Shown piece by piece: positions 1 through 64,000 of a stretch of DNA of 64,000 bases (positions are counted from its first letter, which is position 1; every line of letters starts with the position of its first letter). The position numbers were made by a program, and so were the translations under genes. The notes under the pieces were generated by a model. That model did not search any database. It saw only the letters and a list, made by a program, of their open reading frames with translations, and was not told where the DNA came from. The DNA comes from Candidatus Lindowbacteria bacterium RIFCSPLOWO2_12_FULL_62_27 (lineage in GTDB: Bacteria > Lindowbacteria > 2-12-FULL-62-27). The stretch spans positions 1 to 64,000 of the forward strand of contig MFPR01000014.1 of assembly GCA_001784175.1 (NCBI GenBank). The letters run 5' to 3'.

Positions 1-2973
1 CGTGTTCGCCTGGTCCACCGTGTCCGTAAACGCGATGCTCGTGAACCCCGTGTTCTTCGACACCTCCACCGCGTAACTGTCCGCGCCCACACTGTCCGAT
101 ACCGCGCTCCAACTTACCACGATGTTGATCGCCGTCGTCTCGTGTCCGTCCGCCGGCTGCGACGCGCTCACCTGGCTCACGATCGTGTCCGTCACAAATC
201 CACGTGCCGACGAGAACGACCCGCTGTTGGCCAGATCGTCGATCCCGCGCGCCCGCCAATAGTAGGTATCGTTGTACAAGCCCGTCACCGTGTCGCTCGT
301 CAACGAGCCGTCGATCGTGTCCGTGAAGGCGATGTTCGAGAACGACGTGTTCTTCGACACCTCCACCGCATACGTGTCGATCCCCACGCTGTCGGGCAGC
401 GTCCAGCTCACTAGGAAGTTGATCGTGCTTGTCTCGTGTCCGTCCGCCGGAAGCGACAGGGTCGGCGCGTCCACGATCGTGTCCGTCACAAATCCGCGTG
501 TCGTCGAGAACGACCCCCCGTTCGCCAGATCGTCGATCGCGCGAACGCGCCAGTAATAGGTGTCGTTGTAAAGGCCGGTCATGGTGTCGCTCGTGAACGC
601 CTGGTCCACCGTGTCCGTAAAGGCGATGTTGGTAAAGCCCGTATTTTTCGATACCTCCACTGCATAGCTGTCCACCCCAACGCTGTCCGACACCGTGATC
701 CAGCTCACCACAATGTTGGTCGCCGTCGTCTCGTGGCCATCCGCTGGCAAACTCAGGCTGACCTGGTTCACGGTCGTGTCTGCCACAAATGACCGCGTCG
801 CCGAAAATGACCCGGCGTTCGTCAGATCGTCAACCGCACGCACTCGCCAGTAGTACGTGTATGTCTGAGTCTGGGGATATAAACCCGTCACCGTGTCGGA
901 CGTGTTGGCCTGATCGACCGTGTCCGTGAAGGCGATCTCCGTCGAGAACAACGTGTTCTTCGACACCTCCACCGCGTAACTGTCCACCCCCACGCTGTCC
1001 GACACCGCGATCCAGCTCAAAAGAAAGTTGATCGCCGTCGTCTCGTGCGCGTCCGCCGGTTGCGACAAACTCACTTGGTTCACGATTGTGTCCGTCACAA
1101 ATCCACGCGTCGCCGAAAACGACCCGGCGTTCGCAAGATCGTCGATCGCCCGGACGCGCCAGTAATACGTGTCGTTGTAGAGACCCGTCACCGTGTCACT
1201 CGTCAACACACCGTCCAAGGTGTCCGTAAACGCCATGCTCGAAAATCCTGTGTTCTTCGATACCTCCACCGCGTAACTGTCGATTCCCACGCTGTCGGCC
1301 ACGGCGGTCCAGCTCACGAGGAAATTGATCGCCGTCGTTTCATGCGCGTCCGCCGGCTGCGAGGCGCTCACCTGGTTGACGCTCGTGTCGAGAACGATCG
1401 CGCGAACTCCCGTCGTGTCGAACGTGCTGGTGGACACCCTCTGGCCGATGACACGCCAGTAAAATGTGTCCGGATCCGGCAGGGCCTTCGTGCAGGACGG
1501 AACAGACGTGTCGGCGACAGTCAACAGGACGGTGGCAAAGTTGGACGTCCTTGACAACTGCCACGTGTATGAGTCGACGTTCTGGCCGGTCCACGTAAAC
1601 ACCACCGTGCCGTTCGTCGTCTCGTGCCCGTCCGCCGGGCTGGTCAGAGTCACCGAGAAAGTCGTGTCGACCTTGAACGCAAATGAGTCCGCGAAGGCTC
1701 CGGCGTTCCCCAGATCGTCGATCGCTTTTACGCGCCAGTAATAGGTCGTGTCGCCATACAAAATGACCGTCGTCGAGTCTGTCGACGCCCCGTCCCGCGT
1801 GTCCTCGTGCAAAACCGCCGAAAACGTCGAGTCGCCTTTTGATATATGAAGGACATAGCTGTCTACGCCCACGCTGTCCGTCACCGCCGACCACGTGAGG
1901 GTCGGAGTCGTATCGGCAATGACCGCGTTGTTCGCCGGCGATGTCAGCCCCGGCTTGTTCACGACCGTGTCCGTTACAAATCCGCGCACCGACGAAAACG
2001 CGCCACCGTTGCCTAAGTCGTCCACCGCACGCACGCGCCAGTAATAGGTGTCATTGTATGACCCCGTCACCGTGTCGTTCGTAAAAGCGCCGTCCACCGT
2101 GTCGATGAAGGCGATGCTCGTGAATCCCGTGTTCTTCGATACCTCCACCGCGTAGCTGTCCGCGCCCACGCTGTCGCTCACCGCAGTCCAACTCACCAGG
2201 AAATTGATCACGCTCGTCTCGTGACCGTCCGCCGGCTGGCTCAGGCTCACCTGGTTCACCAGCGTGTCCGTCACAAATCCGCGCGTCGCCGAATACGAGC
2301 CCCCGTTCGCCAGATTGTCAATAGCGCGCACACGCCAGTAATACGTATCGTTGTATAGCCCCGTCACCGTGTCGCTCGTCAGGGACTGGTCCAGAGTGTC
2401 CGTGAAGGCGATGTTCGTGAACGCCGTGGTATCCGACACCTCCACCGCGTAGCTGTCCACGCCCACACTGTCGGATACCGCGCTCCAGCTCACCACGATG
2501 TTGATCGCCGTCGTCTCATGCCCGTCCGCCGGCTGCGACAGGCTCACCGTGTTCACGTTGGTGTCCACAAAAATCGCCCGGTACGCCGGCGTGTCGTGCT
2601 CGGCGTTCGTCGTGGTGTCGATCGGAATCACGATCCAGTAAAATGTGTCATTAAACGGAATCGGCACGGTGCCGCTCCGGGAGGTGATCCTTGAGTCGTA
2701 GAGGATGGTGGTGCAGGTCAGAGACGTACTGTCCCGGCAAAGTCGGAGCAAAAAGGTATCCAGCGAAACTGTACAACTGGTGAGGTCTGCGGCAGCGCAA
2801 CCCCAGTTGAAGACCACCGTGGCATTGTTGGTATCGTGCCTGTCCACCGGGGAGATCAGAGCTACCGTATCAGCGTAAGCCTCATGGGAAATGGTCAGAA
2901 TGAATAACCCCGAAAAGACGAAAAGCGCGAAGAGGAGACACTTCCCACGAGCTGTAGAGAGCCTCCCCCTCAT
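1..2973 (-). CDS. Secreted Fn3-repeat surface protein, C-terminus beyond window
   Basis: The minus-strand frame is open from an ATG at 2973 to base 1, so about 991 residues are visible and the 3' end is missing. The N-terminus reads as a signal peptide (basic start, hydrophobic core CLLFALFVFSGLFILTI). About nine units of roughly 100 residues follow, each with a TYYWRVRAID-type strand (near bases 255, 550, 850, 1155, 1455, 1735, 2035, 2335 and 2635) and a conserved SWSAVSDSVGVDSYAVEVS stretch, typical of fibronectin type III folds. Asp, Thr and Ser are abundant and Lys is scarce. An alternative in-frame ATG lies at 3069, but it would put 32 charged residues before the signal core. The same unit ends the first gene of the operon at 62173-64000. 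Likely a surface or adhesin-like protein; ligand unknown. Confidence 0.85.
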   Translation of the reverse strand, partial: MRGRLSTARGKCLLFALFVFSGLFILTISHEAYADTVALISPVDRHDTNNATVVFNWGCAAADLTSCTVSLDTFLLRLCRDSTSLTCTTILYDSRITSRSGTVPIPFNDTFYWIVIPIDTTTNAEHDTPAYRAIFVDTNVNTVSLSQPADGHETTAINIVVSWSAVSDSVGVDSYAVEVSDTTAFTNIAFTDTLDQSLTSDTVTGLYNDTYYWRVRAIDNLANGGSYSATRGFVTDTLVNQVSLSQPADGHETSVINFLVSWTAVSDSVGADSYAVEVSKNTGFTSIAFIDTVDGAFTNDTVTGSYNDTYYWRVRAVDDLGNGGAFSSVRGFVTDTVVNKPGLTSPANNAVIADTTPTLTWSAVTDSVGVDSYVLHISKGDSTFSAVLHEDTRDGASTDSTTVILYGDTTYYWRVKAIDDLGNAGAFADSFAFKVDTTFSVTLTSPADGHETTNGTVVFTWTGQNVDSYTWQLSRTSNFATVLLTVADTSVPSCTKALPDPDTFYWRVIGQRVSTSTFDTTGVRAIVLDTSVNQVSASQPADAHETTAINFLVSWTAVADSVGIDSYAVEVSKNTGFSSMAFTDTLDGVLTSDTVTGLYNDTYYWRVRAIDDLANAGSFSATRGFVTDTIVNQVSLSQPADAHETTAINFLLSWIAVSDSVGVDSYAVEVSKNTLFSTEIAFTDTVDQANTSDTVTGLYPQTQTYTYYWRVRAVDDLTNAGSFSATRSFVADTTVNQVSLSLPADGHETTATNIVVSWITVSDSVGVDSYAVEVSKNTGFTNIAFTDTVDQAFTSDTMTGLYNDTYYWRVRAIDDLANGGSFSTTRGFVTDTIVDAPTLSLPADGHETSTINFLVSWTLPDSVGIDTYAVEVSKNTSFSNIAFTDTIDGSLTSDTVTGLYNDTYYWRARGIDDLANSGSFSSARGFVTDTIVSQVSASQPADGHETTAINIVVSWSAVSDSVGADSYAVEVSKNTGFTSIAFTDTVDQANT

Positions 2974-3139
2974 CCCAGAATGCCGGTCACCCCTTGATGG
3001 TGCCACACATCTTAACCCCTGCAAGCCCCTTGCACGCCAAGCCTGAGTACAGTCGTTTACCTTACTCATAAGTCCACAAAACGATAAATGACGATGAATC
3101 AAACCCGACCCTACTCAAGCACCCCCATGGAAGGACCCT

Positions 3140-3168
3140 ATTTAAATACTGTATATATATATTGTCAA
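3140..3168 (-). promoter_or_regulatory. Sigma70-type promoter for the Fn3-repeat gene
   Basis: On the minus strand a perfect -35 TTGACA (3168-3163) is followed after 17 bases by TTAAAT (3145-3140) in a very AT-rich stretch that contrasts with the GC-rich surroundings. Transcription would start near 3133, giving a leader of about 160 bases to the ATG at 2973. Sequence-only call. Confidence 0.55.
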
Positions 3169-3212
3169 GGGAAAATTTCAGTTTTTTTGAAGGGGGTCAG
3201 TGAAAGACGGTA

Positions 3213-3247
3213 ACCCCCCTCAATCCCCCCTTTGCAAGGGGGGAAGT
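3213..3247. repeat. C-run/G-run palindromic repeat, family A
   Basis: CCCCCCTTTGCAAGGGGGG (3225-3243) is a perfect hairpin of six C and six G around TTTGCAA, with extra C-rich flank. The same motif occurs inside glmM (4938-4971) and, in degenerate form, at the start of a TPR gene (48724-48764). It lies just downstream of waaF and may fold at the end of that transcript, but it lacks a clear T tract on the minus strand. Confidence 0.7.
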
Positions 3248-3261
3248 TTGTTTAATTGTGT

Positions 3262-4359
3262 TTAATTGGGGCCAGACCGTAAGTTGTTAAGTTTTGCCGG
3301 AACATCAAAAATGTCATTTAGTTGCGTGTCTATGTCGTGCGGGGTCACGGCGTCCCGGCAGAGATAATCGATCGGGCAGGTCCGCAGAAAACACGGGCGG
3401 CATGGGACAGCGGCGCTGATCACCCGGACGGCATGGCCCACAGGAGCGGTGCGGTAAGGGTCGGTGGAGAAAAACAGGACCAGGACGGGCTTGCCCAGGG
3501 CCGCCGCCAGGTGGGCCGCGCCGCTGTCGCACGAGATCACGGCGCTCGAATGCACGATCAGGCGCATCAAGTCGTTCAGCGGCAGACCCGGACAGGCTTC
3601 GATTTTGGATTTTGGATTTTGGATTTTGGATTTTTCAACCAGCTCATCCAGAAACTCGCGGTCGACGGCCGTTCCGAGAAGCCGGATCGACCAGCCGCGA
3701 TCCGTAAGCATCGTCAGCAAGTCGACATACCGGCTCGTCGACCACATTTTGGCGGGGCCGTAAGCGGCGGCGGGAAAGATCAATATTTCTGGTATCCCCC
3801 CTCTCCCGCCAGAGGCGGGAGAGGGTTGGGGTGAGGGTGGCAGGTTTCGGTTACCGCGGTCCACCCCCCTCACCTCGATCCTCTCCCCCCTGCGGGGGGA
3901 GAGGAGGTGATCAGTTACGATTTCTGATTTCAAATCAGAGTAAAACAGAGTCGGCGGGCAGGGAGCGACGGGCGAGCCGCCGATGAGAGGCCGGATGACG
4001 GAGAGATACCGCATGACTTGATGGTCATCGGGCATCCGCGCGCGTTCTCGAACCACCACCGGGATGCCCGCCAGTTTCCACAGGAGGCGCGATCGCATCG
4101 AGTGCGTGAAATCGACCACCGTTGGATACCCGCGGGCGCGCAAGGTCGATGCCGTCGAAAATAAATGAACGCCGCGGTCCTCGAAGACCGTCACGCTCTC
4201 CAGGCGCGGATCGTGCCGGAACAACTCATCCCACGGCCGCCGGATCAATAGATGGAGCGCGTACCGGTCCGTCCGGTGCAGCGCCTCGATCGCAGACGTG
4301 GCCATGACAATGTCGCCCAGCCAATTGGGCATCCGCACGACGATGGGTTCAAGGTTCAA
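3262..4359 (-). CDS. waaF: ADP-heptose:LPS heptosyltransferase (GT9), repeat-invaded
   Basis: Glycosyltransferase family 9, closest in pattern to WaaF: the N-terminal RMPNWLGDIVMA loop and a C-terminal half with SCDSGAAHLAAALGKP (nucleotide-heptose binding) and PCRPCFLRTCP near the end. It would add heptose to lipid A-core at the inner face of the inner membrane. The start is TTG at 4359; the only later ATG would cut the conserved N-terminal strand. Length is 365 residues, slightly long because two dispersed repeats are read through in frame: residues about 150-188 (family B, bases 3796-3908) and about 242-253 (heptamer array, bases 3601-3635). Last gene of the tilS-glmM-waaF run, 10 bases after glmM. 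The exact heptosyltransferase subtype is not certain. Confidence 0.8.
   Translation of the reverse strand: MNLEPIVVRMPNWLGDIVMATSAIEALHRTDRYALHLLIRRPWDELFRHDPRLESVTVFEDRGVHLFSTASTLRARGYPTVVDFTHSMRSRLLWKLAGIPVVVRERARMPDDHQVMRYLSVIRPLIGGSPVAPCPPTLFYSDLKSEIVTDHLLSPRRGERIEVRGVDRGNRNLPPSPQPSPASGGRGGIPEILIFPAAAYGPAKMWSTSRYVDLLTMLTDRGWSIRLLGTAVDREFLDELVEKSKIQNPKSKIEACPGLPLNDLMRLIVHSSAVISCDSGAAHLAAALGKPVLVLFFSTDPYRTAPVGHAVRVISAAVPCRPCFLRTCPIDYLCRDAVTPHDIDTQLNDIFDVPAKLNNLRSGPN
3601..3635. repeat. Heptanucleotide array inside waaF
   Basis: Four full copies of GATTTTG (plus strand) followed by GATTTTT. On the coding strand the unit is AAATCCA, and three units give the seven-residue period KSKIQNP. One unit gained or lost would shift the waaF frame. 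The same four-copy array occurs at 36831-36860 and 37612-37645. Confidence 0.9.
3796..3908. repeat. Family B palindromic repeat pair inside waaF
   Basis: Two copies of a palindromic element, CTCTCCCGCCAGAGGCGGGA followed by a GGTTGGGGTGAGGG tail, and an inverted relative at 3866-3908. They are read as peptides SPQPSPASGGRG and SPRRGERIEVRG within waaF. Related copies are intergenic at 45222-45327 and 47631-47678. Confidence 0.85.
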
Positions 4360-4375
4360 GATTCAGGCTTCAGGC
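4348..4375. repeat. Degenerate heptamer array over the glmM/waaF junction
   Basis: Four consecutive heptamers on the plus strand: TTCAAGG, TTCAAGA, TTCAGGC, TTCAGGC. The array contains the stop codon of glmM (4370-4372) and the TTG start of waaF (4357-4359), so the translation signals of both genes are made from repeat sequence. Confidence 0.75.
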
Positions 4376-5710
4376 GAGGCGATCGCGGAAACGCGCTGTG
4401 AGCATCGACACCTGCTCTTCGACCGCGACGGCCGAGGGAGATTCCGCCATGATGCGCAGGAGGGGTTCGGTGCCGGAGTAGCGGATGACGAGGCGGCCGT
4501 GTTTGCCGAGTTTCTCGCGGGCGCCGGCCACGGCCGCCGACAACGCCGGATCGTCCTCCCACGGCCGTTTTTCGGCGACACGGACGTTCACGAGTTTCTG
4601 CGGAAACGGCGCCGGCAGATCCTTCGCCATAGCTTCGGCCGACTCGGCGTACCGTTCCGCAAAAACCTGCAGAAACGCCAGCGCCGTGACGGCGCCGTCG
4701 CCGGTCCGCTGGTCCTTCAAGATGATGTGACCCGACTGCTCGCCGCCCAGGCTCGAGCCCTCCTTCTGCATCATCTCGAACACCTCGCGGTCGCCTACCG
4801 GCGCGCGCCAGAAAGGGCGACCGAGCGTTTCGAGCGCGGCGTCCAGGGCGCCGTTCGACATCACGGTGCCGATGACCGGGCCGGCGGTTACGAGATGTTT
4901 GGCGAAGAGATACAGGAAAGCGTCGCCGTCGACGGTCACCCCCCCCGGCCCCCCCTTTTCAAGGGGGGGAGGAATCCGGATCAGCATCCGGTCGCCGTCG
5001 CCATCGAAGGCCAGGCCGATCGCGCACGGCCCAAGATGCGGATCCAGCGATTCGACGTGCGTCGAGCCGCACTCGCGGTTGATGTCGGCGCCATCGAAAT
5101 CGCAATTCAGCCAGTCGACGGAATTGCAGTACCGCGAAAAGAGCGGCCGCACATGCGGCGCGAAGGCGCCATGCGCGGCGTCGATCACCAGCCGGGTACG
5201 CGAAAGGGTGAACCGAAACCGGCCGGCGACCGCGTCGAGATACTTCGACACGAGCGCTCCGTCCGGACCGCACGATCCGACGGTCCCGTCCGTGGCGTCC
5301 AGATCGGCGTCGACGCGGAAGCGCCGCTCGATCGCCTCCTCCTCCGCCACCGACAGTTTGCGGCCGTCGGGAGAGAACAATTTGATTCCGTTGTCTTCAT
5401 AAGGATTGTGCGACGCCGAGATCACGACGCCGAACGACGGCCCGGCGACCATCGCGAGGAGCGTCGAAACGGCCGGCGTCGGCGCGATCCCCAAGTCCGT
5501 CACACCCGCGCCCACGGACGTCACGCCGGCCGTCACGGCGTGCGTGAGCATCCCGCCGGACAGCCGCGTGTCGCGCGCGATCAACGCGCGCCGGACGCCC
5601 CGCTCCAGATGATAACCCGCCGCCGCCCGGCCGAGTTTGAACGCCAGATCGGCGGTCAGCTCCGTCCCGACGCGTCCCCGGACGCCGTCGGTGCCGAACA
5701 GCCGGCTCAA
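4370..5710 (-). CDS. glmM: Phosphoglucosamine mutase GlmM
   Basis: Converts glucosamine-6-phosphate to glucosamine-1-phosphate for UDP-GlcNAc, feeding peptidoglycan and LPS synthesis. All family landmarks are present: N-terminal LFGTDGVRG, phosphoserine loop ISASHNP (Ser100), metal loop DGDGDR (Asp236, Asp238, Asp240), sugar loop GGEQSGH and C-terminal phosphate loop RYSGTEPLLR. The 446-residue length is normal. A family A repeat (4938-4971) is read through as PPPLEKGGPGG at residues about 247-257, just after the metal loop, where relatives have a short turn. It follows cdaR by 10 bases. The cdaA-cdaR-glmM order is a widely conserved cluster linking c-di-AMP to cell-wall precursor supply. Confidence 0.97.
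   Translation of the reverse strand: MSRLFGTDGVRGRVGTELTADLAFKLGRAAAGYHLERGVRRALIARDTRLSGGMLTHAVTAGVTSVGAGVTDLGIAPTPAVSTLLAMVAGPSFGVVISASHNPYEDNGIKLFSPDGRKLSVAEEEAIERRFRVDADLDATDGTVGSCGPDGALVSKYLDAVAGRFRFTLSRTRLVIDAAHGAFAPHVRPLFSRYCNSVDWLNCDFDGADINRECGSTHVESLDPHLGPCAIGLAFDGDGDRMLIRIPPPLEKGGPGGVTVDGDAFLYLFAKHLVTAGPVIGTVMSNGALDAALETLGRPFWRAPVGDREVFEMMQKEGSSLGGEQSGHIILKDQRTGDGAVTALAFLQVFAERYAESAEAMAKDLPAPFPQKLVNVRVAEKRPWEDDPALSAAVAGAREKLGKHGRLVIRYSGTEPLLRIMAESPSAVAVEEQVSMLTARFRDRLA
4938..4971. repeat. Family A palindromic repeat inside glmM
   Basis: A C-rich arm, TTTTC/AA centre and G-rich arm form a hairpin within the glmM coding sequence and encode PPPLEKGGPGG. It is in frame and adds about nine residues compared with the short loop usual in GlmM. 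Confidence 0.85.
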
Positions 5711-5720
5711 CGTCGAACGA

Positions 5721-6695
5721 TCACTGCCCGGGAACGCTGACGCGGACGAGGGCCGGTTCGTAGGAGACGATTTCGACCCGCTCGGGCACGTTGAGGGCCC
5801 GCGGGACGGCCAGATGGAAACTCTTGTCGGCCGGCAACTCGACTTCGACGCGAAGCTGCGCGGCGTCGAGGCGGTCCACGACGTTTTGCGGGCCGCGCAA
5901 TTTGACGCTCACCTGCTCGGGCTTGATCTGAACGACCCGGCCGGGGACCGGATTGAGAAGCTCCACGCGCACGCCTTCCAGGAGTTTCTCGATCACGTTT
6001 TCGTCAATCTCGACCAGGACCTCGACCGATTCCGGATCGATTTTTCGGATGGACCGCATTTCCCTCTGAAGGTTCACTTTCACGTCAAACGTGGCCTTCC
6101 GGCCGGTCAGGTCGATCGTTTCCGTTGACATTTCGGTCAGGCGCAGAAAAAGACTCGAAGGGCCGAGGACCATCACCGCTTCCGGCCGGACCTTGGTGTT
6201 CACCCGGAACCCCGGCGGCACTTCCCCCTGGAGCCGCGCGGAAACCGGCAGACGCCGACCTTCCACTTCCTCCAAAAAGGCCCGCACCGATCCGGGCTCG
6301 ATCCGCTCGACTTTGACGTCCGGCCGGGGATTGAACACGTTTTCGAGCGACAACACCACCCACTTCTCGCCCTTGCGCTTGCCGGCCAGCGACGCCATGA
6401 CTTTGAAGTCGGTAGGATCCAGCGCCTGGATGGAGGCCTTGGGGCCGCTGACGCGCAGGAGCGTGATGTGCCGCTGCGAATCTTCCGAGACGGCGAGGTC
6501 GGGGGCGACGTCGATGTAATCAACCGGCACGTCCCGGAACTCGAACTGGATTTCGGCCGAACCGACGATGTACATCCACAGCATCACCGCCAGCGCCAGG
6601 CACACGATCTTGGCCAGCGGATCGGCCACGAGACCCGCGGCGGCGGCCTGCAAGGTCGACCGCACGTTCCACGGTTTCTTCCGGGTCGATTCCAT
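5721..6695 (-). CDS. cdaR: CdaR, YbbR-domain regulator of CdaA
   Basis: Membrane-anchored protein with one N-terminal transmembrane helix (residues about 28-45, IVCLALAVMLWMYIVG) and extracytoplasmic YbbR-type repeats thereafter (for example FRDVPVDY, VKVNLQREM, VSVKLRGPQ). CdaR binds and modulates the diadenylate cyclase CdaA in studied Firmicutes. It starts 3 bases after cdaA and precedes glmM by 10 bases, so all three are probably translated from one message. At 324 residues it holds about three YbbR repeats. Whether it activates or inhibits here cannot be read from sequence. Confidence 0.9.
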   Translation of the reverse strand: MESTRKKPWNVRSTLQAAAAGLVADPLAKIVCLALAVMLWMYIVGSAEIQFEFRDVPVDYIDVAPDLAVSEDSQRHITLLRVSGPKASIQALDPTDFKVMASLAGKRKGEKWVVLSLENVFNPRPDVKVERIEPGSVRAFLEEVEGRRLPVSARLQGEVPPGFRVNTKVRPEAVMVLGPSSLFLRLTEMSTETIDLTGRKATFDVKVNLQREMRSIRKIDPESVEVLVEIDENVIEKLLEGVRVELLNPVPGRVVQIKPEQVSVKLRGPQNVVDRLDAAQLRVEVELPADKSFHLAVPRALNVPERVEIVSYEPALVRVSVPGQ

Positions 6696-6698
6696 ATT

Positions 6699-7463
6699 CT
6701 ACTTTCCCACCAGATACAGCGTCAGCATTTCTTTGAGCGTCTCCGGATCGAGACCGTTGGCCATCTTGCCCTGCTGGACCAGCGAGATCCCGCCCGTTTC
6801 CTCCGACACGACCACGATGACGGCGTCGGTTTCCTCCGAAAGGCCCAGCGCGGCGCGGTGGCGCGTGCCGTAGACGCGCTTGATGTCGGGATTCTCCGTG
6901 AGCGGCAGGATGCAGCCGGCGGACGCCACGCGCTTGTCCTGGATGATGAGCGCGCCGTCGTGCAGCGCGCCCTTCGACATGAAAATGGTCGACATGATCT
7001 CGGCCGAAACCGCCGCGTCGACGGGCACGCCGGTTTCGATGTAGGGCTTGAGGCCTGCGGATTTTTCGACGGCGATCAGCGCGCCGAACCGCCGTGCGGA
7101 AAGGACGTTGGAGGCCTTCACGATCTCGTCGATCAGTTCCTCCTCCAGGGTTTCCTGGAAAAACGACAGGAGCCGGTGCTGGCCCAGCCGCGCGAGGGCC
7201 CGGCGAAGCTCCGGCTGGAAGAGGATGATAAAGGCGAGGACCCAGACGAGGACCGACGAGGACAGAATCCATGCGGTGGTCCGGACATTGAACTTCTGCG
7301 CGAGGAAGGCCAAAATCAGAATCAGGGCCAGCCCCTGCAGGACCTGTACGGCGCGCGTGCCTTTGACGAAGGTGTACAGAAGGTAAAAAAGCGCCGACAC
7401 AAGAAGGATATCGACGATGTCCCGCGGGGAGAGATTGCGCAGGATCGCGACGAGGTCGCTCAT
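6699..7463 (-). CDS. cdaA: Diadenylate cyclase CdaA (c-di-AMP synthase)
   Basis: Makes c-di-AMP from two ATP at the inner membrane. Three N-terminal transmembrane helices (about residues 16-34, 40-56 and 64-84) precede the DAC domain, which keeps the DGA motif (residues 169-171, in GALHDGALII) and the RHR motif (201-203, in YGTRHRAALG). Length of 254 is typical. The gene overlaps the preceding PilZ gene by 4 bases (ATGA), so the c-di-AMP synthase and a c-di-GMP receptor are translationally coupled. c-di-AMP usually controls potassium and osmolyte uptake and cell-wall balance. Confidence 0.96.
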   Translation of the reverse strand: MSDLVAILRNLSPRDIVDILLVSALFYLLYTFVKGTRAVQVLQGLALILILAFLAQKFNVRTTAWILSSSVLVWVLAFIILFQPELRRALARLGQHRLLSFFQETLEEELIDEIVKASNVLSARRFGALIAVEKSAGLKPYIETGVPVDAAVSAEIMSTIFMSKGALHDGALIIQDKRVASAGCILPLTENPDIKRVYGTRHRAALGLSEETDAVIVVVSEETGGISLVQQGKMANGLDPETLKEMLTLYLVGK

Positions 7464-8158
7464 GACGTCAGTCCCGACTTGCCCTTCACGAGCTCAAGCT
7501 GGCGCCGGCCGCAGTAGTGGACGATGTCGTTGCGCTCGGTTTCCGACAGGCCCGTAAACTCCACGATGATGTATTTCTCCTTGACGTCATCGACCACGGT
7601 CTTGATGCGCGTCAGCATGTTGTAAAAGGACTTGTGGACGATCGGCAGCGTGAACCAGAGGAGCGCGTAGCGCTTGTCCTCCGTCGTGAGGTGCACGGGG
7701 GCGCGGACCCGGGCGCCGCCGCCGGAGATGTCGACGATCACGACCGGCGTCAGTTCGTTGTCGCTGTATTTTTCCCGGCCGTACTCCGACAGGTCCTTGA
7801 TCAGGTAAATGCTGCCGTCGAGGTCGGCCTCCACCCGGACGAACTGCCGGAGCATCTTGCGGTCGACCTGTTTCGGCCGGGCGACCAGCATGATCGGGGC
7901 GGCCGCGTTTTCCTTCCGGGCCGCGATCGTGACCTGCGCTTCGTAGGCCCATGACTCGACGACGTAGCGGATCGTCATCGGCTGGCCGACTTTCAGCGGA
8001 AGAAAGAGACTCCCGCAGACGGGCGTCTCCAGGAGCAGCGCCTGATCGTTCAGGTTGGCGATCAGCGTGTTGTACCGGCCCTTCATCGGCCCGTCGGGAA
8101 CGTCGATTTCGACGGCCTGCCGCGCGAAATACTCCGGAGCGACCTGCGCGTCGGCCAT
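7460..8158 (-). CDS. PilZ-domain c-di-GMP receptor with YcgR-like N-terminal domain
   Basis: Residues about 1-98 look like a YcgR-type N-terminal beta-barrel and about 99-225 form a PilZ domain. The two c-di-GMP-binding motifs are intact: RQFVR (104-108) and DISGGG (143-148). The start is the ATG at 8158, in a TGATG overlap with the folP stop and preceded by GGAGG; an ATG at 8179 would add seven residues but lacks this signal. It overlaps cdaA by 4 bases. In the family PilZ proteins bind c-di-GMP and act on motility, exopolysaccharide or other targets. The target here is unknown, but its position within the tilS-glmM run is unusual. Confidence 0.88.
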   Translation of the reverse strand: MADAQVAPEYFARQAVEIDVPDGPMKGRYNTLIANLNDQALLLETPVCGSLFLPLKVGQPMTIRYVVESWAYEAQVTIAARKENAAAPIMLVARPKQVDRKMLRQFVRVEADLDGSIYLIKDLSEYGREKYSDNELTPVVIVDISGGGARVRAPVHLTTEDKRYALLWFTLPIVHKSFYNMLTRIKTVVDDVKEKYIIVEFTGLSETERNDIVHYCGRRQLELVKGKSGLTS

Positions 8159-9021
8159 CACATCCTCCGGAGCGCGCACAGGACGGTGAGAAACTGCGCC
8201 GTTTCCGGCACGTCATGCACCCGAAGCACATGGACGCCCTTCAGGGCCGCCCAGCCGGCCGCCGCGAGGCTCCCCGGCAGGCGATGCTCCGGCGACGCGC
8301 CCGCAAGACGCTCGATGAACGATTTGCGCGAGCATCCCAGAAACACGGGCCGGCCCAGATCGTGGAGCCGGTCGAGCCCGCGAAGGATCTCAAGATTATG
8401 ATCGAGCGTCTTGCCGAACCCTATGCCCGGATCGATCAGGACCTGCCGCTCGTCTCCGCCGGCTTTCACGAAACGGTCGAGACGCGATTCGAAAAATACC
8501 ATGAGTTCGTCGAGAACCGAATCGTAGGCCGGCTGAATCTGCATGGTCCGGGGCGTTCCCTTCATGTGATTGATCACGACCGGACAGCGCGCGGACACGA
8601 CAAGGTCGCACATCGCCGGATCGAGGCCGAATCCTGAGACATCGTTGACGGCGCACGCGCCCCGCTCGAGCGCCGCTTCCGCCACGACGGATCGGTACGT
8701 GTCGATGCTGATCCAGGACCCGGGCGGCGCGCGGCGCGCCAGCTCCTCGACCACCGCGGACACCCGGCGAATCTCCTCCTCCACCGGAACTTCGTCCGAC
8801 CCCGGACGCGTCGACATCCCGCCGACATCCACCCAGCAGGCGCCGGCGCCGAGCATCGCCAGTCCGTGCGCCACGGCGGCCGGCGCGGCGGGGTATCGGC
8901 CGCCGTCGTAGAACGAATCGGGCGTCACGTTCAGGATGCCGGCCAGAACGGGGCCGGCGGAAAGATCGAGGTCTCCGGCGCGGGATTTCAAAACGATGGC
9001 TTGAAGAGAACCGGCCGGCAT
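8158..9021 (-). CDS. folP: Dihydropteroate synthase FolP
   Basis: Condenses 6-hydroxymethyl-7,8-dihydropterin diphosphate with p-aminobenzoate in folate synthesis; cytosolic TIM barrel. Motifs: GILNVTPDSF at residues 29-38, VDVGGMSTRPG at 64-74 (the usual Glu of GGES is Met here), VNDVSGF, DPGIGFGKT and GCSRKSF. I place the start at ATG 9021 (MPAGSLQ), 13 bases after ftsH; the upstream frame would add 17 Pro/Arg-rich residues not seen in the family. The stop overlaps the pilZ start. ftsH-folP adjacency is common in several phyla. Confidence 0.95.
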   Translation of the reverse strand: MPAGSLQAIVLKSRAGDLDLSAGPVLAGILNVTPDSFYDGGRYPAAPAAVAHGLAMLGAGACWVDVGGMSTRPGSDEVPVEEEIRRVSAVVEELARRAPPGSWISIDTYRSVVAEAALERGACAVNDVSGFGLDPAMCDLVVSARCPVVINHMKGTPRTMQIQPAYDSVLDELMVFFESRLDRFVKAGGDERQVLIDPGIGFGKTLDHNLEILRGLDRLHDLGRPVFLGCSRKSFIERLAGASPEHRLPGSLAAAGWAALKGVHVLRVHDVPETAQFLTVLCALRRM

Positions 9022-9034
9022 TAACGTCGGATGA

Positions 9035-11278
<2,244 letters not shown>

Positions 11279-11303
11279 TCCCTGTCCGGTCCGCGAAGCA
11301 GAA

Positions 11304-11879
11304 TCAGATCAGTTTCCCCGCCGCCTCGAGCGGTTTCAGGGCATTCGGGTTCACGGAAAAAATGTACGGTATTCCCCGGAAATATTCAAGATAATCCAGG
11401 CCGTAGCCCACCAAAAACAGGTCGGGCACGACGAGTCCCGCGTAATCCGGGACCAGCGGGACTTTGCGGTGCGTCGGTTTGTCCAGAAGCGCGCAGATTT
11501 TGACGGACCGCGGATGCCGCGCTTCCAGGGTTTTCTTCAACTGGCTGTAGGTCAGCCCGGTGTCGATGATGTCCTCGACGATAAGCACATGCCGGCCCTC
11601 GACGTTCTGCCGGAGGTCCGTTTCGATCCGGACGACGCCTGAACTGCTCGATCCGCTGCCGTAGCTCGAAACGGCCATGAAGTCGATCACGTGCGGGATG
11701 GTGATGGCCCGCGAGAGGTCCGACAGAAACACGTAGGCGCCGCGAAGGATGCCCACGAGAAGCAGTTCCTGGTTTGCATAATCCTGCGAGATTCTCCGGC
11801 CGAGGTCCCGGACGGCGGCGGCGATGGCAGCCTCGTCAAAGACGACCCGGTCCTTCACTTCTTCAATGCTCAGCGTCAT
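11304..11879 (-). CDS. hpt: Hypoxanthine phosphoribosyltransferase
   Basis: Salvages hypoxanthine and guanine with PRPP to IMP and GMP. The PRPP-binding loop [11 protein letters not shown] (residues 98-108) and the [11 protein letters not shown] and SSYGSG flexible-loop regions are present; [13 protein letters not shown] near the C-terminus is typical. At 191 residues it has normal length. It lies between tilS and ftsH, the same order as in many bacteria (tilS-hpt-ftsH). The gap to tilS is 69 bases, long enough for an internal promoter, though none is obvious. Confidence 0.95.
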
Positions 11880-11948
11880 GCGCCTGGTTCACCTCGGACT
11901 TTTGTCTCCATGTGAAATGCCCTACGCTACGCGACTTCTTGCGGCCTG

Positions 11949-12938
11949 TCAACCGCCCGCCAGCCGGATGCGGGACCGGTCGATCAGCAATTTCCGGCCG
12001 CCAGGCAGGTCCAGCGATGCGCGGGCGGCGCTGCGGATCAGCCGTGCGGCCGCGGCCAGATTTTTGTGGCCGCCCAGAACCGCCGACCCGCCGCGCCGGC
12101 GGCCCCACCGCTGCAAAACACGCGCCACCACCGCCTCCGGCCAGTTCCTGAGTTCGGCCGGATCGAGCCTCCCGCGATAAAGACCGTCGGCCAGGTCCGA
12201 CAGCGCGGCGTCCTCCGATTCGAGCGCCTGCTGGGTCGCGGCCATGGCCTTGGCAAACCCGGGATGCCAGGATTTCAGCATCGGGATCAGCTCCAGCCGC
12301 AGACGGTTCCGGAGGAACCGCAGGTCCCGGTTCGTCGAATCTTCGTGATATGAAATTTTCTCCGCCGCCGAAAATTCCAAAATCTCGTCGCGCGTGAACG
12401 GCAAAAGCGGCCGGATGATGTTCAAGGAACCGCCGCCCGCCGCCAGCGTCTCCGTCGATCTCAAACTCGTCAGGCCCCTGAGGCCGCTCCCGCGAAGAAG
12501 AAAGAGAAAAAATGTCTCGATCCGGTCGTCCAGATGATGCGCCTGGGCGATGGCGTCCAGCCGGTATCGCCGGGCAGCGCGCGAAAAAAATTTCAGCCGG
12601 GCCGAGCGACCGGCCGCCTCGAGCCCCTCCCCGGTCGCCCGGAGGCGGACCCGGTCAACGACGAGCGGCGCGCGCACGCGCCGCGACAGCGCCCGGAGGA
12701 CCGCTCGATCCCGGCGGCGCTCGGCCACGGGCCGAATCCCATGGTCCAGATGCAGGAGGACAACACGCCGAACCCCAAGATGCGCCTTCATGCGCCCGAT
12801 CAGCGCCGCCAGCACACACGAATCCCGCCCGCCCGATACCCCGATCCCCAGGCGGAGGCGCCGGCCGGCACCGGAGGCGCCGAACTGTGTCCGCCAGAAA
12901 TGCAAGAAACGCGAAACGAACGCGCGGGAACTCGACAT
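11949..12938 (-). CDS. tilS: tRNA(Ile)-lysidine synthase TilS
   Basis: ATP-pyrophosphatase (PP-loop) enzyme that adds lysine to C34 of the CAU-anticodon tRNA-Ile so that it reads AUA. The PP-loop is SGGRDS at residues 35-40. HLDHGIRP, AQAHHLDDRIETFF and RPLLPFTRDEI are TilS signatures, and the NRDLRFLRNRLRLELIP stretch matches the tRNA-contacting region. At 329 residues it lacks the longest C-terminal versions of the family. It is the first gene of the minus-strand run and is divergent from rodA with only 46 bases between start codons, so the promoters of both units must overlap in that gap or lie within the genes. Confidence 0.93.
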   Translation of the reverse strand: MSSSRAFVSRFLHFWRTQFGASGAGRRLRLGIGVSGGRDSCVLAALIGRMKAHLGVRRVVLLHLDHGIRPVAERRRDRAVLRALSRRVRAPLVVDRVRLRATGEGLEAAGRSARLKFFSRAARRYRLDAIAQAHHLDDRIETFFLFLLRGSGLRGLTSLRSTETLAAGGGSLNIIRPLLPFTRDEILEFSAAEKISYHEDSTNRDLRFLRNRLRLELIPMLKSWHPGFAKAMAATQQALESEDAALSDLADGLYRGRLDPAELRNWPEAVVARVLQRWGRRRGGSAVLGGHKNLAAAARLIRSAARASLDLPGGRKLLIDRSRIRLAGG

Positions 12939-12984
12939 CGCCGGCAGTCTATCTCAGCCCGCCTCAATCTGCTATGACGGGATC

Positions 12985-14304
12985 ATGCGGCTCCCGGAAT
13001 TTCGGATGGAATCGCTCTTTACGGGGTGCCTCGTTGCGGCGGCGCTGATCGGGCTCACGAATCTCTACAGCGCGGCGGGCGGCGGGCAGGAGGAGTATTT
13101 CTGGCGGCAGGTTCTCGCGACGGCGGCCGGCGTGGGGATATGCGCGGTCCTGGCCGCAACCGATTACCGGTCCCTGCGGCGCACCGGCGCGCTCCTGTAT
13201 ATTCTGGGCAACGTCGTGCTGCTCCTGACGGCGCTCATGGGCCGCGAAGTCAAAGCCACGCGGTCGTGGCTTTCCTTCGGGATTTTTTCGGTGCAGCCGT
13301 CGGAGCTGTTCAAGGGTATTTTCATTCTCCATCTGGCGGCGTATCTCGGTCAGATCCAGCGCGAACACCGTGCGACGCTCCTGCGCGGGCTTTTCATTCC
13401 GCTCTTGCTTCTGGCCATACCGGTCGCGCTCACCCTGTATCAGGGAGACGCGGGGACGGCGGCCGTTTACATTCCGGTTTTCTTTGTGATGATCTACACG
13501 GCCGGCCTGCATTTCGCCCTGATCGGCATCGCCCTCAGCGTCGGCGCCCTCGCGGCCGCCACCGCCACCCTCCGCGTCTTCATCGAAACCACGCACACCG
13601 GATGGGAAGCCTTCATACAGAAGTACCTGTTCGGATCGCTTGCGTGGCCCGTGTTCGGGCTGACGTTTCTGGCCTGCGCCCTGTTTCTGATCCTGCGCCT
13701 CCGGTTCACGCATTACCGGGGCGGCCACAAGACGCGATTCGTGATGCTGATGGTGGCGGTTCTGTTTGCGGGTCTGCAATCGGGCGAAGTGTTCTATCAG
13801 AAGCTGAAACCTCATCAGAAAAATCGCATCGCGTCTTTTTTCAACCCGCAGATCGACCCGCGCGGCGCCGGATACCAGGCGCTTCAAGCCCGGATCGCGG
13901 TCGGCTCCGGCGGGATATGGGGCAAAGGGTATTTCAAGGGCACGCAGAAGGGCCTTGGGTTTTTGCCGGAACAGTGGACCGATTTCGCTTTCAGCGTCCT
14001 CGCCGAGGAATGGGGATTTGCCGGCAGCACGGCCACCCTGCTGATCTATGGCCTGCTCATCGGGTCCGCCCTCTCGATCGGCCGCAACGCCACCGACCTC
14101 TACGGGTGCCTCGTGGCGACCGGAACGGCCGCGCTGTATTTCATCCACATGGGAATCGGCGTCGCCATGAATCTCGGCGCGTTTCCGGTCGTCGGCATCC
14201 CCATGCCCTTCCTCTCCTACGGCGGCTCCGCCCAAGTCCTCAATTTCATGATGGCCGGCCTCACCCTCTCGGTAGCCCGCCACCGGCGGCTTTTGGCGGC
14301 GTAG
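12985..14304 (+). CDS. rodA: Rod-shape SEDS glycosyltransferase RodA
   Basis: SEDS-family peptidoglycan polymerase of the elongasome, working with a class B PBP. It is a 439-residue polytopic protein with about ten hydrophobic segments. The RodA-specific GTQKGLGFLPEQWTDFAFSVLAEEWGF stretch spans about residues 316-342, and the C-terminal GAFPVVGIPMPFLSYGGSA motif is present. The start is the ATG at 12985 (MRLPEF); the open frame extends far upstream across tilS without coding sense. No partner mreB, mreC or PBP2 gene lies nearby. Confidence 0.92.
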   Translation: MRLPEFRMESLFTGCLVAAALIGLTNLYSAAGGGQEEYFWRQVLATAAGVGICAVLAATDYRSLRRTGALLYILGNVVLLLTALMGREVKATRSWLSFGIFSVQPSELFKGIFILHLAAYLGQIQREHRATLLRGLFIPLLLLAIPVALTLYQGDAGTAAVYIPVFFVMIYTAGLHFALIGIALSVGALAAATATLRVFIETTHTGWEAFIQKYLFGSLAWPVFGLTFLACALFLILRLRFTHYRGGHKTRFVMLMVAVLFAGLQSGEVFYQKLKPHQKNRIASFFNPQIDPRGAGYQALQARIAVGSGGIWGKGYFKGTQKGLGFLPEQWTDFAFSVLAEEWGFAGSTATLLIYGLLIGSALSIGRNATDLYGCLVATGTAALYFIHMGIGVAMNLGAFPVVGIPMPFLSYGGSAQVLNFMMAGLTLSVARHRRLLAA

Positions 14305-14323
14305 CGCCGGCCCACCCCCGTCG

Positions 14324-15403
14324 TCAGGCTGAAACGACGACGCTGTCGGAGATTTTGTCGTGCCACGCCATCCGGCGGGCGTCCCAGAACGCCCAGAGGA
14401 AACCCAGAAACAGCGGCGCCGCGGAAAGATAATAGAGGACGCACCTCAAGAAGGCGCGTTTGAATCCGAGCGGCGTTCCGTCCGAGCCGACCACCCGGAG
14501 TTTCAGCAGTCGTTTTCCGGGCGTAGCGCCCTTTTTCCAAAGTAGGAGCGTCGAATATAGGATAAAGATCGCCTGCCAGAGAACGCCGCCCGCTTTTTTC
14601 AGTTTGCCTCTTCGGCGGTTGAGCGACTGCCTCTCTGCGTCGAGCGGATGGCCGGCCGGAATGTCGCCCGGCGCCTTGAATCCCTCAGCGGCCATCGCCC
14701 GGCGAAACTCCGTCTGGCCTTTATGGATTTTTGAGCGCGCGCCGAGCGTCAGAACAAGGACCGCCAGAAAAACCAGCACGGCGTCGAGGCCGAACGCCGC
14801 CGCCCGCCGCCATACGGACGCCGGGCGCGGCGAGAGCGCGACGCCCGAATCAAAAACGATCTCGGGCGCAGGCGCCGCCGGCGGCGATTCGCCCTCCCGC
14901 AGCACCCGGTATACTTTGATCTTGTGCGGGATTCCCTTGAGGACGCGATATCCGATCTCGGCGGACGGGACCTCGGATTTGTTCATGGCCAGGTAGGTGG
15001 CCTCGGTGAAGTATATCTCGTTGGCTTCGGCGATGCCCTCGATCCGGGCCGCGATGTTGACCGCCTCGCCGTAGATGTCGCCCTCCTCGAGGGTCACCTC
15101 GCCCGTGTTGATCGCCACCCGGATCTCGATGCGGTCCGGTTCGGCGAGCGTGGCGTTGTGGGTTCGCAGGGTTTCCTGAAGCTCCATGCCGGTGAGAACG
15201 GCGTCGGTCGGACTTTCAAAGGTCACCAAAAACGCGTCGCCGATGGTTTTGATGAGTTTCCCGCCCCGGTTCTCGATCACCGGCAGAAGCAGTTCGCGGT
15301 GCCGGCGAAGCATGTCCATCGTCGCGCTTCGGCTCTGCCCGCTCGTCCGGGGAGTGAATCCCTTCATGTCGGTAAACACGATGGTGAGGTTCTTGGTATC
15401 CAC
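14324..15403 (-). CDS. Class III adenylate cyclase fused to RDD membrane domain
   Basis: Residues 1-175 form a class III cyclase: metal Asp12 in FTDMKGFT, substrate-binding Lys52 in KTIGDAF with Asp56, Asp109, and transition-state Asn116/Arg120 in GEAVNIAAR. The residues fit ATP use, so cAMP is the likely product. After a Pro/Ala linker (about 176-192), residues about 193-359 form an RDD domain with transmembrane segments (VWRRAAAFGLDAVLVFLAVLVLTLGA, then FILYSTLLLW and YYLSAAPLFLGFLWAFW). The cyclase precedes the membrane part, the reverse of most membrane cyclases. It is convergent with rodA and divergent from rpmB. What the RDD domain senses or transports is unknown. Confidence 0.85.
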   Translation of the reverse strand: MDTKNLTIVFTDMKGFTPRTSGQSRSATMDMLRRHRELLLPVIENRGGKLIKTIGDAFLVTFESPTDAVLTGMELQETLRTHNATLAEPDRIEIRVAINTGEVTLEEGDIYGEAVNIAARIEGIAEANEIYFTEATYLAMNKSEVPSAEIGYRVLKGIPHKIKVYRVLREGESPPAAPAPEIVFDSGVALSPRPASVWRRAAAFGLDAVLVFLAVLVLTLGARSKIHKGQTEFRRAMAAEGFKAPGDIPAGHPLDAERQSLNRRRGKLKKAGGVLWQAIFILYSTLLLWKKGATPGKRLLKLRVVGSDGTPLGFKRAFLRCVLYYLSAAPLFLGFLWAFWDARRMAWHDKISDSVVVSA

Positions 15404-15446
15404 GAGAGCGCAACACTATCTTATACCATTCCGCGCCGCCAGCCCA

Positions 15447-15473
15447 TTGACGGAGGGCCGCCGGCGTTATAGA
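15447..15473 (+). promoter_or_regulatory. rpmB: Putative sigma70 promoter for rpmB
   Basis: TTGACG (15447-15452) and TATAGA (15468-15473) are separated by 15 bases, slightly short. They lie 27 bases upstream of the rpmB start, which has a GAGGAGG ribosome-binding site. Confidence 0.4.
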
Positions 15474-15499
15474 GTGGCGCAAATTTTGAGGAGGCTTGT

Positions 15500-15691
15500 A
15501 TGGCCAGAGTATGCGAGATTTGCGGCAAGGCGCCGGCCAGCGGGAACAACGTGAGTCACGCGCGCAACAAGACCCGCCGGCGATGGATGCCCAACCTACA
15601 GAAAATCAAAATCACCCTGCACGGCCGGGTCTGCCGGGCCAACGTCTGCACGCGTTGCATCAAGTCCGACCGGATCCGGAAAGCCGCCTGA
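15500..15691 (+). CDS. rpmB: 50S ribosomal protein L28
   Basis: 63-residue L28 with the family pattern [26 protein letters not shown] and a C-terminal CxxxxCTRC. Cys5, Cys8, Cys50 and Cys53 can form a zinc ribbon, with Cys45 also nearby, so this is the zinc-binding (C+) form. A strong GAGGAGG precedes the ATG. Single gene, followed by GC-rich spacer and the palindrome at 15762. Confidence 0.96.
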
Positions 15692-15761
15692 CCCCCGGCC
15701 CGGACTCGGTCCCAGGGCCCCAGGCGCCCTTCCGCGCCCGACGGCGGCCCTGCCGTCCCGA

Positions 15762-15815
15762 GTGATATCATGATATCATGATAGCTATCATGATATCATG
15801 ATATCATGATATCAC
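15762..15815. repeat. 54-bp palindrome of ATGATATC units abutting a start codon
   Basis: The block is built of the self-complementary 8-mer ATGATATC and variants around a central TAGCTA; two units lie to the left and three to the right. The first 20 bases (GTGATATCATGATATCATGA) are the exact reverse complement of the last 20. It is AT-rich in GC-rich surroundings and ends one base before the TTG start of the 1714-residue gene. All ATGs within it meet a stop quickly in frame. It could be an operator array, a cruciform or a transcript hairpin between rpmB and the giant gene. Confidence 0.9.
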
Positions 15816-18800
15816 TTGGCTTCGGAGTCCTTTCCAGATGAACTGACGGGGGTTTTCCCGCCGGGGGACCCCGAGTCCCTGGAGGGGATGAGGCTCCTTA
15901 ACCGGCTCCTCCTCCGGTTTTCACGGCCCCGCGAGGTTCTCCGGGGAATTGCCAATCTCGTCCGGTCCGGCGATCCACTGGTGGCGCCGCCGGAAACGTT
16001 CCTCCACCGGCGATATGCACAGCAGTTTGAAAATTGGGATTACCCCGTGACGGTCCAGTCCCTGGTGGAGACGGAGGAAGGGCGGCTCCTGTCGTTGCCG
16101 CCCGGATCCCGGCGGTTTTCGAAGTTCCGCAGAATCATCCCGGACATTGTGAACCTCCAGCTTCAAGTCCGCTTCCCCCGCCTCCTGGCGGAACTGGCGA
16201 ACCGGCCGAACCTTTTTTTTCCGGGCGTTTTTTTTCCGCAGGAGCTGGAGATCGGAAACATGGAAATGATCTCGGCTCTCCACGGGACATTTTATGTCGT
16301 CCACGCGGAGCTCAAGGTCGGGCGGCCCGCCGGGCGCGGCCAGCCGGCGTCGGTCGTGCTGAAACCGACGGACATGGCGCTGGAGTCGATCGTCACGTTC
16401 ACCCTGCAGTTCATCAACCGCCGGCTCGATCCAGCCACCCGGAGAAGCCTCGGGCCGATTCTGGCGCCCACCATTGTTTCGATCGACGACCGCTACGGCA
16501 TCATGGATCTCATCCCCGGCAAAAACGGCGTCGAGTTCCTTCCCCAGGGCATCCAGGCCGGGTCCATTCAGGAACTTCGCCGGAACGAGTTTCCGCCGGA
16601 CCTCGATCTTTCGCGCGAAGAAGTTCTGCAAATTGCCCGTGAATTTTCCAAGCAGGCTGTGATGGCCTATTACCTCCGGCTGTACGACCGCAAGCCTGAC
16701 CAGTTGATGATTCACCGGATCGAAGACGGTCCCGCGCGGGCGGCGCTCCAATTCGCGCACATCGATTTTGGCCGGGCCCTCAAACGGAATTATGCCCTGC
16801 CCTGGAAGCGCCACTATGATCCGACCCGGCCGCCGCTGGTGTTCGACGTTCACGAAATTCCATATTTTGAGGCCGCCGCCGCATTCATCTACCTTCCTCA
16901 TTTCATTCCGGCGGATCTGAAGGACCGGTTGAGTCCGTTCGACGGCGAAATGCGGGAGGTGATCATCGAGACCTTTGTCCGGCTGGCGGGCGAAATCAAA
17001 TCGGAAGCGGACGAAATTCACTCGCTCCTCAAATACCTCATCGGCCGCCGGACCCAGTACCGGCCCGTGGAGGTTCAGGATATTTGTGTGGCGCCGGAGG
17101 ACGTGGAGGAGGTCTATACCACGCTCATCGCGCTGGACGACCCGGAGGACATCATCGAATCGATCCTGAACCTGGCCTATCACGAGCGCGAAGGCACGGC
17201 CGCGCTCCTTGCGGACGGCGACGACGAAAGCGGCGTCTATCGCCGGGCGCTGTTGTCCGGAGACCGCGTGACCCGCCTCACGGACCGATTGGACGGCGCT
17301 CACCCCTACCGGCTGCGGGACTATCGAACGCAGGGCCGGGTTTCGTACGACGTGGAACAGAAAAAACTGCGGATCCATTTTGGCGATCAACCGGAGCGCG
17401 TGATCGCGCACGTCGAGCGGCAGTATTCCGCCCGGCTGGCCCGCTTCATCCGCCAATACCCGGGCGACCCGCGCGGCGTCGAGCTTGAAATCGTCAGCGA
17501 CGGAAGCGTCACCGCGCGAAAAGTATCGCCGGACGGCCGGACGGGGCTTCGGCAGAAGCTGCGGTTTCCGCCCGACATCATGCAGGAGATCAACGAATCC
17601 GGGTCGGGATTTTCGCCCGCCGCGCACGTTCTGGCGCACGCCGCCGACTACAAGATGCGCCCGGCCGCCGACGACTACCTGCTGGATGAAATCGACAAAC
17701 ATCGGCGGATCATTGCCAACGATCTGGAAGGCCGGGAAATCCTCCAGTTCATGATGGCGACCGAGCCACCCGGCCATCCGCTCAACGCCGCCATGGCGGA
17801 GATGGTCCGGTACCTGCTGGCCAATCCGGATTACCTGGCCGACAAGGACCCCTACGAGAGCATCAATCAACTGGTCCTGTCGCTGGCGCGCAAGCATCTG
17901 CAACGGCGATGGCCCGGCGGCCGCGCGATGATCGAGGAATTTCTGCCGAAAAACTTTCTGGAGGCCATCCACCCGCTGGGACTGCCGATCCTCGGTCTCT
18001 ACGAGCATGTCGACCTGTCGCATTTCATCCATCTGATCCTCACGGTCCGGCTGGCGGACGAGCTGGGCAGGCGAGCCGCCCTGGCGCCGGCCGAACTGAA
18101 AATCCTCCGGACGGCCGCCTTCCTCCACGACCTGAACGTCATGGACGTGCATTTCCGGGAGGCGTTGATGGAGCCCAGCGGCCGCTTGAACCGGCCCATT
18201 CTCGCGCAGGTGATGGAACGGCACGCGGAGATTGCCGCGGAGATTTTTGAAAAGTCCCTGTCGGAACGGAAAATTTCCGCGCCCGACGGCATGACGGCGG
18301 AGATGCTGCTTCACATCCTGAAAAACCATCATCGCCCCTCCGGCCGGGTGGAGCAAATCCTGCACCTCGCGGACAACATCGCCGTCTTCGCCGACCGGAC
18401 GCGTCCCGATCACTGGAACCGGGGTTTTTTGCGGCTGGAGGAGATCGCACCGCGATGGATCGACGCCCAACTGGAGCGCAAGCTGATCGACCGCGAGGTT
18501 TGGTCCGCGGCCCAGGGATTTTTTTCCGATCCGAAAAACTACGCGCTCCTTCGCGAGCTGGACCGCATGTCGGCCTTTTTCCCCCAGGTGTTCGCCGCCC
18601 TCCAGATGGCCGCCGCGCTGCACTTGGGTCTCAATCCCCAGCACACCAATCCGATGGCGGACCTGCGCGAGCGCCACGGGGAGGATCTGGTCAACCGGAT
18701 CTTCGACAATCTCATGAAGTCCGGCCTGTCGGTTCGGGACAAGATCAAGGTGTTGAACCGGACCGACGCTATCGCGCCGATGTTTCGGAAGGAAACCGTG

Positions 18801-20960
18801 TCGTCCTTCGCGTTCATCAACGCCGCCATTCAGCCGGTCCAGCGCATGGTTGAACTCATTGTCCGGTTCGTAACGGAAGGCCGGACGGTCATCCTGATGG
18901 GGATTCTGCCGCGCGTGATGAAGACGTACCAGCGATTCCGGTCCCGGTACGCGGGCGACACCGCGCGGGAAGGGCGGCGGGACTGGGAGCGGGTGTGCGT
19001 GATCGCCGGCGTGCGGCGGCTCCAGTTCATCACGCATTCGTATCCCTACGAGGCTGACTTCAGGATGCCGTTTCACAAAATCATCCGGACGTTCCGCGAG
19101 TCGCGCGGCGTTCAAGAGCCCTGCTGCCTGATCCCCTTCGAGCGGTTCATGGAATCATACGCGCCGACCGCCGACGCCGAGACCCGCGTGCGGCAGCTCG
19201 AGAAGGCGTCCGATGTCGAAGAATTGCGGGGATCCGACCATATCCGCGCGGAAGCCGGGCGGTATCTCCAGTGGGAGAGCGCGCATCCGGACCGGACGTT
19301 CGACGATCGGGCCAAGGAGCGGTTTCGGAGGATCCTGCTGAGCAACTTCACCAACCGGGACGTCCTTCTGTTCTATGATGAAACCGTCCACGGCGACGTC
19401 TCGTTCACAAAGGCGCTCCGGGAGGTCATCGGCGCGCTCCACGAAAATCCCAATTACCTCAGCGACCGCTCCGTCTACTACAGCCTGCAGGAACTGGTTC
19501 GATCGTTCGGCCAGATCCATTTTTACGGAAAGGGTGCGGCCGACATTACGGCCGATCTCGGGAAATTCCTCAAGGCCGAGGGACTCGCGACGTGCGCCGG
19601 CATGGCGCGGCTCCTGGACGCGCTCAAACCCCAGTTCACCTTCGCCAAACAGAACCTCTCGGTCAGCCTCCAGATTGCAGTGGCGCTGGGCCGGCGCTGG
19701 GAAAAAACCGCCCGGACAAAACTTTCGGAGGATGACTGGCGGGCGATCACCGCCGGGATACTGCTTTCCGGCACCCTCCTCGACGACGAAACCCTCGCCG
19801 ATTACGCGCTGTCGCCCGAAGACATCTCCGCCAACCGCGCGCTCCGGCATCTTTTGTTTGACGCCCGGCCGCCCCTCTGGTCCCTCATCCGCCGCCGCAA
19901 CGACCTGCCGGGGGCATTGAAGGATTCCGACGAGGCGCGGTTGCGCCGGCTGTTTGACGACAGCCCGGTCGATCCGGCCGACGCTGTGCCGTTCCTGCTG
20001 ATCCACACCGGGCTCATTTTCGGGTCGTATTGCGATTTTTCGAAAGTTGAAAACTGGAAACGCGGAAAAATCGTCATCTCGGCGGAGGACCTCGAGTTTC
20101 TCTGGGAACTTCTGCACGGCGCATTTCAGGCCCACGGACTGAAACCGCCGGCCCGGTTCGATGAAAGCTTGCGGGCCTTTTGCAGGAAACCCGGGCCGGC
20201 CCTGCTGAACGCCCATGCCGCCAAGACCCATTCGTATGTCCGGCTCTTCAATGCGCTCAGCCTCGCGGCTGAATTGCGATACGGCCTGAAAGCGCGCGGA
20301 TTCGATCTCTTTCACCACGTGCGGACCATCTTCGGCGGCAAGGTCGCGGATCTCGTCGTGGAAGGCATCATGACGGCCGATTTCCCGCTCCGCGAAAAGG
20401 TCAAGTTTGCCCGAAAGCTCCGGCTCCTCGCAGCGGCCGTCCAGGAGGAGCGGGGACTGCCGGCGCGGCTCATGTTCATTCACACCGAACAGCCGCTGGG
20501 CGCGCCGCCTGTCCGGGATATCCGGCGGGCCCTCCGGATCGGGCCGGCCGCCGGCCGCGCGCCGGCGCTGATGGTGCCGTCGGGGGATTTTGATCGGACG
20601 GAGCGGATGTTCTCATACCTGTGCGCCCGGTTCGACCCGCAGGAATTCCGGGATTTCCGCCGACAGGCCAAATTCCTGGTCGGGGAGGATTATCCGCTGC
20701 TCATCAAGGAAAAAAGTCTACAGAAAACGGATTGGTTCCGGGACCGGATCGCCGCGTTTCGAAAAAGCCGCAACCTCTCCAGCCGCCACCTCTTCGTACC
20801 CGTCAGCGAGCTTACGGATCCCGGCCCGTCCACGGCCGGCGTCAGAGACGCCGGCACTTGGGGCGCCGGAGGCGCTGACCCGGGCGGCGGCATTCCGGCC
20901 GCGCGGGGAGGCGACAAGGGCCTCTTTTTCTTCAGGACGTGGATGCAGTTGTTTGATTAA
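15816..20960 (+). CDS. 1714-residue protein: PI3/4-kinase-like region, degenerate HD-GYP, internal duplication
   Basis: I recognise no named family for the whole protein. Residues about 150-330 resemble a PI3/4-kinase-type fold: candidate ATP Lys183 in VVLKPTD, hinge YGIMDLIPGKNGVEFLP (227-243), catalytic-loop-like DRKPDQLMI (291-299, Gln296 where kinases have Asn) and HIDFG (315-319). Residues about 760-870 resemble HD-GYP: HD at 771-772, His803, HHRPSG at 838-843 in place of HHExxDGxGYP, and Asp853. Residues about 627-1112 are followed by a divergent second copy at about 1167-1668 that has lost the HD residues (SGTLLDDE). No signal peptide or clear membrane helix is seen, so probably cytosolic. 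The start is TTG 15816 just after an in-frame stop; ATG 15885 (residue 24), preceded by GGAGGGG, is an alternative. A glycosyltransferase follows after 26 bases. Confidence 0.85.
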   Translation: MASESFPDELTGVFPPGDPESLEGMRLLNRLLLRFSRPREVLRGIANLVRSGDPLVAPPETFLHRRYAQQFENWDYPVTVQSLVETEEGRLLSLPPGSRRFSKFRRIIPDIVNLQLQVRFPRLLAELANRPNLFFPGVFFPQELEIGNMEMISALHGTFYVVHAELKVGRPAGRGQPASVVLKPTDMALESIVTFTLQFINRRLDPATRRSLGPILAPTIVSIDDRYGIMDLIPGKNGVEFLPQGIQAGSIQELRRNEFPPDLDLSREEVLQIAREFSKQAVMAYYLRLYDRKPDQLMIHRIEDGPARAALQFAHIDFGRALKRNYALPWKRHYDPTRPPLVFDVHEIPYFEAAAAFIYLPHFIPADLKDRLSPFDGEMREVIIETFVRLAGEIKSEADEIHSLLKYLIGRRTQYRPVEVQDICVAPEDVEEVYTTLIALDDPEDIIESILNLAYHEREGTAALLADGDDESGVYRRALLSGDRVTRLTDRLDGAHPYRLRDYRTQGRVSYDVEQKKLRIHFGDQPERVIAHVERQYSARLARFIRQYPGDPRGVELEIVSDGSVTARKVSPDGRTGLRQKLRFPPDIMQEINESGSGFSPAAHVLAHAADYKMRPAADDYLLDEIDKHRRIIANDLEGREILQFMMATEPPGHPLNAAMAEMVRYLLANPDYLADKDPYESINQLVLSLARKHLQRRWPGGRAMIEEFLPKNFLEAIHPLGLPILGLYEHVDLSHFIHLILTVRLADELGRRAALAPAELKILRTAAFLHDLNVMDVHFREALMEPSGRLNRPILAQVMERHAEIAAEIFEKSLSERKISAPDGMTAEMLLHILKNHHRPSGRVEQILHLADNIAVFADRTRPDHWNRGFLRLEEIAPRWIDAQLERKLIDREVWSAAQGFFSDPKNYALLRELDRMSAFFPQVFAALQMAAALHLGLNPQHTNPMADLRERHGEDLVNRIFDNLMKSGLSVRDKIKVLNRTDAIAPMFRKETVSSFAFINAAIQPVQRMVELIVRFVTEGRTVILMGILPRVMKTYQRFRSRYAGDTAREGRRDWERVCVIAGVRRLQFITHSYPYEADFRMPFHKIIRTFRESRGVQEPCCLIPFERFMESYAPTADAETRVRQLEKASDVEELRGSDHIRAEAGRYLQWESAHPDRTFDDRAKERFRRILLSNFTNRDVLLFYDETVHGDVSFTKALREVIGALHENPNYLSDRSVYYSLQELVRSFGQIHFYGKGAADITADLGKFLKAEGLATCAGMARLLDALKPQFTFAKQNLSVSLQIAVALGRRWEKTARTKLSEDDWRAITAGILLSGTLLDDETLADYALSPEDISANRALRHLLFDARPPLWSLIRRRNDLPGALKDSDEARLRRLFDDSPVDPADAVPFLLIHTGLIFGSYCDFSKVENWKRGKIVISAEDLEFLWELLHGAFQAHGLKPPARFDESLRAFCRKPGPALLNAHAAKTHSYVRLFNALSLAAELRYGLKARGFDLFHHVRTIFGGKVADLVVEGIMTADFPLREKVKFARKLRLLAAAVQEERGLPARLMFIHTEQPLGAPPVRDIRRALRIGPAAGRAPALMVPSGDFDRTERMFSYLCARFDPQEFRDFRRQAKFLVGEDYPLLIKEKSLQKTDWFRDRIAAFRKSRNLSSRHLFVPVSELTDPGPSTAGVRDAGTWGAGGADPGGGIPAARGGDKGLFFFRTWMQLFD

Positions 20961-20986
20961 ACGTGATGAGCTAAAGTTCGCGGAAC

Positions 20987-22015
20987 ATGAATATGAATGC
21001 AGCGGCGCCGTATGTGTCCGTGATTGTTCCCGTTCACAATCAGGCGAATTTGCTCCAGAAACTCCTGCGATCGATCTGGTCGGAGGACATGCCGACCGGA
21101 TCATACGAGGTCGTCGTCACGGACGACGGGTCCGCCCGGCCCGTCCGGGAGGAGCTGGAGCAGGCATTCCCGGACGTGGTGCGCGGCCGGCCGCTCCGGA
21201 TGCTGCGGCACGAGCACTCGAAGGGCGCGGCGGCGGCGCGGAACACCTGCTGCGCGGCGGCCGCCGGCGAGGTTCTGTTTTTCCTGGACGCCGACACCAT
21301 CATCGAAGCGGGATCCCTGCGCAGAGTCCATGACCGGTTCCGCTCGGAGCCGGCCTTGGGCGCCGTCAACGGCGGTGGAGCGATGGACCCGGCCAATCCC
21401 GAAGACGGATTCACGCCAAGATACCGCGCGCTGCTCGACCACATCCAGCAGAACCGCCGCGCGCCGGTCGCGTGCACTTTCTTCACGCCGCGCTGCGGCG
21501 CCGTCCGGAGGAAATTCTTCGACGCCTGCGGCCAGTACGATCCGAGCTTTCCGGGCGCGTCGGTGGAGGAATACGAGTTCGGCTACCGCCTCGCGCGCCA
21601 TACACCCATCGCATTTGATCCGCAGATCAACGTCCTGCACCATTACCAGAAATTCTGGAAAAACAACCGGAACTTTTTTTCCCGCGTCCGGTTCTGGATG
21701 CGGCTCTTCCGAAAACACAAAAAATTCGAAAACTTCGGCTCGGTCACCAGCTACTACGGCGCCGGTTCCGTCCTCGGCGCGATCGCCGCGCTGCTTCTGC
21801 CGTTCGTTTGTTGCCGCATGGGGATCGCGATCGCGTGCCTCATCAGCTTCAAATTGTTTTTGATCTGCTACGCCGAACTCTTCATCTGGACCTTCCGGCT
21901 CAAAGGCCTCCGGTTCACGATCCGGTCCATCCTGCTCTCCTGGTGGCTCTGCCTCTTCATCACCGCCGGCGCCCTCGCAGGCGCGATCGATGGTCTTACG
22001 GGGAAATCCGATTAA
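20987..22015 (+). CDS. Family 2 glycosyltransferase with C-terminal membrane segments
   Basis: GT-A fold glycosyltransferase family 2: VSVIVPVHNQ at residues 10-19, nucleotide-binding TDDGS (45-49), metal-binding FLDAD (99-103), and an acceptor-side VEEYEFGYRL motif near 190. Residues about 255-335 contain hydrophobic helices, so it is membrane-associated. The donor sugar and acceptor are not predictable. It lies 26 bases after the giant gene on the same strand and is probably cotranscribed, the only functional hint for that neighbour. An in-frame second Met at residue 3 is possible. Confidence 0.85.
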   Translation: MNMNAAAPYVSVIVPVHNQANLLQKLLRSIWSEDMPTGSYEVVVTDDGSARPVREELEQAFPDVVRGRPLRMLRHEHSKGAAAARNTCCAAAAGEVLFFLDADTIIEAGSLRRVHDRFRSEPALGAVNGGGAMDPANPEDGFTPRYRALLDHIQQNRRAPVACTFFTPRCGAVRRKFFDACGQYDPSFPGASVEEYEFGYRLARHTPIAFDPQINVLHHYQKFWKNNRNFFSRVRFWMRLFRKHKKFENFGSVTSYYGAGSVLGAIAALLLPFVCCRMGIAIACLISFKLFLICYAELFIWTFRLKGLRFTIRSILLSWWLCLFITAGALAGAIDGLTGKSD

Positions 22016-22109
22016 CCGGTCTGTGAGGTATGAGTCGGTCTGTGGCGGTCTGTGGACAATGTGTCCGTCCTTGACCGGTTACTTATGGACTTAAACCGGA
22101 CAGCAGCGA

Positions 22110-22205
22110 TCAGGCCTTTTTTTTCATGGCATTTCTGATTTTTGCTGGGATAAACTTTTCCACCATTTTTCTGTTGAGTTCTTTTCCAAATTTTTTGGCA
22201 TCCAT
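22110..22205 (-). CDS. 31-residue basic microprotein
   Basis: ATG at 22205, stop TGA at 22110. The peptide is strongly basic and amphipathic (MDAKKFGKELNRKMVEKF, ending in NAMKKKA) with no membrane segment. It lies 8 bases after the stop of the 33-residue membrane microprotein and is the last of four tiny frames in tandem. No clear Shine-Dalgarno; translation would depend on coupling. Weakest member of the set. Confidence 0.4.
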   Translation of the reverse strand: MDAKKFGKELNRKMVEKFIPAKIRNAMKKKA

Positions 22206-22213
22206 TCAGGCGT

Positions 22214-22315
22214 TTAGGCGTGTGGCGATTTGATGCTGACGACTATCCACGCGCCAATCGTCCAAATCAACGCGGTACAGATTAGAATCAGCATTCCAAT
22301 TTCCGCGTGTTCCAT
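22214..22315 (-). CDS. 33-residue single-pass membrane microprotein
   Basis: Starts MEHAEIG and contains one hydrophobic segment (MLILICTALIWTIGAWIVV) followed by SIKSPHA. The ATG at 22315 lies 8 bases after the stop of the 32-residue microprotein. The layout (short acidic start, one helix, short basic end) is that of small accessory subunits of membrane complexes, but no partner is identified. The base composition of 22100-22640 is more AT-rich than its neighbours. Confidence 0.5.
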   Translation of the reverse strand: MEHAEIGMLILICTALIWTIGAWIVVSIKSPHA

Positions 22316-22323
22316 GATCGCTG

Positions 22324-22422
22324 TTACTGTTGCTCTGATTTCTTCGCCAGATACAGGGCAACCGCAGTGTAGATCAGCCCGAAAGAAGTAAAGACAAAAA
22401 TCGCTGTTGCTGAAGCATCCAT
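22324..22422 (-). CDS. 32-residue single-pass membrane microprotein
   Basis: Starts MDASATA and has one hydrophobic helix (IFVFTSFGLIYTAVALYL), then AKKSEQQ. The ATG at 22422 follows the stop of the preceding 64-residue frame by 7 bases, with an AAGGG element inside the end of that frame as possible ribosome-binding site. Second of four tiny tandem frames downstream of lipB-lipA. Confidence 0.5.
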   Translation of the reverse strand: MDASATAIFVFTSFGLIYTAVALYLAKKSEQQ

Positions 22423-22429
22423 GTTTTGA

Positions 22430-22624
22430 TTATCCCTTATCTTTTTTCTTTGTCAACCAGACGGCGCCCGCCAGCATGAGGGCGCCCCCGACCCATCCAA
22501 AAAGTTGAATCGGCCGGAAAGATTCCTTTGTGACCCAATCTGCAATGCTGCCGATGATCGCCGCAAGTCCGAAAGATCGGACGTGGATTTTTATTTCTTC
22601 GATACGTTCGGGTGTCAGTTTCAT
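22430..22624 (-). CDS. 64-residue two-helix membrane protein
   Basis: Starts MKLTPERIEEIKIHVRSF at 22624, 13 bases after the lipB-lipA stop; the frame extends upstream across lipA in the wrong phase, so this Met is preferred. It has a cytosolic amphipathic start, two hydrophobic segments (FGLAAIIGSIADWV and IQLFGWVGGALMLAGAVWL) and a charged end KKKDKG. Function unknown. It heads the microprotein group and may be read from the PDH/lipoate transcript. Confidence 0.6.
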   Translation of the reverse strand: MKLTPERIEEIKIHVRSFGLAAIIGSIADWVTKESFRPIQLFGWVGGALMLAGAVWLTKKKDKG

Positions 22625-22637
22625 ATCAGCGCCGCCA

Positions 22638-24257
22638 CTACTCCCACTCATGGCGGCCGGCCGGCAGCATTTTTTGCGCGTTTTCCGCATGGCCTCGCCC
22701 GTAGCCGGCGTGCGCCTCGGCGTGGTAGGAGGACCGGACCAGCGGCCCGGATTCAACATGTTTGAATCCCAGTTTCAGTCCGACCCGTTTCCAGTGTTCA
22801 AACTCGGACGGGTGGACCCAGCGATCGACGGGGAGATGCCGGCCGGAGGGCCGGAGGTACTGGCCGAGCGTCAGGATGTCGACCTGCCGCGCGGCGATGT
22901 CGCGGAGCGCGCGGAGGATTTCGAAGGGCTGTTCGCCGATGCCCAGCATAAGGCCGGTTTTGGTCCGAAACCCCGCGTCTTTGGCGCGAGACAATAGTTC
23001 GAGCGACCGCTCGTACCGCGCCTGGGGCCGAACGGTGGGATAGAGGCGCGGGACAGTTTCGAGATTGTGGTTCAGGACGTCCGGTCCCGCATCGAGAACC
23101 GTTTTGAGCGAGGCGCCGTCGCCCAGGAAGTCCGGGATCAGGACCTCGATCTGCGTCTCCGGATTTTTCCTGCGCACCCGCCGGATCGTCCTCGCCCAAA
23201 TTTCCGCGCCCCCGTCCGGCGCGTCGTCCCGGTTCACCGACGTGATGACCACATGCCGAAGCCCCATCTCCTGCACGGCCGCCGCCACCCGCGCCGGCTC
23301 AAACTCGTCCAGCCCGGCCGGCCGGCCCGGCGTCACGGCGCAGAACCCACAGGCGCGCGTGCAAACGTCCCCGAGGATCATGAACGTCGCCGTGCCCCGG
23401 CCCCAGCATTCGCCGAGGTTCGGGCAGTGTGCGCTCTCGCAGACGGTGTGCAACTTTTTGGTGTCCATGATGTCGCGGAGCTTCACGTACACCGGACCGC
23501 CGGGGATCGGCCGGCGAAGCCAGTAGGGTTTCGGGCCGACACGATCCGGCAGGCCGCGCCGCGGCAGCGCGCTCATTTCGACCGGAACCCCGTCCGGAAA
23601 CGCCGTCTGCCACACCGCGTCCGCATCGACGGATTCGGAAGGCCCGCCGGCGGACTGAAACGCCCGGACGAACTCGTTCGCGACACGCTCTAGGCTCGGC
23701 GCGCGGCCCAGTTCCTGTTCCATGTGGGTGATCGCATCCCCCGCGCAGGCGCACGGCACGATGTGGGAAAAAGGCTTGAGATCGGGATCTACATTGAGCG
23801 AAACTCCATGGTACGAAACCGACCGGGAGATTTTAATGCCAACGAATCCGATCTTCCGCCCGCCCACCCGGACCCCGACCGACTCCGACGGCGCCGCATC
23901 CAAACCAAACGCTCGCAGGGTGTCGATCATGCACTGTTCGAGAAACCGGACCCATCGAAGCACGTAGGGGCCCGACAGTTTGAAGATCGGATACGCCACG
24001 AGCTGGCCGGGGCCGTGATACGTGACGTTCCCGCCGCGGCGCGTTTCCACAACGTCGATCCCGAGCCGCGAGAGCGTATCGCGCGGCGTCAGGACGTGCG
24101 AGCCGGGCGCGGCGGCGCCCAGCGTGATCGTGGGCGGATGTTCGAGGATGAGGAGCGTGTCGGGAATCCGGTCCTGCGCGCGCATCTCGACGAGCCGTTC
24201 CTGTAGCGCCAAGGCCGAGCGGTACGGCACGAGGCCGAGGCGCGCGTGCTCAAACAT
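22638..24257 (-). CDS. Fused octanoyltransferase LipB - lipoyl synthase LipA
   Basis: One 539-residue frame carries both enzymes of de novo lipoylation. Residues 1-217 are LipB (octanoyl-ACP to apoprotein transfer): RGGNVTYHGPGQLVAYP at about 74-90, Lys135 and Cys169 (PCACAG), matching the catalytic Lys/Cys pair. After a short linker, residues about 225-539 are LipA, a radical SAM enzyme inserting two sulfurs. The auxiliary cluster Cys273/278/284 (CESAHCPNLGEC), SAM cluster Cys299/303/306 (CTRACGFC) and the C-terminal RSSY motif are present. There is no stop between the two halves. The ATG at 24257 overlaps the lpdA stop by 8 bases; upstream residues in this frame are lpdA sequence out of phase. 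Products would modify the E2 lipoyl domain encoded in the same cluster. Confidence 0.93.
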   Translation of the reverse strand: MFEHARLGLVPYRSALALQERLVEMRAQDRIPDTLLILEHPPTITLGAAAPGSHVLTPRDTLSRLGIDVVETRRGGNVTYHGPGQLVAYPIFKLSGPYVLRWVRFLEQCMIDTLRAFGLDAAPSESVGVRVGGRKIGFVGIKISRSVSYHGVSLNVDPDLKPFSHIVPCACAGDAITHMEQELGRAPSLERVANEFVRAFQSAGGPSESVDADAVWQTAFPDGVPVEMSALPRRGLPDRVGPKPYWLRRPIPGGPVYVKLRDIMDTKKLHTVCESAHCPNLGECWGRGTATFMILGDVCTRACGFCAVTPGRPAGLDEFEPARVAAAVQEMGLRHVVITSVNRDDAPDGGAEIWARTIRRVRRKNPETQIEVLIPDFLGDGASLKTVLDAGPDVLNHNLETVPRLYPTVRPQARYERSLELLSRAKDAGFRTKTGLMLGIGEQPFEILRALRDIAARQVDILTLGQYLRPSGRHLPVDRWVHPSEFEHWKRVGLKLGFKHVESGPLVRSSYHAEAHAGYGRGHAENAQKMLPAGRHEWE

Positions 24258-25647
24258 GGATGGCCCGGTTGTCGGACGCGAGCGCGGCCTCCAGTACCGC
24301 TTCGGCCATGGTCGGGTGCGCGTGGATGGTGGAGACGATCTCGTCCCTCGTGGATTCGAGGGCGAGGGCGATGCCAAGTTCGGCGATGATCTCCGTCGCT
24401 TCGTGGCCCAGAATGTGCGCGCCGACCAGTTGGGCATGAGGACCGGCGAAAATGAGTTTGACGAACCCCTCGGTTTCGTCCGCCGCGATCGCCTTGCCGA
24501 GTGCCTGGAACGGGAACCGGCCGACCTGAATGTCGTCGCCGAATTTTTTCCGTGCGGCCGGTTCCGTCAGGCCGATGCTCGCAACCTGCGGCCGGCAGTA
24601 CGTACACGCGGGGATGGCATCGTAGTTGATGACCGGCGTGTGGTCCGTGAACATTCGCTCGACCGCGACGATGCCCTCATGGGACGCGACGTGCGCCAGC
24701 CACGGCGGCCCGATGATGTCGCCGATCGCGAAGATTCCGGGCAGAGAGGTCCGGTAGTTGTCGTCGACTGCGATCCAGCCATTCTCATCCTTCAGTTTCA
24801 AGCCCTCGGCCAGAAGGCCTTCCACGTTCGGCGCGACGCCCAGCGCCACCAAGGCGGCGGAAGCGTCCACCGACGAGGGCCCCAGATCGATCCGGACGCC
24901 CGGGCCGTCGGTCGAGATCGCGTTCACCCGCGCGCCGGTCAGGATCATCATGCCGCGTCTCTCGTAAATCTTCCTCAGCCGGTCTGAAATCTCCGGATCC
25001 TCCTGCGGCAGGATGCGGTCGAGCATTTCGATGACCGTAACCTTGCTCCCGAGCGTATGGAAAAAATACGCGAACTCCATGCCGATCGCGCCCGCGCCCA
25101 GGACCGCCAGATGCGCGGGCGGCGTATCGACCAGGAGCGCCTCCTTGCTCGTCAGGATCCGCCGCCCGTCCGCACGGACGCCCGGCAGAAGCCGTGGCTT
25201 GGCGCCGACCGCGATCAGGATTTTTTCCGCCTCCAGATCCTCGCCGGCCGCACGGCCGTCGCCCGCGGGCAGGACCTGTATTTTTCCCGGCATGACGATC
25301 CGGGCCCGGCCGATCCTGTAGTCGATTTTGTTCTTCTTGAACAGAAACTCGATCCCCTTGTTCAGCCGCCCGACGACGTCGCGGCTCCGGGCGACAATCT
25401 TTTTCAGATCAAAGCCGGCGCCGGTCACGGAAAACCCGTACCGGTCCGCCGATCGCAAAAATTCGTACTGCTCGGCCGTCTTGAGCAACGCCTTCGACGG
25501 GATACATCCCCAGTTCAGGCACGTGCCGCCCGGCCGGCCCTCCTCGTCGATGACAACGACCCGCCGGCCCAACTGCGCCGCGCGGATGGCCGCCACATAC
25601 CCGCCGGGCCCGGCGCCGATCACGGCGAGATCGTACGATTCAGTCAT
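24250..25647 (-). CDS. lpdA: Dihydrolipoamide dehydrogenase (E3)
   Basis: FAD flavoprotein disulfide reductase that reoxidises dihydrolipoamide of E2 with NAD+. N-terminal FAD site IGAGPGGYVAA (10-20), redox disulfide Cys43/Cys48 in GGTCLNWGCIPSK, NAD-binding GAGAIGMEFA, the second FAD motif FAIGDIIG, and the C-terminal catalytic HAHPTMAE (His444, Glu449). At 465 residues it is a normal E3. It lies 21 bases after the HDOD gene and overlaps lipB-lipA by 8 bases. Confidence 0.97.
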   Translation of the reverse strand: MTESYDLAVIGAGPGGYVAAIRAAQLGRRVVVIDEEGRPGGTCLNWGCIPSKALLKTAEQYEFLRSADRYGFSVTGAGFDLKKIVARSRDVVGRLNKGIEFLFKKNKIDYRIGRARIVMPGKIQVLPAGDGRAAGEDLEAEKILIAVGAKPRLLPGVRADGRRILTSKEALLVDTPPAHLAVLGAGAIGMEFAYFFHTLGSKVTVIEMLDRILPQEDPEISDRLRKIYERRGMMILTGARVNAISTDGPGVRIDLGPSSVDASAALVALGVAPNVEGLLAEGLKLKDENGWIAVDDNYRTSLPGIFAIGDIIGPPWLAHVASHEGIVAVERMFTDHTPVINYDAIPACTYCRPQVASIGLTEPAARKKFGDDIQVGRFPFQALGKAIAADETEGFVKLIFAGPHAQLVGAHILGHEATEIIAELGIALALESTRDEIVSTIHAHPTMAEAVLEAALASDNRAIHV

Positions 25648-25668
25648 GACCTATGGACACCTCCTTGA

Positions 25669-26931
25669 TCAGGCAAAAATCCTCTTCAGTTCCTTCACCG
25701 CGTTGTTCACCCGGCCGTACAGGCGGCCCATGTCGACATCGCGGTTTCCGAGCAATGCCTTGTAAGGCTCGTAGGCCAGCTCGGCCTTCGCCATGATTTC
25801 GAACTCCTCGGCGGTTCCCTCCATATCGGCGAGCGAGACCGACAGATTGAGGATGAGGGCGTGTTTGGACAGGTTCTGGACATTCTCGAGGAGGCCGAGC
25901 GGATGATGATGAAACATTGCGGACTGGATCGTTTCGGTCGAGAGCTGCCACGTTTCGAACGTGAACGCCGCGAGGTCCGCGTGGGTTCCGCCGATCGAGC
26001 GGCGTTCGGCCTCGATCTGGGGCGTGCCCTTTTCGATGAGCGACGTGATCTGGCGGTATTCGGCCGGGAAGTACTGGATGACGATGAGTTCGCCGACGTT
26101 GTGGACGAGTCCGGAGATGAACATCTCCTCCGTTTCCTTGAACGTGAGCGCCATTCCGATTTCCTTGGCCCACTGGCCGGCGTGGATCGAGTGGTCCCAT
26201 ATTTTGAGCGCTTGCTGGGTCGGGATGTTCTGGAATTTATCCATGACGCCGGCCGTCAGGATGACCTGCCGGATTTTCTTGAGGCCCAGCACCACCATGG
26301 CCTGGGTCACGGTCGTGATGCGCGACCGCAGGCCGTAGAAGGCCGAGTTGACGATTTTCAGGATCAGCGCCACGAGCGTCGGCTCCACCGACACGACCTT
26401 CGCGACCTGATCGACGTCGACGTCCGGGTCCTGAAGCATCGCCAAAATTTTCTGCGCGGGGCCCGGCAGGGCCGCCACAGTCTTGACGTTCGACAGCACC
26501 TCCCGGACCTTGCGGCCCGTCGCCACGCGCTCCTTCGACTCGACCAGCGGCTCGTCCGGCGGCGCGGCCTTGAGGTAGTCCTTCAATATCCCCGCCATCC
26601 TGTCCGGCGGCGCGACCCGCGCCAAAATGGCGGCTTGGGAGAAGAGGTATAGATCGTTCTGCTGCAATTTGAGCATCTCGTCGACCTGGCTCTGGGTCAT
26701 GTACTGAAGCTGCATGGCGGCCTCTCCGAATTTGAGCTGGATGTTGTTCAGCAAAACGTTGAGGACGGCGTTCACCTGTTCCGGTTTCAGATAGCCGCGG
26801 GACACCGCCAGGAGCCCGATCCGGCGGTCGATCTGGACCATCTGCTTGACGATCCGGATGATGTCGGACTGTTCGAAGACTTTGTTCTGCCGAAGATGGC
26901 CGATGAAGGCCTGCAACTGAGCCAGTGACAT
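25669..26931 (-). CDS. HDOD-domain signalling protein with unrelated N-terminal region
   Basis: Residues about 148-345 form an HDOD domain: LPGPAQKILAMLQDPDVDVDQVAKVVSVEPTL, KIVNSAFYGL and an ERRSIGGTHADL motif. The core HD pair is HN (GLVHNVGE), so phosphodiesterase activity is not expected; HDOD proteins usually act as scaffolds or regulators in signalling. The N-terminal 130 residues contain a helical, GspE_N-like stretch (LLAVSRGYLKPEQVNAVLN) that I cannot assign firmly. It sits between pdhC and lpdA, splitting the PDH genes, with gaps of 23 and 21 bases. Why a signalling protein is embedded in the PDH set is unknown. Confidence 0.85.
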   Translation of the reverse strand: MSLAQLQAFIGHLRQNKVFEQSDIIRIVKQMVQIDRRIGLLAVSRGYLKPEQVNAVLNVLLNNIQLKFGEAAMQLQYMTQSQVDEMLKLQQNDLYLFSQAAILARVAPPDRMAGILKDYLKAAPPDEPLVESKERVATGRKVREVLSNVKTVAALPGPAQKILAMLQDPDVDVDQVAKVVSVEPTLVALILKIVNSAFYGLRSRITTVTQAMVVLGLKKIRQVILTAGVMDKFQNIPTQQALKIWDHSIHAGQWAKEIGMALTFKETEEMFISGLVHNVGELIVIQYFPAEYRQITSLIEKGTPQIEAERRSIGGTHADLAAFTFETWQLSTETIQSAMFHHHPLGLLENVQNLSKHALILNLSVSLADMEGTAEEFEIMAKAELAYEPYKALLGNRDVDMGRLYGRVNNAVKELKRIFA

Positions 26932-26954
26932 CCCGGGTCAGCTTCCGACGGGAA

Positions 26955-28217
26955 TTATCTCGCCCAAGTTTCCGGCGCGGCCAGGATCTGTTTGAGGTCA
27001 CGGAGGAAGCTCGCGCCGGCGGCGCCGTCGAGCGCGCGATGGTCGCAGGCCAGCGTCACGCCCATCCGCCGCCCGACGTAGAGGTGGCCCTCGTCGTCCA
27101 CGCATGGCTCCTGCCGGATCGCCGCCACGGCCAGGATCGCAACCTGCGGGGGATTGATGATCGGCTGGAAATTGTCCAGGCCGAACATGCCGAGGTTGCT
27201 GACGGTGAAACTGCCGCCCATGTACTCGTCCGGCTTCAATTTCATCCGGCGCGCGCGCTCGGCCATCTCCGCCGCCGTCCCGTGAATGTCCGGCAGGGTG
27301 AGCCGCTCGCAATTTTTGATCACGGGCGTGAGGAGGCCGCCCTCGAACGCGACGGCAAAGGCCAGATCGACGGCCGCGTGGGTGTGGATCCCGATGCCGT
27401 CAAAGGTCGCGTTCAGGCCGGGATTGAGCATGAGCGCGCGGCACACCGCCATCAGGACGAAATCGTTGTACGAAAATCCTCCATCTGAATCCCCGACTTT
27501 GGCGTTCAGGGCCGCGCGCAGGCCCACGACACGGTCCATCCGGATCGTGTCCTGCAGATAAAAATGCGGAATGGTCTGCTTGGCCTGGCTCATCCGCTCC
27601 GCGATGACCTTCCGCATCCCGTCCAGCGGCTGGAGCGTTTCGGCCAGCCGGTTTTCGATGACCATCGCCGGCTGCCCGGCGCGACCGCGCGAAGGCAGCC
27701 GCGCGTCGACGCCGGCTTTCAATATCTCTTCGATGTCGCTTTTCACGATCCGCCCGCCCGGGCCCGATCCCCGCACGGCCTCGAGCGGGATGCCGCGCTC
27801 GGCGGCCATCTTCGCGGCCAGGGGCGAGACCCGCACGCCGCCGGCGCCCACCGCGGCGGGAGGAGGCGGCGGAACCGGCGCTTGGGGCCTGACAGCGGCG
27901 GGTTCTGGGACAACGCGGGCCGGCGCGAGCTTCTTCTCAGCCGCCGGAGTTTCCTTCAACAGCGCGTCAATGTTTTCGCCCTTGTCGCCGATGACGCACA
28001 TCACGGCGCCGACCTGGACTTTCTCGTTTTCCTGGACCAGCCGCTTGAGGAGCGTCCCCGGGTCGAACGCCTCGAGGTCCATGTTGGCCTTGTCGGTCTC
28101 GACTTCGGCCAGGACGTCGCCGGGCTTGACCTCGTCGCCCTCATTCTTGTGCCACCGGATCAGCCGGCCCTCCTTCATCGTGTCGCTCAGTTTGGGCATG
28201 CTGATTTTGGTGGCCAC
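26955..28217 (-). CDS. pdhC: Pyruvate dehydrogenase E2, dihydrolipoamide acetyltransferase
   Basis: Core acetyltransferase of the PDH complex. One lipoyl domain with Lys43 in ETDKANMD, a Pro/Ala linker (about 95-127), the peripheral subunit-binding domain (about 130-166, VSPLAAKMAAERGIPLEAVRGSGPGGRIVKSDI) and the catalytic domain ending in CDHRALDGAAG. 420 residues is normal for a one-lipoyl E2. The lipoyl Lys is the substrate of the fused LipB-LipA downstream. It starts 4 bases after the pdhB stop. A branched-chain or acetoin E2 cannot be fully excluded, but cofactor genes and gene order favour PDH. Confidence 0.93.
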   Translation of the reverse strand: MATKISMPKLSDTMKEGRLIRWHKNEGDEVKPGDVLAEVETDKANMDLEAFDPGTLLKRLVQENEKVQVGAVMCVIGDKGENIDALLKETPAAEKKLAPARVVPEPAAVRPQAPVPPPPPAAVGAGGVRVSPLAAKMAAERGIPLEAVRGSGPGGRIVKSDIEEILKAGVDARLPSRGRAGQPAMVIENRLAETLQPLDGMRKVIAERMSQAKQTIPHFYLQDTIRMDRVVGLRAALNAKVGDSDGGFSYNDFVLMAVCRALMLNPGLNATFDGIGIHTHAAVDLAFAVAFEGGLLTPVIKNCERLTLPDIHGTAAEMAERARRMKLKPDEYMGGSFTVSNLGMFGLDNFQPIINPPQVAILAVAAIRQEPCVDDEGHLYVGRRMGVTLACDHRALDGAAGASFLRDLKQILAAPETWAR

Positions 28218-28221
28218 GGGA

Positions 28222-29211
28222 TCAGGCCACCGCCCGGTAGAGGGATTTTTTGGCGGCCATCACGATTTTTTCCGGCGAAGGCTGTGCGAGGGTTTCGATG
28301 GATTCGTTGTACGGCATGGGCGCCTCTTCGAGGGTCACGCGTTCGATGGGCGCGTCCATGTAATCGAAGGCGTGGCGCTGGACGAGGTCGACGATCGACG
28401 CGCCGATGCCGCAGAACGACCAGCTCTCCTCGACGGTCACCATCCGGTTGGTTTTCCTGAACGACCGCAGAATGAGGTCCTGGTCGATCGGCCGGAGACT
28501 GATGAGGTCGATGACCTCGGCCTTGATCCCCTCCTGCGCCAGAAGGTCGGCCGCGGCCAGCGCCTGATGGACGCGCTTGCTGTAGGCCACGATCGTCACG
28601 TCCTCCCCGTCCCGCGCGATGCGGCCCTTGTCCAGGGGCAGCAGAAAATCGGGGTCGTCCGGAACGTCGCCCTTCATGGCGTACAAAAGCTCACTTTCCA
28701 TGAATATCACCGGATCGTTGTCCCGGATGGCAGACTTCAACAGGCCCTTGGCGTTCTCCGGCGTCGAACACGCGACGACCTTGAGGCCGGGGCAGTGGGC
28801 GAAGATGGACTCCAGGGCGTTGGAGTGCGTCGCCGCGAGCTGATGGACGACGCCGCTCGGCCCGCGCATCGTGATGGGCAGGGTGATCTGGCCGCCCGAC
28901 ATGTAGCGGATCTTGGCGGCGTTGTTGAGGATCTGGTCCATGGCGACGAGGGAGAATGAAAACGTCATGAATTCGACGACGGGCCGCATGCCCGCCATGG
29001 CGGCGCCGACCCCGAGCCCGCAGAACCCGCTTTCGCTGATCGGCGCGTCGACCACGCGCTGGGGGCCGTACTTGGCCAAAAGCCCCTTGGTCACCTTGTA
29101 GGCGCCGTCATATTCGGCGACTTCCTCGCCGATGATGAATACCTTCGGGTCCCGCGCCAGCTCCTCGTCCAGCGCCATGTTCAGGGCTTTCCGAAATTCG
29201 ACTTCAGGCAT
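28222..29211 (-). CDS. pdhB: Pyruvate dehydrogenase E1 beta subunit
   Basis: Transketolase-like half of the alpha2beta2 E1. Recognisable stretches are REALNMALDEEL-type start (FRKALNMALDEELARDPKVF), GEEVAEYDGAYKVTKGL, DAPISESGF, EFMTFSFS and the ARDGEDVTIVAYSK lead-in to the C-terminal domain. 329 residues fits. The start codon overlaps the pdhA end by 8 bases (29204-29211), indicating coupled translation and a stoichiometric pair. Confidence 0.95.
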   Translation of the reverse strand: MPEVEFRKALNMALDEELARDPKVFIIGEEVAEYDGAYKVTKGLLAKYGPQRVVDAPISESGFCGLGVGAAMAGMRPVVEFMTFSFSLVAMDQILNNAAKIRYMSGGQITLPITMRGPSGVVHQLAATHSNALESIFAHCPGLKVVACSTPENAKGLLKSAIRDNDPVIFMESELLYAMKGDVPDDPDFLLPLDKGRIARDGEDVTIVAYSKRVHQALAAADLLAQEGIKAEVIDLISLRPIDQDLILRSFRKTNRMVTVEESWSFCGIGASIVDLVQRHAFDYMDAPIERVTLEEAPMPYNESIETLAQPSPEKIVMAAKKSLYRAVA

Positions 29212-30232
29212 AAATATCCTCGTAGAGCGCGTCGGGCGAAGGCGGCGGACTTTCCTCCGCGAATTTCACCGATTCCTCCACCGACGCCGACTCCTCCGCG
29301 TCGATCTCGTCGAGATCCCCGGACGCGGCGTGCTTCTGCTTCAAAATATGCTGCGCCACCTGCGCGATCGGATCGCGGGCCTTGTGCGCGTCCACTTCCT
29401 CGCGGGTGCGGTACGAGCCGGGATCCGACATCGAGTGCCCGCGGAACCGGTACGTGACGGCTTCGACAAACGACGGCTGAAACTCCTCGCGGGCGCGCCG
29501 GATGAGGCCGCCCGTCACGTCCATGACTTCGAACAGATTGTTTCCGTCCACCCGGCAGGTCGGCATTTTGTAGGAATTGGCGCGAAGATAAATGTTCTCC
29601 TCCGCCGCGCCCCGCGCCACGGCGGTGCCCATCGCGTAGCCGTTGTTCTCGCACACGAACACCACCGGAAGCTTGTAGAGGCTCGCCAGGTTCAGCGCCT
29701 CGTGGACCGCGCCCTGGTTCATCGCGCCGTCGCCGAAAAAACAGAGACAGACGCCCTTCTGGTCCTGGTGCTTGATCGCCCAGCCGATGCCGCAGGCCAG
29801 AGGCACATGCGCGCCGACAATGCCGTGGCCGCCCATGAACCGGACCGACGTGTCGAAGAAATGCATCGACCCGCCCTTGCCCCGCGAACAACCCGTGGCC
29901 TTGCCGTACAGCTCCGCCATGCAGGCCTTCACGGACAGCCCGCGCGCGAGGGCCTGGCCATGGTCGCGATAGGCGGTGATGACGTAATCCTGCGGCCCAA
30001 GAAGCGATATCATCCCGACCGCGACCGCCTCCTGGCCCGAATAGATGTGACAGAACCCGCCGATTTTCCGCTGAAGATACACCTGATAGCACCGCTCCTC
30101 AAATTTGCGGAGGCGCACCATCGTCCGGTAAATCTCCAACAGCTTCGGACCCGGAAGGTCCGAGGAACGCCCGGGATCGGCCGGCGGTCTGGCGGCCCGG
30201 GAAGCGGCCAGTTTGGCGGCGGATGTTTTCAT
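29204..30232 (-). CDS. pdhA: Pyruvate dehydrogenase E1 alpha subunit
   Basis: Thiamine diphosphate-dependent decarboxylase subunit. TPP/Mg motif GDGAMNQGAVHEALNLA ending in ENNGYAMGT, YRDHGQALARG, and the GHSMSDPGSYR loop near residue 270 that is phosphorylated in eukaryotic E1. 342 residues. Its ATG sits in an ATGA overlap with the thiE stop, so the enzyme that uses TPP is translationally linked to an enzyme that makes its precursor. Start Met at 30232 precedes a Lys/Ala/Arg-rich N-terminus of about 25 residues. Confidence 0.95.
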   Translation of the reverse strand: MKTSAAKLAASRAARPPADPGRSSDLPGPKLLEIYRTMVRLRKFEERCYQVYLQRKIGGFCHIYSGQEAVAVGMISLLGPQDYVITAYRDHGQALARGLSVKACMAELYGKATGCSRGKGGSMHFFDTSVRFMGGHGIVGAHVPLACGIGWAIKHQDQKGVCLCFFGDGAMNQGAVHEALNLASLYKLPVVFVCENNGYAMGTAVARGAAEENIYLRANSYKMPTCRVDGNNLFEVMDVTGGLIRRAREEFQPSFVEAVTYRFRGHSMSDPGSYRTREEVDAHKARDPIAQVAQHILKQKHAASGDLDEIDAEESASVEESVKFAEESPPPSPDALYEDIYA

Positions 30233-30879
30233 GGGGTGGAATCGTATCTGGCGCGGGATTTTTTGTCGAGCCGTTCCTTGAAGTTCCTCGCGGCCCCTTC
30301 GGGGTCCGGGGCGGCGAGAATGGCGGAGAGGACGGCGGCACGGCTTGCGCCGGCGGCCAGGGCCGCGTCGAGGGTCTCAAGGGTGATGCCGCCGATGGGA
30401 AAAACGGGGATCGGCACGGTCAACTGCAAGGGCCGGATCAAGGCCGGGCCGACCACCGGCCGGAGTCCCTGTTTTTTCGTGCCGGTGGGGAAAATCGGCC
30501 CGAAGCCGACATAGGTGGCGCCCGCGTCCGCAGCGGCCTTCGCCTCATCCACCGAATGCGTCGATACGCCGATCCATGCGGTCGGCAGAAAGGCCCGCGC
30601 CTCCAGGATCGACTGGTCGGTCTGCCCGAGATGCAGGCCGGCGGCCTTGACGCGCCAGGCGACCTTCGAATGGTCGTTGATGATGAGCGGCACGCCGTGG
30701 CGGTCGAGCATTTCCTTCAAGCGGCCCGCCTCCTCGATCTGGTCCGGGATGGATTTGGTTTTGTTCCGGTATTGAACGATGTCCACGCCGCCGCGGACGG
30801 CCGCCTCGACGACATCGAGGAGCGGACGGGAGCCGAGAATTTTTTCGTCGGTCAGAAGGTAAAGCCGGGGGAAGTTCAG
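30229..30879 (-). CDS. thiE: Thiamine-phosphate synthase ThiE with non-canonical start
   Basis: Joins HMP-PP and thiazole phosphate to give thiamine phosphate. N-terminal PRLYLLTDEK, IVQYRNKT, GLHLGQTD, GFGPIFPTGTK and PIGGI are present; 216 residues matches the family only if translation begins at CTG 30879 (LNFPRLYL). No ATG, GTG or TTG lies between the in-frame TAG of the upstream MBL gene (30888-30886) and the first conserved strand. The first GTG, at 30786, would remove that strand. Either CTG is used or ribosomes reach it from the MBL stop two codons upstream. Overlaps pdhA by 4 bases. Confidence 0.85.
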   Translation of the reverse strand: MNFPRLYLLTDEKILGSRPLLDVVEAAVRGGVDIVQYRNKTKSIPDQIEEAGRLKEMLDRHGVPLIINDHSKVAWRVKAAGLHLGQTDQSILEARAFLPTAWIGVSTHSVDEAKAAADAGATYVGFGPIFPTGTKKQGLRPVVGPALIRPLQLTVPIPVFPIGGITLETLDAALAAGASRAAVLSAILAAPDPEGAARNFKERLDKKSRARYDSTP

Positions 30880-30885
30880 GAGAGA

Positions 30886-31764
30886 CTAGAGTTCGATCGT
30901 GACGCCTTCGGTGGCGGCGCCGATCTTCATGGACGAGCCGCGCTCCTTCAGATACTGGCGGGAATCCTCGAGTATCTTGTCGAGCTGGTCGTCCGTCCGG
31001 TTCGGATCGTGATGGGTGTAACAGAAATGCTTGACGTTGGCCTTGATCCCCATCTCCATGCACTGGACGGTGCTGGTGTGCCCCCAGCCCTGCTTCATTT
31101 TGTATTCGTCCGGCGTGTACTGTCCGTCCCAGACGCAGAGGTCGGCGTCGCGGACGAAATCGACGATGCGGGTGTTCAGGTCTTCCGCGATGTTTTCGGC
31201 GTCGGGGTCGCCCTCGGAGCCGAAGACGTTGTAAAAGGGTTCGGTGTCGGTGCCGAAACAGAAAATCTTGCCGCGCGGTGATTCAAAGCGGTAGCCGAGA
31301 CACAGCACGGGATGGTTCAGATACCGCGTGACGACTTTCAAGCCCGCCTCCTCAAAGGTGCCTTCCTTCAAATCCACGTACTGGATGTTCGCGGCCATGT
31401 CCTCCACCCGGACCGGAAAATACGCGTACTGCGTGTGGCCGACCATGACGTCCTTCAGGCTCTGCTCGTAGTGGACCGGGCCCTTGAAGGTGAAGGCGTT
31501 TCCGGGGATGTAGGCGGGGACAAAAAACGGGAAGCCGCAGATGTGGTCCCAGTGCGTGTGAGAGAGGAGGATGCTGCAGTCGAGTTTTTCCTTGCGGGCC
31601 AGGCACGCGTCCCCAAAAACGCGCAGGCCCGTGCCGCCGTCCAGGACGATCAATTTGTTCTCGTCGGTTCGAAGCTCAATACAAGTGGTGTTGCCGCCAT
31701 ACCGGACGGTCTTCGGCCCCGGCGAAGGGACCGACCCGCGAGTGCCCCAGAAGGTGATCTTCAT
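30886..31764 (-). CDS. MBL-fold metallohydrolase
   Basis: Metallo-beta-lactamase fold hydrolase with HTHWDH (residues 69-74), further ligands in NHPVLCLGYRF and GTDTEP, and YTHHDP near 255. The N-terminus WGTRGSVPSPGPKTVRYGGNT resembles PhnP/RNase Z-like and cyclic-nucleotide phosphodiesterase relatives; the substrate cannot be decided. 292 residues. It starts 15 bases after the HDOD stop and its TAG is read two codons before the apparent thiE start, in the same frame. A role in nucleotide signalling would fit its HDOD neighbours, but that is inference. Confidence 0.85.
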   Translation of the reverse strand: MKITFWGTRGSVPSPGPKTVRYGGNTTCIELRTDENKLIVLDGGTGLRVFGDACLARKEKLDCSILLSHTHWDHICGFPFFVPAYIPGNAFTFKGPVHYEQSLKDVMVGHTQYAYFPVRVEDMAANIQYVDLKEGTFEEAGLKVVTRYLNHPVLCLGYRFESPRGKIFCFGTDTEPFYNVFGSEGDPDAENIAEDLNTRIVDFVRDADLCVWDGQYTPDEYKMKQGWGHTSTVQCMEMGIKANVKHFCYTHHDPNRTDDQLDKILEDSRQYLKERGSSMKIGAATEGVTIEL

Positions 31765-31779
31765 TCTGCTACGAGAATA

Positions 31780-32640
31780 TTATCCGCCGGCGGTCTTCAG
31801 GAAGGACATCGCCTTGTTCAGTTCCTCTTCCAAGTGGCCAAGTGTTTCTGTAATCGTGGCCTCGTCGATGCCGAGCTTGGCCATGATCTCGGGCGCGGCC
31901 GGGGCGGCGGAACCTCCGGGCATGCCATAGGCGTTCTGGTTGCAGATGATGTTGGACACGTACACGGAGAGGACAAGCTGGGCATGCTCGCCCGCGATCT
32001 GGGGATCGTGATGTTCCTCGATGACGGCGACGAGATTGTCGGAGATTTTCCAGTGCCGGCCGAGGGCGGCGCCGATTTCGGCGTGCGTGGCGCCCAGGAT
32101 GTCGCGTTCGGCCTCCTCCAAGGTCGCCCCCGCCTGGATCCGGGGGGCGATCTGCTCGAGCTTGTCGGGGAAAATCTCGACGATGACGATTTCGCCGATG
32201 TCGTGGAGAAGTCCGGCGATGAAGTATTCCTCGCGGAAGCGGCGGTCCACGCCCATTTTTTCGGAGAACTTCTTGCACATCACGCCCACGGCCATGCAGT
32301 GCTTCCAGTATTTGTCCATGTCGAAGAGCTTGTGCTTGGTCTTGGAGAACTGGCCGATGACGGCGGTGGAGATGGCGAGGTTTTTGATGGTGTTGACGCC
32401 GAGGAGAATGATGGCGCGATTGAGGTTCGTGATCTGGTCCGGGAGGCTGAAATAGGCGGAATTGATCAGCTTGAGGACCTTGGCCGTCAGGACCGGATCG
32501 ACCTTGATGACGTTGGACAGATCGTTCGGCGACGCCTTGAGATTGTTCGCCACCTCCATGACCTTCGCCACGGACGTGGGCAGGGAGGGAAGCTTGTCGA
32601 CGTTCGCAATAATCTTGTCAATGGGCAACATGGTCGTCAC
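31780..32640 (-). CDS. HDOD-domain signalling protein
   Basis: 286 residues, nearly all HDOD: LPSLPTSVAKVMEVANNLKASPNDLSNVIKVDPVL at the start, KLINSAYFSLP, then a retained HD pair in AGLLHDIGEIVI and GATHAEIGAALG. Unlike the HDOD protein at 25669 it keeps His-Asp, although HDOD domains normally lack enzymatic activity. The ThiD2-domain gene stop overlaps its ATG (ATGA, 32637-32640). Confidence 0.9.
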   Translation of the reverse strand: MTTMLPIDKIIANVDKLPSLPTSVAKVMEVANNLKASPNDLSNVIKVDPVLTAKVLKLINSAYFSLPDQITNLNRAIILLGVNTIKNLAISTAVIGQFSKTKHKLFDMDKYWKHCMAVGVMCKKFSEKMGVDRRFREEYFIAGLLHDIGEIVIVEIFPDKLEQIAPRIQAGATLEEAERDILGATHAEIGAALGRHWKISDNLVAVIEEHHDPQIAGEHAQLVLSVYVSNIICNQNAYGMPGGSAAPAAPEIMAKLGIDEATITETLGHLEEELNKAMSFLKTAGG

Positions 32641-33131
32641 CGCTTCTTTGTAGCAGAAATAATCTTTTCTTCAAGCGCATAGGCCTGAAATCTCAGGCGC
32701 TTGGCGTCCTCAAAGAGGCGCCGGGCCGGCAGGGTCCGGCCCACTTCCTCGATGACCCGGAGCGACTCCTTCAGGCGCTGGAGGTTGGCGGCCAGAAGCG
32801 CGTGGTAGGAGGGATACCGCTTTTCCTGCGCGTCGGCCAGGAAGGCGCCCGGATCGGACTCCACGTCTCGGGCCCCGACGAGCCGCCGGAGGCCGAACTT
32901 CGAACGAAGAAATGAGATGCGATGCCGGAGAACTTTGAGATCGACATGGCGAACGCCGGACACCGGAGACGGGCCCCGGGCAGCGGTTCCATTCCGCGGA
33001 CCGCCGAGCCGCAGGACGTCCTCGACGACGCGGCAGCCTTCGAGGGCGCGGTTGAAATTCGCGTCGAGAATCCGCAGGATCGGGCGGGCGGGATCGGATG
33101 CTCGCGGCGACGGCAAACGGCGGCGCTTCAT
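32637..33131 (-). CDS. Stand-alone ThiD2-like domain protein (thiamine synthesis)
   Basis: 164 residues matching the N-terminal domain found fused to ThiE in cyanobacteria and others (ThiD2-type): RILDANFNRALEGCRVVEDVLRL, LKVLRHRI, ARDVESDPGAF and the second helix pair NLQRLKESLRVIEEVGRTLP, ending in RFQAYALEEK. In relatives this domain is proposed to phosphorylate HMP-P, replacing ThiD. Here it is separate, and thiE lies two genes downstream in the same run. It overlaps asp23 and the HDOD gene by 4 bases each. Confidence 0.8.
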   Translation of the reverse strand: MKRRRLPSPRASDPARPILRILDANFNRALEGCRVVEDVLRLGGPRNGTAARGPSPVSGVRHVDLKVLRHRISFLRSKFGLRRLVGARDVESDPGAFLADAQEKRYPSYHALLAANLQRLKESLRVIEEVGRTLPARRLFEDAKRLRFQAYALEEKIISATKKR

Positions 33132-33502
33132 ATTGAGGATTTCTCCTTTTGCGGCTTCGGCGTCGACACGCCCTGAACGTTGACGTTGACCTCGCGAACC
33201 ATCAGCCCCGTCATCTCCTCAACGCGGCGCTTCACGCCCTGCTGCACTTTCCACGCCACGTCCTGAATTCGAACGCCAAACTCCACTTCAATCGACAAGG
33301 AAAGCGCCACGGAGTCCTCGCCCATCTGCACCGTGATGCCCCGCGTCGCGGCCTTCTTGCCGATCAACTCCGCAAGGCCCTCCCGGAGCGTGCCGTAGAG
33401 TCCATGGACGCCGGGCACCTGCATGGCCGCAATGCCGGCTGCCGTCGCCACCACCTCGTCCGAGATTTTGATCACTCCAAGTTCCTGCACGTTTTCGATC
33501 AT
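33128..33502 (-). CDS. Asp23/Gls24 family envelope protein
   Basis: 124 residues with the typical start LGVIKISDEVVATAAGIAAMQVPGVHGLYG and the beta-rich core VEFGVRIQDVAWKVQQGVKRRVEEMTGL. Asp23/Gls24 proteins localise near the envelope; in many lineages they accompany cell-wall or lipid genes. It is the first gene of the minus-strand run ending with the microproteins, and its start follows the promoter candidate at 33529-33557. A 4-base overlap joins it to the ThiD2-domain gene. Confidence 0.9.
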   Translation of the reverse strand: MIENVQELGVIKISDEVVATAAGIAAMQVPGVHGLYGTLREGLAELIGKKAATRGITVQMGEDSVALSLSIEVEFGVRIQDVAWKVQQGVKRRVEEMTGLMVREVNVNVQGVSTPKPQKEKSSI

Positions 33503-33528
33503 TCGGCTCCGCTTTCAGATTGCGCATG

Positions 33529-33557
33529 AGGCTACCCCATCCGGGAGGTCGTGTCAA
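33529..33557 (-). promoter_or_regulatory. Putative promoter of the asp23-PDH-lipoate run
   Basis: TTGACA (33557-33552) then 17 bases and TAGCCT (33534-33529). The -35 is perfect, the -10 weak. It lies about 27 bases upstream of the asp23 start. Confidence 0.45.
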
Positions 33558-33763
33558 CAAGGATTTTCGTGGGAAGGTAATGGCTCGGTCGAGGCCAAGG
33601 TTTTTGATTGAAGACTCAATATTCATCTATTCTCAATTTTCAAGTTTGAAAACTTGAGCATTGGTAATATTGAGCCTTCTCGAACCGGCTTTGACCGACC
33701 CCATACGAAGTTAAACTGCACAGGCCGATATGTATACTTTTTTATTTTGATAAAATAAAAAAC
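33558..33763. other. Gap with nested inverted repeats, no gene seen
   Basis: This AT-richer gap between divergent units has nested palindromes: CTCAATATT (33615-33623) with AATATTGAG (33666-33674) outside, and CAAGTTT-GA-AAACTTG (33641-33656) inside. Either strand could fold it. I see no open frame with coding sense. Confidence 0.6.
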
Positions 33764-33792
33764 TTGACTTTTGTGGATTATGTGTGGATAAT
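33764..33792 (+). promoter_or_regulatory. Strong sigma70-type promoter for the 95-residue membrane protein
   Basis: TTGACT (33764-33769), spacer of exactly 17, GATAAT (33787-33792). A start site near 33800 gives a leader of about 40 bases that ends in a near-perfect ribosome-binding site (AAAGGAGGTGA) 6 bases before the ATG at 33841. Confidence 0.7.
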
Positions 33793-33840
33793 GTGGGCAG
33801 AAAATGTGTCAACCTTCTCGCAGGAAAGGAGGTGAGCACG

Positions 33841-34128
33841 ATGTCCGGGACGATTCTTCTGGGGCTTGTGTGTTTGGTTGTTCCGGTGCTTTACAAGTAT
33901 GCCGGTCTGGGAACCCACAAGTACATCAAGATCGTGGGCATGTCAGGGCTGTTTTTTCTGCTGTCCGCGGTATTCGCCGACGGCATCTGGGTCCATGAGA
34001 CCCTGATGAAAATAGGCGTGCTGTGCAAGATGGGAACGTACTTTCTGGGATTCCTGGGGCTTCTGATCGGCACGATCATGGGAGCGCTGGACGTGATGTT
34101 TGAAACGGGCGAGATCACAACCCACTAA
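33841..34128 (+). CDS. 95-residue three-helix membrane protein of unknown function
   Basis: The best start is ATG 33841, set by AAAGGAGGTGA; an upstream in-frame ATG at 33784 overlaps the promoter and is rejected. Three hydrophobic segments (ILLGLVCLVVPVLYKYAGL, VGMSGLFFLLSAVFADGIWV and TYFLGFLGLLIGTIMGAL) and an acidic end. I do not recognise the family. Promoter, ribosome-binding site and terminator are all unusually clear, so it is probably well expressed as a single-gene unit. Confidence 0.8.
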   Translation: MSGTILLGLVCLVVPVLYKYAGLGTHKYIKIVGMSGLFFLLSAVFADGIWVHETLMKIGVLCKMGTYFLGFLGLLIGTIMGALDVMFETGEITTH

Positions 34129-34253
34129 GGATAGCAAACGCCCGGTGCGAGTGGAATGAGTTGCAGTTCCATACCGAGGCGGCGTGAAAACGGCGCCGCT
34201 CCAGGAACGGTTATCCGACGGATGTTCGCTCGGGGCCGGTCCTCAACCTGAGG
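34129..34253 (+). other. Long 3' untranslated region with GC-rich hairpins
   Basis: Between the stop at 34128 and the terminator lie 125 bases without a coding frame. They include a hairpin-forming GCGGCG-TGAAAACG-GCGCCGC near 34180-34203. The segment could be a processed 3' RNA; no known riboswitch or RNA family was recognised. Confidence 0.35.
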
Positions 34254-34290
34254 AAAGGGTTCGCTGTGAGAAACGGCGAGCCCTTTTTTT
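34254..34290 (+). terminator. Rho-independent terminator
   Basis: AAAGGGTTCGC (34254-34264) pairs with GCGAGCCCTTT (34276-34286) over 11 bases with one G-T pair, followed by a T run to 34290. It ends the transcript of the 95-residue membrane protein. Confidence 0.9.
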
Positions 34291-34309
34291 GCGTCTTGAA
34301 AGACTTACT

Positions 34310-35425
34310 TTATTCCAAATGATCCCAGTTTCGGAAATGGAGCCGGCACCAGGTGTCGTAGACATCGAGCCAGTTGGCGAAGGACTCGCGGGAGTCGAGG
34401 TGCTGGAAGAATTTGTCCATGATCATGGTGTAGCCGGCGACGTAGTGGCGGCAGGAATGGCAGTCGATGTTGGCCACGCAACACTCGGCGTCGCTGTACG
34501 AAAAGTCCGTGTGATACTGCCGGTGATAGGGCTTGTTCAGGATCACGCAGTTGGTCGCCCAGCCGGTTTTGGCGTTCACCTCATAGCGGCCCTTCGGGTC
34601 GTTGATCCAACTGTTGTAATAGTGCGAGTAAACGACGGTTTCCCGATGATCGTCGAGGACGCGGTCGAGGATGTCGCGGACGCGCGCCAGGTCATCCGGT
34701 GTGAGCCGGAGGTTGTTGTCGGCGGTGCTGAACCGGAAGGTGCTGCGTTCGTCATGCTGGGAAGCGCCTCCATCCCGGAGTTTCGCGTTGTACTGGCGGG
34801 AGGGGCTGTAATGGTTGAATGAAATGCGGTTGCCGTTGTCGCGGCACATTCGGACGAGGTCCTGAATGAAATCGATGTTCTGGTGGTTGATGGTGTACAT
34901 GAAAATGGCGCGGGAATCCCCGGCGTAGTTCTGGATGCCGCGCTTGAACACCGGCGCGCCCCGGAACACCTTGTCGGTCTCCTCGTTGCCCCAGAGGGAC
35001 ACGTGGAGCATGAACGTGATTTCAGGATCGATCTTGATGGTGCCGTTGGTGTAGATCAGGCCGTTTTTCCAGAACCGGTTCGCCAGCCGCAGCCGGTCCT
35101 GGACCACGGCGGGCTCGGCGCCGGCAAAGTGCGGAAACGTGACGCCGCGCTCGGATTCCTTGCGGAAAAACTCCTCGTACTCTTCGATGGTGTGATTGTC
35201 CTGGTAGCCGGCGGAAAGATCGCCCTCAAAGAAAAAACAGCCCTCGCAGCGGAGGTTGCAGCGCTTGGTGATGTCGTACCCGGATATCACAATCTTGGGC
35301 GCGTGCTTGCGGATCTTGTAATAGGCCCGCGCCAGCTCCGGGTTCTCTTCCAGATACCGGTCCAGCCGGGTCTTCCGGCGAACCGGCGCAGCCTGCGCTG
35401 CGCGCTCCTCGAGTCGGACGTTCAT
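34310..35425 (-). CDS. Radical SAM protein of unknown substrate
   Basis: 371 residues starting at ATG 35425, chosen for AGGAGGGAG six bases upstream. The radical SAM cluster is CNLRCEGC (Cys56, Cys60, Cys63). A second Cys-rich patch late in the protein (CCVANIDCHSC, about residues 315-328) suggests an auxiliary iron-sulfur cluster, as in SPASM or twitch proteins. The middle has NGTIKIDPEITFMLHVSLWG and the INHQNIDFIQDLVRM stretch. No peptide precursor or partner enzyme is adjacent, so the substrate cannot be guessed. It has its own promoter and a palindromic site in the leader. Confidence 0.85.
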   Translation of the reverse strand: MNVRLEERAAQAAPVRRKTRLDRYLEENPELARAYYKIRKHAPKIVISGYDITKRCNLRCEGCFFFEGDLSAGYQDNHTIEEYEEFFRKESERGVTFPHFAGAEPAVVQDRLRLANRFWKNGLIYTNGTIKIDPEITFMLHVSLWGNEETDKVFRGAPVFKRGIQNYAGDSRAIFMYTINHQNIDFIQDLVRMCRDNGNRISFNHYSPSRQYNAKLRDGGASQHDERSTFRFSTADNNLRLTPDDLARVRDILDRVLDDHRETVVYSHYYNSWINDPKGRYEVNAKTGWATNCVILNKPYHRQYHTDFSYSDAECCVANIDCHSCRHYVAGYTMIMDKFFQHLDSRESFANWLDVYDTWCRLHFRNWDHLE

Positions 35426-35455
35426 CCGCAACTCCCTCCTTGCCTGAAAGCCCCC

Positions 35456-35473
35456 GTGACAGAAAACCGTCAC
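35456..35473. promoter_or_regulatory. Inverted repeat in the radical SAM leader
   Basis: GTGAC-N8-GTCAC (35456-35460 and 35469-35473), 18 bases, placed between the promoter and the ribosome-binding site. It could be a repressor operator or an mRNA hairpin. Confidence 0.55.
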
Positions 35474-35487
35474 AAAGACATTCGGAT

Positions 35488-35516
35488 TTTATATCCTTTT
35501 CGGCGCGTAAAGTCAA
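35488..35516 (-). promoter_or_regulatory. Sigma70 promoter of the radical SAM gene
   Basis: On the minus strand TTGACT (35516-35511), 17 bases, TATAAA (35493-35488). It gives a leader of about 55 bases carrying the GTGAC/GTCAC palindrome. Confidence 0.75.
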
Positions 35517-35535
35517 GAAATTGAAAAAATAAAAT

Positions 35536-36639
35536 TCACCCCGGCGTGCGGGCGTGCGGGGTTGAGAGGATTTCGAGGACGGCGAGCGGCGCGGAGGCAG
35601 CGAGGTCGACCGGCTGCGGGGGGCGGTTTTTGGCGGCGACTGTGACGAGCGGGTGGAGGAGGTCCTTGGGGCGGCTTTCCGAGACGACGCCCACTCGGCC
35701 ATCCGAGAGTTTGACCGTGCAGCCGACCGGGAAGATGCCGATGATCTGGACGAGGCGGCCTACGACCTTCTGGTCGAACTTGTCCCGCTGCGCGAGCATT
35801 TCTTTGGCGGCCTTGTCCGGCGAGAACGGCGGGCGCCAAGGGCGGGGCATGAGGAGGGCCGCGTAGACGTCGGCGGCCGCCACGATCCGGCTCGGAAGAT
35901 CGAGGTCGGCGGCGACCTTGCGGTCCGGATATCCGCTGCCGTCCAGCCGTTCGTGATGGTCCATGACCAGCTTCACCAACGTTTCGGATGCGCCCTCCGT
36001 CCGGCGTAGAGCGCTGCACCCGAAGGCCGGATGCTTGTCGATTTCGGAGCGGAACATGCGGGTGAGAGGTTTGGGCGAGACCCACATGTGTTCCGGGACC
36101 TGGAGCATGCCGACGTCATGGAAGATCGCGCCGACGAAAATGTCCATGACCGCCGCGGCGGGCAGCCCGAGACCTTGCGCGGCCGCGACGCCCAGCACGC
36201 AGACGTTGTGGGTGTGATGGAAGAGGAAGTTTCCGTTGGGATCGCCGGCCACGAGGGCCGCGTAGGGCGATTCGGTTTTCAGGCGGCCCATGCACGCCTC
36301 CGCGAGGGACTTGATGTTGTCGATGTCCAGCTTCTTTTCCCGGATGCATTCCAGCATCACGTGGCGGGCCATGCTGATCCAGCCCTCCGTCGTGGCCATC
36401 GCGGCGTCGGTCTTCATTCCGCCGAACGTTTCGTCCACGCGGGCTTCGGGCGGAAGCTTGAGCCCCGGATCGTCCTGAATGACCAGATGCAGGATGTTCG
36501 CGTCGAGGATCGTGCGGATGAGGGCGGCGGTCAGGGACGTCCCGGAAGGCGCGAGGACCTGGCCCTTGTCGGACAGGACCGTCCGGCCGATGCGCATGCC
36601 GGGTTTCATGTAGGCCGTGTCGATCGTGCAGGTGCTCAT
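35536..36639 (-). CDS. HD-GYP phosphodiesterase-type protein
   Basis: 367 residues. The HD-GYP domain has HHTHN (141-145), HD at 174-175, and HHERLDGSGYP (228-238), followed by IVAAADVYAAL, so all catalytic motifs of a c-di-GMP phosphodiesterase are intact. The N-terminal 85 residues (MKPGMRIGRTVLSDKGQVL) are the DUF3391-like lead domain common in the family. The C-terminal portion after about 280 is a separate, unassigned segment. It overlaps the upstream radical SAM gene by 4 bases (ATGA) and is the last gene of the surE-radical SAM-HD-GYP run. Confidence 0.93.
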   Translation of the reverse strand: MSTCTIDTAYMKPGMRIGRTVLSDKGQVLAPSGTSLTAALIRTILDANILHLVIQDDPGLKLPPEARVDETFGGMKTDAAMATTEGWISMARHVMLECIREKKLDIDNIKSLAEACMGRLKTESPYAALVAGDPNGNFLFHHTHNVCVLGVAAAQGLGLPAAAVMDIFVGAIFHDVGMLQVPEHMWVSPKPLTRMFRSEIDKHPAFGCSALRRTEGASETLVKLVMDHHERLDGSGYPDRKVAADLDLPSRIVAAADVYAALLMPRPWRPPFSPDKAAKEMLAQRDKFDQKVVGRLVQIIGIFPVGCTVKLSDGRVGVVSESRPKDLLHPLVTVAAKNRPPQPVDLAASAPLAVLEILSTPHARTPG

Positions 36640-37652
36640 GCGGACGCGGAGGAAACACCGGGCGCCGATTGCAGGAACACGCGTCGCCCGAACCGGACGC
36701 GCGCCATCCGGCCGCCGGCCAACAGTTCGCGGACGGCCCGGTCGAAATTCGATTTGGGCAGGAGGAGGCTCCTGCGAAGCTCGGCGGGCGATTGAGGGCG
36801 GAGCGAGACGCTTCGGAGGATCCGGCCGGCGATTTTGGATTTTGGATTTTGGATTTTGGAGCTCACCCCTGACATCTCGCGCGGCCGCACGATGACGTCG
36901 ACCGCGTGGCCGCTCTGCCGCGCCACGCGCCGGGCCAGCATCGCCAGACGCGCGGCGGGCACCGGCCGGGCCTGGCTTTTGGCCGGCGGGCGGTCCACGG
37001 TGCCGATCTGAACGCGGTCGAGCCGCAAGGTCCGGAGGAATCGCGCGAGCGCGTCGACGTCCTCGATCGAGTCATTGATCCGCCGGACGAGGAGAACTTC
37101 CATCCATATTTTTCCCGGATGCTCCGCGCAAAATTGCCGGGCGCCGTCCAGATACCGGTCGAGCGTCAATCCGGGATGCGGCCGGTTCACCTTGCGCCAG
37201 GCCCGATCGGTCACCGCATCGAGCGACGGGACCACCAAGTCCGCGAGCCGGAGGTTCTCGCGAACGCGCGGCATCCACAGGAGCGATCCGTTTGTGATGA
37301 CCGTGAGCGGATAAGGACCGAGTTTTTTGAAGGTTCGCAGGATGTCGCCGAGGTTCGAGATCAAGGTCGGCTCGCCGGTGCCGGAAAATGTCACCGAGTC
37401 GAGATCGGCAGGGCCGTGGGCGCGGCAGAATCGGGCGTATTCCGCGTAGAGCGCGGCGGTCGGCTTGAATTCGATCAGCCGGAGCGCGTCTACGTGATGG
37501 ACGCGGACTTCGCAGTAAGGACACAGGAACGTGCATTCGCCGCGCAACAGGTCCACGCCGAGGGAGCGGCCGAGGCGGCGGGAGAGGACGGGGCCCACCA
37601 GAAAAACCGGAGATTTTGGATTTTGGATTTTGGATTTTGGATTGGAATTCAT
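36636..37652 (-). CDS. Radical SAM protein (COG0731-like) with winged-helix C-terminus and repeats
   Basis: 338 residues. The start GPVLSRRLGRSLGVDLLRGECTFLCPYC has the CxxxCxxC cluster (Cys47, Cys51, Cys54) and the PSRRLGRSLG pattern of COG0731 oxidoreductases. The C-terminal 70 residues (RSVSLRPQSPAELRRSLLLPKSNFDRAVRELL) look like a winged-helix module. Two four-copy heptamer arrays are read in frame: right after the start Met (MNSNPKSKIQNP) and at about residues 264-273. Copy-number change would shift the frame. The ATG at 37652 overlaps the surE stop by 4 bases. Substrate unknown. Confidence 0.85.
   Translation of the reverse strand: MNSNPKSKIQNPKSPVFLVGPVLSRRLGRSLGVDLLRGECTFLCPYCEVRVHHVDALRLIEFKPTAALYAEYARFCRAHGPADLDSVTFSGTGEPTLISNLGDILRTFKKLGPYPLTVITNGSLLWMPRVRENLRLADLVVPSLDAVTDRAWRKVNRPHPGLTLDRYLDGARQFCAEHPGKIWMEVLLVRRINDSIEDVDALARFLRTLRLDRVQIGTVDRPPAKSQARPVPAARLAMLARRVARQSGHAVDVIVRPREMSGVSSKIQNPKSKIAGRILRSVSLRPQSPAELRRSLLLPKSNFDRAVRELLAGGRMARVRFGRRVFLQSAPGVSSASA
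36831..36860. repeat. Heptanucleotide array inside radical SAM gene (downstream copy)
   Basis: GATTTTG four times plus GA. Encodes SKIQNPKSKI between the radical SAM core and the winged-helix region. Confidence 0.9.
37612..37645. repeat. Heptanucleotide array just after the radical SAM start codon
   Basis: GATTTTG four times plus a degenerate GATTGGA, located codons 3 to 14 of the gene. A single-unit change would abolish translation of the whole protein, the arrangement used by contingency loci. Confidence 0.9.
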
Positions 37653-38428
37653 GGGAACAGTTTCCGGCACTCGGCGAGAAGTCTGCGGTCGGTGAGGTCC
37701 AGGTGGATGGGGGTGAGCGACACGCAGCCCCGCTCGATGGCCTCGATGTCCGTGCCGCGCTTTTTCAGGCTTTTGGGCTCGCCGACGATCCAGTAGATCC
37801 AGCCTTTGCGGCTGCGGCCGAGGGCCTGCGGCGCGCGGCGCCGGGCGATGGGATCGCTGTAGGTGCTGCGGCCAAGCGGAACGACGCGGACGCCGCGAAT
37901 GCGAGCGGCGGGGCGGGGCGGGAAATTGACATTGATGAAACTCCAGCGCGGAATCCTGAGGCGCCCGATCGAGGGGAGGACCGATTGGACGAAAAAGTCG
38001 GCATGGTCGTCGAAGTAAAATTCGCCGTCCCGGCCCGTCAGCGCCGAAATCGCGACGCTCGGGATGCCCTCCATGCAGCCTTCGGCGGCGGCCGCGCAGG
38101 TGCCGGAATAGGTGACGTCGTCGGCCAGGTTCTGGCCGTGATTGATGCCGGAGAGCAAAAGCGAGGGCCGGCGGTTTTTCAGGATCTCGAAAATCGCCAT
38201 CATCACGCAATCGGTCGGCGTGCCGTCCACCGCGTATTGGTCCTCGCCGAGGCGCCGGACCGTGAGCGGCCGGTGAAGGGAGAGGCTCCGGGAGGCGCCG
38301 CTGGCGCCGCGGTCGGGCGCCACCACGACCGGCCGGTATCCGGCGGCGCGCAGGGCGCGAGCGAGGGCCTGGAGGCCGGCGGCGAAGATGCCGTCGTCGT
38401 TCGTGAGGACCACCGTCTGCGCGTTCAC
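37649..38428 (-). CDS. surE: 5'/3'-nucleotidase SurE
   Basis: Nucleoside-monophosphate phosphatase used in stationary-phase survival and nucleotide balance. N-terminal VVLTNDDGIFAAGL with the metal Asp pair, RSLSLHRPL, YAVDGTPTDCV, LLSGINHGQN (metal Asn) and YSGTCAAAAEG are typical. The start is GTG 38428, within a GTGA overlap with the preceding small gene; an upstream ATG would add 44 residues from that gene's sequence. 259 residues. Overlaps the radical SAM gene by 4 bases. Confidence 0.92.
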   Translation of the reverse strand: MNAQTVVLTNDDGIFAAGLQALARALRAAGYRPVVVAPDRGASGASRSLSLHRPLTVRRLGEDQYAVDGTPTDCVMMAIFEILKNRRPSLLLSGINHGQNLADDVTYSGTCAAAAEGCMEGIPSVAISALTGRDGEFYFDDHADFFVQSVLPSIGRLRIPRWSFINVNFPPRPAARIRGVRVVPLGRSTYSDPIARRRAPQALGRSRKGWIYWIVGEPKSLKKRGTDIEAIERGCVSLTPIHLDLTDRRLLAECRKLFP

Positions 38429-38676
38429 CAGGTACCACTCTCCGACGCCGGTGCGCATTTGGAACATCCACGGATGAGTATCTTTTGCGGCGGCTTGGTG
38501 TCGACAATCAAACCTTTGAGGGTCTCGTTCTCCGCCAGCTCGCTCTTGCAGAGAGGACAATACCGCCGGGGTTTCGCCGCGCCCGGCACGCCGGGATGCA
38601 TCATCCAGATGAGGGCGGCGATGCAGGCGATGAATCCCGCCGCGAGGGCGGTAAGGACATAGACATTTTCCAGCAT
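38425..38676 (-). CDS. 83-residue membrane protein with zinc-ribbon-like end
   Basis: One N-terminal helix (VYVLTALAAGFIACIAALIWMM) and a soluble part with CPLC and CSKC pairs spaced by about 30 residues, fit for a small zinc ribbon. It overlaps surE by 4 bases. Function unknown; the Cys pairs resemble those of small membrane factors next to oxidase genes. Confidence 0.75.
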   Translation of the reverse strand: MLENVYVLTALAAGFIACIAALIWMMHPGVPGAAKPRRYCPLCKSELAENETLKGLIVDTKPPQKILIRGCSKCAPASESGTW

Positions 38677-38722
38677 GAGGAGAGAATACGACCGATTGGG
38701 GGAAGTTACAAGTTGAAGGCTG

Positions 38723-38989
38723 TCAGCCCACGCGCTTCTGGATCAGCGCCTCCGCCTGTTCGATCAAGAGGTCCGCCTTCGCTTTTCGGCGGGCGCTGTG
38801 GATGACGTGGCCCGCGATGTAGCCGATGAGGCCGAACGGAAGGAGTCCGAGGAAAACGATGCCCCAGAAAAAGCCTTTGGCCTGTTGAGGCTCAAGGTCG
38901 CCGTAGCAGACCGGGCAGGCCGAGGCGCCTGCCGTCAGGAGGAAGACCCCAAGACCGAAAACGGAAACCCATTTCAAGATCAGTTGCAT
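38723..38989 (-). CDS. Small membrane protein with CPVC motif next to oxidase genes
   Basis: 88 residues starting MQLILKWVSVFGLG at 38989. N-terminal helix that ends TAGASACPVCYGDLEP (signal-like segment directly followed by CPVC), then a second helix (GIVFLGLLPFGLIGYIAGHVI) and a charged tail. Proteins of this pattern occur beside cytochrome oxidase operons. It lies about 50 bases after ctaF. The ATG at 39016 would give nine extra residues but no clear gain. Confidence 0.75.
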   Translation of the reverse strand: MQLILKWVSVFGLGVFLLTAGASACPVCYGDLEPQQAKGFFWGIVFLGLLPFGLIGYIAGHVIHSARRKAKADLLIEQAEALIQKRVG

Positions 38990-39040
38990 GGTTCGATTAT
39001 CTCGCACCCGAGCCATCCCCGCAAGCAGGCGGCCGCACGC

Positions 39041-39376
39041 TTAGTGGCGGACTCCCCCCAGGATGCCCGCGATGTCGGGGGAGATGAGGAAGATCAGGAT
39101 GCAGATGGCGACGAGGGCGAGGGCCACGACGCCGTAGATCCATTTGCCCTCGAATTTGAGATGCATGAAGAACATCGCGATGAGGCAGACCTTGATGATG
39201 GCGATGCCGGCCGCGATCGCGATGGCCGCCGGGCGCGGCACGTGCAGGGAGTTGGCCCAGACGGTGAGGACCGTGAGGACCGCGAGGGCGGCGAAGATGG
39301 CGATATAGACCCGGACCATTCTTTTGGGGTCGCCATGCGCGTTGGCCACGGCTGTGGACTGCGGGTCCTGGCTCAT
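39041..39376 (-). CDS. ctaF: Cytochrome c oxidase subunit IV
   Basis: 111-residue three-helix subunit of caa3/aa3 type (HGDPKRMVRVYIAIFAALAVLTVLTVW start, FFMHLKFEGKW in the middle). The ATG at 39376 sits in the ctaE stop (ATGA overlap), so it is translated with subunit III. It is the final oxidase subunit gene of the ctaC-D-E-F unit. Confidence 0.9.
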   Translation of the reverse strand: MSQDPQSTAVANAHGDPKRMVRVYIAIFAALAVLTVLTVWANSLHVPRPAAIAIAAGIAIIKVCLIAMFFMHLKFEGKWIYGVVALALVAICILIFLISPDIAGILGGVRH

Positions 39377-39978
39377 AGCAGGTACAGGAGCGGGAAAAGG
39401 ACGACCCAGACGAGGTCGACGAAGTGCCAGTAGATGCCCGCGTATTCGACGCGCTCGCAGCGGCGCGGGGACCAGTGGCCCTTGAGGCCGCGGACCAGGA
39501 TATAGAGATTGAAGAGAACGCCGCCGAGGACGTGGATGCCGTGGAGGCCGGTCATGGTGAAGTAGAAGGACCCGTAGAGGCCGCTGGAGATCGTGATGCC
39601 CTCGTGCCACTTGTGCGGATACTCCCAGCATTTGACGGTCAGGAAAATCAGGCCGCAGGCGATCGTCGCCGCCAAGTACCAGATCATGCCTTTCGGGTTG
39701 TCCTGCTGGATCGACGCGAGCGCGAGGACCATCGTGACGCTGCTGACGATGAGGACGAGCGTGTTCACGAACGCGACCGGGACGCTGAGCATTTCGTGGG
39801 ACGGCACGATGAAGAGCGGGCTGCCAAGCCGGAGCACGATGTAGGAACTGATGAGACTGCCGAACAACATGACTTCCGACGCCAGAAAGACCCACATGCC
39901 GAGCTTGCCGTGCGGAACGCCGGTCGAGGTCGGCTCGTCGGAACTTTCCAGAATCCAAGGGGTCGAATAGGACGACAC
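39373..39978 (-). CDS. ctaE: Cytochrome c oxidase subunit III
   Basis: 201 residues beginning at GTG 39978, preceded by GGAG nine bases upstream and just after the ctaD stop. Conserved KLGMWVFLASEVMLFGSLISSYIVLR, a central WEYPHKWHEG, and a C-terminal GLHGIHVLGGVLF and YWHFVDLVWVVLFPLLYL match the bacterial subunit III with five to six helices. The longer open frame upstream is ctaD sequence out of phase. Confidence 0.93.
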   Translation of the reverse strand: MSSYSTPWILESSDEPTSTGVPHGKLGMWVFLASEVMLFGSLISSYIVLRLGSPLFIVPSHEMLSVPVAFVNTLVLIVSSVTMVLALASIQQDNPKGMIWYLAATIACGLIFLTVKCWEYPHKWHEGITISSGLYGSFYFTMTGLHGIHVLGGVLFNLYILVRGLKGHWSPRRCERVEYAGIYWHFVDLVWVVLFPLLYLL

Positions 39979-39983
39979 GGCGG

Positions 39984-41783
39984 CTACTCCTGCTGCGCCG
40001 GCTGCTGCTGCATCCGGCCCGTGAGCTGGTCTTCGGGGACATGTTGCGGAGACCAGTCGGTCTTGTGGCCCGGGACGCTGTACTCGTACGGTCCCCGGTG
40101 GACGGTCAGGTCGCCGGCGAAATTGCCGTGGGGCGGCGGGGAAGGACAGGCCGCCATGTCGAGCGTGGTGGCGTTCCATGGATTGTCCGTGGATTTCTCG
40201 CCTTTAAAAAGGCTGATGAAAAAATTGAGGATAAACGGAATCTGTGCGACCGCCAGGAGGATGGCCGACCAGGTCATGACCTTGTTCAGTCCGAGCGAGG
40301 GGAGGTTGTGCACCTGGGCGGTGGGGTCATACTGCCGGCGAAGCACGCCGGCCATTCCCTGGATCAGCATCGGGAAGAAAATGCCGTTCATGGCGATGAC
40401 GGACACCCAGAAATGCACTTTGCCCCAGAACACGTTCATCCGCCGGCCGAACATTTTCGGGAACCAGTAATAGATTCCGGCAAAGAGGGCGATGAGACTG
40501 CCGGTCACAACCACATAGTGGAAGTGCCCGATCACGTACAGGGTATCGTGCAGGTAGATGTCGGTGGGCGTGAATCCGAGCGGAAGGCCGGTGAGGCCGC
40601 CGATGCCGAAGAGGGGCAGAAAGGCGATGGCGAAAAGCATGGGCGTGGTGAAGTGAATGGACCCGCCCCGGAGGCTCAGGAGGAAACACGTCAGAACCAT
40701 CACCGACGGGATCGAGATGAGCATGGTCGTCACGGTGAAAAACTTGGTGACGTCCGTGCGCATGCCGGACAGGAACATGTGATGGGCCCAGACGATGAAG
40801 GACAGGACGCCGATCGAGCAGAGCGAAATGACGAGTTCCTTGAAACCAAAGAGGGGTTTGCGGGTGCCGTTGGCCAGCACTTCAGCCACGATGCCGAATT
40901 CGGGCAGGAGCAGCACATAGACTTCGGGGTGCGCCAAAAACCAGAACAGGTGCTGCCACAGCAGCGGATTTCCGCCGCCCGGCTGTTCGACCGGAACGCC
41001 GCCGAAGATCAGGTTGGCGGGGATGAAGAAGTTGGCCTTGGCGACGCGGTCCATCAGTTGCAGGATCGCGCCCCCCTGGAGAACCGGGAAGGCCAGCACG
41101 AGCAGGATGGCGGTGACGAACTGGCACCAGACAAAAAACGGCAGGCGCATCCACGTCATGCCCTTGGCCCGCATGTTCATCGTGGTCGTGATGAAGTTGA
41201 TGGCGCCAAAGAGCGAGGAAGTGATGATGAAGGTCATCGCGATGAGCCACATGGTCTGGCCGGGCGGCGCGAGATCCGCGAGCGGCGAGTAGGAGGTCCA
41301 GCCGGACTGGGCGGCGCCGCCGGGCATCGCGAAACTCGAAAGCATGAGGATGCCGCCCACGAGAAAGATCCAATAAGAGAGCATGTTGAGGAACGGAAAG
41401 GCCATGTCCTTGGCGCCGATCTGGAGCGGGAGGACGAAGTTGCCGAAGGCCGAAACGCCGAGGGGGACGACGCCGAGGAAGACCATGATGGTGCCGTGCA
41501 TGGCGCCGAGTTGATTGTAAAATTCCGGCAGCATGACGCCGCCGGGCGCCATGGTGTCCGGCAGAAACCGGCCGATGATCGGGAGGACATGGCCGGGATA
41601 CGCGAGCTGCCAGCGCATGAGAAGCATCATGGTAAACCCGGACAAGAGAAACAGGAGGGACGTGATCATGTACTGAATGCCGATGACCTTGTGGTCGGTG
41701 GAGAAGATATATTTCCGGACAAACGACAATTCCGGGTGGGTTTCGTGCGCCCCGGCCTTTGGGTGGACCGCTACTCCTTCCAT
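39984..41783 (-). CDS. ctaD: Cytochrome c oxidase subunit I
   Basis: Heme-copper catalytic subunit, 599 residues, start ATG 41783 with AGGAGGG upstream. Key sites: low-spin heme ligand region GAMHGTIMVF, D-channel IGAKDMAFP, CuB/Tyr motif HPEVY, CuB ligands HH in WAHHMF, and heme ligand GHFHYVV. The Glu of HPEVY and Asp of IGAKD indicate a type A enzyme with a D channel. The C-terminal 70 residues are hydrophilic, ending in a Gln-rich tail. No heme A synthase or SCO gene is in the window. Confidence 0.97.
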   Translation of the reverse strand: MEGVAVHPKAGAHETHPELSFVRKYIFSTDHKVIGIQYMITSLLFLLSGFTMMLLMRWQLAYPGHVLPIIGRFLPDTMAPGGVMLPEFYNQLGAMHGTIMVFLGVVPLGVSAFGNFVLPLQIGAKDMAFPFLNMLSYWIFLVGGILMLSSFAMPGGAAQSGWTSYSPLADLAPPGQTMWLIAMTFIITSSLFGAINFITTTMNMRAKGMTWMRLPFFVWCQFVTAILLVLAFPVLQGGAILQLMDRVAKANFFIPANLIFGGVPVEQPGGGNPLLWQHLFWFLAHPEVYVLLLPEFGIVAEVLANGTRKPLFGFKELVISLCSIGVLSFIVWAHHMFLSGMRTDVTKFFTVTTMLISIPSVMVLTCFLLSLRGGSIHFTTPMLFAIAFLPLFGIGGLTGLPLGFTPTDIYLHDTLYVIGHFHYVVVTGSLIALFAGIYYWFPKMFGRRMNVFWGKVHFWVSVIAMNGIFFPMLIQGMAGVLRRQYDPTAQVHNLPSLGLNKVMTWSAILLAVAQIPFILNFFISLFKGEKSTDNPWNATTLDMAACPSPPPHGNFAGDLTVHRGPYEYSVPGHKTDWSPQHVPEDQLTGRMQQQPAQQE

Positions 41784-41799
41784 ATTATATAGCGCCCTC

Positions 41800-42558
41800 C
41801 TACAACTCGGCCTTTTCGGCCTGCTTTTTGGCCAACCACGCGTCGAATTCCTCCTGCGTGTGAACGATGACGTCGCCGCGCATGCGGTAATGGCCGAGTC
41901 CGCAAAGCTGGGCGCAGGCGATTTCAAAGGTTCCCGTCATGATCGGCTCGAACCAGATGCGGACCCGCATGCCCGGCGTGGCGTCCTGCTTTGTGCGGAA
42001 GGCCGGGACGTTGAAACTGTGGATGACGTCCATGGAAGACAGATAGACGAGCGTGGGTTTTCCAAGCGGCACATGGAACTGGTTGACCGAGACGAGGTCG
42101 TCCTTGGCGGCGGGGTCCGCGTCGTCCAGCCCGATGGGGTTGCCGGAACTGATGAGTTTGATGTCGCGCCGGCCGAACAGTCCATCCGGGCCGGGGTAAT
42201 GGATGTTCCAGGCGAACTGCTGGGCGATCACCGCCGCCACGTTGGCCTTCTTCTCCTCAGGAAACGTCTCCATCACGTGCGCCCAGACCGGAAGGCCGAT
42301 CACGAAAATCATGAACAGCTCAAACGCCAGCACAATGCCGTCCGGAATCATGGACTTGACAATGCCGGTATGACTGTACACCGCCGGCACGCCGGGCCGG
42401 GCACGGTAGCGTATGAGACAATAGATCATGAACGCTCCCCAGCAGACGAAGATCAGGCCCATCGCGACATGAAAAACGTCAAGCTGCCGATCCAAGTCCG
42501 CCGCGTAGGTGGACGCCCGGGCCGGAAGCCACCAACCATACAGTTGATCGGGTGTCAT
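41800..42558 (-). CDS. ctaC: Cytochrome c oxidase subunit II
   Basis: 252 residues, two N-terminal helices (FHVAMGLIFVCWGAFMIYCLI and GIVLAFELFMIFVIGLPVW) and a periplasmic cupredoxin domain with the CuA set: IHSF, and CAQLCGLGHYRM holding two Cys, His and Met. No heme c domain is fused, so cytochrome c is separate. The start ATG lies only about 12 bases after the -10 element at 42570-42575, without Shine-Dalgarno, so the message is nearly leaderless. First gene of the oxidase run. Confidence 0.95.
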   Translation of the reverse strand: MTPDQLYGWWLPARASTYAADLDRQLDVFHVAMGLIFVCWGAFMIYCLIRYRARPGVPAVYSHTGIVKSMIPDGIVLAFELFMIFVIGLPVWAHVMETFPEEKKANVAAVIAQQFAWNIHYPGPDGLFGRRDIKLISSGNPIGLDDADPAAKDDLVSVNQFHVPLGKPTLVYLSSMDVIHSFNVPAFRTKQDATPGMRVRIWFEPIMTGTFEIACAQLCGLGHYRMRGDVIVHTQEEFDAWLAKKQAEKAEL

Positions 42559-42569
42559 AATGGCTCAAG

Positions 42570-42598
42570 ATTATAGACAATGGATGGCATCAAGTCAA
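42570..42598 (-). promoter_or_regulatory. Consensus sigma70 promoter of the oxidase operon
   Basis: TTGACT (42598-42593), spacer 17, TATAAT (42575-42570). Expected start near 42561-42564, 3-6 bases before the ctaC ATG. Confidence 0.8.
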
Positions 42599-42679
42599 AC
42601 ATAATTTGGCAAAAAAACAGGCGAATTCTCGAAGTGTATGAGCAGACTCATCTGTAACAGAACGGAACAAAATTTGTGT

Positions 42680-43363
42680 CTAAGCGGCGATCAGAGCTTT
42701 GACCTTCGGGGCAAACGTCCAGTAGAGCGCGCGGGCGTCGTCCGGCGACAGGACGAGGGTGGCGGCGGGGGAGCGGGGGGCGAGGACGCGTTGAAAGAAG
42801 AAGAGAAGGCGGATGGCGGGCGAGGAAAGGCGCCGAATCCAGTCCACCGACTGTTCGTTCCTCGAGAGGACGAGGATCGAGGCGCCCGTTTCGAAGCGGA
42901 GCGAGTAGACGGACGGCATATCCGCGAGTTCAAGGCTGTCCTCGACCCGCTCGACCATGACTGACTCGGTGTCCTCGATTTCCGCCGCATTGATCGGCAC
43001 GATGACGGTACGTTGCGGCGGCCGGGCCAGGCCTTTTTTCGCGAGCGCGGCGGCGGTGACGGCCGCGTTCCAGGGCCGATGGATTTTGAGGTCGAGGATG
43101 GGCAGTTCGCGCAGGGGTTCGCCGCGAAATTTGACCTGGACGCGACGCCGGCGGAGATCAAAGACGAGATAGGTTTCATTTTTTTTGGCGAGCGGAATTT
43201 CCAGCGCGTGGAGGCGGTTTTCAACGGCGAGCGGGTGCCGGTCCGCCGGCGCCGGCGGGTTGCCGCAGCCGGACAAGAAGAGCGGGAGGGAGACTGAGAA
43301 TGAAACAATGAGACAATGAAACAACGAACAACGAACAACCGGAACGGGATTCACCGGGGGCAA
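42680..43363 (-). CDS. Lipoprotein of unknown function next to L,D-transpeptidase
   Basis: 227 residues. A lipobox LFLSGC at about residues 29-33 marks a lipoprotein signal peptide, followed by GNPPAPADRHPL. The signal segment (CSLFHCLIVSFSVSLPLF) is built from imperfect AATGAAAC-like tandem repeats at 43297-43337. The mature part has mixed strands and helices (FDLRRRRVQVKFRGE, EDTESVMVERVEDSLELADMPSVYSLRFETG) and no domain I recognise. The start is TTG 43363, 1 base after the ldt stop, or GTG 43354. Downstream position suggests cell-wall work with the L,D-transpeptidases. Confidence 0.7.
   Translation of the reverse strand: MPPVNPVPVVRCSLFHCLIVSFSVSLPLFLSGCGNPPAPADRHPLAVENRLHALEIPLAKKNETYLVFDLRRRRVQVKFRGEPLRELPILDLKIHRPWNAAVTAAALAKKGLARPPQRTVIVPINAAEIEDTESVMVERVEDSLELADMPSVYSLRFETGASILVLSRNEQSVDWIRRLSSPAIRLLFFFQRVLAPRSPAATLVLSPDDARALYWTFAPKVKALIAA
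43297..43337. repeat. Imperfect tandem repeat forming a signal peptide
   Basis: Units AATGAAAC, AATGAGAC, AATGAAAC, AACGAAC, AACGAAC within the coding sequence of the lipoprotein signal region. Another dispersed-repeat insertion into a tolerant segment. Confidence 0.6.
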
Positions 43364-43364
43364 C

Positions 43365-44027
43365 TCAGAAAATATAAACAGGGGTGCCGACGGCGCAGGC
43401 TTTGAAGACTTTTTCGAGGTCCGCGTCGCCGAGGCGGATGCATCCGTGGGTCACCGGGCGGCCGAGGAGCCTGCGGTAGAGCGTGCCGTGGATCATGTAG
43501 CCGTCGCCGATGTGCATCGCGTAATTGCCGAGCATCCCTTCTTCGACCCGCTCGCTCACGGAGGTCGGGATTCGTTCTCCCTCCTCGATGAACGCCCAGT
43601 CGGGTTTGGTCCACACAGGCTCGTGGACTTTTCTCTGGATCTTCCGCTCGCCGCGCGGCGTGTCGAAGGTCCAAGTGCGGTTTTTAAAAGAGTCGTTGAG
43701 GATTTTGCCGTTTCCGGTGGAACAGACCGCCTCGAGGAGGGTTTTGCGCCCGTGTTTGAGGAAGAGCCTGTTGCGGGCCGTGTCGATGACGACGTAGACG
43801 CCCTTGGGCCGGATTGTATCGAGGGATGCGGTCCATTTGTCGTTTTCGGCTTTCAGTTTCCGCAGCGTGGCCGGGTCGACGGCGGCCACGGCCGGATCCG
43901 CGACCGGCGCGTCCCAGCTTTCGGTGGCCGATGAAAGGAGGAGGACGGCGGCCAGAAACGCCGGGATCACCATGATCCAACGGAATCGGCGATTGCCGAA
44001 GATCAGGCAAAGGAAGCTGTCCAGCAT
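43365..44027 (-). CDS. L,D-transpeptidase (YkuD)
   Basis: 220 residues with one N-terminal membrane anchor (RWIMVIPAFLAAVLLL). The YkuD domain (about 75-220) has HIGDGYMIHGTLY and the active-site THGCIRL with Cys196. It makes 3-3 peptidoglycan cross-links or attaches lipoproteins, with dipeptide donors at the outer face of the inner membrane. Its start is 11 bases after the next ldt stop; the pair and the lipoprotein form one unit. Confidence 0.93.
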   Translation of the reverse strand: MLDSFLCLIFGNRRFRWIMVIPAFLAAVLLLSSATESWDAPVADPAVAAVDPATLRKLKAENDKWTASLDTIRPKGVYVVIDTARNRLFLKHGRKTLLEAVCSTGNGKILNDSFKNRTWTFDTPRGERKIQRKVHEPVWTKPDWAFIEEGERIPTSVSERVEEGMLGNYAMHIGDGYMIHGTLYRRLLGRPVTHGCIRLGDADLEKVFKACAVGTPVYIF

Positions 44028-44038
44028 CGGGACTTCCT

Positions 44039-45172
44039 TCAGGATTTGTTCGGCCGGCTGAAGAGCCGGTCAAAGTCGGAGAAGTTGCCGACGATGGTGA
44101 CGGGCGTGCCGATGGCGGTGCGCGAGAAAATGTGGTCCATGTCGGCATTCGGGAGCGCCACGCAGCCTTCGGTCCAGTTGCGGTCGCGGCCGCCGTCCCC
44201 GTGGATTTCGATGTGCCCGCCCAGCCGGGACCGGATGGAGACGCGTCCGAGGGTGCGGTCTCTGCGAAACGCGCGGATGTCCTCATCGTTGGGGTAATTG
44301 ATGAGAAGCGCTTTGTGATACTTGGACTGGCCGGCGCCCTTCTTTTTAATGATCCTGTATTTTCCCTCCGGCGTCGCGTAGTCTCCGCGGTAACTTTTGT
44401 CGAAGACGCCGTTCTTTCCGAGGTCCGCGTCATACGCGCGGACCATGTGGCCCGACTCGAGCAGAAGACACAGGTTGCGGGACTTGACGACCACCACGGC
44501 GCGCTCCCCGTTTCGGGAGGACCAATCAAGCGTTTCGTAGACCCAGCGGTCCCACTGCTTGATGAGCCCGGCGTCGTCGTACCGGCCGACCCGATTCTGA
44601 AGTTCGGCGTGCGCGGTACGGGCGAAGGTCAGGGCGGTCCGGACCCGGTCGTTGGATTCATGCCATCGGTCCTCACGGCCGAACATGTCGGCCTCCCGGA
44701 GGAGCACCTCGACGCGCACGAGGCTGGCGCGGCCGGAGTCGCTCAACCCGACCCGGTGGGTCCGCGCGCGAACGGCGCCGAGGAGGGTGCGGGCTTCGCC
44801 CGCAAGCTGAGACGCCTCCTGTTTGACGGCCGACCGATTTTCCCGGGCCGCCTTCTCCGCCCGGCCGGAGGCCTCGACCGCCTCGCGGCTGAGCCGCTCG
44901 AAGGTGAGATACTGGCGGGAGTAGTAAAACTTGGCCTGCTGCGCCGCGAGTTCCTCTTTGACGCGGCTCATGGCGCGGACGTAGTCATCGTACTCGTCCG
45001 GCGCGTAGACCTCCGCCTGGGCCTCTTTGAGGATCCGGTCCTGGGTCATCGCGGAGTGAAAAAGGCCGATCTGCGGCGGGTCCGGGGCCAGACCGAAGAC
45101 GGCGACAACAAAGGCGCCCGCGCCCACCACCGTGCCCCACCAGGTTTTGAGGTGCTGGAGTATGCGTTTCAT
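44039..45172 (-). CDS. L,D-transpeptidase with DUF4398-like helical N-terminal domain
   Basis: 377 residues. After a membrane helix (GTVVGAGAFVVAVFGLA), residues about 45-135 are helical and align with the neighbouring lipoprotein at 45352 (AQAEVYAPDEY versus AQAEVYAQTDH, then AAQQAKFYYSRQY versus EAQKAKFALFRNY), the DUF4398 pattern. The C-terminal YkuD domain has HIEIHGDGGR and TEGCVAL (Cys337). It is the first gene of the pair of L,D-transpeptidases. A -10 TATAAT (45187-45182) lies nine bases before the ATG, which would again give a very short leader, but the -35 is weak. Confidence 0.9.
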   Translation of the reverse strand: MKRILQHLKTWWGTVVGAGAFVVAVFGLAPDPPQIGLFHSAMTQDRILKEAQAEVYAPDEYDDYVRAMSRVKEELAAQQAKFYYSRQYLTFERLSREAVEASGRAEKAARENRSAVKQEASQLAGEARTLLGAVRARTHRVGLSDSGRASLVRVEVLLREADMFGREDRWHESNDRVRTALTFARTAHAELQNRVGRYDDAGLIKQWDRWVYETLDWSSRNGERAVVVVKSRNLCLLLESGHMVRAYDADLGKNGVFDKSYRGDYATPEGKYRIIKKKGAGQSKYHKALLINYPNDEDIRAFRRDRTLGRVSIRSRLGGHIEIHGDGGRDRNWTEGCVALPNADMDHIFSRTAIGTPVTIVGNFSDFDRLFSRPNKS

Positions 45173-45221
45173 GTGTTAATTATTATATCGGACAGAAGCT
45201 ATTTCAAGCTTGAACTATTCG

Positions 45222-45327
45222 GCCCCCTCTCCCCCGGAGGGGGAGAGGGTTGGGGTGAGGGGGCGGGGGCGGTCATGAAGCGCCACCCTCACCCTAACCC
45301 TCTCCCGCCATGGGCGGGAGAGGGGAT
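45222..45327. repeat. Two facing family B palindromic repeats
   Basis: CCCTCTCCCCCGGAGGGGGA with GGTTGGGGTGAGGG tail (45222-45262), and a mirror copy whose palindrome is CTCTCCCGCCATGGGCGGGA (45283-45327). Both are intergenic between the ldt genes and the lipoprotein gene and could also stall transcription. Confidence 0.85.
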
Positions 45328-45351
45328 ACCTGAACAGTTAAGAAAAGACTC

Positions 45352-45954
45352 CTATTTCCTTCGACCCTTCATCTTGGCCTTGGCCTCGTCTACCTCGGTC
45401 TTGATGGACATGGCTTTTTCCTTCACCGACGTTGCCTTGTTCCTGGCGTCCATGTACTGCTCGGCCGCCATGGCGTTGTCCAGTTCCGGGAGCATGCCCT
45501 GGAGGGAGGCGAGGTCGGCGTTCATCGCGTCGATCTCAGCCTTTGTATCCTTCCCGCGCGGCGCCGACTTGAGAGCCTTGGCGGCGTCGTCGACCGCGGT
45601 TTTGGCTTCCGCGATCAGGGTGGTGGCCTCGTTCTTGACGGCCTCCTTGTTCACGATCGCCGCTTCCTTCGCCTTGTTGGACTGATCGATGGCGGCGGCA
45701 AACAGGGATTTGGCCTCTCCATAATTTCGAAACAGCGCGAATTTGGCTTTCTGCGCTTCAACCTCCGCCTGGGCCTTGGACAGGGCGTCCTGGGCCAGCG
45801 CGTGATCGGTCTGGGCGTAAACTTCCGCCTGGGCGGCCATCGCGGCCTGCATGGCCTCGTCGGCCTGCGCCATGTCCTGCTCGGGGGGTTTTGCGCATCC
45901 CGCAAAAAGCAGTGACGGGATAAGCACGAGAATCCACAGATGCTTCTTCATCAT
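45352..45954 (-). CDS. DUF4398-type helical lipoprotein
   Basis: 200 residues starting MMKKHLW at 45954, preceded by AGGAGA. Lipobox LLFAGC (Cys20). The mature protein is almost wholly alpha-helical and Ala/Lys/Glu-rich (DEAMQAAMAAQAEVY, IVNKEAVKNEATTLI), a coiled coil matching DUF4398. Likely a periplasmic spacer or peptidoglycan-associated lipoprotein; its homology to the N-terminus of the adjacent L,D-transpeptidase suggests they act on the same structure. Confidence 0.85.
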   Translation of the reverse strand: MMKKHLWILVLIPSLLFAGCAKPPEQDMAQADEAMQAAMAAQAEVYAQTDHALAQDALSKAQAEVEAQKAKFALFRNYGEAKSLFAAAIDQSNKAKEAAIVNKEAVKNEATTLIAEAKTAVDDAAKALKSAPRGKDTKAEIDAMNADLASLQGMLPELDNAMAAEQYMDARNKATSVKEKAMSIKTEVDEAKAKMKGRRK

Positions 45955-46110
45955 CCCACATTCTCCTGTCAACCTGATGGTGCTGACGCGGCCTGGTTCG
46001 CTCACATGCAAACGGGGCCGTGTTTCATATCCAACCCTCTATTCGCGCAGGTGCCTCACGAGCCGTTTTCAGGCGATGTATCCCCGCGAATCTACTCAAC
46101 GGCGTGGCGT

Positions 46111-46137
46111 TCTATATTATGGAAAAGGGCTTGTCAA
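46111..46137 (-). promoter_or_regulatory. Possible promoter of the DUF4398 lipoprotein
   Basis: TTGACA (46137-46132), spacer 15, TATAGA (46116-46111). The leader would be about 150 bases. Short spacer lowers confidence. Confidence 0.4.
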
Positions 46138-46160
46138 TAGGCAGGGGTCGCAGTCAGCGG

Positions 46161-46598
46161 CTATTGATCTCCATTTGCCTGATTCCAAGGATTGACCGTC
46201 TTCGCGCCGCACCGGTGGAGGTGGGCGGTGTTGCGAGTTACAATAACCAGGTTGTGCGCGCATGCGGTTGCGGCGATCAGGGCGTCCACCGCCGGCGCCG
46301 GCTCCCCGGCGCGCTCCGCCTCCCCGAGAATCCTTCCCCACGTTATCGCGATGTCCTCGGTGATCTCCAGGATCCGGCCTTCAAAGCGTCCGCGAAGATC
46401 CTGACGCAGCCAGGCGGTCAGTTTCGTTTTTCGAGCCGATTCGTCCAGCCGGCTGATCCCTTTTTGGATTTCCCCGATCGTCACAACGCTTAGAAAGCAC
46501 GACATCTCGTCAACGTCGTTCATCCATTTCGTGATGCGGGGTTCCGGTCTTTTGCGGACCAACTCGGAAATCAGAGGCGTGTCCAACAGATAATTCAC
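46161..46598 (-). CDS. vapC: PIN-domain toxin VapC
   Basis: 145-residue PIN ribonuclease. The acidic residues are Asp6 (YLLDTPLISEL), Glu43 (TIGEIQKGI) and Asp105 (AVDALIAA), with VTRNTAHL near 120-126. VapC toxins cleave tRNA or rRNA and are inhibited by the paired antitoxin. The start codon overlaps the antitoxin stop by 4 bases (46595-46598). Target RNA unknown. Confidence 0.92.
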   Translation of the reverse strand: MNYLLDTPLISELVRKRPEPRITKWMNDVDEMSCFLSVVTIGEIQKGISRLDESARKTKLTAWLRQDLRGRFEGRILEITEDIAITWGRILGEAERAGEPAPAVDALIAATACAHNLVIVTRNTAHLHRCGAKTVNPWNQANGDQ

Positions 46599-46843
46599 AA
46601 TTTTACGGCCCTCCCGGCGTCCCGCGAACGCCCGAAATCCAAATCCTCGCCCACCAGAGGCGATCTCCGAAAAAACTCCGCAAGACCGGTCCGGCCGGTC
46701 TTTAGTTTCTTGAAGTCCGATGCCGACAGGACCACCGCCGCGTTCCTGCCGCGCCGGGTGATCGTCTGCGGCCCCTCGGCCATCGCCCGGTCAACCACCT
46801 CGCTCAATTTGTTCTTCGCCTCCTGAATCTGCCACGCGCGCAT
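46595..46843 (-). CDS. Phd/YefM-type antitoxin paired with VapC
   Basis: 82 residues from ATG 46843 (MRAWQIQEAKNKLSEVVDRA), placed after GAGGAGG; ATG 46867 would add eight residues (MTEEEVAS). Phd/YefM N-terminal DNA-binding fold with RRGRNAAVVLSASDF, and a C-terminal toxin-binding tail (LAEFFRRSPLVGEDLDF). Binds its own promoter at 46876-46888. Overlaps vapC by 4 bases. Confidence 0.88.
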   Translation of the reverse strand: MRAWQIQEAKNKLSEVVDRAMAEGPQTITRRGRNAAVVLSASDFKKLKTGRTGLAEFFRRSPLVGEDLDFGRSRDAGRAVKL

Positions 46844-46875
46844 CGACGCCACCTCCTCCTCGGTCATTTCTCCAT

Positions 46876-46888
46876 CTAGACTGTCTAG
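46876..46888. promoter_or_regulatory. Palindromic operator of the toxin-antitoxin operon
   Basis: CTAGACTGTCTAG, a 13-base palindrome, sits just downstream of the -10 element, where a Phd-type antitoxin would block transcription start. Confidence 0.65.
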
Positions 46889-46892
46889 CCAT

Positions 46893-46921
46893 ATTATACG
46901 CCGCCCGGGCGACACATGCAA
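46893..46921 (-). promoter_or_regulatory. Promoter of the toxin-antitoxin operon
   Basis: TTGCAT (46921-46916), spacer 17, perfect TATAAT (46898-46893). The palindrome 46876-46888 overlaps the expected transcription start. Confidence 0.75.
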
Positions 46922-46941
46922 GAACGAGCCAGGGACCGCAG

Positions 46942-47589
46942 TCAGCGGCTCAGGACATGCTCCTTTTTTTCCAGCACGCGCCCCTCGGCGTCGAGCCGGT
47001 AGAGGATGGGGGCGCCCGTGGCGATGTTGAGGTCGAGGACCTGTTGTTCGGTGAGGCGGTCGAGGTGCATGACGATGGATCGGAGGCTGTTGCCGTGCGC
47101 GGCGACGAGGATGTTTTCGCCGGCGCGGAGGCGGGGCACGATCTGACTTTTAAAATATGGGAGGGTCCTTGCGGCCGTGTCTTTCAGACTTTCGCTGATG
47201 CCGTCCGGGTTGAGGGGCGTGCGGTCCCTGGGCGGCGCGACGTCGTAACTGCGGCGCCAGATGTGGACCTGCTGGTCGCCGTACTGTTTGGCGACCTCGG
47301 CCTTGTTCAAGCCCTGGAGCGCCCCGTAATGGCGCTCGTTGAGCGCGGCGTCCTTCACGACGGGGACGCCCGTCTGTCCGATCGTTTCCAGCACAATGCG
47401 CAGCGTATCCTGCGCGCGGACGAGCGCCGAGGTGAAGGCACGGTCGAATCGCAAGTCGCGGATGAGTTCAGCGCCCATCCGGGCCTCCTCACGGCCCTGC
47501 TCGGACAGGGGCACGTCGACCCATCCGGTGAAGCGATTCTCGAGATTCCACTGGGACTGGCCGTGGCGGATCAATACCAAGAGAGACAT
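46942..47589 (-). CDS. gpmA: 2,3-bisphosphoglycerate-dependent phosphoglycerate mutase
   Basis: Interconverts 3- and 2-phosphoglycerate in glycolysis. Phospho-His9 in LIRHGQS, FTGWVDVPLSEQG, NERHYGALQGLNK and AAHGNSLRS are all present. At 215 residues it is shorter than the usual 230-250, with a reduced C-terminal tail. Single gene between the toxin-antitoxin pair and a family B repeat. Confidence 0.95.
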   Translation of the reverse strand: MSLLVLIRHGQSQWNLENRFTGWVDVPLSEQGREEARMGAELIRDLRFDRAFTSALVRAQDTLRIVLETIGQTGVPVVKDAALNERHYGALQGLNKAEVAKQYGDQQVHIWRRSYDVAPPRDRTPLNPDGISESLKDTAARTLPYFKSQIVPRLRAGENILVAAHGNSLRSIVMHLDRLTEQQVLDLNIATGAPILYRLDAEGRVLEKKEHVLSR

Positions 47590-47630
47590 GCGATCTATTT
47601 AGGATCAAGTTTGGAGAAATTCAAGGGCGG

Positions 47631-47678
47631 CCCCCCTCCCCCCGACCCTCTCCCGCCAATGGCGGGAGAGGGGGGTAC
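47631..47678. repeat. Family B palindromic repeat, intergenic
   Basis: CTCTCCCGCCAATGGCGGGA flanked by C- and G-runs, between gpmA and the TPR gene stop. Confidence 0.85.
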
Positions 47679-47689
47679 CGAGTATCCGC

Positions 47690-48778
47690 CTATTTTGTCT
47701 TGTCCGCGAGAGGTCCGAGCGGAAACGAGAGACGATACCGGTTGCGGGACCACTCGCGGTCCGATTCCGAGGCGAGCCAGTCCGGGTGGGTCAGCGCGAG
47801 GGCGAGGCCGCGTTCGAGGATGGCGTCGGGCAGGCCCGGCGTTTCGCGGAGGGCCCGGAGGGCGGCCCGGACCGGATCGCGGGCGGGCCAGGACCAGGCG
47901 ATGTCGACCCGCGCGGCGGCGCCGTACAAGGTGGCCGGATGATATTCGGCGGCGAGCATGTACGGCACGGTGGCGTCCGACGCGCCGCTGGCGCGCCTCC
48001 AACGGCCCACGCGATAGAGCGCGTCGGCCGCGCGGGGGTCCTCGGCGAACAGGACCGCGAAGAGTTTCAAGTACCGTTCGGCCTCCGCGGATTCGCCGTC
48101 CGCGTCGAGCGCCTGGCCCATCCGCAGGAGGGACTGCCGGCCGATCTCGTCCGGCGGTCCGGCCACGAGGAGGCGCCAGATCCGGGAGGCGGACCGGTGC
48201 ATTTCGAGCGACATGAGGGATTCCGCGAGGAGAAAATGTTCATGCCGAGCCGTGCGAGTCAGCGTGTCGGTCCAGGCGGGCGGAAGTGCATTCAAGAGCC
48301 CGAGTTTTTTAAGTTCGGCGAGGTGCGAGGCGATTTCGGCCATCGAGAAACTGGGCTGCGCGCGATGAATCGCCTGAACATGCGCCGTCGCCGGCTCGAT
48401 CCATCCAAGCGTCCGGGCGGCGCGGTATCCCATGACGTGCATCCATGCGCCGTTTTTATTTTCAGGAACGCGCCCGGAGAGCTGACGCAGCGTCCGAAGA
48501 ACGCCCTGGAAATCCTTTTCGAGGAAGTACGTTCTCACGATCCCGAGATTGGCAAGTTCCCGCTCGCGCAGACCGCCGTTGCGGATCACCGCCGCGTACT
48601 GGGCTCGCGCCTTGGCCCACTCCGCGCGCTCGACGCAGCGGTCCGCCTTTTCGAGCGAAGCGGCGGCGGCGGGAAGGGGGCAGAGCAAGAACAAAATAGA
48701 TACATAGAGAGCGACAAAACAATGACCCCCCACCCAGCCTCCCCCACAAGGGGGGAGGTGAAAGACACTTCTGCTCAT
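47690..48778 (-). CDS. TPR-type secreted protein, third of a GspE/TPR/FecR set
   Basis: 362 residues from ATG 48778, which overlaps the FecR gene stop (ATGA). The N-terminus includes a repeat-derived segment (HLPPCGGGWVGGH, family A) ahead of a hydrophobic signal (CFVALYVSILFLLCPLPAAAA). The rest is helical repeats of TPR type (ERAEWAKARAQYAAVIRNGG, ALDADGESAEAERYLKLFAVLFAEDPRAADALYRVGRW). Probably periplasmic. Function unknown; belongs to the yggS-to-TPR run. Confidence 0.75.
   Translation of the reverse strand: MSRSVFHLPPCGGGWVGGHCFVALYVSILFLLCPLPAAAASLEKADRCVERAEWAKARAQYAAVIRNGGLRERELANLGIVRTYFLEKDFQGVLRTLRQLSGRVPENKNGAWMHVMGYRAARTLGWIEPATAHVQAIHRAQPSFSMAEIASHLAELKKLGLLNALPPAWTDTLTRTARHEHFLLAESLMSLEMHRSASRIWRLLVAGPPDEIGRQSLLRMGQALDADGESAEAERYLKLFAVLFAEDPRAADALYRVGRWRRASGASDATVPYMLAAEYHPATLYGAAARVDIAWSWPARDPVRAALRALRETPGLPDAILERGLALALTHPDWLASESDREWSRNRYRLSFPLGPLADKTK
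48724..48764. repeat. Family A-like repeat in the TPR gene start
   Basis: CCTCCCCCACAAGGGGGGAG with C-rich flank, read in frame as HLPPCGGGWVGGH immediately after the start of the TPR gene. Confidence 0.75.
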
Positions 48779-50490
48779 CGCTTCACCCGTACCGTGTCGG
48801 ACCAGTCGCTTTCTTCGAGCGAGAACGCCGAAAGAGCGCGGACGCGATAGTGGAGTTCCGAAAACGTGTCCGGTAGATCCGTCACATAGGGCGATGAGGC
48901 GAGGGACGCCACGCGGACCGGACCGGCAGCATCGATCCGATAGACATTGTATCCGCCGATCTCGAAGCCCCCGGCCCGCGGCCACGTCAACCACAGGCGG
49001 CGGCCGTCGACTCGATACGCCACGGAGTTGGGCGGGCGAAGTTCTGCCGGCGCGGCGGTGAAACGAACGGGATCGGACATGGGGCTTTCCTGACCGAGAT
49101 CGCCGACGATGGAGGCGCGGTAGTAATAGGAAAGGCCAGGATCGATTTTCTCCCCGTCGATGAAGGACGGCTCTTCTGTTTCCCCGACAACGACGAACGG
49201 TCCGTCCGTCGAATAGCTCCGATAGATGCGGTAGCGCGATCCACGCGGCAGGATGTCTTCAAATTCGAGCGACACGCCGCCGGCGATGCCCGAAAGCCTG
49301 AGGGACGGCGGGTCGCCCGGCGGGGATGTGTCCGGTCCGGCGCCGGCTGTTCGAGGGCCGTCTGCCGAACCTTCTCCTCCGGCGCGGGCCAAGGCGGCCT
49401 GCCGGAACACGAGCAAGGTGTGATCGGCGCGATGGCCGGCCCGATCGAAGGCGAGGAGGCGGATTGAATTTGGACCGGGCTCGAGGTCCCGGATGAAATT
49501 GAACTGGCCGTCGCGCGTGGTGACGGGTTTGCCCCCGCAAAACAGCGCCGCCGGCTCGTTGAGTTTTCCGCTAAGCAGGATCTGTTTCAGCGCCGTGGTT
49601 TCGGAAACGGGGTCCATCGCAAGGACCGGCGGCGCGACATCGACGCCGATGCGCACCGAGAGCGTGGCGACGGCCGCGTCGCGCCTGAATTGCGCCGAGA
49701 GCGTGTCCTGGCCCGGCCTGAGCGTGACGGCGGCGGAGAAATTTCCGTCGGCCGACCATCGAACCGGAGCGCCTTCCACGGTCGCTTCGACCGCGCCGTC
49801 GGAACGGTCCGCGCGGCCGAGGACGGTGATTTTTTCCCGGTCCGAGATCCGCCCGGCGCGCGGTGAAAACCAGCGGATGCGGGGAACGCGTTCGCCCCGG
49901 GCGCTGTACCGCAGCGGCAGTCTGGGCTTGCTTTCGAGCGCGCGCCGGATCTCCGGCGGGATCGGCAGGACTTCCGGCTTGCCGCCGGCCGGCGCGCGGA
50001 TCATGGTCCCGGCGGCTGCGGCCATGCGCTGATCTTCATGTTCGACCGAAACTTCACCCATGAGACAGTAAACGTGCATCCGCTGGCCGCCGGCTTCGAC
50101 ATCGACGATGGAATTGGGCTGGAGCGCGAACGACCCAAAGGGCGAGGTCAGCGTGAAGGGCACGCCGGAAACGATTCTGGCCCGGCCGGCGCCGAAATGG
50201 ACGGAGGTGTCGGCGGCGGCGAAGAGGGAGAACTCGGAGAATTCCAAGAGCGCGCCCTGCGGCCATTCCTCGCCGAACTGGATCGCGAGCGCCGCCTGGT
50301 CATCAACCCGGACCCACTCCGGCTCGCGCTCCGGGCCGCCCAAGCGGTCGCCCATCCACAAGAGCGCCTTGTCGCCCAGCGGCTGTTTCATCCGGACCGC
50401 CGAATGGACGAGGCCTACGACTTGGAATCCAGCCGGCCATGCGGGCGTCGCGAAGACCGCCACCCAGAGGCAGGCCAGAAGGCGGGCTGC
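48775..50490 (-). CDS. FecR-domain protein with Ig/Fn3-like domains
   Basis: About 571 residues. The likely start is TTG 50490 (LAARLLACLWVAVFATPAWPAGF makes a signal peptide), 11 bases after the upstream stop; TTG 50520 is an alternative. A FecR-like domain spans about residues 25-190 (LLEFSEFSLFAAADTSVHF, GVPFTLTSPFGSFALQPNS, VYCLMGEVSV). Three Ig/Fn3-type segments follow (ITVLGRADRSDGAVEATVEG, YRIYRSYSTDGPF, GYNVYRIDAAGPVRVAS). Not a TonB regulator, as there is no receptor or anti-sigma transmembrane layout; more likely a secreted or periplasmic binding scaffold. Overlaps the TPR gene by 4 bases. Confidence 0.75.
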   Translation of the reverse strand, partial: AARLLACLWVAVFATPAWPAGFQVVGLVHSAVRMKQPLGDKALLWMGDRLGGPEREPEWVRVDDQAALAIQFGEEWPQGALLEFSEFSLFAAADTSVHFGAGRARIVSGVPFTLTSPFGSFALQPNSIVDVEAGGQRMHVYCLMGEVSVEHEDQRMAAAAGTMIRAPAGGKPEVLPIPPEIRRALESKPRLPLRYSARGERVPRIRWFSPRAGRISDREKITVLGRADRSDGAVEATVEGAPVRWSADGNFSAAVTLRPGQDTLSAQFRRDAAVATLSVRIGVDVAPPVLAMDPVSETTALKQILLSGKLNEPAALFCGGKPVTTRDGQFNFIRDLEPGPNSIRLLAFDRAGHRADHTLLVFRQAALARAGGEGSADGPRTAGAGPDTSPPGDPPSLRLSGIAGGVSLEFEDILPRGSRYRIYRSYSTDGPFVVVGETEEPSFIDGEKIDPGLSYYYRASIVGDLGQESPMSDPVRFTAAPAELRPPNSVAYRVDGRRLWLTWPRAGGFEIGGYNVYRIDAAGPVRVASLASSPYVTDLPDTFSELHYRVRALSAFSLEESDWSDTVRVKR

Positions 50491-50500
50491 CAAGCCCGCG

Positions 50501-52372
50501 CTACCGATCGACCTGTCGGACAAAATCGCCGATTCCGATAAACCGGGCACGCTCGACTTCCTGCACCCGGATCCGCGCGAACCATTCGTAAATATTGATG
50601 ACATCCGCCAGGAGGGGCCGGCCCAGGACATGGCGGCCAAACTGCCCGCTGGCGTTCAGGCCGTGCCGGCGGCCGACGTCGACGATCATCGCGCCCTCGC
50701 GTTCCTTTTTGACGACCCTGGCGTACTGCGCGGATGCGAGCTGGAGGGACTTGACGGTTTCGAGGATGAGGTCGTCGGTGAAATCCGAGCGGCTTTTGAG
50801 GACGACATGCTGTTCCTTGAATTCGAGCGCCTGCGCGTCGCCGCTGCCGCCGACCGGAAAAATCCCGAGTTCCGCCGAGAAGGCGCCTTCGAGGTTGAGG
50901 CCGATCCGTCCGTGGAAGAAAAAATCCGCGCCTTTCTGGTGGGCCACCTCCTCCGCTTTTTCGAACGGCACCGCCGGTTCCAGCGCCTGGATGCGGAAGG
51001 GCGTGAGGGCCTCGGCGAAGAGGGCGATGGCATCGGTGACCAGCCGGCCGAGGGCCGGCCGAACGGAGGCGGGATCGTCCGACAGGCGAAACACGAACAG
51101 GTTATAAGTGCGGCGGCGCGAGTCGTCGGTCGGCGGGACCTCGACGGAGAAGCTCTGATAGCGCTTAAAAATGGTTTCATCGTCCGGGTCGAGATTGCGG
51201 GCCACCATGATTTCCGCCCGCGCCGATTCGGCCAATCCCATCCGCCAGGCGGTTTCGGCCAGATAGCGCCGGATTTCCTTGTCCCGCGGATTGAGCTTGC
51301 GCGCCAGATACAGCGGGATGAACGCCTCGAGGTTCATCGCGTCCAGATAGGCCTGCCGGCCGACCTTCAGCCGCTCTTCCGCGCGTTTGAGCCGGAGAGG
51401 ATCCGACACCGGCGCGTGTCGGAGCAGCCACAGATCGAGCTGCATCATGAGATAGGGCCGGTCGGGGACGTCCCGCAAGAAATCGGCGAGGGTCTCGATG
51501 CCCGCCACCGGCCGGCCGCGGGCCACGTCGCTCAGGCTGCGCAGATACGCGAGGTCCTCCCGGGCCTCGGCCGATTCGGCGGCGAGGGGCAGATTCCGGA
51601 GGATGTCCTCCGCGGCGACATAATAGGGTTCGGAGTCGGCCAGGAGGTTGAGCCGCGCCATGAGGCGCCCGAATCGCGGGTCGAGGAGGAGGGCCGGCGG
51701 CGCCTTGGAAAAGAGATCGATCACCCGCTCGACCGGCGCTTTGGCCTTGAGGAGATGCCCGACCGAAGCCTCGTAGCTTTCGACGACATCGGGGAAATCA
51801 TCGAGGAGGAGGCCGGCGGCCTCGATGATTTTTTTGGGGTCGCCGATGATCGATTCGATTTCGAGCTGGAGTTTGCGCGCGTCGAAATATTTTTCGCGGA
51901 GGGCGAGGGCCAGTTTGAGTTCCCGGCGCGCGTTCATATAATTGTGCTTGCCGACCATGACCTGCGCCTTGTAGAAGTGGATTTCGGGGTTCTGGCCGAA
52001 CCGGCTCGACACGTCGTCGAGCAATTTTTGCGCCTTGTCGAAATCCTTCAGGTAAATCGCATAGAGTCTGAGCCGGCGTGTGGCGGCATCCATGTTCTGG
52101 GGGTCGTTCCGTTCGGCCCAGACGTAGGAGGAGTCAGCCTCGGTGAATTTTCCGAGCTTGACGAGGACGTCCCCCATGAGGAGGTGGGCGGGGATGAAAT
52201 TGGGGTTGTCGGCGATGGATCGCCGGAGGCTCAGGATCGCGGTGTAAAATTCCCCGCGCTCGTAATTGCCGGCGGCGTTCTGATACTCCTTCATCGGATC
52301 GGCCACCGCCGGGAGGCACATCGGGAGGAACCAGATCAGGAGGCAGAGCCGGAGGCGCGGGGGGAGGCGCAT
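50501..52372 (-). CDS. Large TPR protein with CsgG/TolB-like C-terminal domain
   Basis: 623 residues from ATG 52372 with a signal peptide (RLCLLIWFLPMCLPAVA). Residues about 30-420 are TPR-type helical repeats (NYERGEFYTAILSLRRSIADNPNFIPAHLLMGDVLVKLGKF). The last 200 residues contain GADFFFHGRIGLNLEGAFSAELGIF, like the beta-strand core of CsgG/FlgT-family assembly proteins; that assignment is tentative. It follows the GspE-like gene by one base. Probably an outer-membrane or periplasmic scaffold for the same apparatus. Confidence 0.75.
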   Translation of the reverse strand: MRLPPRLRLCLLIWFLPMCLPAVADPMKEYQNAAGNYERGEFYTAILSLRRSIADNPNFIPAHLLMGDVLVKLGKFTEADSSYVWAERNDPQNMDAATRRLRLYAIYLKDFDKAQKLLDDVSSRFGQNPEIHFYKAQVMVGKHNYMNARRELKLALALREKYFDARKLQLEIESIIGDPKKIIEAAGLLLDDFPDVVESYEASVGHLLKAKAPVERVIDLFSKAPPALLLDPRFGRLMARLNLLADSEPYYVAAEDILRNLPLAAESAEAREDLAYLRSLSDVARGRPVAGIETLADFLRDVPDRPYLMMQLDLWLLRHAPVSDPLRLKRAEERLKVGRQAYLDAMNLEAFIPLYLARKLNPRDKEIRRYLAETAWRMGLAESARAEIMVARNLDPDDETIFKRYQSFSVEVPPTDDSRRRTYNLFVFRLSDDPASVRPALGRLVTDAIALFAEALTPFRIQALEPAVPFEKAEEVAHQKGADFFFHGRIGLNLEGAFSAELGIFPVGGSGDAQALEFKEQHVVLKSRSDFTDDLILETVKSLQLASAQYARVVKKEREGAMIVDVGRRHGLNASGQFGRHVLGRPLLADVINIYEWFARIRVQEVERARFIGIGDFVRQVDR

Positions 52373-52373
52373 T

Positions 52374-54089
52374 TCAGGACGCTTTCGGCCCGCCGTAGAG
52401 GCGTTCTTCGCCGTAGGTTTCGCGGAGGACCTCGTCGATGGTGGTGGCGCCGGCAAGTATTTTTTTCTTCCCGCGGCTTCTCAGGGTCTTGATTCCGGTC
52501 TGCTCCATCGTGTCCAGGAGTTCCTTGACGGAGGCGCCGCTCTGGATGAGGTGGGTCAGTTCGCGGTTGAACCGAAGCACCTGGAAAATGCCGGTCTGTC
52601 CCCGGAATCCCGAACCGTTGCACCGCTCGCATCCGGCGCCGCGGTAGAAATCGTAGTCCTTGTATTCGAGCATGTCGAGTTTCTGGAGCTCATCGAGGGT
52701 CGGATGGTAGACGGTGGCGCAAGTGGAGCAGATGCGCCGGACGAGTTTCTGGGCGACGATGCCGAGGATTTGCGTAGCGAAGATGTACCGGTCGAGTTTC
52801 GGATTTTCCAGAAGGTGCAGGAGGGCGTCGAAGGCGGTTTCGGCGTAGTAGGTGCAGAGGACGAATTTTCCGACGGCCGCCGCAAAGAGCGCCTGGGAGA
52901 CGCTGTCCTGGTTGGCCAGGCGATCGATCAGGAGCACGTCGGGGTCCTGGCGGAGGGCGCGCAGGACAATGGCGTCGGCGTTTTCGAAATCGGGATTCTT
53001 GGTGGGATGGAGCTGGTTGAAATGCTCGACCAGGAGTCCCATCGGAGCTTCAATGCTCATCACAAACCGGTTGTGCGTCCGGTAGAGGTAGTTGGCGACG
53101 CTGTAGGACGTCGTCGTCTTCCCGCTGTGGGCCGACCCGCAAATGAGGAGGAGCCCCTCGGGGGCCGTGATCAGCTTTTCAAAGATGTCGAAGGCCTCCA
53201 GCTCAAATCCCATGTCCGCCAGGTCCCGGATGTACATGTCGCGGCGCATGATGTGGAGGACGGCCTTGGTGCCGAGGACCGTTTCGAGCATGCCGACCCG
53301 CAGCTCGAACCGCTCGTCCCCGCCGGCCATCCGGACTACGAAACTTTCGTCGAACGGCGTCTCCATCACGAGCTGCTCGCGGGTCGACAGGTCCTTGAGC
53401 CTGGCGAGGAGCGCCTGGTACTGCTGGACCGGGACGTGGGTGCGGTCGTAGAGAAATCCGTCGATGCGGAACTTGACCTGGAGGAAGGACCGGCGGGGCT
53501 CCATGATGAGGGCCTGGGCGTTTTCCTTCAGGGCCTGCGAAATCAGTTTTTCGAGGAGCAGGTCGGACATGCTTTCCCCGGCTTCGCTGACGAGCGGGAC
53601 CGCGTCGCCCGTGCGCGACACGAGATAGAGTTCGGGCTCGGCCGCCGGCGGCGCTTTCTTTTCGGCGAAGATCGCGTCCAGCGTTTTCTGGATGTCGTCC
53701 CGGGTGCTGACGACGGGCGTCACGTTCAAGCCGCAGGCCTTGGTGAGGCTGTCGATGAGTTCAAGATCAAAAGGGTCGTCCATGGCGACGTCGAGGGACT
53801 GGCCGGACCGCGCGATCGGCACGACGTGGGTCTTGCGGCAGAGGTCCTCGGACAGGATTTTCGCGACGGCGGGATCGATGGCGTAGTGTTTGAGCCGGAC
53901 GAAGGGCACGCCAACCTGCTCGGCGATGACTTTGAGCATGTCGACTTCCTGGACGATCCCGCGTCGGACGAGGAGTTCGCCGAGTTTGCCGCCCTCTTTT
54001 TTCTGAAGGTCCAACGCCTCGGCCAGCGTCGGTTCGGAGACAAGCCCGGCCTTGAGGAGGACATCTCCGAGCCGGATCCTGCGGAACAT
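52374..54089 (-). CDS. Degenerate GspE/PilB-type ATPase
   Basis: 571 residues with a GspE_N (MshEN-like) start (LGDVLLKAGLVSEPTLAEALDLQK, LGELLVRRG) and a T2SS/T4P ATPase core. Walker A is altered but plausible (GSAHSGKTTT, 318-327). The Asp box is SIEAPMG instead of the usual EDPVE type (345-351). Walker B region is RQDPDVLLIDRLAN in place of the GEIRD type (380-393), and the His box is CTYYAE in place of THTN (412-417). The zinc site CSTC/CERC (454-457, 487-490) is intact. ATP hydrolysis is doubtful, so it may be a structural or regulatory pseudo-ATPase. No pilin, GspF or secretin gene is adjacent. Confidence 0.85.
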   Translation of the reverse strand: MFRRIRLGDVLLKAGLVSEPTLAEALDLQKKEGGKLGELLVRRGIVQEVDMLKVIAEQVGVPFVRLKHYAIDPAVAKILSEDLCRKTHVVPIARSGQSLDVAMDDPFDLELIDSLTKACGLNVTPVVSTRDDIQKTLDAIFAEKKAPPAAEPELYLVSRTGDAVPLVSEAGESMSDLLLEKLISQALKENAQALIMEPRRSFLQVKFRIDGFLYDRTHVPVQQYQALLARLKDLSTREQLVMETPFDESFVVRMAGGDERFELRVGMLETVLGTKAVLHIMRRDMYIRDLADMGFELEAFDIFEKLITAPEGLLLICGSAHSGKTTTSYSVANYLYRTHNRFVMSIEAPMGLLVEHFNQLHPTKNPDFENADAIVLRALRQDPDVLLIDRLANQDSVSQALFAAAVGKFVLCTYYAETAFDALLHLLENPKLDRYIFATQILGIVAQKLVRRICSTCATVYHPTLDELQKLDMLEYKDYDFYRGAGCERCNGSGFRGQTGIFQVLRFNRELTHLIQSGASVKELLDTMEQTGIKTLRSRGKKKILAGATTIDEVLRETYGEERLYGGPKAS

Positions 54090-54114
54090 CAGCGGCGCGC
54101 CATCCGAAGGGGGT

Positions 54115-54420
54115 TCAGCCGGCGAGGTGGACGGCGATTTTCCGGAGGAGGTCGATCATCAAGGTTCCGAAAAAAATGGCGCCGAAGAATACAACGATGA
54201 GCGACAGATCGACCGTGCGGGGCTCGATCCCCATTTTCCGCCGGACGGGATCCAGCACGACCTCGGTGACGCGAAAAACGAACACGATGCCGGGATTCGA
54301 CGTGCCGTCCGCATAGAAGTTCAATATGAACCGCAGGGCCAAGAGCATGCACAGCGTGATAAAGACGGCCGTCAGAAGATTGGCTGCGGCCGTGATGACC
54401 GCCGATAACAGTGTCAACAT
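54115..54420 (-). CDS. yggT: YggT family membrane protein
   Basis: 101 residues starting at ATG 54420 behind GGAGG. Two hydrophobic blocks (LLTAVFITLCMLLALRFILNF, LSLIVVFFGAIFFGTLMIDLL) and the conserved PVRRKMG turn. YggT is often next to proC and yggS, as here, and is implicated in envelope or division processes without a fixed biochemical role. It lies between proC and the GspE-like gene. Confidence 0.92.
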   Translation of the reverse strand: MLTLLSAVITAAANLLTAVFITLCMLLALRFILNFYADGTSNPGIVFVFRVTEVVLDPVRRKMGIEPRTVDLSLIVVFFGAIFFGTLMIDLLRKIAVHLAG

Positions 54421-54445
54421 GAATGTCCTCCTTCGCCCGCTGAAG

Positions 54446-55240
54446 TCAGCGGGAGAGTTCCGCGCCCCTCCGGACCGCCGACCGGATGGCCGCTTCGACC
54501 AATCCGGGGAGCCGCCGGCGGGCAAATACCCGCAGGGCCGCTTCGGTGGTTCCGCCCGGCGAGGTGACCATCTCGCGAAGCTGGGCCGGGGTGAGACCCC
54601 CGCTCCGCAGGAGGGCCGCCGTGCCGGCCAGCGTCTGGAGTCCGAGTTCCTCGGACAACTCCGGCGGCAGGCCGTTCTTGCCGGCGGCGGCGATGCACGC
54701 TTCGAGAAACGCGCAAACCAGCGCCGGGCCGCTTCCGGAAAGAGCCGTTATACCATTCATCCATTTTTCCTGCACCTTCCAGACGCGGCCCATCGGCTCA
54801 AAGAGCCGGACGGCGAATCGAAGGTCCTCGGGGGCGACGCCGTCGCGCGCGATCGCGGTCGCGCCCGACCCGACCAGAAGCGGCGTGTTGGGCATGACGC
54901 GGACGATCCGGGCGCCGGGGAGAAGCTGCCGGAGCCGTGCGCGGGTCGTGCCCGCGAGGATGGAGACGACGCGCTTGCCCCGAACCGCCAGACGGATCCG
55001 GGCTGCGACTTCCTCCACTTTCTGCGGTTTGACCGCGAGCAGGATCGACGCTGCCTGCGAGGCCGCCAGCGCGGCGTCGGCGGTCACGGCGCACCCGAGC
55101 GCCGCCGCCCGGCGCCGCTGGGCGGACAGCGGGTCGGCCATCACGAGTTGGCGGGGCTGAAGGATCTTGCGTGCAATCAGCGCGTGGGCAATCGCGTGGC
55201 CCATCCGGCCCGCACCCAGAACCGCGAGCGTTTTCTTCAA
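54446..55240 (-). CDS. proC: Pyrroline-5-carboxylate reductase
   Basis: Last step of proline synthesis, reducing P5C with NAD(P)H. Rossmann GAGRMGHAI (9-17), VMPNTPLLVGSG, ALSGSGPAL and the TSPGGTTEAALRVF motif are present; 264 residues is normal. Overlaps yggS by 4 bases. Confidence 0.96.
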   Translation of the reverse strand: MKKTLAVLGAGRMGHAIAHALIARKILQPRQLVMADPLSAQRRRAAALGCAVTADAALAASQAASILLAVKPQKVEEVAARIRLAVRGKRVVSILAGTTRARLRQLLPGARIVRVMPNTPLLVGSGATAIARDGVAPEDLRFAVRLFEPMGRVWKVQEKWMNGITALSGSGPALVCAFLEACIAAAGKNGLPPELSEELGLQTLAGTAALLRSGGLTPAQLREMVTSPGGTTEAALRVFARRRLPGLVEAAIRSAVRRGAELSR

Positions 55241-55962
55241 GGCGACGGCGATCTCGGTCCGAAAATGAGCGTGCCGATTCGCAGGAGCGTCGCGCCCTCC
55301 TCGATGGCGATTTCGAAATCGTCGCTCATGCCCATCGAGAGCGTGTCCCAGACGGCGCCGCCTTCCTGCGTGGGCCGGATCGACTGGAACAACTCGCGAA
55401 CCTGCCGGAAGCAGGCCCGGATTTTTTCGCGATCCTCCGTCAGCGGCCCGATGGCCATGAGGCCGCGCAGTCGAATCCGGTCAAACTCCGCCAGCGACCG
55501 GACGAACGCGGCGGCGGCCTCCGGTGGGACGCCGTGTTTGGCCGGCTCGCCGGTCGGCTCGATCTGGACGAGGGCGTCGATGGTGCGGTTTTCTTTTTCG
55601 CATTCTTTTTGGATCGCCCGGGCGAGATCGATCCGGTCGAGGCTCTGGATCATCGAGAAGAGCCGGACCGCCGGGCGGACCTTGTTGGTCTGGAGCGACC
55701 CGACGAGATGCCAGCGGATGGAGAGATCGGCGAGCTGTGCGGCTTTGGGCACGGCCTCCTGCACGCGGTTCTCGGCGATCTCGGCCAGACCCTCACGCAC
55801 GGCGACCCGAACCGCCGCCGGCGGATGGCCCTTGGCGACCGCGATGCACGCGATCCCGTCCGGAGGGCGGCCGGCCCGGGCCGCGGCGGCGCGAATCCGT
55901 TCTCTCAATCGTTTGATATTCTCACCGATGTCCGTCGAATTCCGCATGGCCTGTTCGATCAC
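55237..55962 (-). CDS. yggS: PLP homeostasis protein YggS
   Basis: PLP-binding protein that balances vitamin B6 pools. Lys44 in AVAKGHP is the PLP site; ENRVQEA, WHLVGSLQTNK, LMAIGPL and MGMSDDFEIAIEEGATLLRIG match the family. 241 residues. First gene of the run towards the GspE/TPR/FecR genes; no promoter resolved. Confidence 0.95.
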   Translation of the reverse strand: MIEQAMRNSTDIGENIKRLRERIRAAAARAGRPPDGIACIAVAKGHPPAAVRVAVREGLAEIAENRVQEAVPKAAQLADLSIRWHLVGSLQTNKVRPAVRLFSMIQSLDRIDLARAIQKECEKENRTIDALVQIEPTGEPAKHGVPPEAAAAFVRSLAEFDRIRLRGLMAIGPLTEDREKIRACFRQVRELFQSIRPTQEGGAVWDTLSMGMSDDFEIAIEEGATLLRIGTLIFGPRSPSP

Positions 55963-56030
55963 AGCGTGATCTTATATTTTTCCGGCCGCAATCGCAAACT
56001 CCGCCGCGCGGCCGGAAGCGATTCCGGCGC

Positions 56031-58409
56031 TCAGGGCGACAGACTCGGCCGGCAAATCAAGAGGCCCACGTACGCGATCAGTCCCAGTCCTGAAAGCCAT
56101 GCGCCGAGCCGGGCCAGGGGCGGCTCGTAGGCGAGGTCGATTTTGTGCTCGCCCTTGTCCAGCACGAGTCCCATGAATCCGATGTTGACCTTGCGCAGAT
56201 CCTGCCGGCGGCCGTTGACGGTTGCGGTCCAGCCCCGATCGAAAGGAATGGAGAGAAAGAGGATCTTCCGCCGGTCCAGCCTGAGCGTGCCCCGGATGAG
56301 ATTCTGCCGGTATTCGGAGATCGCCAGCGAGTTTTCCTTCAACCGGCCCATCGACCGGACCAAGTCGTCCGCCGGCAGGTCCCGTGAAACGGTGGTGATG
56401 GACTCCAGGCCGGCAAATTCGCCCTTGTCCGCGGGATCGATCACGCAGGCCCGCAGAAACGCCAGGGGTTTGACCGGGGCCTCCAGCGACTTGAAATCGC
56501 TGTGGAGCATGTAGGCGTCATAGGCGTACCCCAGCGGGAGAAAAAAATTGTTCTTGTAGAGATGAACATGCCCAAACGTTGCCACCTTTTCGTATCCCAA
56601 CTGCGGGAGATTCGTGGCCGTGCGGCGCGTGAGGGCATATTTGACGGCGAGCATCGTACGTATCATCGGATGGGCTTTTTCGACGCCGTCCGTCACGTGC
56701 GTGGACAGCTCGTCGGTTGGATCGATCACGCCCGCCTCTCCGAGAAACCGGATGTAATTGATTTGATTGAATGAATAATAGCTGGAGGTCCCCCGAAATC
56801 CCTGGATCTTCGCGTCATTGATCGAATAATGCATGGCCGGGCTGGACGAGTAATCTTTCGTGACGCGGAAAAATTCCGTGTCGGTGGCGTTCAGCCAGGC
56901 CACCGCGTCGACGGTGTAGTCGTTGTATCCGGTTTTCTCGTGAAGCGACGCGGCCGTCAGCGCGGATCTCGCGTCGATGGTTTGCACCGCGAAGTAGCCC
57001 ATCTCGGCGGCGACGCTCGCCACAAGAAGCAATCGCGACACCCTGCCGAGGTTGCCGGCGCCCATCGCAAGCAGCAACACCGTATGCGCCGCCAGAAACG
57101 CGGCCGCCGCGCTCCGCAGGCCCGGGTCCACCCGCAGGCGGGGGTACGGGACAAACAAGACGACCAGGAGAACCGCGCACGTGACGATCAGGGTCGGCCG
57201 ATCGAGTTTGGAGGAGCCGTCGATCAGGCCGAGGGCGCGCACGGCGAGGTGAATGATGAGAATCGTCAAGAACAGGGAAATGGTCCGATAATAATCGCCG
57301 CTGAACAGGTTGATCATGTACCTGAAAAATGGGAACACCAGAATCGCGACGGCGAGGGCGCAACCGCCGCCATACAGGCGACGGGTCTTGCGATCGGAGA
57401 GGGAAAAAAACTGCGGCAAAAGAAGGAGGCTGAGCAGGCCGGCGTAGAGAAGCGGCGCCTCGAAGTAATTGCCCCAGCCCCGGAACGCGCTACCGGCGCC
57501 CAGGAGGTCGTTCGAAAACAGGCGTAGCAGGATGGTGAGCGACTGTCCAAAGGTGTTGGTTTCCAATATCTGTTTCGCCGCCAGCTTGCTGAAGAGGGAG
57601 ACCTCGCCGCTGACTCGCGGGCTCTGCAGCATCTGCAGGACGCCCGTCATCACGTACACGGCGCCCATGAGGACCCCGAGCGCCCACAGCCCGGCCAGCT
57701 TCGTCAGAAACACCGCATAGGCCCGCCCGAGCGGCCCGCGCTCCTCCCAGAAACGCAGCGTCGCGTATGCGGCCAGAAAGACCGTATCCATATACAGGAA
57801 ATACGGCTGATCGATGCCGGCGCAGGCCACCGCAACAGGAATCAGACCCCAGCGGGACTGTTTGAAGAACCGCTCAAAGGCGTACAACAGGAATGCCACA
57901 AACATCGCCTCGGTCGGCGGAGAACGCCATGTGCCGCCCAGGACCATGTACCCGCAGAAGGTGTACAGGAGCGCGCCCATTCCCGACGCATAGGCCGAAA
58001 TCCCCAGAAGCGACAGATAGCGGAAGAAGAAAACGCCGCACAACAGGATTTTCAGCAGATGGACATAAATCACCGCATACGGAATCAGCCGCGTCGGAAA
58101 CAGGCTGAGGAGCAGCGCGGTCGGCTCGTTGATGGAATACGGAAAAATGTTCTGGCCCGCGCCCTGCTGAAAGGACCACCGCGGAATGCCGTCGGACCTC
58201 AGATACTCCCGCAGGTGCACGTAGTGCGGATAATGCTCGTTCATCGTGTCGCTGCCGATGTCCTTGAAGAGAAAAATTTTCTCGAACAGCAGAAAGTCCT
58301 TGAAAACGATGAAAACGAGCAGCGCAATTAGAATGCCGAACGCGAGACCGGCCCCCGGGCCGCCCCGCGGGCGACGCAAGTCGGGCGGGTCCACGGAAAC
58401 TTTTTTCAT
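56031..58409 (-). CDS. YfhO family polytopic membrane protein
   Basis: 792 residues from ATG 58409 (MKKVSVDPPDL), with about a dozen transmembrane helices (LAFGILIALLVFIVFKDFLLF first) and a C-terminal soluble region. HYVHLREYLRSDGIPRWSF, INEPTALLLSLFPTRLI and the PFDRGWTATVNGRRQ element near the C-terminus are YfhO signatures; family members are membrane glycosyltransferase-like proteins that decorate teichoic or other envelope polymers. The substrate is unknown here. The frame extends upstream into the tRNA-like fragment without meaning. Confidence 0.88.
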   Translation of the reverse strand: MKKVSVDPPDLRRPRGGPGAGLAFGILIALLVFIVFKDFLLFEKIFLFKDIGSDTMNEHYPHYVHLREYLRSDGIPRWSFQQGAGQNIFPYSINEPTALLLSLFPTRLIPYAVIYVHLLKILLCGVFFFRYLSLLGISAYASGMGALLYTFCGYMVLGGTWRSPPTEAMFVAFLLYAFERFFKQSRWGLIPVAVACAGIDQPYFLYMDTVFLAAYATLRFWEERGPLGRAYAVFLTKLAGLWALGVLMGAVYVMTGVLQMLQSPRVSGEVSLFSKLAAKQILETNTFGQSLTILLRLFSNDLLGAGSAFRGWGNYFEAPLLYAGLLSLLLLPQFFSLSDRKTRRLYGGGCALAVAILVFPFFRYMINLFSGDYYRTISLFLTILIIHLAVRALGLIDGSSKLDRPTLIVTCAVLLVVLFVPYPRLRVDPGLRSAAAAFLAAHTVLLLAMGAGNLGRVSRLLLVASVAAEMGYFAVQTIDARSALTAASLHEKTGYNDYTVDAVAWLNATDTEFFRVTKDYSSSPAMHYSINDAKIQGFRGTSSYYSFNQINYIRFLGEAGVIDPTDELSTHVTDGVEKAHPMIRTMLAVKYALTRRTATNLPQLGYEKVATFGHVHLYKNNFFLPLGYAYDAYMLHSDFKSLEAPVKPLAFLRACVIDPADKGEFAGLESITTVSRDLPADDLVRSMGRLKENSLAISEYRQNLIRGTLRLDRRKILFLSIPFDRGWTATVNGRRQDLRKVNIGFMGLVLDKGEHKIDLAYEPPLARLGAWLSGLGLIAYVGLLICRPSLSP

Positions 58410-58519
58410 GATTCGGAAGAGGCTACCACACGAGGACGCGCCGTCCAAGGCAAACTTGGCCCTTGTGCGGCCCTTGTGGCAACGGGGACAATACATCCCT
58501 GATGTCCCCGTCGCACCCT

Positions 58520-58554
58520 GGGCAATTTTCGTACTTCCTGTACGAAAATTGCCC
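58520..58554. repeat. Perfect 15-bp hairpin
   Basis: GGGCAATTTTCGTAC, loop TTCCT, GTACGAAAATTGCCC: a perfect 15-bp stem with a 5-base loop. It lies between two copies of GGGACAATACATCCCT. Confidence 0.9.
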
Positions 58555-58580
58555 TGCTCCAGGGACAATACATCCCTGTA

Positions 58581-58637
58581 TGCCGGAGGAGGGACTTGAA
58601 CCCACACGGGGGGTGACCCCCACGGGATTTTGAGTCC
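58581..58637 (-). pseudogene. tRNA-Leu 3'-half fragment
   Basis: On the minus strand these 57 bases match the anticodon-loop-to-3'-end part of the intact tRNA-Leu at 58924: ACTCAAAATC, a variable arm with GGGGGTCACCCCCC, the T arm GTGGGTTCAAGTCCC and TCCTCCGGCA. The D arm and 5' acceptor strand are absent, so it cannot form a tRNA. Confidence 0.85.
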
Positions 58638-58860
58638 ATCCAGCGGCGGTGGCTATTGACCACCAATATGCGTAATCGTAGGAAAATACGGGGATAAAAG
58701 CAATATGCATTTATGCTATGAGTTCCTTTTTGCACAATGGTATCGAATAGTTTTGGCAAAGTATTGGCAAAGTCATTTTCGCGAATGAATCGGGTTGGCC
58801 ACCGTATGCGATTCCCTCTTTTCTATTTCAATATTCCTGATAAGATTCGTGTGGTTGTCG

Positions 58861-58923
58861 TCCCTGCCTGACAGAATGACATCCATGTCATTCGAGGGCA
58901 GGGACGTAACCATCCATGGTTAC
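58861..58923. repeat. Two tandem palindromes abutting tRNA-Leu
   Basis: First: TCCCTGCC ... AATGACAT-CC-ATGTCATT ... GGCAGGGA (58861-58904). Second: GTAACCAT-CC-ATGGTTAC (58906-58923). The second ends exactly one base before the tRNA 5' end. Confidence 0.85.
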
Positions 58924-59008
58924 GCCGGAGTGGCGGAACGGCAGACGCGCTAGACTCAAAATCTAGTCCGGGTCACCCCGGGTGTGGGTTCAAGTCCCTC
59001 CTCCGGCA
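58924..59008 (+). tRNA. tRNA-Leu (anticodon CAA)
   Basis: 85-base class II tRNA. Acceptor GCCGGAG pairs with CTCCGGC; discriminator A at 59008. D arm TGGCGGAACGGCAGACGC, anticodon stem CTAGA/TCTAG with loop CTCAAAA (anticodon CAA), a long variable arm (TCCGGGTCACCCCGGG) and T arm with GTTCAAGTC. CCA is not encoded. Confidence 0.95.
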
Positions 59009-59020
59009 ATTTCAAATATC

Positions 59021-60175
59021 CTATTTTACAAGAGAAGGGCGTTTCGGAAACCCCGGAAACGTCTGCTCCACCGCACGGTCCTGTTCCGCCGCTCGCGTGG
59101 TTTCGGTGAGCGTTTTTTGTTCTTCACGAGTCGCCGTCGCTGCGGGCTGGTCCACAGTTTCTGTGGAGACGGTGGCCGCATCTTTTTCTGAAGCGGACAT
59201 ACCCGCCGGCGTCACATCCGGCGTCGCATCTTTGGCGAGCTTCTGGTCCGCGTCCACGATGCCGGCCGGATCCTGAGCGTCGCGGATTTCGACGGAGTGC
59301 CCTTTTCCGGCGTCCTGAACAAAATCCATGGTTTTTTCGTCCAAAAGACCGATGTCCTTTTCTTCCGCGGCGCCGGCTTCCATGATGGCATTCTCATTTT
59401 CCTGCAACCACTGGTTAAACTCACCGACGGCCTCTTTGGGAGTCTCTTCCGTACCGATATCACGTCCCGCCTCATCGGAGCGGTCTTCCTTGTCTTTTTC
59501 CGGCCTGCCGCCCTCATCCGCTTTTTCGCCTTTCTCATCCTTCTCGGACTTCTCATTCTTCTCGCCCTTCTCGTCGTCCTTTTTCTCCTTATCCTTGTCT
59601 TTGCCCCCTTCCTCTCCCCCTGCCTTTTGTGGGCTTAGGCCCAGGACTTCCTTCATCGCCCCCGGTAATTTGTTCGGATCCTGCGGCGCCATGAATCCAT
59701 GGCCTTCGAGCATCTTCATCTCCGTGCCGGTTTGCGGGAAATGCCCCACCTCCTGCTTGCTTCCCCGGATGCCGGCAACGGCGCTCGGCGTGGTTACGTT
59801 GAACCGATTCTGTTTTCCGCTTTTCGCATTTACTTCCGTGACGACTTTGCCGACCTGAAGGAATAGTTCCGTATAGAATTTTTGGGAGTCCTCAACCGTG
59901 CGCCCGATCACGAATTGGGTCATCGGTGTGATTTCGGTCAAGCTGTTCTCAAATGAAAGAACGGCGCTTCCGGAAATGCCGGTCGATATTTTGTCGCCGG
60001 GTTTTATCGGCATCCCTTTTGCGGCTTTCTGCCACTGCTTTTCGCCCCGCCGCATGATTTCGACGTTGCCTGTTACATCCGTCAGGACTCCAGTCATGAT
60101 CTCCGCGGCCGTCGCGGGCAAGACTAAATTCACGGCAAATAAAATAAACAAGGCCATGGTGAGTGTCCTATTCAT
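59021..60175 (-). CDS. FecR-domain secreted protein with charged C-terminus
   Basis: 384 residues from ATG 60175, overlapping the previous stop. Signal peptide (MNRTLTMALFILFAVNLVLPATAA), a classical FecR domain at about residues 28-155 (VLTDVTGNVEIMRRG, KPGDKISTGISGSAVLSFENSLTEI, SKQEVG), then a Lys/Glu/Asp low-complexity stretch (about 190-240) and an acidic, Ala-rich tail. In this family FecR domains also occur in secreted surface proteins outside iron signalling, which fits here because no sigma factor or TonB gene is adjacent. Last gene of a four-gene overlapping operon. Confidence 0.85.
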   Translation of the reverse strand: MNRTLTMALFILFAVNLVLPATAAEIMTGVLTDVTGNVEIMRRGEKQWQKAAKGMPIKPGDKISTGISGSAVLSFENSLTEITPMTQFVIGRTVEDSQKFYTELFLQVGKVVTEVNAKSGKQNRFNVTTPSAVAGIRGSKQEVGHFPQTGTEMKMLEGHGFMAPQDPNKLPGAMKEVLGLSPQKAGGEEGGKDKDKEKKDDEKGEKNEKSEKDEKGEKADEGGRPEKDKEDRSDEAGRDIGTEETPKEAVGEFNQWLQENENAIMEAGAAEEKDIGLLDEKTMDFVQDAGKGHSVEIRDAQDPAGIVDADQKLAKDATPDVTPAGMSASEKDAATVSTETVDQPAATATREEQKTLTETTRAAEQDRAVEQTFPGFPKRPSLVK

Positions 60176-60731
60176 TCCGCGCCACCTGCTTCGCCATCGT
60201 CTGGGCAAGTTTGCTGACAAACCCCAGAAGATCCTTGCCGGAGACCACGTCGTCCGGAGACCGGTCTGACGGCAACAGGCCCAGATAAACAGCCTGTCTC
60301 ACCGCATAACGCTGGCTGCCCGGAAAAACGCGTGCCATGACGCCGCCCTTCAACCGGAGCGCATCGATCATCATGTGCGCGAGATTGCCGGTGGTCAGGC
60401 GGCTGTTTCGAATCACGGCGACATCCTTGCGAAATTTCACGCCGCTCTCCGCCAGAAACCTCAACTCGGATTCAATCCTCTCAGGCCCGTCGTATCCTCC
60501 CAGCCGGGCAAGAAGCCGCACGGCGTCTTCGACCGTCGCGGTTTCCTTCCTGAAAAGCGCGGCATAGAACTCCGATTCGGACGCGGCAGATGCCGGAGAA
60601 AGTCCGATCCACCCGAATAGTAAAATGACCGTGATCGCCAGAGCGCGCGACGCCATGGACGGCGTCGTACCCGGAGTCGGAGATTCTGCGACACACGGAC
60701 GTGTCGCAGCCGACGGAGGGTGCGTTTTCAT
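60168..60731 (-). CDS. Secreted protein of unknown function
   Basis: 187 residues. The start at ATG 60731 is coupled by an ATGA overlap with the porin stop; ATG 60656 (MASRALAIT) is the alternative and gives a tighter signal peptide. Signal region LAITVILLFGWIGLSPASA, then a helical domain (AALFRKETATVEDAVRLLARLGGY, NSRLTTGNLAHMMIDALRLKGGVMARVF). No known domain. Probably periplasmic partner of the FecR protein and barrel encoded next to it. Confidence 0.75.
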   Translation of the reverse strand: MKTHPPSAATRPCVAESPTPGTTPSMASRALAITVILLFGWIGLSPASAASESEFYAALFRKETATVEDAVRLLARLGGYDGPERIESELRFLAESGVKFRKDVAVIRNSRLTTGNLAHMMIDALRLKGGVMARVFPGSQRYAVRQAVYLGLLPSDRSPDDVVSGKDLLGFVSKLAQTMAKQVARNE

Positions 60732-62176
60732 AAATCGAGCGAGAACTTCAGGCGCATATAATTTTCAGCCCCGCGGTTCGTATACGCGGGGCCGGGCGAG
60801 AACCGGCCGAATTTGAACTGGTAGCTGATGTCCACGGCGGCTTTCCAAGCGACCGTCATGTCAAACTCCGAGCCGATCTTGCGAGACGATCCGGCGCCGG
60901 ACGAAATGTAGGGATCCGACGTCACACCGGATGCCTTATCGCGCGAGTAAAGGTAGTACGTCGGCTGAACGGACATATCCGACCACAGCCGGTTGGCAGA
61001 CCATCCAAACGGTTTCACGCTGGCGCCGAATTTGTAGACTTGGATATTGGTCAGCTGCGGGGCAAGCGCATATCCGAGCGTCAATCCGCCAAACGAGATG
61101 AACCGCTCATCCTTGCCGGCCGTGCTTCCGCCGAATGACGAGTTTGCGCTTCCCTGGGCGTCGCCGTCGCCGCTGCCGGCGGCGTACTCGACATAGAAAC
61201 TGGGCGCCATGGCCGTCGCGAAGTAATACCGCAACCCTCCGTCGATCGCGCTGGATGAAATGCTGACTTTTGTAGTTCCGCCCGATGGATACGTTTTGCC
61301 GGACTCCTGAATATACATCGACCAGTATCGCAGATTGCCGATCACCCGTCCCTCAAATCCCAACCCGTAATAGAGCGAATCCAATTGATGGGGTTGGCCG
61401 GTTGCGGGATTGACGGATTCGTCATTCCGGTCCTGATTCATAAGCCCGAACAGATCCAGTGTCTGGGTCTTCATGAATTTCACTTTCCATTCCATACCGT
61501 AGAACCAGCGTTTGGTCCGGCCCGATCCCGGTGAGAAATTGTCGATGTTGTCATCTGAAGGATTCTGCCGGGCGAAAAACACCTGAAACTCATTGATCCG
61601 TGAAAGGGCCTTGTAATGCAAACCGTCAACCGTGAGTCCAAACGATATGCCGCGTTCGACCATGACGAACTGCCGGCCGAGCGTGATCTGATGTTTCCAG
61701 CCTCCCGCCGGATACTGTTGTTGCAGATACAGGAGATCGACCGCCGGTCCCACCATATCCCGGCGCCGGACTGCGCCTGTTGGCGTGGAATTGAGAGACT
61801 GGGTGGCTTTCATGCGCGCGTAAAATTGCGTCTTGCCTGACCGGCTGGCGACGTTGGTGAAAAATCGAAAATCGTTCTCCCACGTGTGGTCGAGGGAATC
61901 CTGCGCGGCCACATTCCTGTCGTTTTCGTCAGACGACGAATAAGATGGCGCGTACCAGCCGCCGAAATTCATGCGCCAGCCCAAACCGCGTGCGAGGCCG
62001 CGCGTGACCCATGAGGAGCTTCCCGAAAAATCCTGTGTGCGCTTGAGTTCGTCGAGCGTTTCAACCCGCTCCCGGCGGAGTTCTTCCTGGGACATCTGCG
62101 CGTATGAGCCGGCAGAAACCATGAGCCAGAAGCCGGCAGCCAGAATGAAAATCCCGATTCTGTATTTGACACTCAT
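60728..62176 (-). CDS. Outer-membrane beta-barrel, alginate-export-porin-like
   Basis: 482 residues with a signal peptide (IGIFILAAGFWLMVSAGSYA) and many alternating hydrophobic strands (YARMKATQSL, HQITLGRQFVMVERGISFG, YYLYSRDKASG), ending RLKFSLDL, a C-terminal strand typical of outer-membrane proteins. The arrangement resembles alginate-export-type barrels (GLGFEGRVIGNLRYWSMYIQES). Substrate unknown. The ATG overlaps the stop of the first gene of the operon by 4 bases. Confidence 0.75.
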   Translation of the reverse strand: MSVKYRIGIFILAAGFWLMVSAGSYAQMSQEELRRERVETLDELKRTQDFSGSSSWVTRGLARGLGWRMNFGGWYAPSYSSSDENDRNVAAQDSLDHTWENDFRFFTNVASRSGKTQFYARMKATQSLNSTPTGAVRRRDMVGPAVDLLYLQQQYPAGGWKHQITLGRQFVMVERGISFGLTVDGLHYKALSRINEFQVFFARQNPSDDNIDNFSPGSGRTKRWFYGMEWKVKFMKTQTLDLFGLMNQDRNDESVNPATGQPHQLDSLYYGLGFEGRVIGNLRYWSMYIQESGKTYPSGGTTKVSISSSAIDGGLRYYFATAMAPSFYVEYAAGSGDGDAQGSANSSFGGSTAGKDERFISFGGLTLGYALAPQLTNIQVYKFGASVKPFGWSANRLWSDMSVQPTYYLYSRDKASGVTSDPYISSGAGSSRKIGSEFDMTVAWKAAVDISYQFKFGRFSPGPAYTNRGAENYMRLKFSLDL

Positions 62177-64000
62177 CTAGCCACCGCCAGCTTGTCGACG
62201 AGTTTCGTGCCGGGCGTTTCGAGGATGTAAATGTAAACTCCCGACCCGACTTTCTGGCCAAACCGGTTGGTCGTATCCCAGATGACCAGATTGGATCCGG
62301 GATTTCCCTGGTGCTTGAATTCCCGCACGAGCCGGCCGCCGACATCGTAGATTTTCAAAGTCACGTCACCGGCCACCTGCAGATTGTATTTGAACGTCAT
62401 GCTGCCGGTTGTACCGTCCGGCCCGGGATTGGGGTATACGAACGTCTGGCTCTTGTCGAGATTGGGCGACAAAAACGCGCCCAGATATTCGGGCAATCCC
62501 ACCGCGACTGTCAGTTTCAACGACGATCCGGCGGCAAGAACGGCGGACGAGGATTTGCGCAGATTCACCGGCCCTTGCGGCAAACCCACGAGATAGGCGC
62601 CGTATTTTTCCGGCACGGATTCAAGATTGTTCCAATTTAACAGGATGTTGTCCTTCAAATCGCTCGACACACCCAATGACCAGCTCCTGGCGGTTGTCAC
62701 CGGTTCCGCGTAGGCCGCCGCGAGTCTGTTGCCGTTCTCTGCCACAACTCCAAGCGAGACAAAATTGCTAGCCACCGGCGGCGGCTCGTATCGTTCAGCG
62801 GCGGTCGCTTCTTCCGCTTTTGAAACGACGCCGATATAATTCTGAAAATCCTGCATGCCGCCGGCCGCGGCGGTAAGTTGGATCGTCCAGTTCTGGTCCG
62901 ACGCGGCATCCTGCTGATAGACCGCCGACAAAAGTTTAGGCGCCTGATTGAGAACCTCGGCGGCCGTTTCGGGTGGAACGGATGGGTTGGGATAAATCGT
63001 CATGTTGCAGGCTTTTTTCGCGTACATAAAAAATCCGACCGTCGGTTTCAAATGTATTGCCGACAGGGATGGCCGATTGATATCCGGACCCCAAGTATAG
63101 TCACTTGATCCGTTCCACCAATAGACAGCATTCTGGATTAATCCGGCGGCCTCGGCCTTGGCCGGCGTTAGTTTTTTGTCGCCGGTATCAAACCGGACAT
63201 CCGAGTCCCAGCTCACATAGAAATACTGCCCGCTGCCGACCTGATGCCAACCAGTCTTGAGGGCCACCGTTATGGTGTCATAACCGGCGGTTCCCTGGAA
63301 ATCGATCGTGCCGCTCGCATTTTGCGGATCAAAGATCCAGTACCCGCGGCCGCGAACCAGCGCGGAGGGCGTGACATAGTCGCGTTCTCCTGCCGCCGTT
63401 CCCGCATCCTGATTCCATTCCCCGATGTTGGAGAGCGGAAATTTGGCTTTGATCGCATTCTGAACATCCGCGACCGTCAGCGACTTGTTGGGCGCGATCA
63501 TCTTGAACACCGACTTGGATATCTCGAGTCCGTCCGCATACGCCACAAAAGCATCCTTGAGCGCGGAGTTCGACGCAACGGTAACAGCGACATGGTAGGG
63601 TCCGCGACGGGCGCCGAGCGTCAGCGTGTCACAGGCCATCCCGCTGTTGTCCGTGATGACGGTACTCAGCGCCAGACTCGCTCCCGCGCCGCCCGCGGGG
63701 ACGGCGATCGAGAACGTCACGGCCTGGCCCGGGACGGGATTACCGGTGTCGTCTTTCAACACGACGCAGAGCGGGCTTGGCAAGATTGTGGAGTGCGTGC
63801 CCAACTGGTGGTTGTTGAGAAGAATGATCTTTGTCGGCAACCCCGGAACCGCAACCCTGAACCGCCTCGACGTAGAGTTCAATCCGACATTCCGCAACCG
63901 GTCAATGGCCCGGACACGCCAGTAATACGTGCCGTCGCTAAGATTGGCCACGGTGTCGCTCGTCCTGCTTGCAGAAACCGTGTCAGCAAACAGCAAACTC
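62173..64000 (-). CDS. Fn3/Big1 surface protein with FlgD-like sorting end, N-terminus beyond window
   Basis: The frame is open from the window edge (64000) to the stop at 62173; at least 608 residues, with the start upstream of the window. It begins with the end of an Fn3-like unit (DGTYYWRVRAIDRLRNVG), followed by a Big1-type Ig domain (GNPVPGQAVTFSIAVPAGG, DTLTLGARRGPYHVAVTV), a central domain with WYFDP-type and FQGTAGYDTITV strands, and an FlgD_ig-like C-terminal end (YPNPGPDGTTGSMTFKYNL, VTLKIYDVGGRLVREF, GSGVYIYILETPGTK). That end resembles type-9-like or related sorting domains. It heads the operon that includes the barrel, secreted protein and FecR protein. Confidence 0.88.
   Translation of the reverse strand, partial: SLLFADTVSASRTSDTVANLSDGTYYWRVRAIDRLRNVGLNSTSRRFRVAVPGLPTKIILLNNHQLGTHSTILPSPLCVVLKDDTGNPVPGQAVTFSIAVPAGGAGASLALSTVITDNSGMACDTLTLGARRGPYHVAVTVASNSALKDAFVAYADGLEISKSVFKMIAPNKSLTVADVQNAIKAKFPLSNIGEWNQDAGTAAGERDYVTPSALVRGRGYWIFDPQNASGTIDFQGTAGYDTITVALKTGWHQVGSGQYFYVSWDSDVRFDTGDKKLTPAKAEAAGLIQNAVYWWNGSSDYTWGPDINRPSLSAIHLKPTVGFFMYAKKACNMTIYPNPSVPPETAAEVLNQAPKLLSAVYQQDAASDQNWTIQLTAAAGGMQDFQNYIGVVSKAEEATAAERYEPPPVASNFVSLGVVAENGNRLAAAYAEPVTTARSWSLGVSSDLKDNILLNWNNLESVPEKYGAYLVGLPQGPVNLRKSSSAVLAAGSSLKLTVAVGLPEYLGAFLSPNLDKSQTFVYPNPGPDGTTGSMTFKYNLQVAGDVTLKIYDVGGRLVREFKHQGNPGSNLVIWDTTNRFGQKVGSGVYIYILETPGTKLVDKLAVAR

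Follow-up and report, generated by a model that had tools for sequence, protein, structure and literature searches.

A Lindowbacteria protein that joins a PI3K/PI4K-like region to a duplicated HD unit with one degenerate copy

What kind of protein is encoded by a 1714-residue reading frame that bears kinase-like motifs in its N-terminal half and HD-type motifs in its C-terminal half? The frame lies in a 64,000-nucleotide stretch of DNA, here called the window, from Candidatus Lindowbacteria bacterium RIFCSPLOWO2_12_FULL_62_27 (contig MFPR01000014.1). A preliminary description of the window had located the frame and its motifs, and these positions were exact (VVLKPTD at residues 180-186, DRKPDQ at 291-296, HIDFG at 315-319, HD at 771-772, and HHRPSG at 838-843). 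The frame and its immediate surroundings are as follows.

15500..15691, + strand: rpmB (ribosomal protein L28; PF00830), directly upstream of the frame in all three genomes that carry it
15763..15814, no strand: palindromic TGATATCA array between rpmB and the frame
15816..20960, + strand: whole-protein ORF, 1714 aa, 195 kDa; orthologs L014 and L015+L016
20987..22015, + strand: GT2 glycosyltransferase, co-oriented, 27 nt downstream (PF00535, E 3.9e-24)

Orthologs with 57-68% identity were found in two other Lindowbacteria-type genomes, which represent other genera, and they keep both the frame and the catalytic motifs. The window genome (G000) was placed in the same group as these relatives from the shared family label. 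The ortholog in G002 (L014) is full length, whereas that in G001 is split into two contig-end pieces, L016 (up to about residue 538) and L015 (from about residue 493), each of which was aligned on its own, unjoined. Differences between the window and the orthologs amounted to 0.24-0.31, 0.17-0.24, and 0.52-0.55 at codon positions 1, 2, and 3, respectively. Because the frame is conserved and the differences concentrate at the third codon position, we consider the ORF a genuine gene, and a reading-frame artefact is ruled out. Hydropathy analysis found no transmembrane segment in the protein. The exact N-terminus is unsure, because the TTG start at 15816 borders a palindromic repeat of dispersed type and ATG, GTG, and TTG are all missing from the equivalent position in L014. 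The C-terminus is real, as the last residues, DKGLFFFRTW, are conserved after a variable linker (DKGLFxFRTW across the orthologs).

The array in front of the gene follows the consensus CAAAG-(TGATATCA)n-TGATA-NN-TATCA-(TGATATCA)n-CTTTG, with perfect 22-nt arms and an RNA fold of -40.6 kcal/mol (z -8.1). G000 has 14 copies of its exact core (centre GC among those listed) and G001 has 16 (centre TA among those listed); none was found in G002 or in 383 further genomes. G000 and G001 share the copy that precedes the 1714-aa gene. The array resembles a dispersed element of regulatory or REP type.

Cotranscription with a glycosyltransferase had been suggested. Co-orientation and the GT2 ortholog adjoining the G001 ortholog (68% identity) speak for this link, but it is not universal: no GT2 ortholog was found in G002 (81% complete), where a TPR gene on the opposite strand takes its place, so that the pair stands in two of the three genomes and the constant neighbour is rpmB instead. 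Cotranscription is plausible. Upstream on the opposite strand, the window encodes an RDD/cyclase protein, a protein that has no hit in Pfam, TilS, Hpt, and FtsH. The first of these (14324-15403, - strand) combines an adenylate/guanylate cyclase domain with an RDD membrane domain (PF00211, PF06271). At 22638-24437 (- strand), a lipoyl(octanoyl) transferase is fused to a lipoyl synthase (PF21948 and radical SAM; TIGR00214 and TIGR00510 above cut-off), adjoined by a dihydrolipoyl dehydrogenase. Near the G001 ortholog, L015:4737-6008 (- strand) encodes a response regulator receiver together with a metallo-beta-lactamase-fold domain.

The kinase-like half comprises the following elements.

16236..16535, + strand: putative kinase N-lobe (residues 141-240), containing VVLKPTD, whose K183 precedes a helix, and the YGIMDLIPG segment; 76-81% identity to orthologs, strand/helix order seen in a low-confidence model
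16536..17195, + strand: PI3K/PI4K-like C-lobe, residues 241-460; PF00454 match at 272-326 and rows 1-20 of the VIA-align ranking
16686..16703, + strand: catalytic-loop motif DRKPDQ (D291; Q296 replaces Asn), invariant in the orthologs covering that stretch
16758..16772, + strand: HIDFG (D317, DFG-type Asp), invariant in the orthologs covering that stretch

The PF00454 (PI3_PI4_kinase) profile matched residues 272-326 with E 4.2e-5 (24.0 bits) when the full-length protein was searched and with E 1.3e-5 (25.7 bits) for residues 1-600, against a curated cut-off of 27.1 bits. All three N-terminal members match, the orthologs at 1e-5 to 2e-6 (best 2.3e-6), and a search of the three Lindowbacteria-type genomes gave 26.7-28.7 bits, right at the cut-off, with each of the three flagged as exceeding it. 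The match spans 48 of the 241 profile positions, namely the catalytic loop and the DFG motif only. Within it, the DRH-type Asp (D291) and the DFG Asp (D317) are invariant, and the metal-binding Asn of DRHxxN is absent, with Gln at position 296 in the window protein and in both orthologs covering it. Identity to the orthologs is 84-89% over residues 272-330 and 73-81% in the flanking lobes. The strand that bears K183 (VVLKPTDMALESIVTFTLQFIN) and the hinge-like segment YGIMDLIPG resemble the corresponding PI3K elements. No Pfam family of kinases other than PF00454 matched the region at E up to 5, a search that distant families could escape.

An AF2 model of the kinase part, built from a four-row alignment, had a mean pLDDT of 43.8, with about 26-57 in the C-lobe region. 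The leading Foldseek hits included protein kinases and PI4KIIIbeta, at E 0.1-1; Foldseek by itself returned nothing at E<=0.001 for either this model or that of the HD half. When 1000 Foldseek candidates were re-aligned with VIA-align, the best 20 rows were all of PI4KIIIbeta/Vps34/PI3K/mTOR type, with Z 5.4-7.0 over 146-228 residues (the model covers protein residues 242-462); we take this ranking as suggestive, since Z values of 5-7 can mean a mere common arrangement. Claims on the fold beyond the sequence matches are likewise tentative because both AF2 models have a mean pLDDT below 50. The PF00454 match, together with the structural ranking from the low-confidence model, supports a PI3K/PI4K-like region. 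PF00454 also includes protein kinases, for example mTOR.

Such folds had been called rare in bacteria; they turned out to be uncommon rather than very rare, as PF00454-like domains (E<=1e-3) occur in 14 of 241 sampled genomes, including 11 outside the Lindowbacteria family. Apart from the three genomes and one giant protein, the matching frames do not exceed 493 aa. Six of them (L049, L050, L051, L053, L055, and L062) are single-domain proteins of about 240-285 aa, presumably TIGR03843-like, and a profile comparison of the kinase region with this group gave only a spurious 24-column alignment. These six proteins carry His where the Lindowbacteria protein has Gln. Hence, the Asn-to-Gln change, which had been suggested as a possible cause of inactivity, is by itself no proof of it, and a residue other than Asn is, going by these alignments, not peculiar to the Lindowbacteria protein. 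Whether the domain acts as a kinase is nonetheless uncertain with Gln as the motif residue.

The giant protein is a 4836-aa frame from another phylum (L063/L064, G229:C19:173641-188148, minus strand) with PF00454 at E 2.2e-20. It carries PI3K-like repeats of about 305 aa, 11 in tandem, 8 of which keep DRxxxN, and Pfam found no further domain in it when searched as two overlapping pieces. A profile of the 11 repeats aligned with the kinase region over 176 columns, catalytic loops in register, at E 0.0029, and BLASTP between the Lindowbacteria protein and the giant gave no significant match.

The remainder of the protein is organized as a tandem unit, preceded by a small linker domain and followed by a variable linker.

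17322..17585, + strand: small alpha/beta linker domain, residues 503-590, weakly KTSC/DUF2283-like (PF13619 and PF10049; pLDDT mostly 64-77)
17625..19184, + strand: repeat copy 1, residues 604-1123 (BLASTP, profile comparison)
18003..18425, + strand: catalytic-type HD domain, residues 730-870, with ligand-type H739, H771, D772, H803, H838, H839, and D853 (PF01966, E 7.2e-7)
18783..19190, + strand: copy-1 C-terminal alpha/beta domain, residues 990-1125 (secondary structure; pLDDT about 47-72)
19236..20858, + strand: repeat copy 2, residues 1141-1681 (BLASTP, profile comparison, copy-1 profile)
19551..20222, + strand: predicted pseudo-HD domain at residues about 1246-1469 (none of the ligand-type residues kept; model matches HD folds)
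20463..20819, + strand: copy-2 C-terminal alpha/beta domain, residues about 1550-1668 (model and alignment)
20820..20900, + strand: variable linker, residues 1669-1695, a dispersed GC-rich repeat (25 further matches in its own genome)

BLASTP aligned copy 1 with copy 2 at E 2.5e-9 in the window protein, 8.7e-14 in L014, and 3.6e-15 in L015. The profile-profile comparison with hhalign gave E 2.9e-16, with 0.018 as the best of 40 column-shuffled controls, which rules out a chance duplication. Moreover, searching with a profile of HD copy 1 recovered copy 2 from all three genomes (E 4.2e-7, 1.4e-9, and 1.4e-11). As far as their sequences tell, the two stretches are an old duplication, slightly longer than the bounds proposed before (about 627-1112 and about 1167-1668).

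The HD domain of copy 1 matched PF01966 over residues 737-855 with 29.9 bits (cut-off 22), in two of three alignment members, and its seven ligand-type residues are invariant in the three copy-1 sequences; their assignment to metal binding is by analogy throughout. The HD-GYP enzyme PmGH has E185, H189, H221, D222, H250, H276, H277, and D305 as ligands, and the family motif is HHExxDGxGYP (PMC4159591). The H739-H771 spacing of 32 equals that of H189-H221 in PmGH (PMC4159591), whereas the remaining spacings are 31, 35, and 14 (H839-D853) as opposed to 28, 26, and 28. There is no clear counterpart of E185 in copy 1, and the GYP loop is missing, with HHRPSGRVEQI in its place (HHRSTGGA and HHRQSTGP in the orthologs); copy 1 is thus probably a general-type HD hydrolase, not an HD-GYP protein. 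Weak matches to the NCBIfam model Cas10/Csm1 (E 0.0012, far under cut-off) and, in one member, to Cas3_HD (E 0.04) point the same way. Of the HD-GYP-like core described before, the HD domain stands and the HD-GYP assignment does not, as the general HD model is the one matched.

Copy 2 is present, as the preliminary description had it, but is best called a pseudo-HD, because every metal-ligand-type residue is gone: the seven positions read N, S/A/C, G, A/M/Q, S/G/T, P, and L, and the loss extends to all orthologs. In the AF2 model of the HD half (mean pLDDT 47.9), the copy-2 stretch (model residues 657-880) has block averages from 32 up to 86. It aligned with the HD-GYP protein DvhD at Z 9.0 and also with many PDE, SidE-type PDE, OxsA, and exopolyphosphatase chains. 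Judged from this model, copy 2 appears to have kept the HD fold while losing the metal site. PmGH forms a homodimer (PMC4159591), and, by analogy, the fused second HD could replace the second subunit of such an HD homodimer.

Both copies end in an alpha/beta domain with the same modelled E-H-E-H-H-E-H-E-H order (model residues 409-526 and 962-1078), for which matches beyond the three genomes were confined to E>=0.0019. The linker domain at 503-590 matched PF13619 and PF10049 in one of four members, at a marginal E of 0.014. The GC-rich segment at 20820-20900 is apparently a dispersed repeat inside the coding sequence.

A profile of the kinase region matched 3 of 386 genomes, all Lindowbacteria-type, and none of the 44 genomes of the G229 phylum. 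Outside these three, the HD copy-1 profile hit 10 genomes, and only weakly, through generic similarity of HD type (E 4e-6 to 7e-4). The contig scan for orthologs used exact short peptide patterns and finds close relatives only. No relatives of the 1714-aa protein were found in plasmids, viral contigs, or PADLOC; no PDB sequence matched at an E below 0.07, and PHROGs gave weak matches only (best E 0.053). So far, the protein is restricted to Lindowbacteria, in a thin sample where the family amounts to three genomes. A fusion of PI3K-like and HD domains, with or without a pseudo-HD, was not seen elsewhere among the sampled genomes, nor was one described in the open-access literature covered by our word searches, which agrees with the earlier remark that it has no precedent. 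The novelty is in the domain architecture; the superfamilies themselves are known, PF00454 from the 14 genomes above and HD as a common domain.

How might such a protein work? The reading we prefer, and which we hold in even balance, is a large soluble multidomain switch, in which a PI3K-like ATP-binding module regulates an HD hydrolase that has a pseudo-HD partner. The N-terminal half (residues about 141-460) would adopt a PI3K/PI4K-like fold and probably bind ATP-Mg via K183, D291, and D317. The C-terminal half would be a duplicated unit of helical region, HD domain, and alpha/beta domain. The copy-1 HD would be a metal-dependent phosphohydrolase or phosphodiesterase, and the copy-2 HD, its metal site lost, a structural or regulatory partner, so that one chain may mimic an HD homodimer, with two HD domains but one active site. 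Most likely, the PI3K-like module would then control the HD hydrolase by binding a nucleotide or transferring a phosphoryl group; the substrate of the hydrolase is probably a nucleotide, a phosphorylated messenger, or a protein.

We rank this switch above a full kinase/phosphatase pair, which we think rather doubtful: an active bifunctional enzyme that, like the kinase/phosphatase AceK, would work in both directions, its PI3K-like domain phosphorylating a small molecule or a protein and its HD domain taking that phosphate off again. The invariance of K183, D291, D317, and all HD ligand-type residues fits this proposal, as does the departure from Asn in other bacterial PF00454-matching proteins; against it are Gln at the metal-binding position itself and the lack of a neighbouring gene that would be an obvious substrate. 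Its bolder form, a single-chain writer-eraser in which an active PI3K-type phosphotransferase and the HD phosphohydrolase act on the same phospho-substrate with the pseudo-HD as internal regulator, in a signalling system confined to Lindowbacteria, is unlikely.

A c-di-GMP phosphodiesterase of HD-GYP-like function under pseudokinase control seems improbable. The ligand pattern is near that of PmGH (PMC4159591) and GGDEF matches exist in all three genomes (12 in G000, 12 in G001, and 6 in G002), whose presence in itself neither favours nor disfavours a cyclic-dinucleotide substrate, yet the GYP loop HHExxDGxGYP is missing, H839 and D853 are 14 rather than 28 residues apart, and the general HD model alone matches. 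Most improbable among these proposals is a lipid kinase of phosphoinositide type with an HD phosphohydrolase attached. PF00454 is the sole kinase family matched, and PI4KIIIbeta and Vps34 head the structural ranking; the same family covers protein kinases, though, and the protein lacks a membrane segment. Furthermore, a phosphoinositide substrate is disfavoured because inositol-1-phosphate synthase was not detected in any of the three Lindowbacteria-type genomes by a search that was positive in 6 of 14 controls.

The protein may be a previously undescribed signalling enzyme. PI3K/PI4K-type effectors are known from the intracellular pathogens Legionella and Rickettsia (PMC9758233, PMC7298712); if active, the Lindowbacteria protein would, unlike those effectors, be a PI3K-type enzyme of an uncultured groundwater-type bacterium. 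The duplicated HD unit offers a clear case in which one copy retains and the other loses the full metal site within one protein, and thereby a way to test what a pseudo-hydrolase does.

Compared with the PF00454 kinases (PI4KIIIbeta, Vps34, mTOR), the protein shares a catalytic-loop D-R followed by HIDFG and a helix that comes after a strand with Lys, and its C-lobe may align over about 150 residues in the low-confidence model. It differs in having Gln for Asn, in being bacterial and HD-fused, and in matching only about 50 profile positions. With the small bacterial PF00454 group it shares DRK at the catalytic loop and a residue other than Asn there, His in theirs and Gln here, whereas those are small single-domain proteins and the profile comparison left the catalytic motifs unaligned. 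With the HD superfamily (PF01966; PmGH/DvhD, OxsA, the Cas10 HD) it has in common the copy-1 pattern H...HD...H...HH...D, and almost every chain in the structural ranking of copy 2 belongs to that superfamily. Unlike its members, however, it is without the GYP loop, is arranged in tandem with one degenerate copy, and carries in addition a PI3K-like domain as well as alpha/beta domains that have no known relatives.
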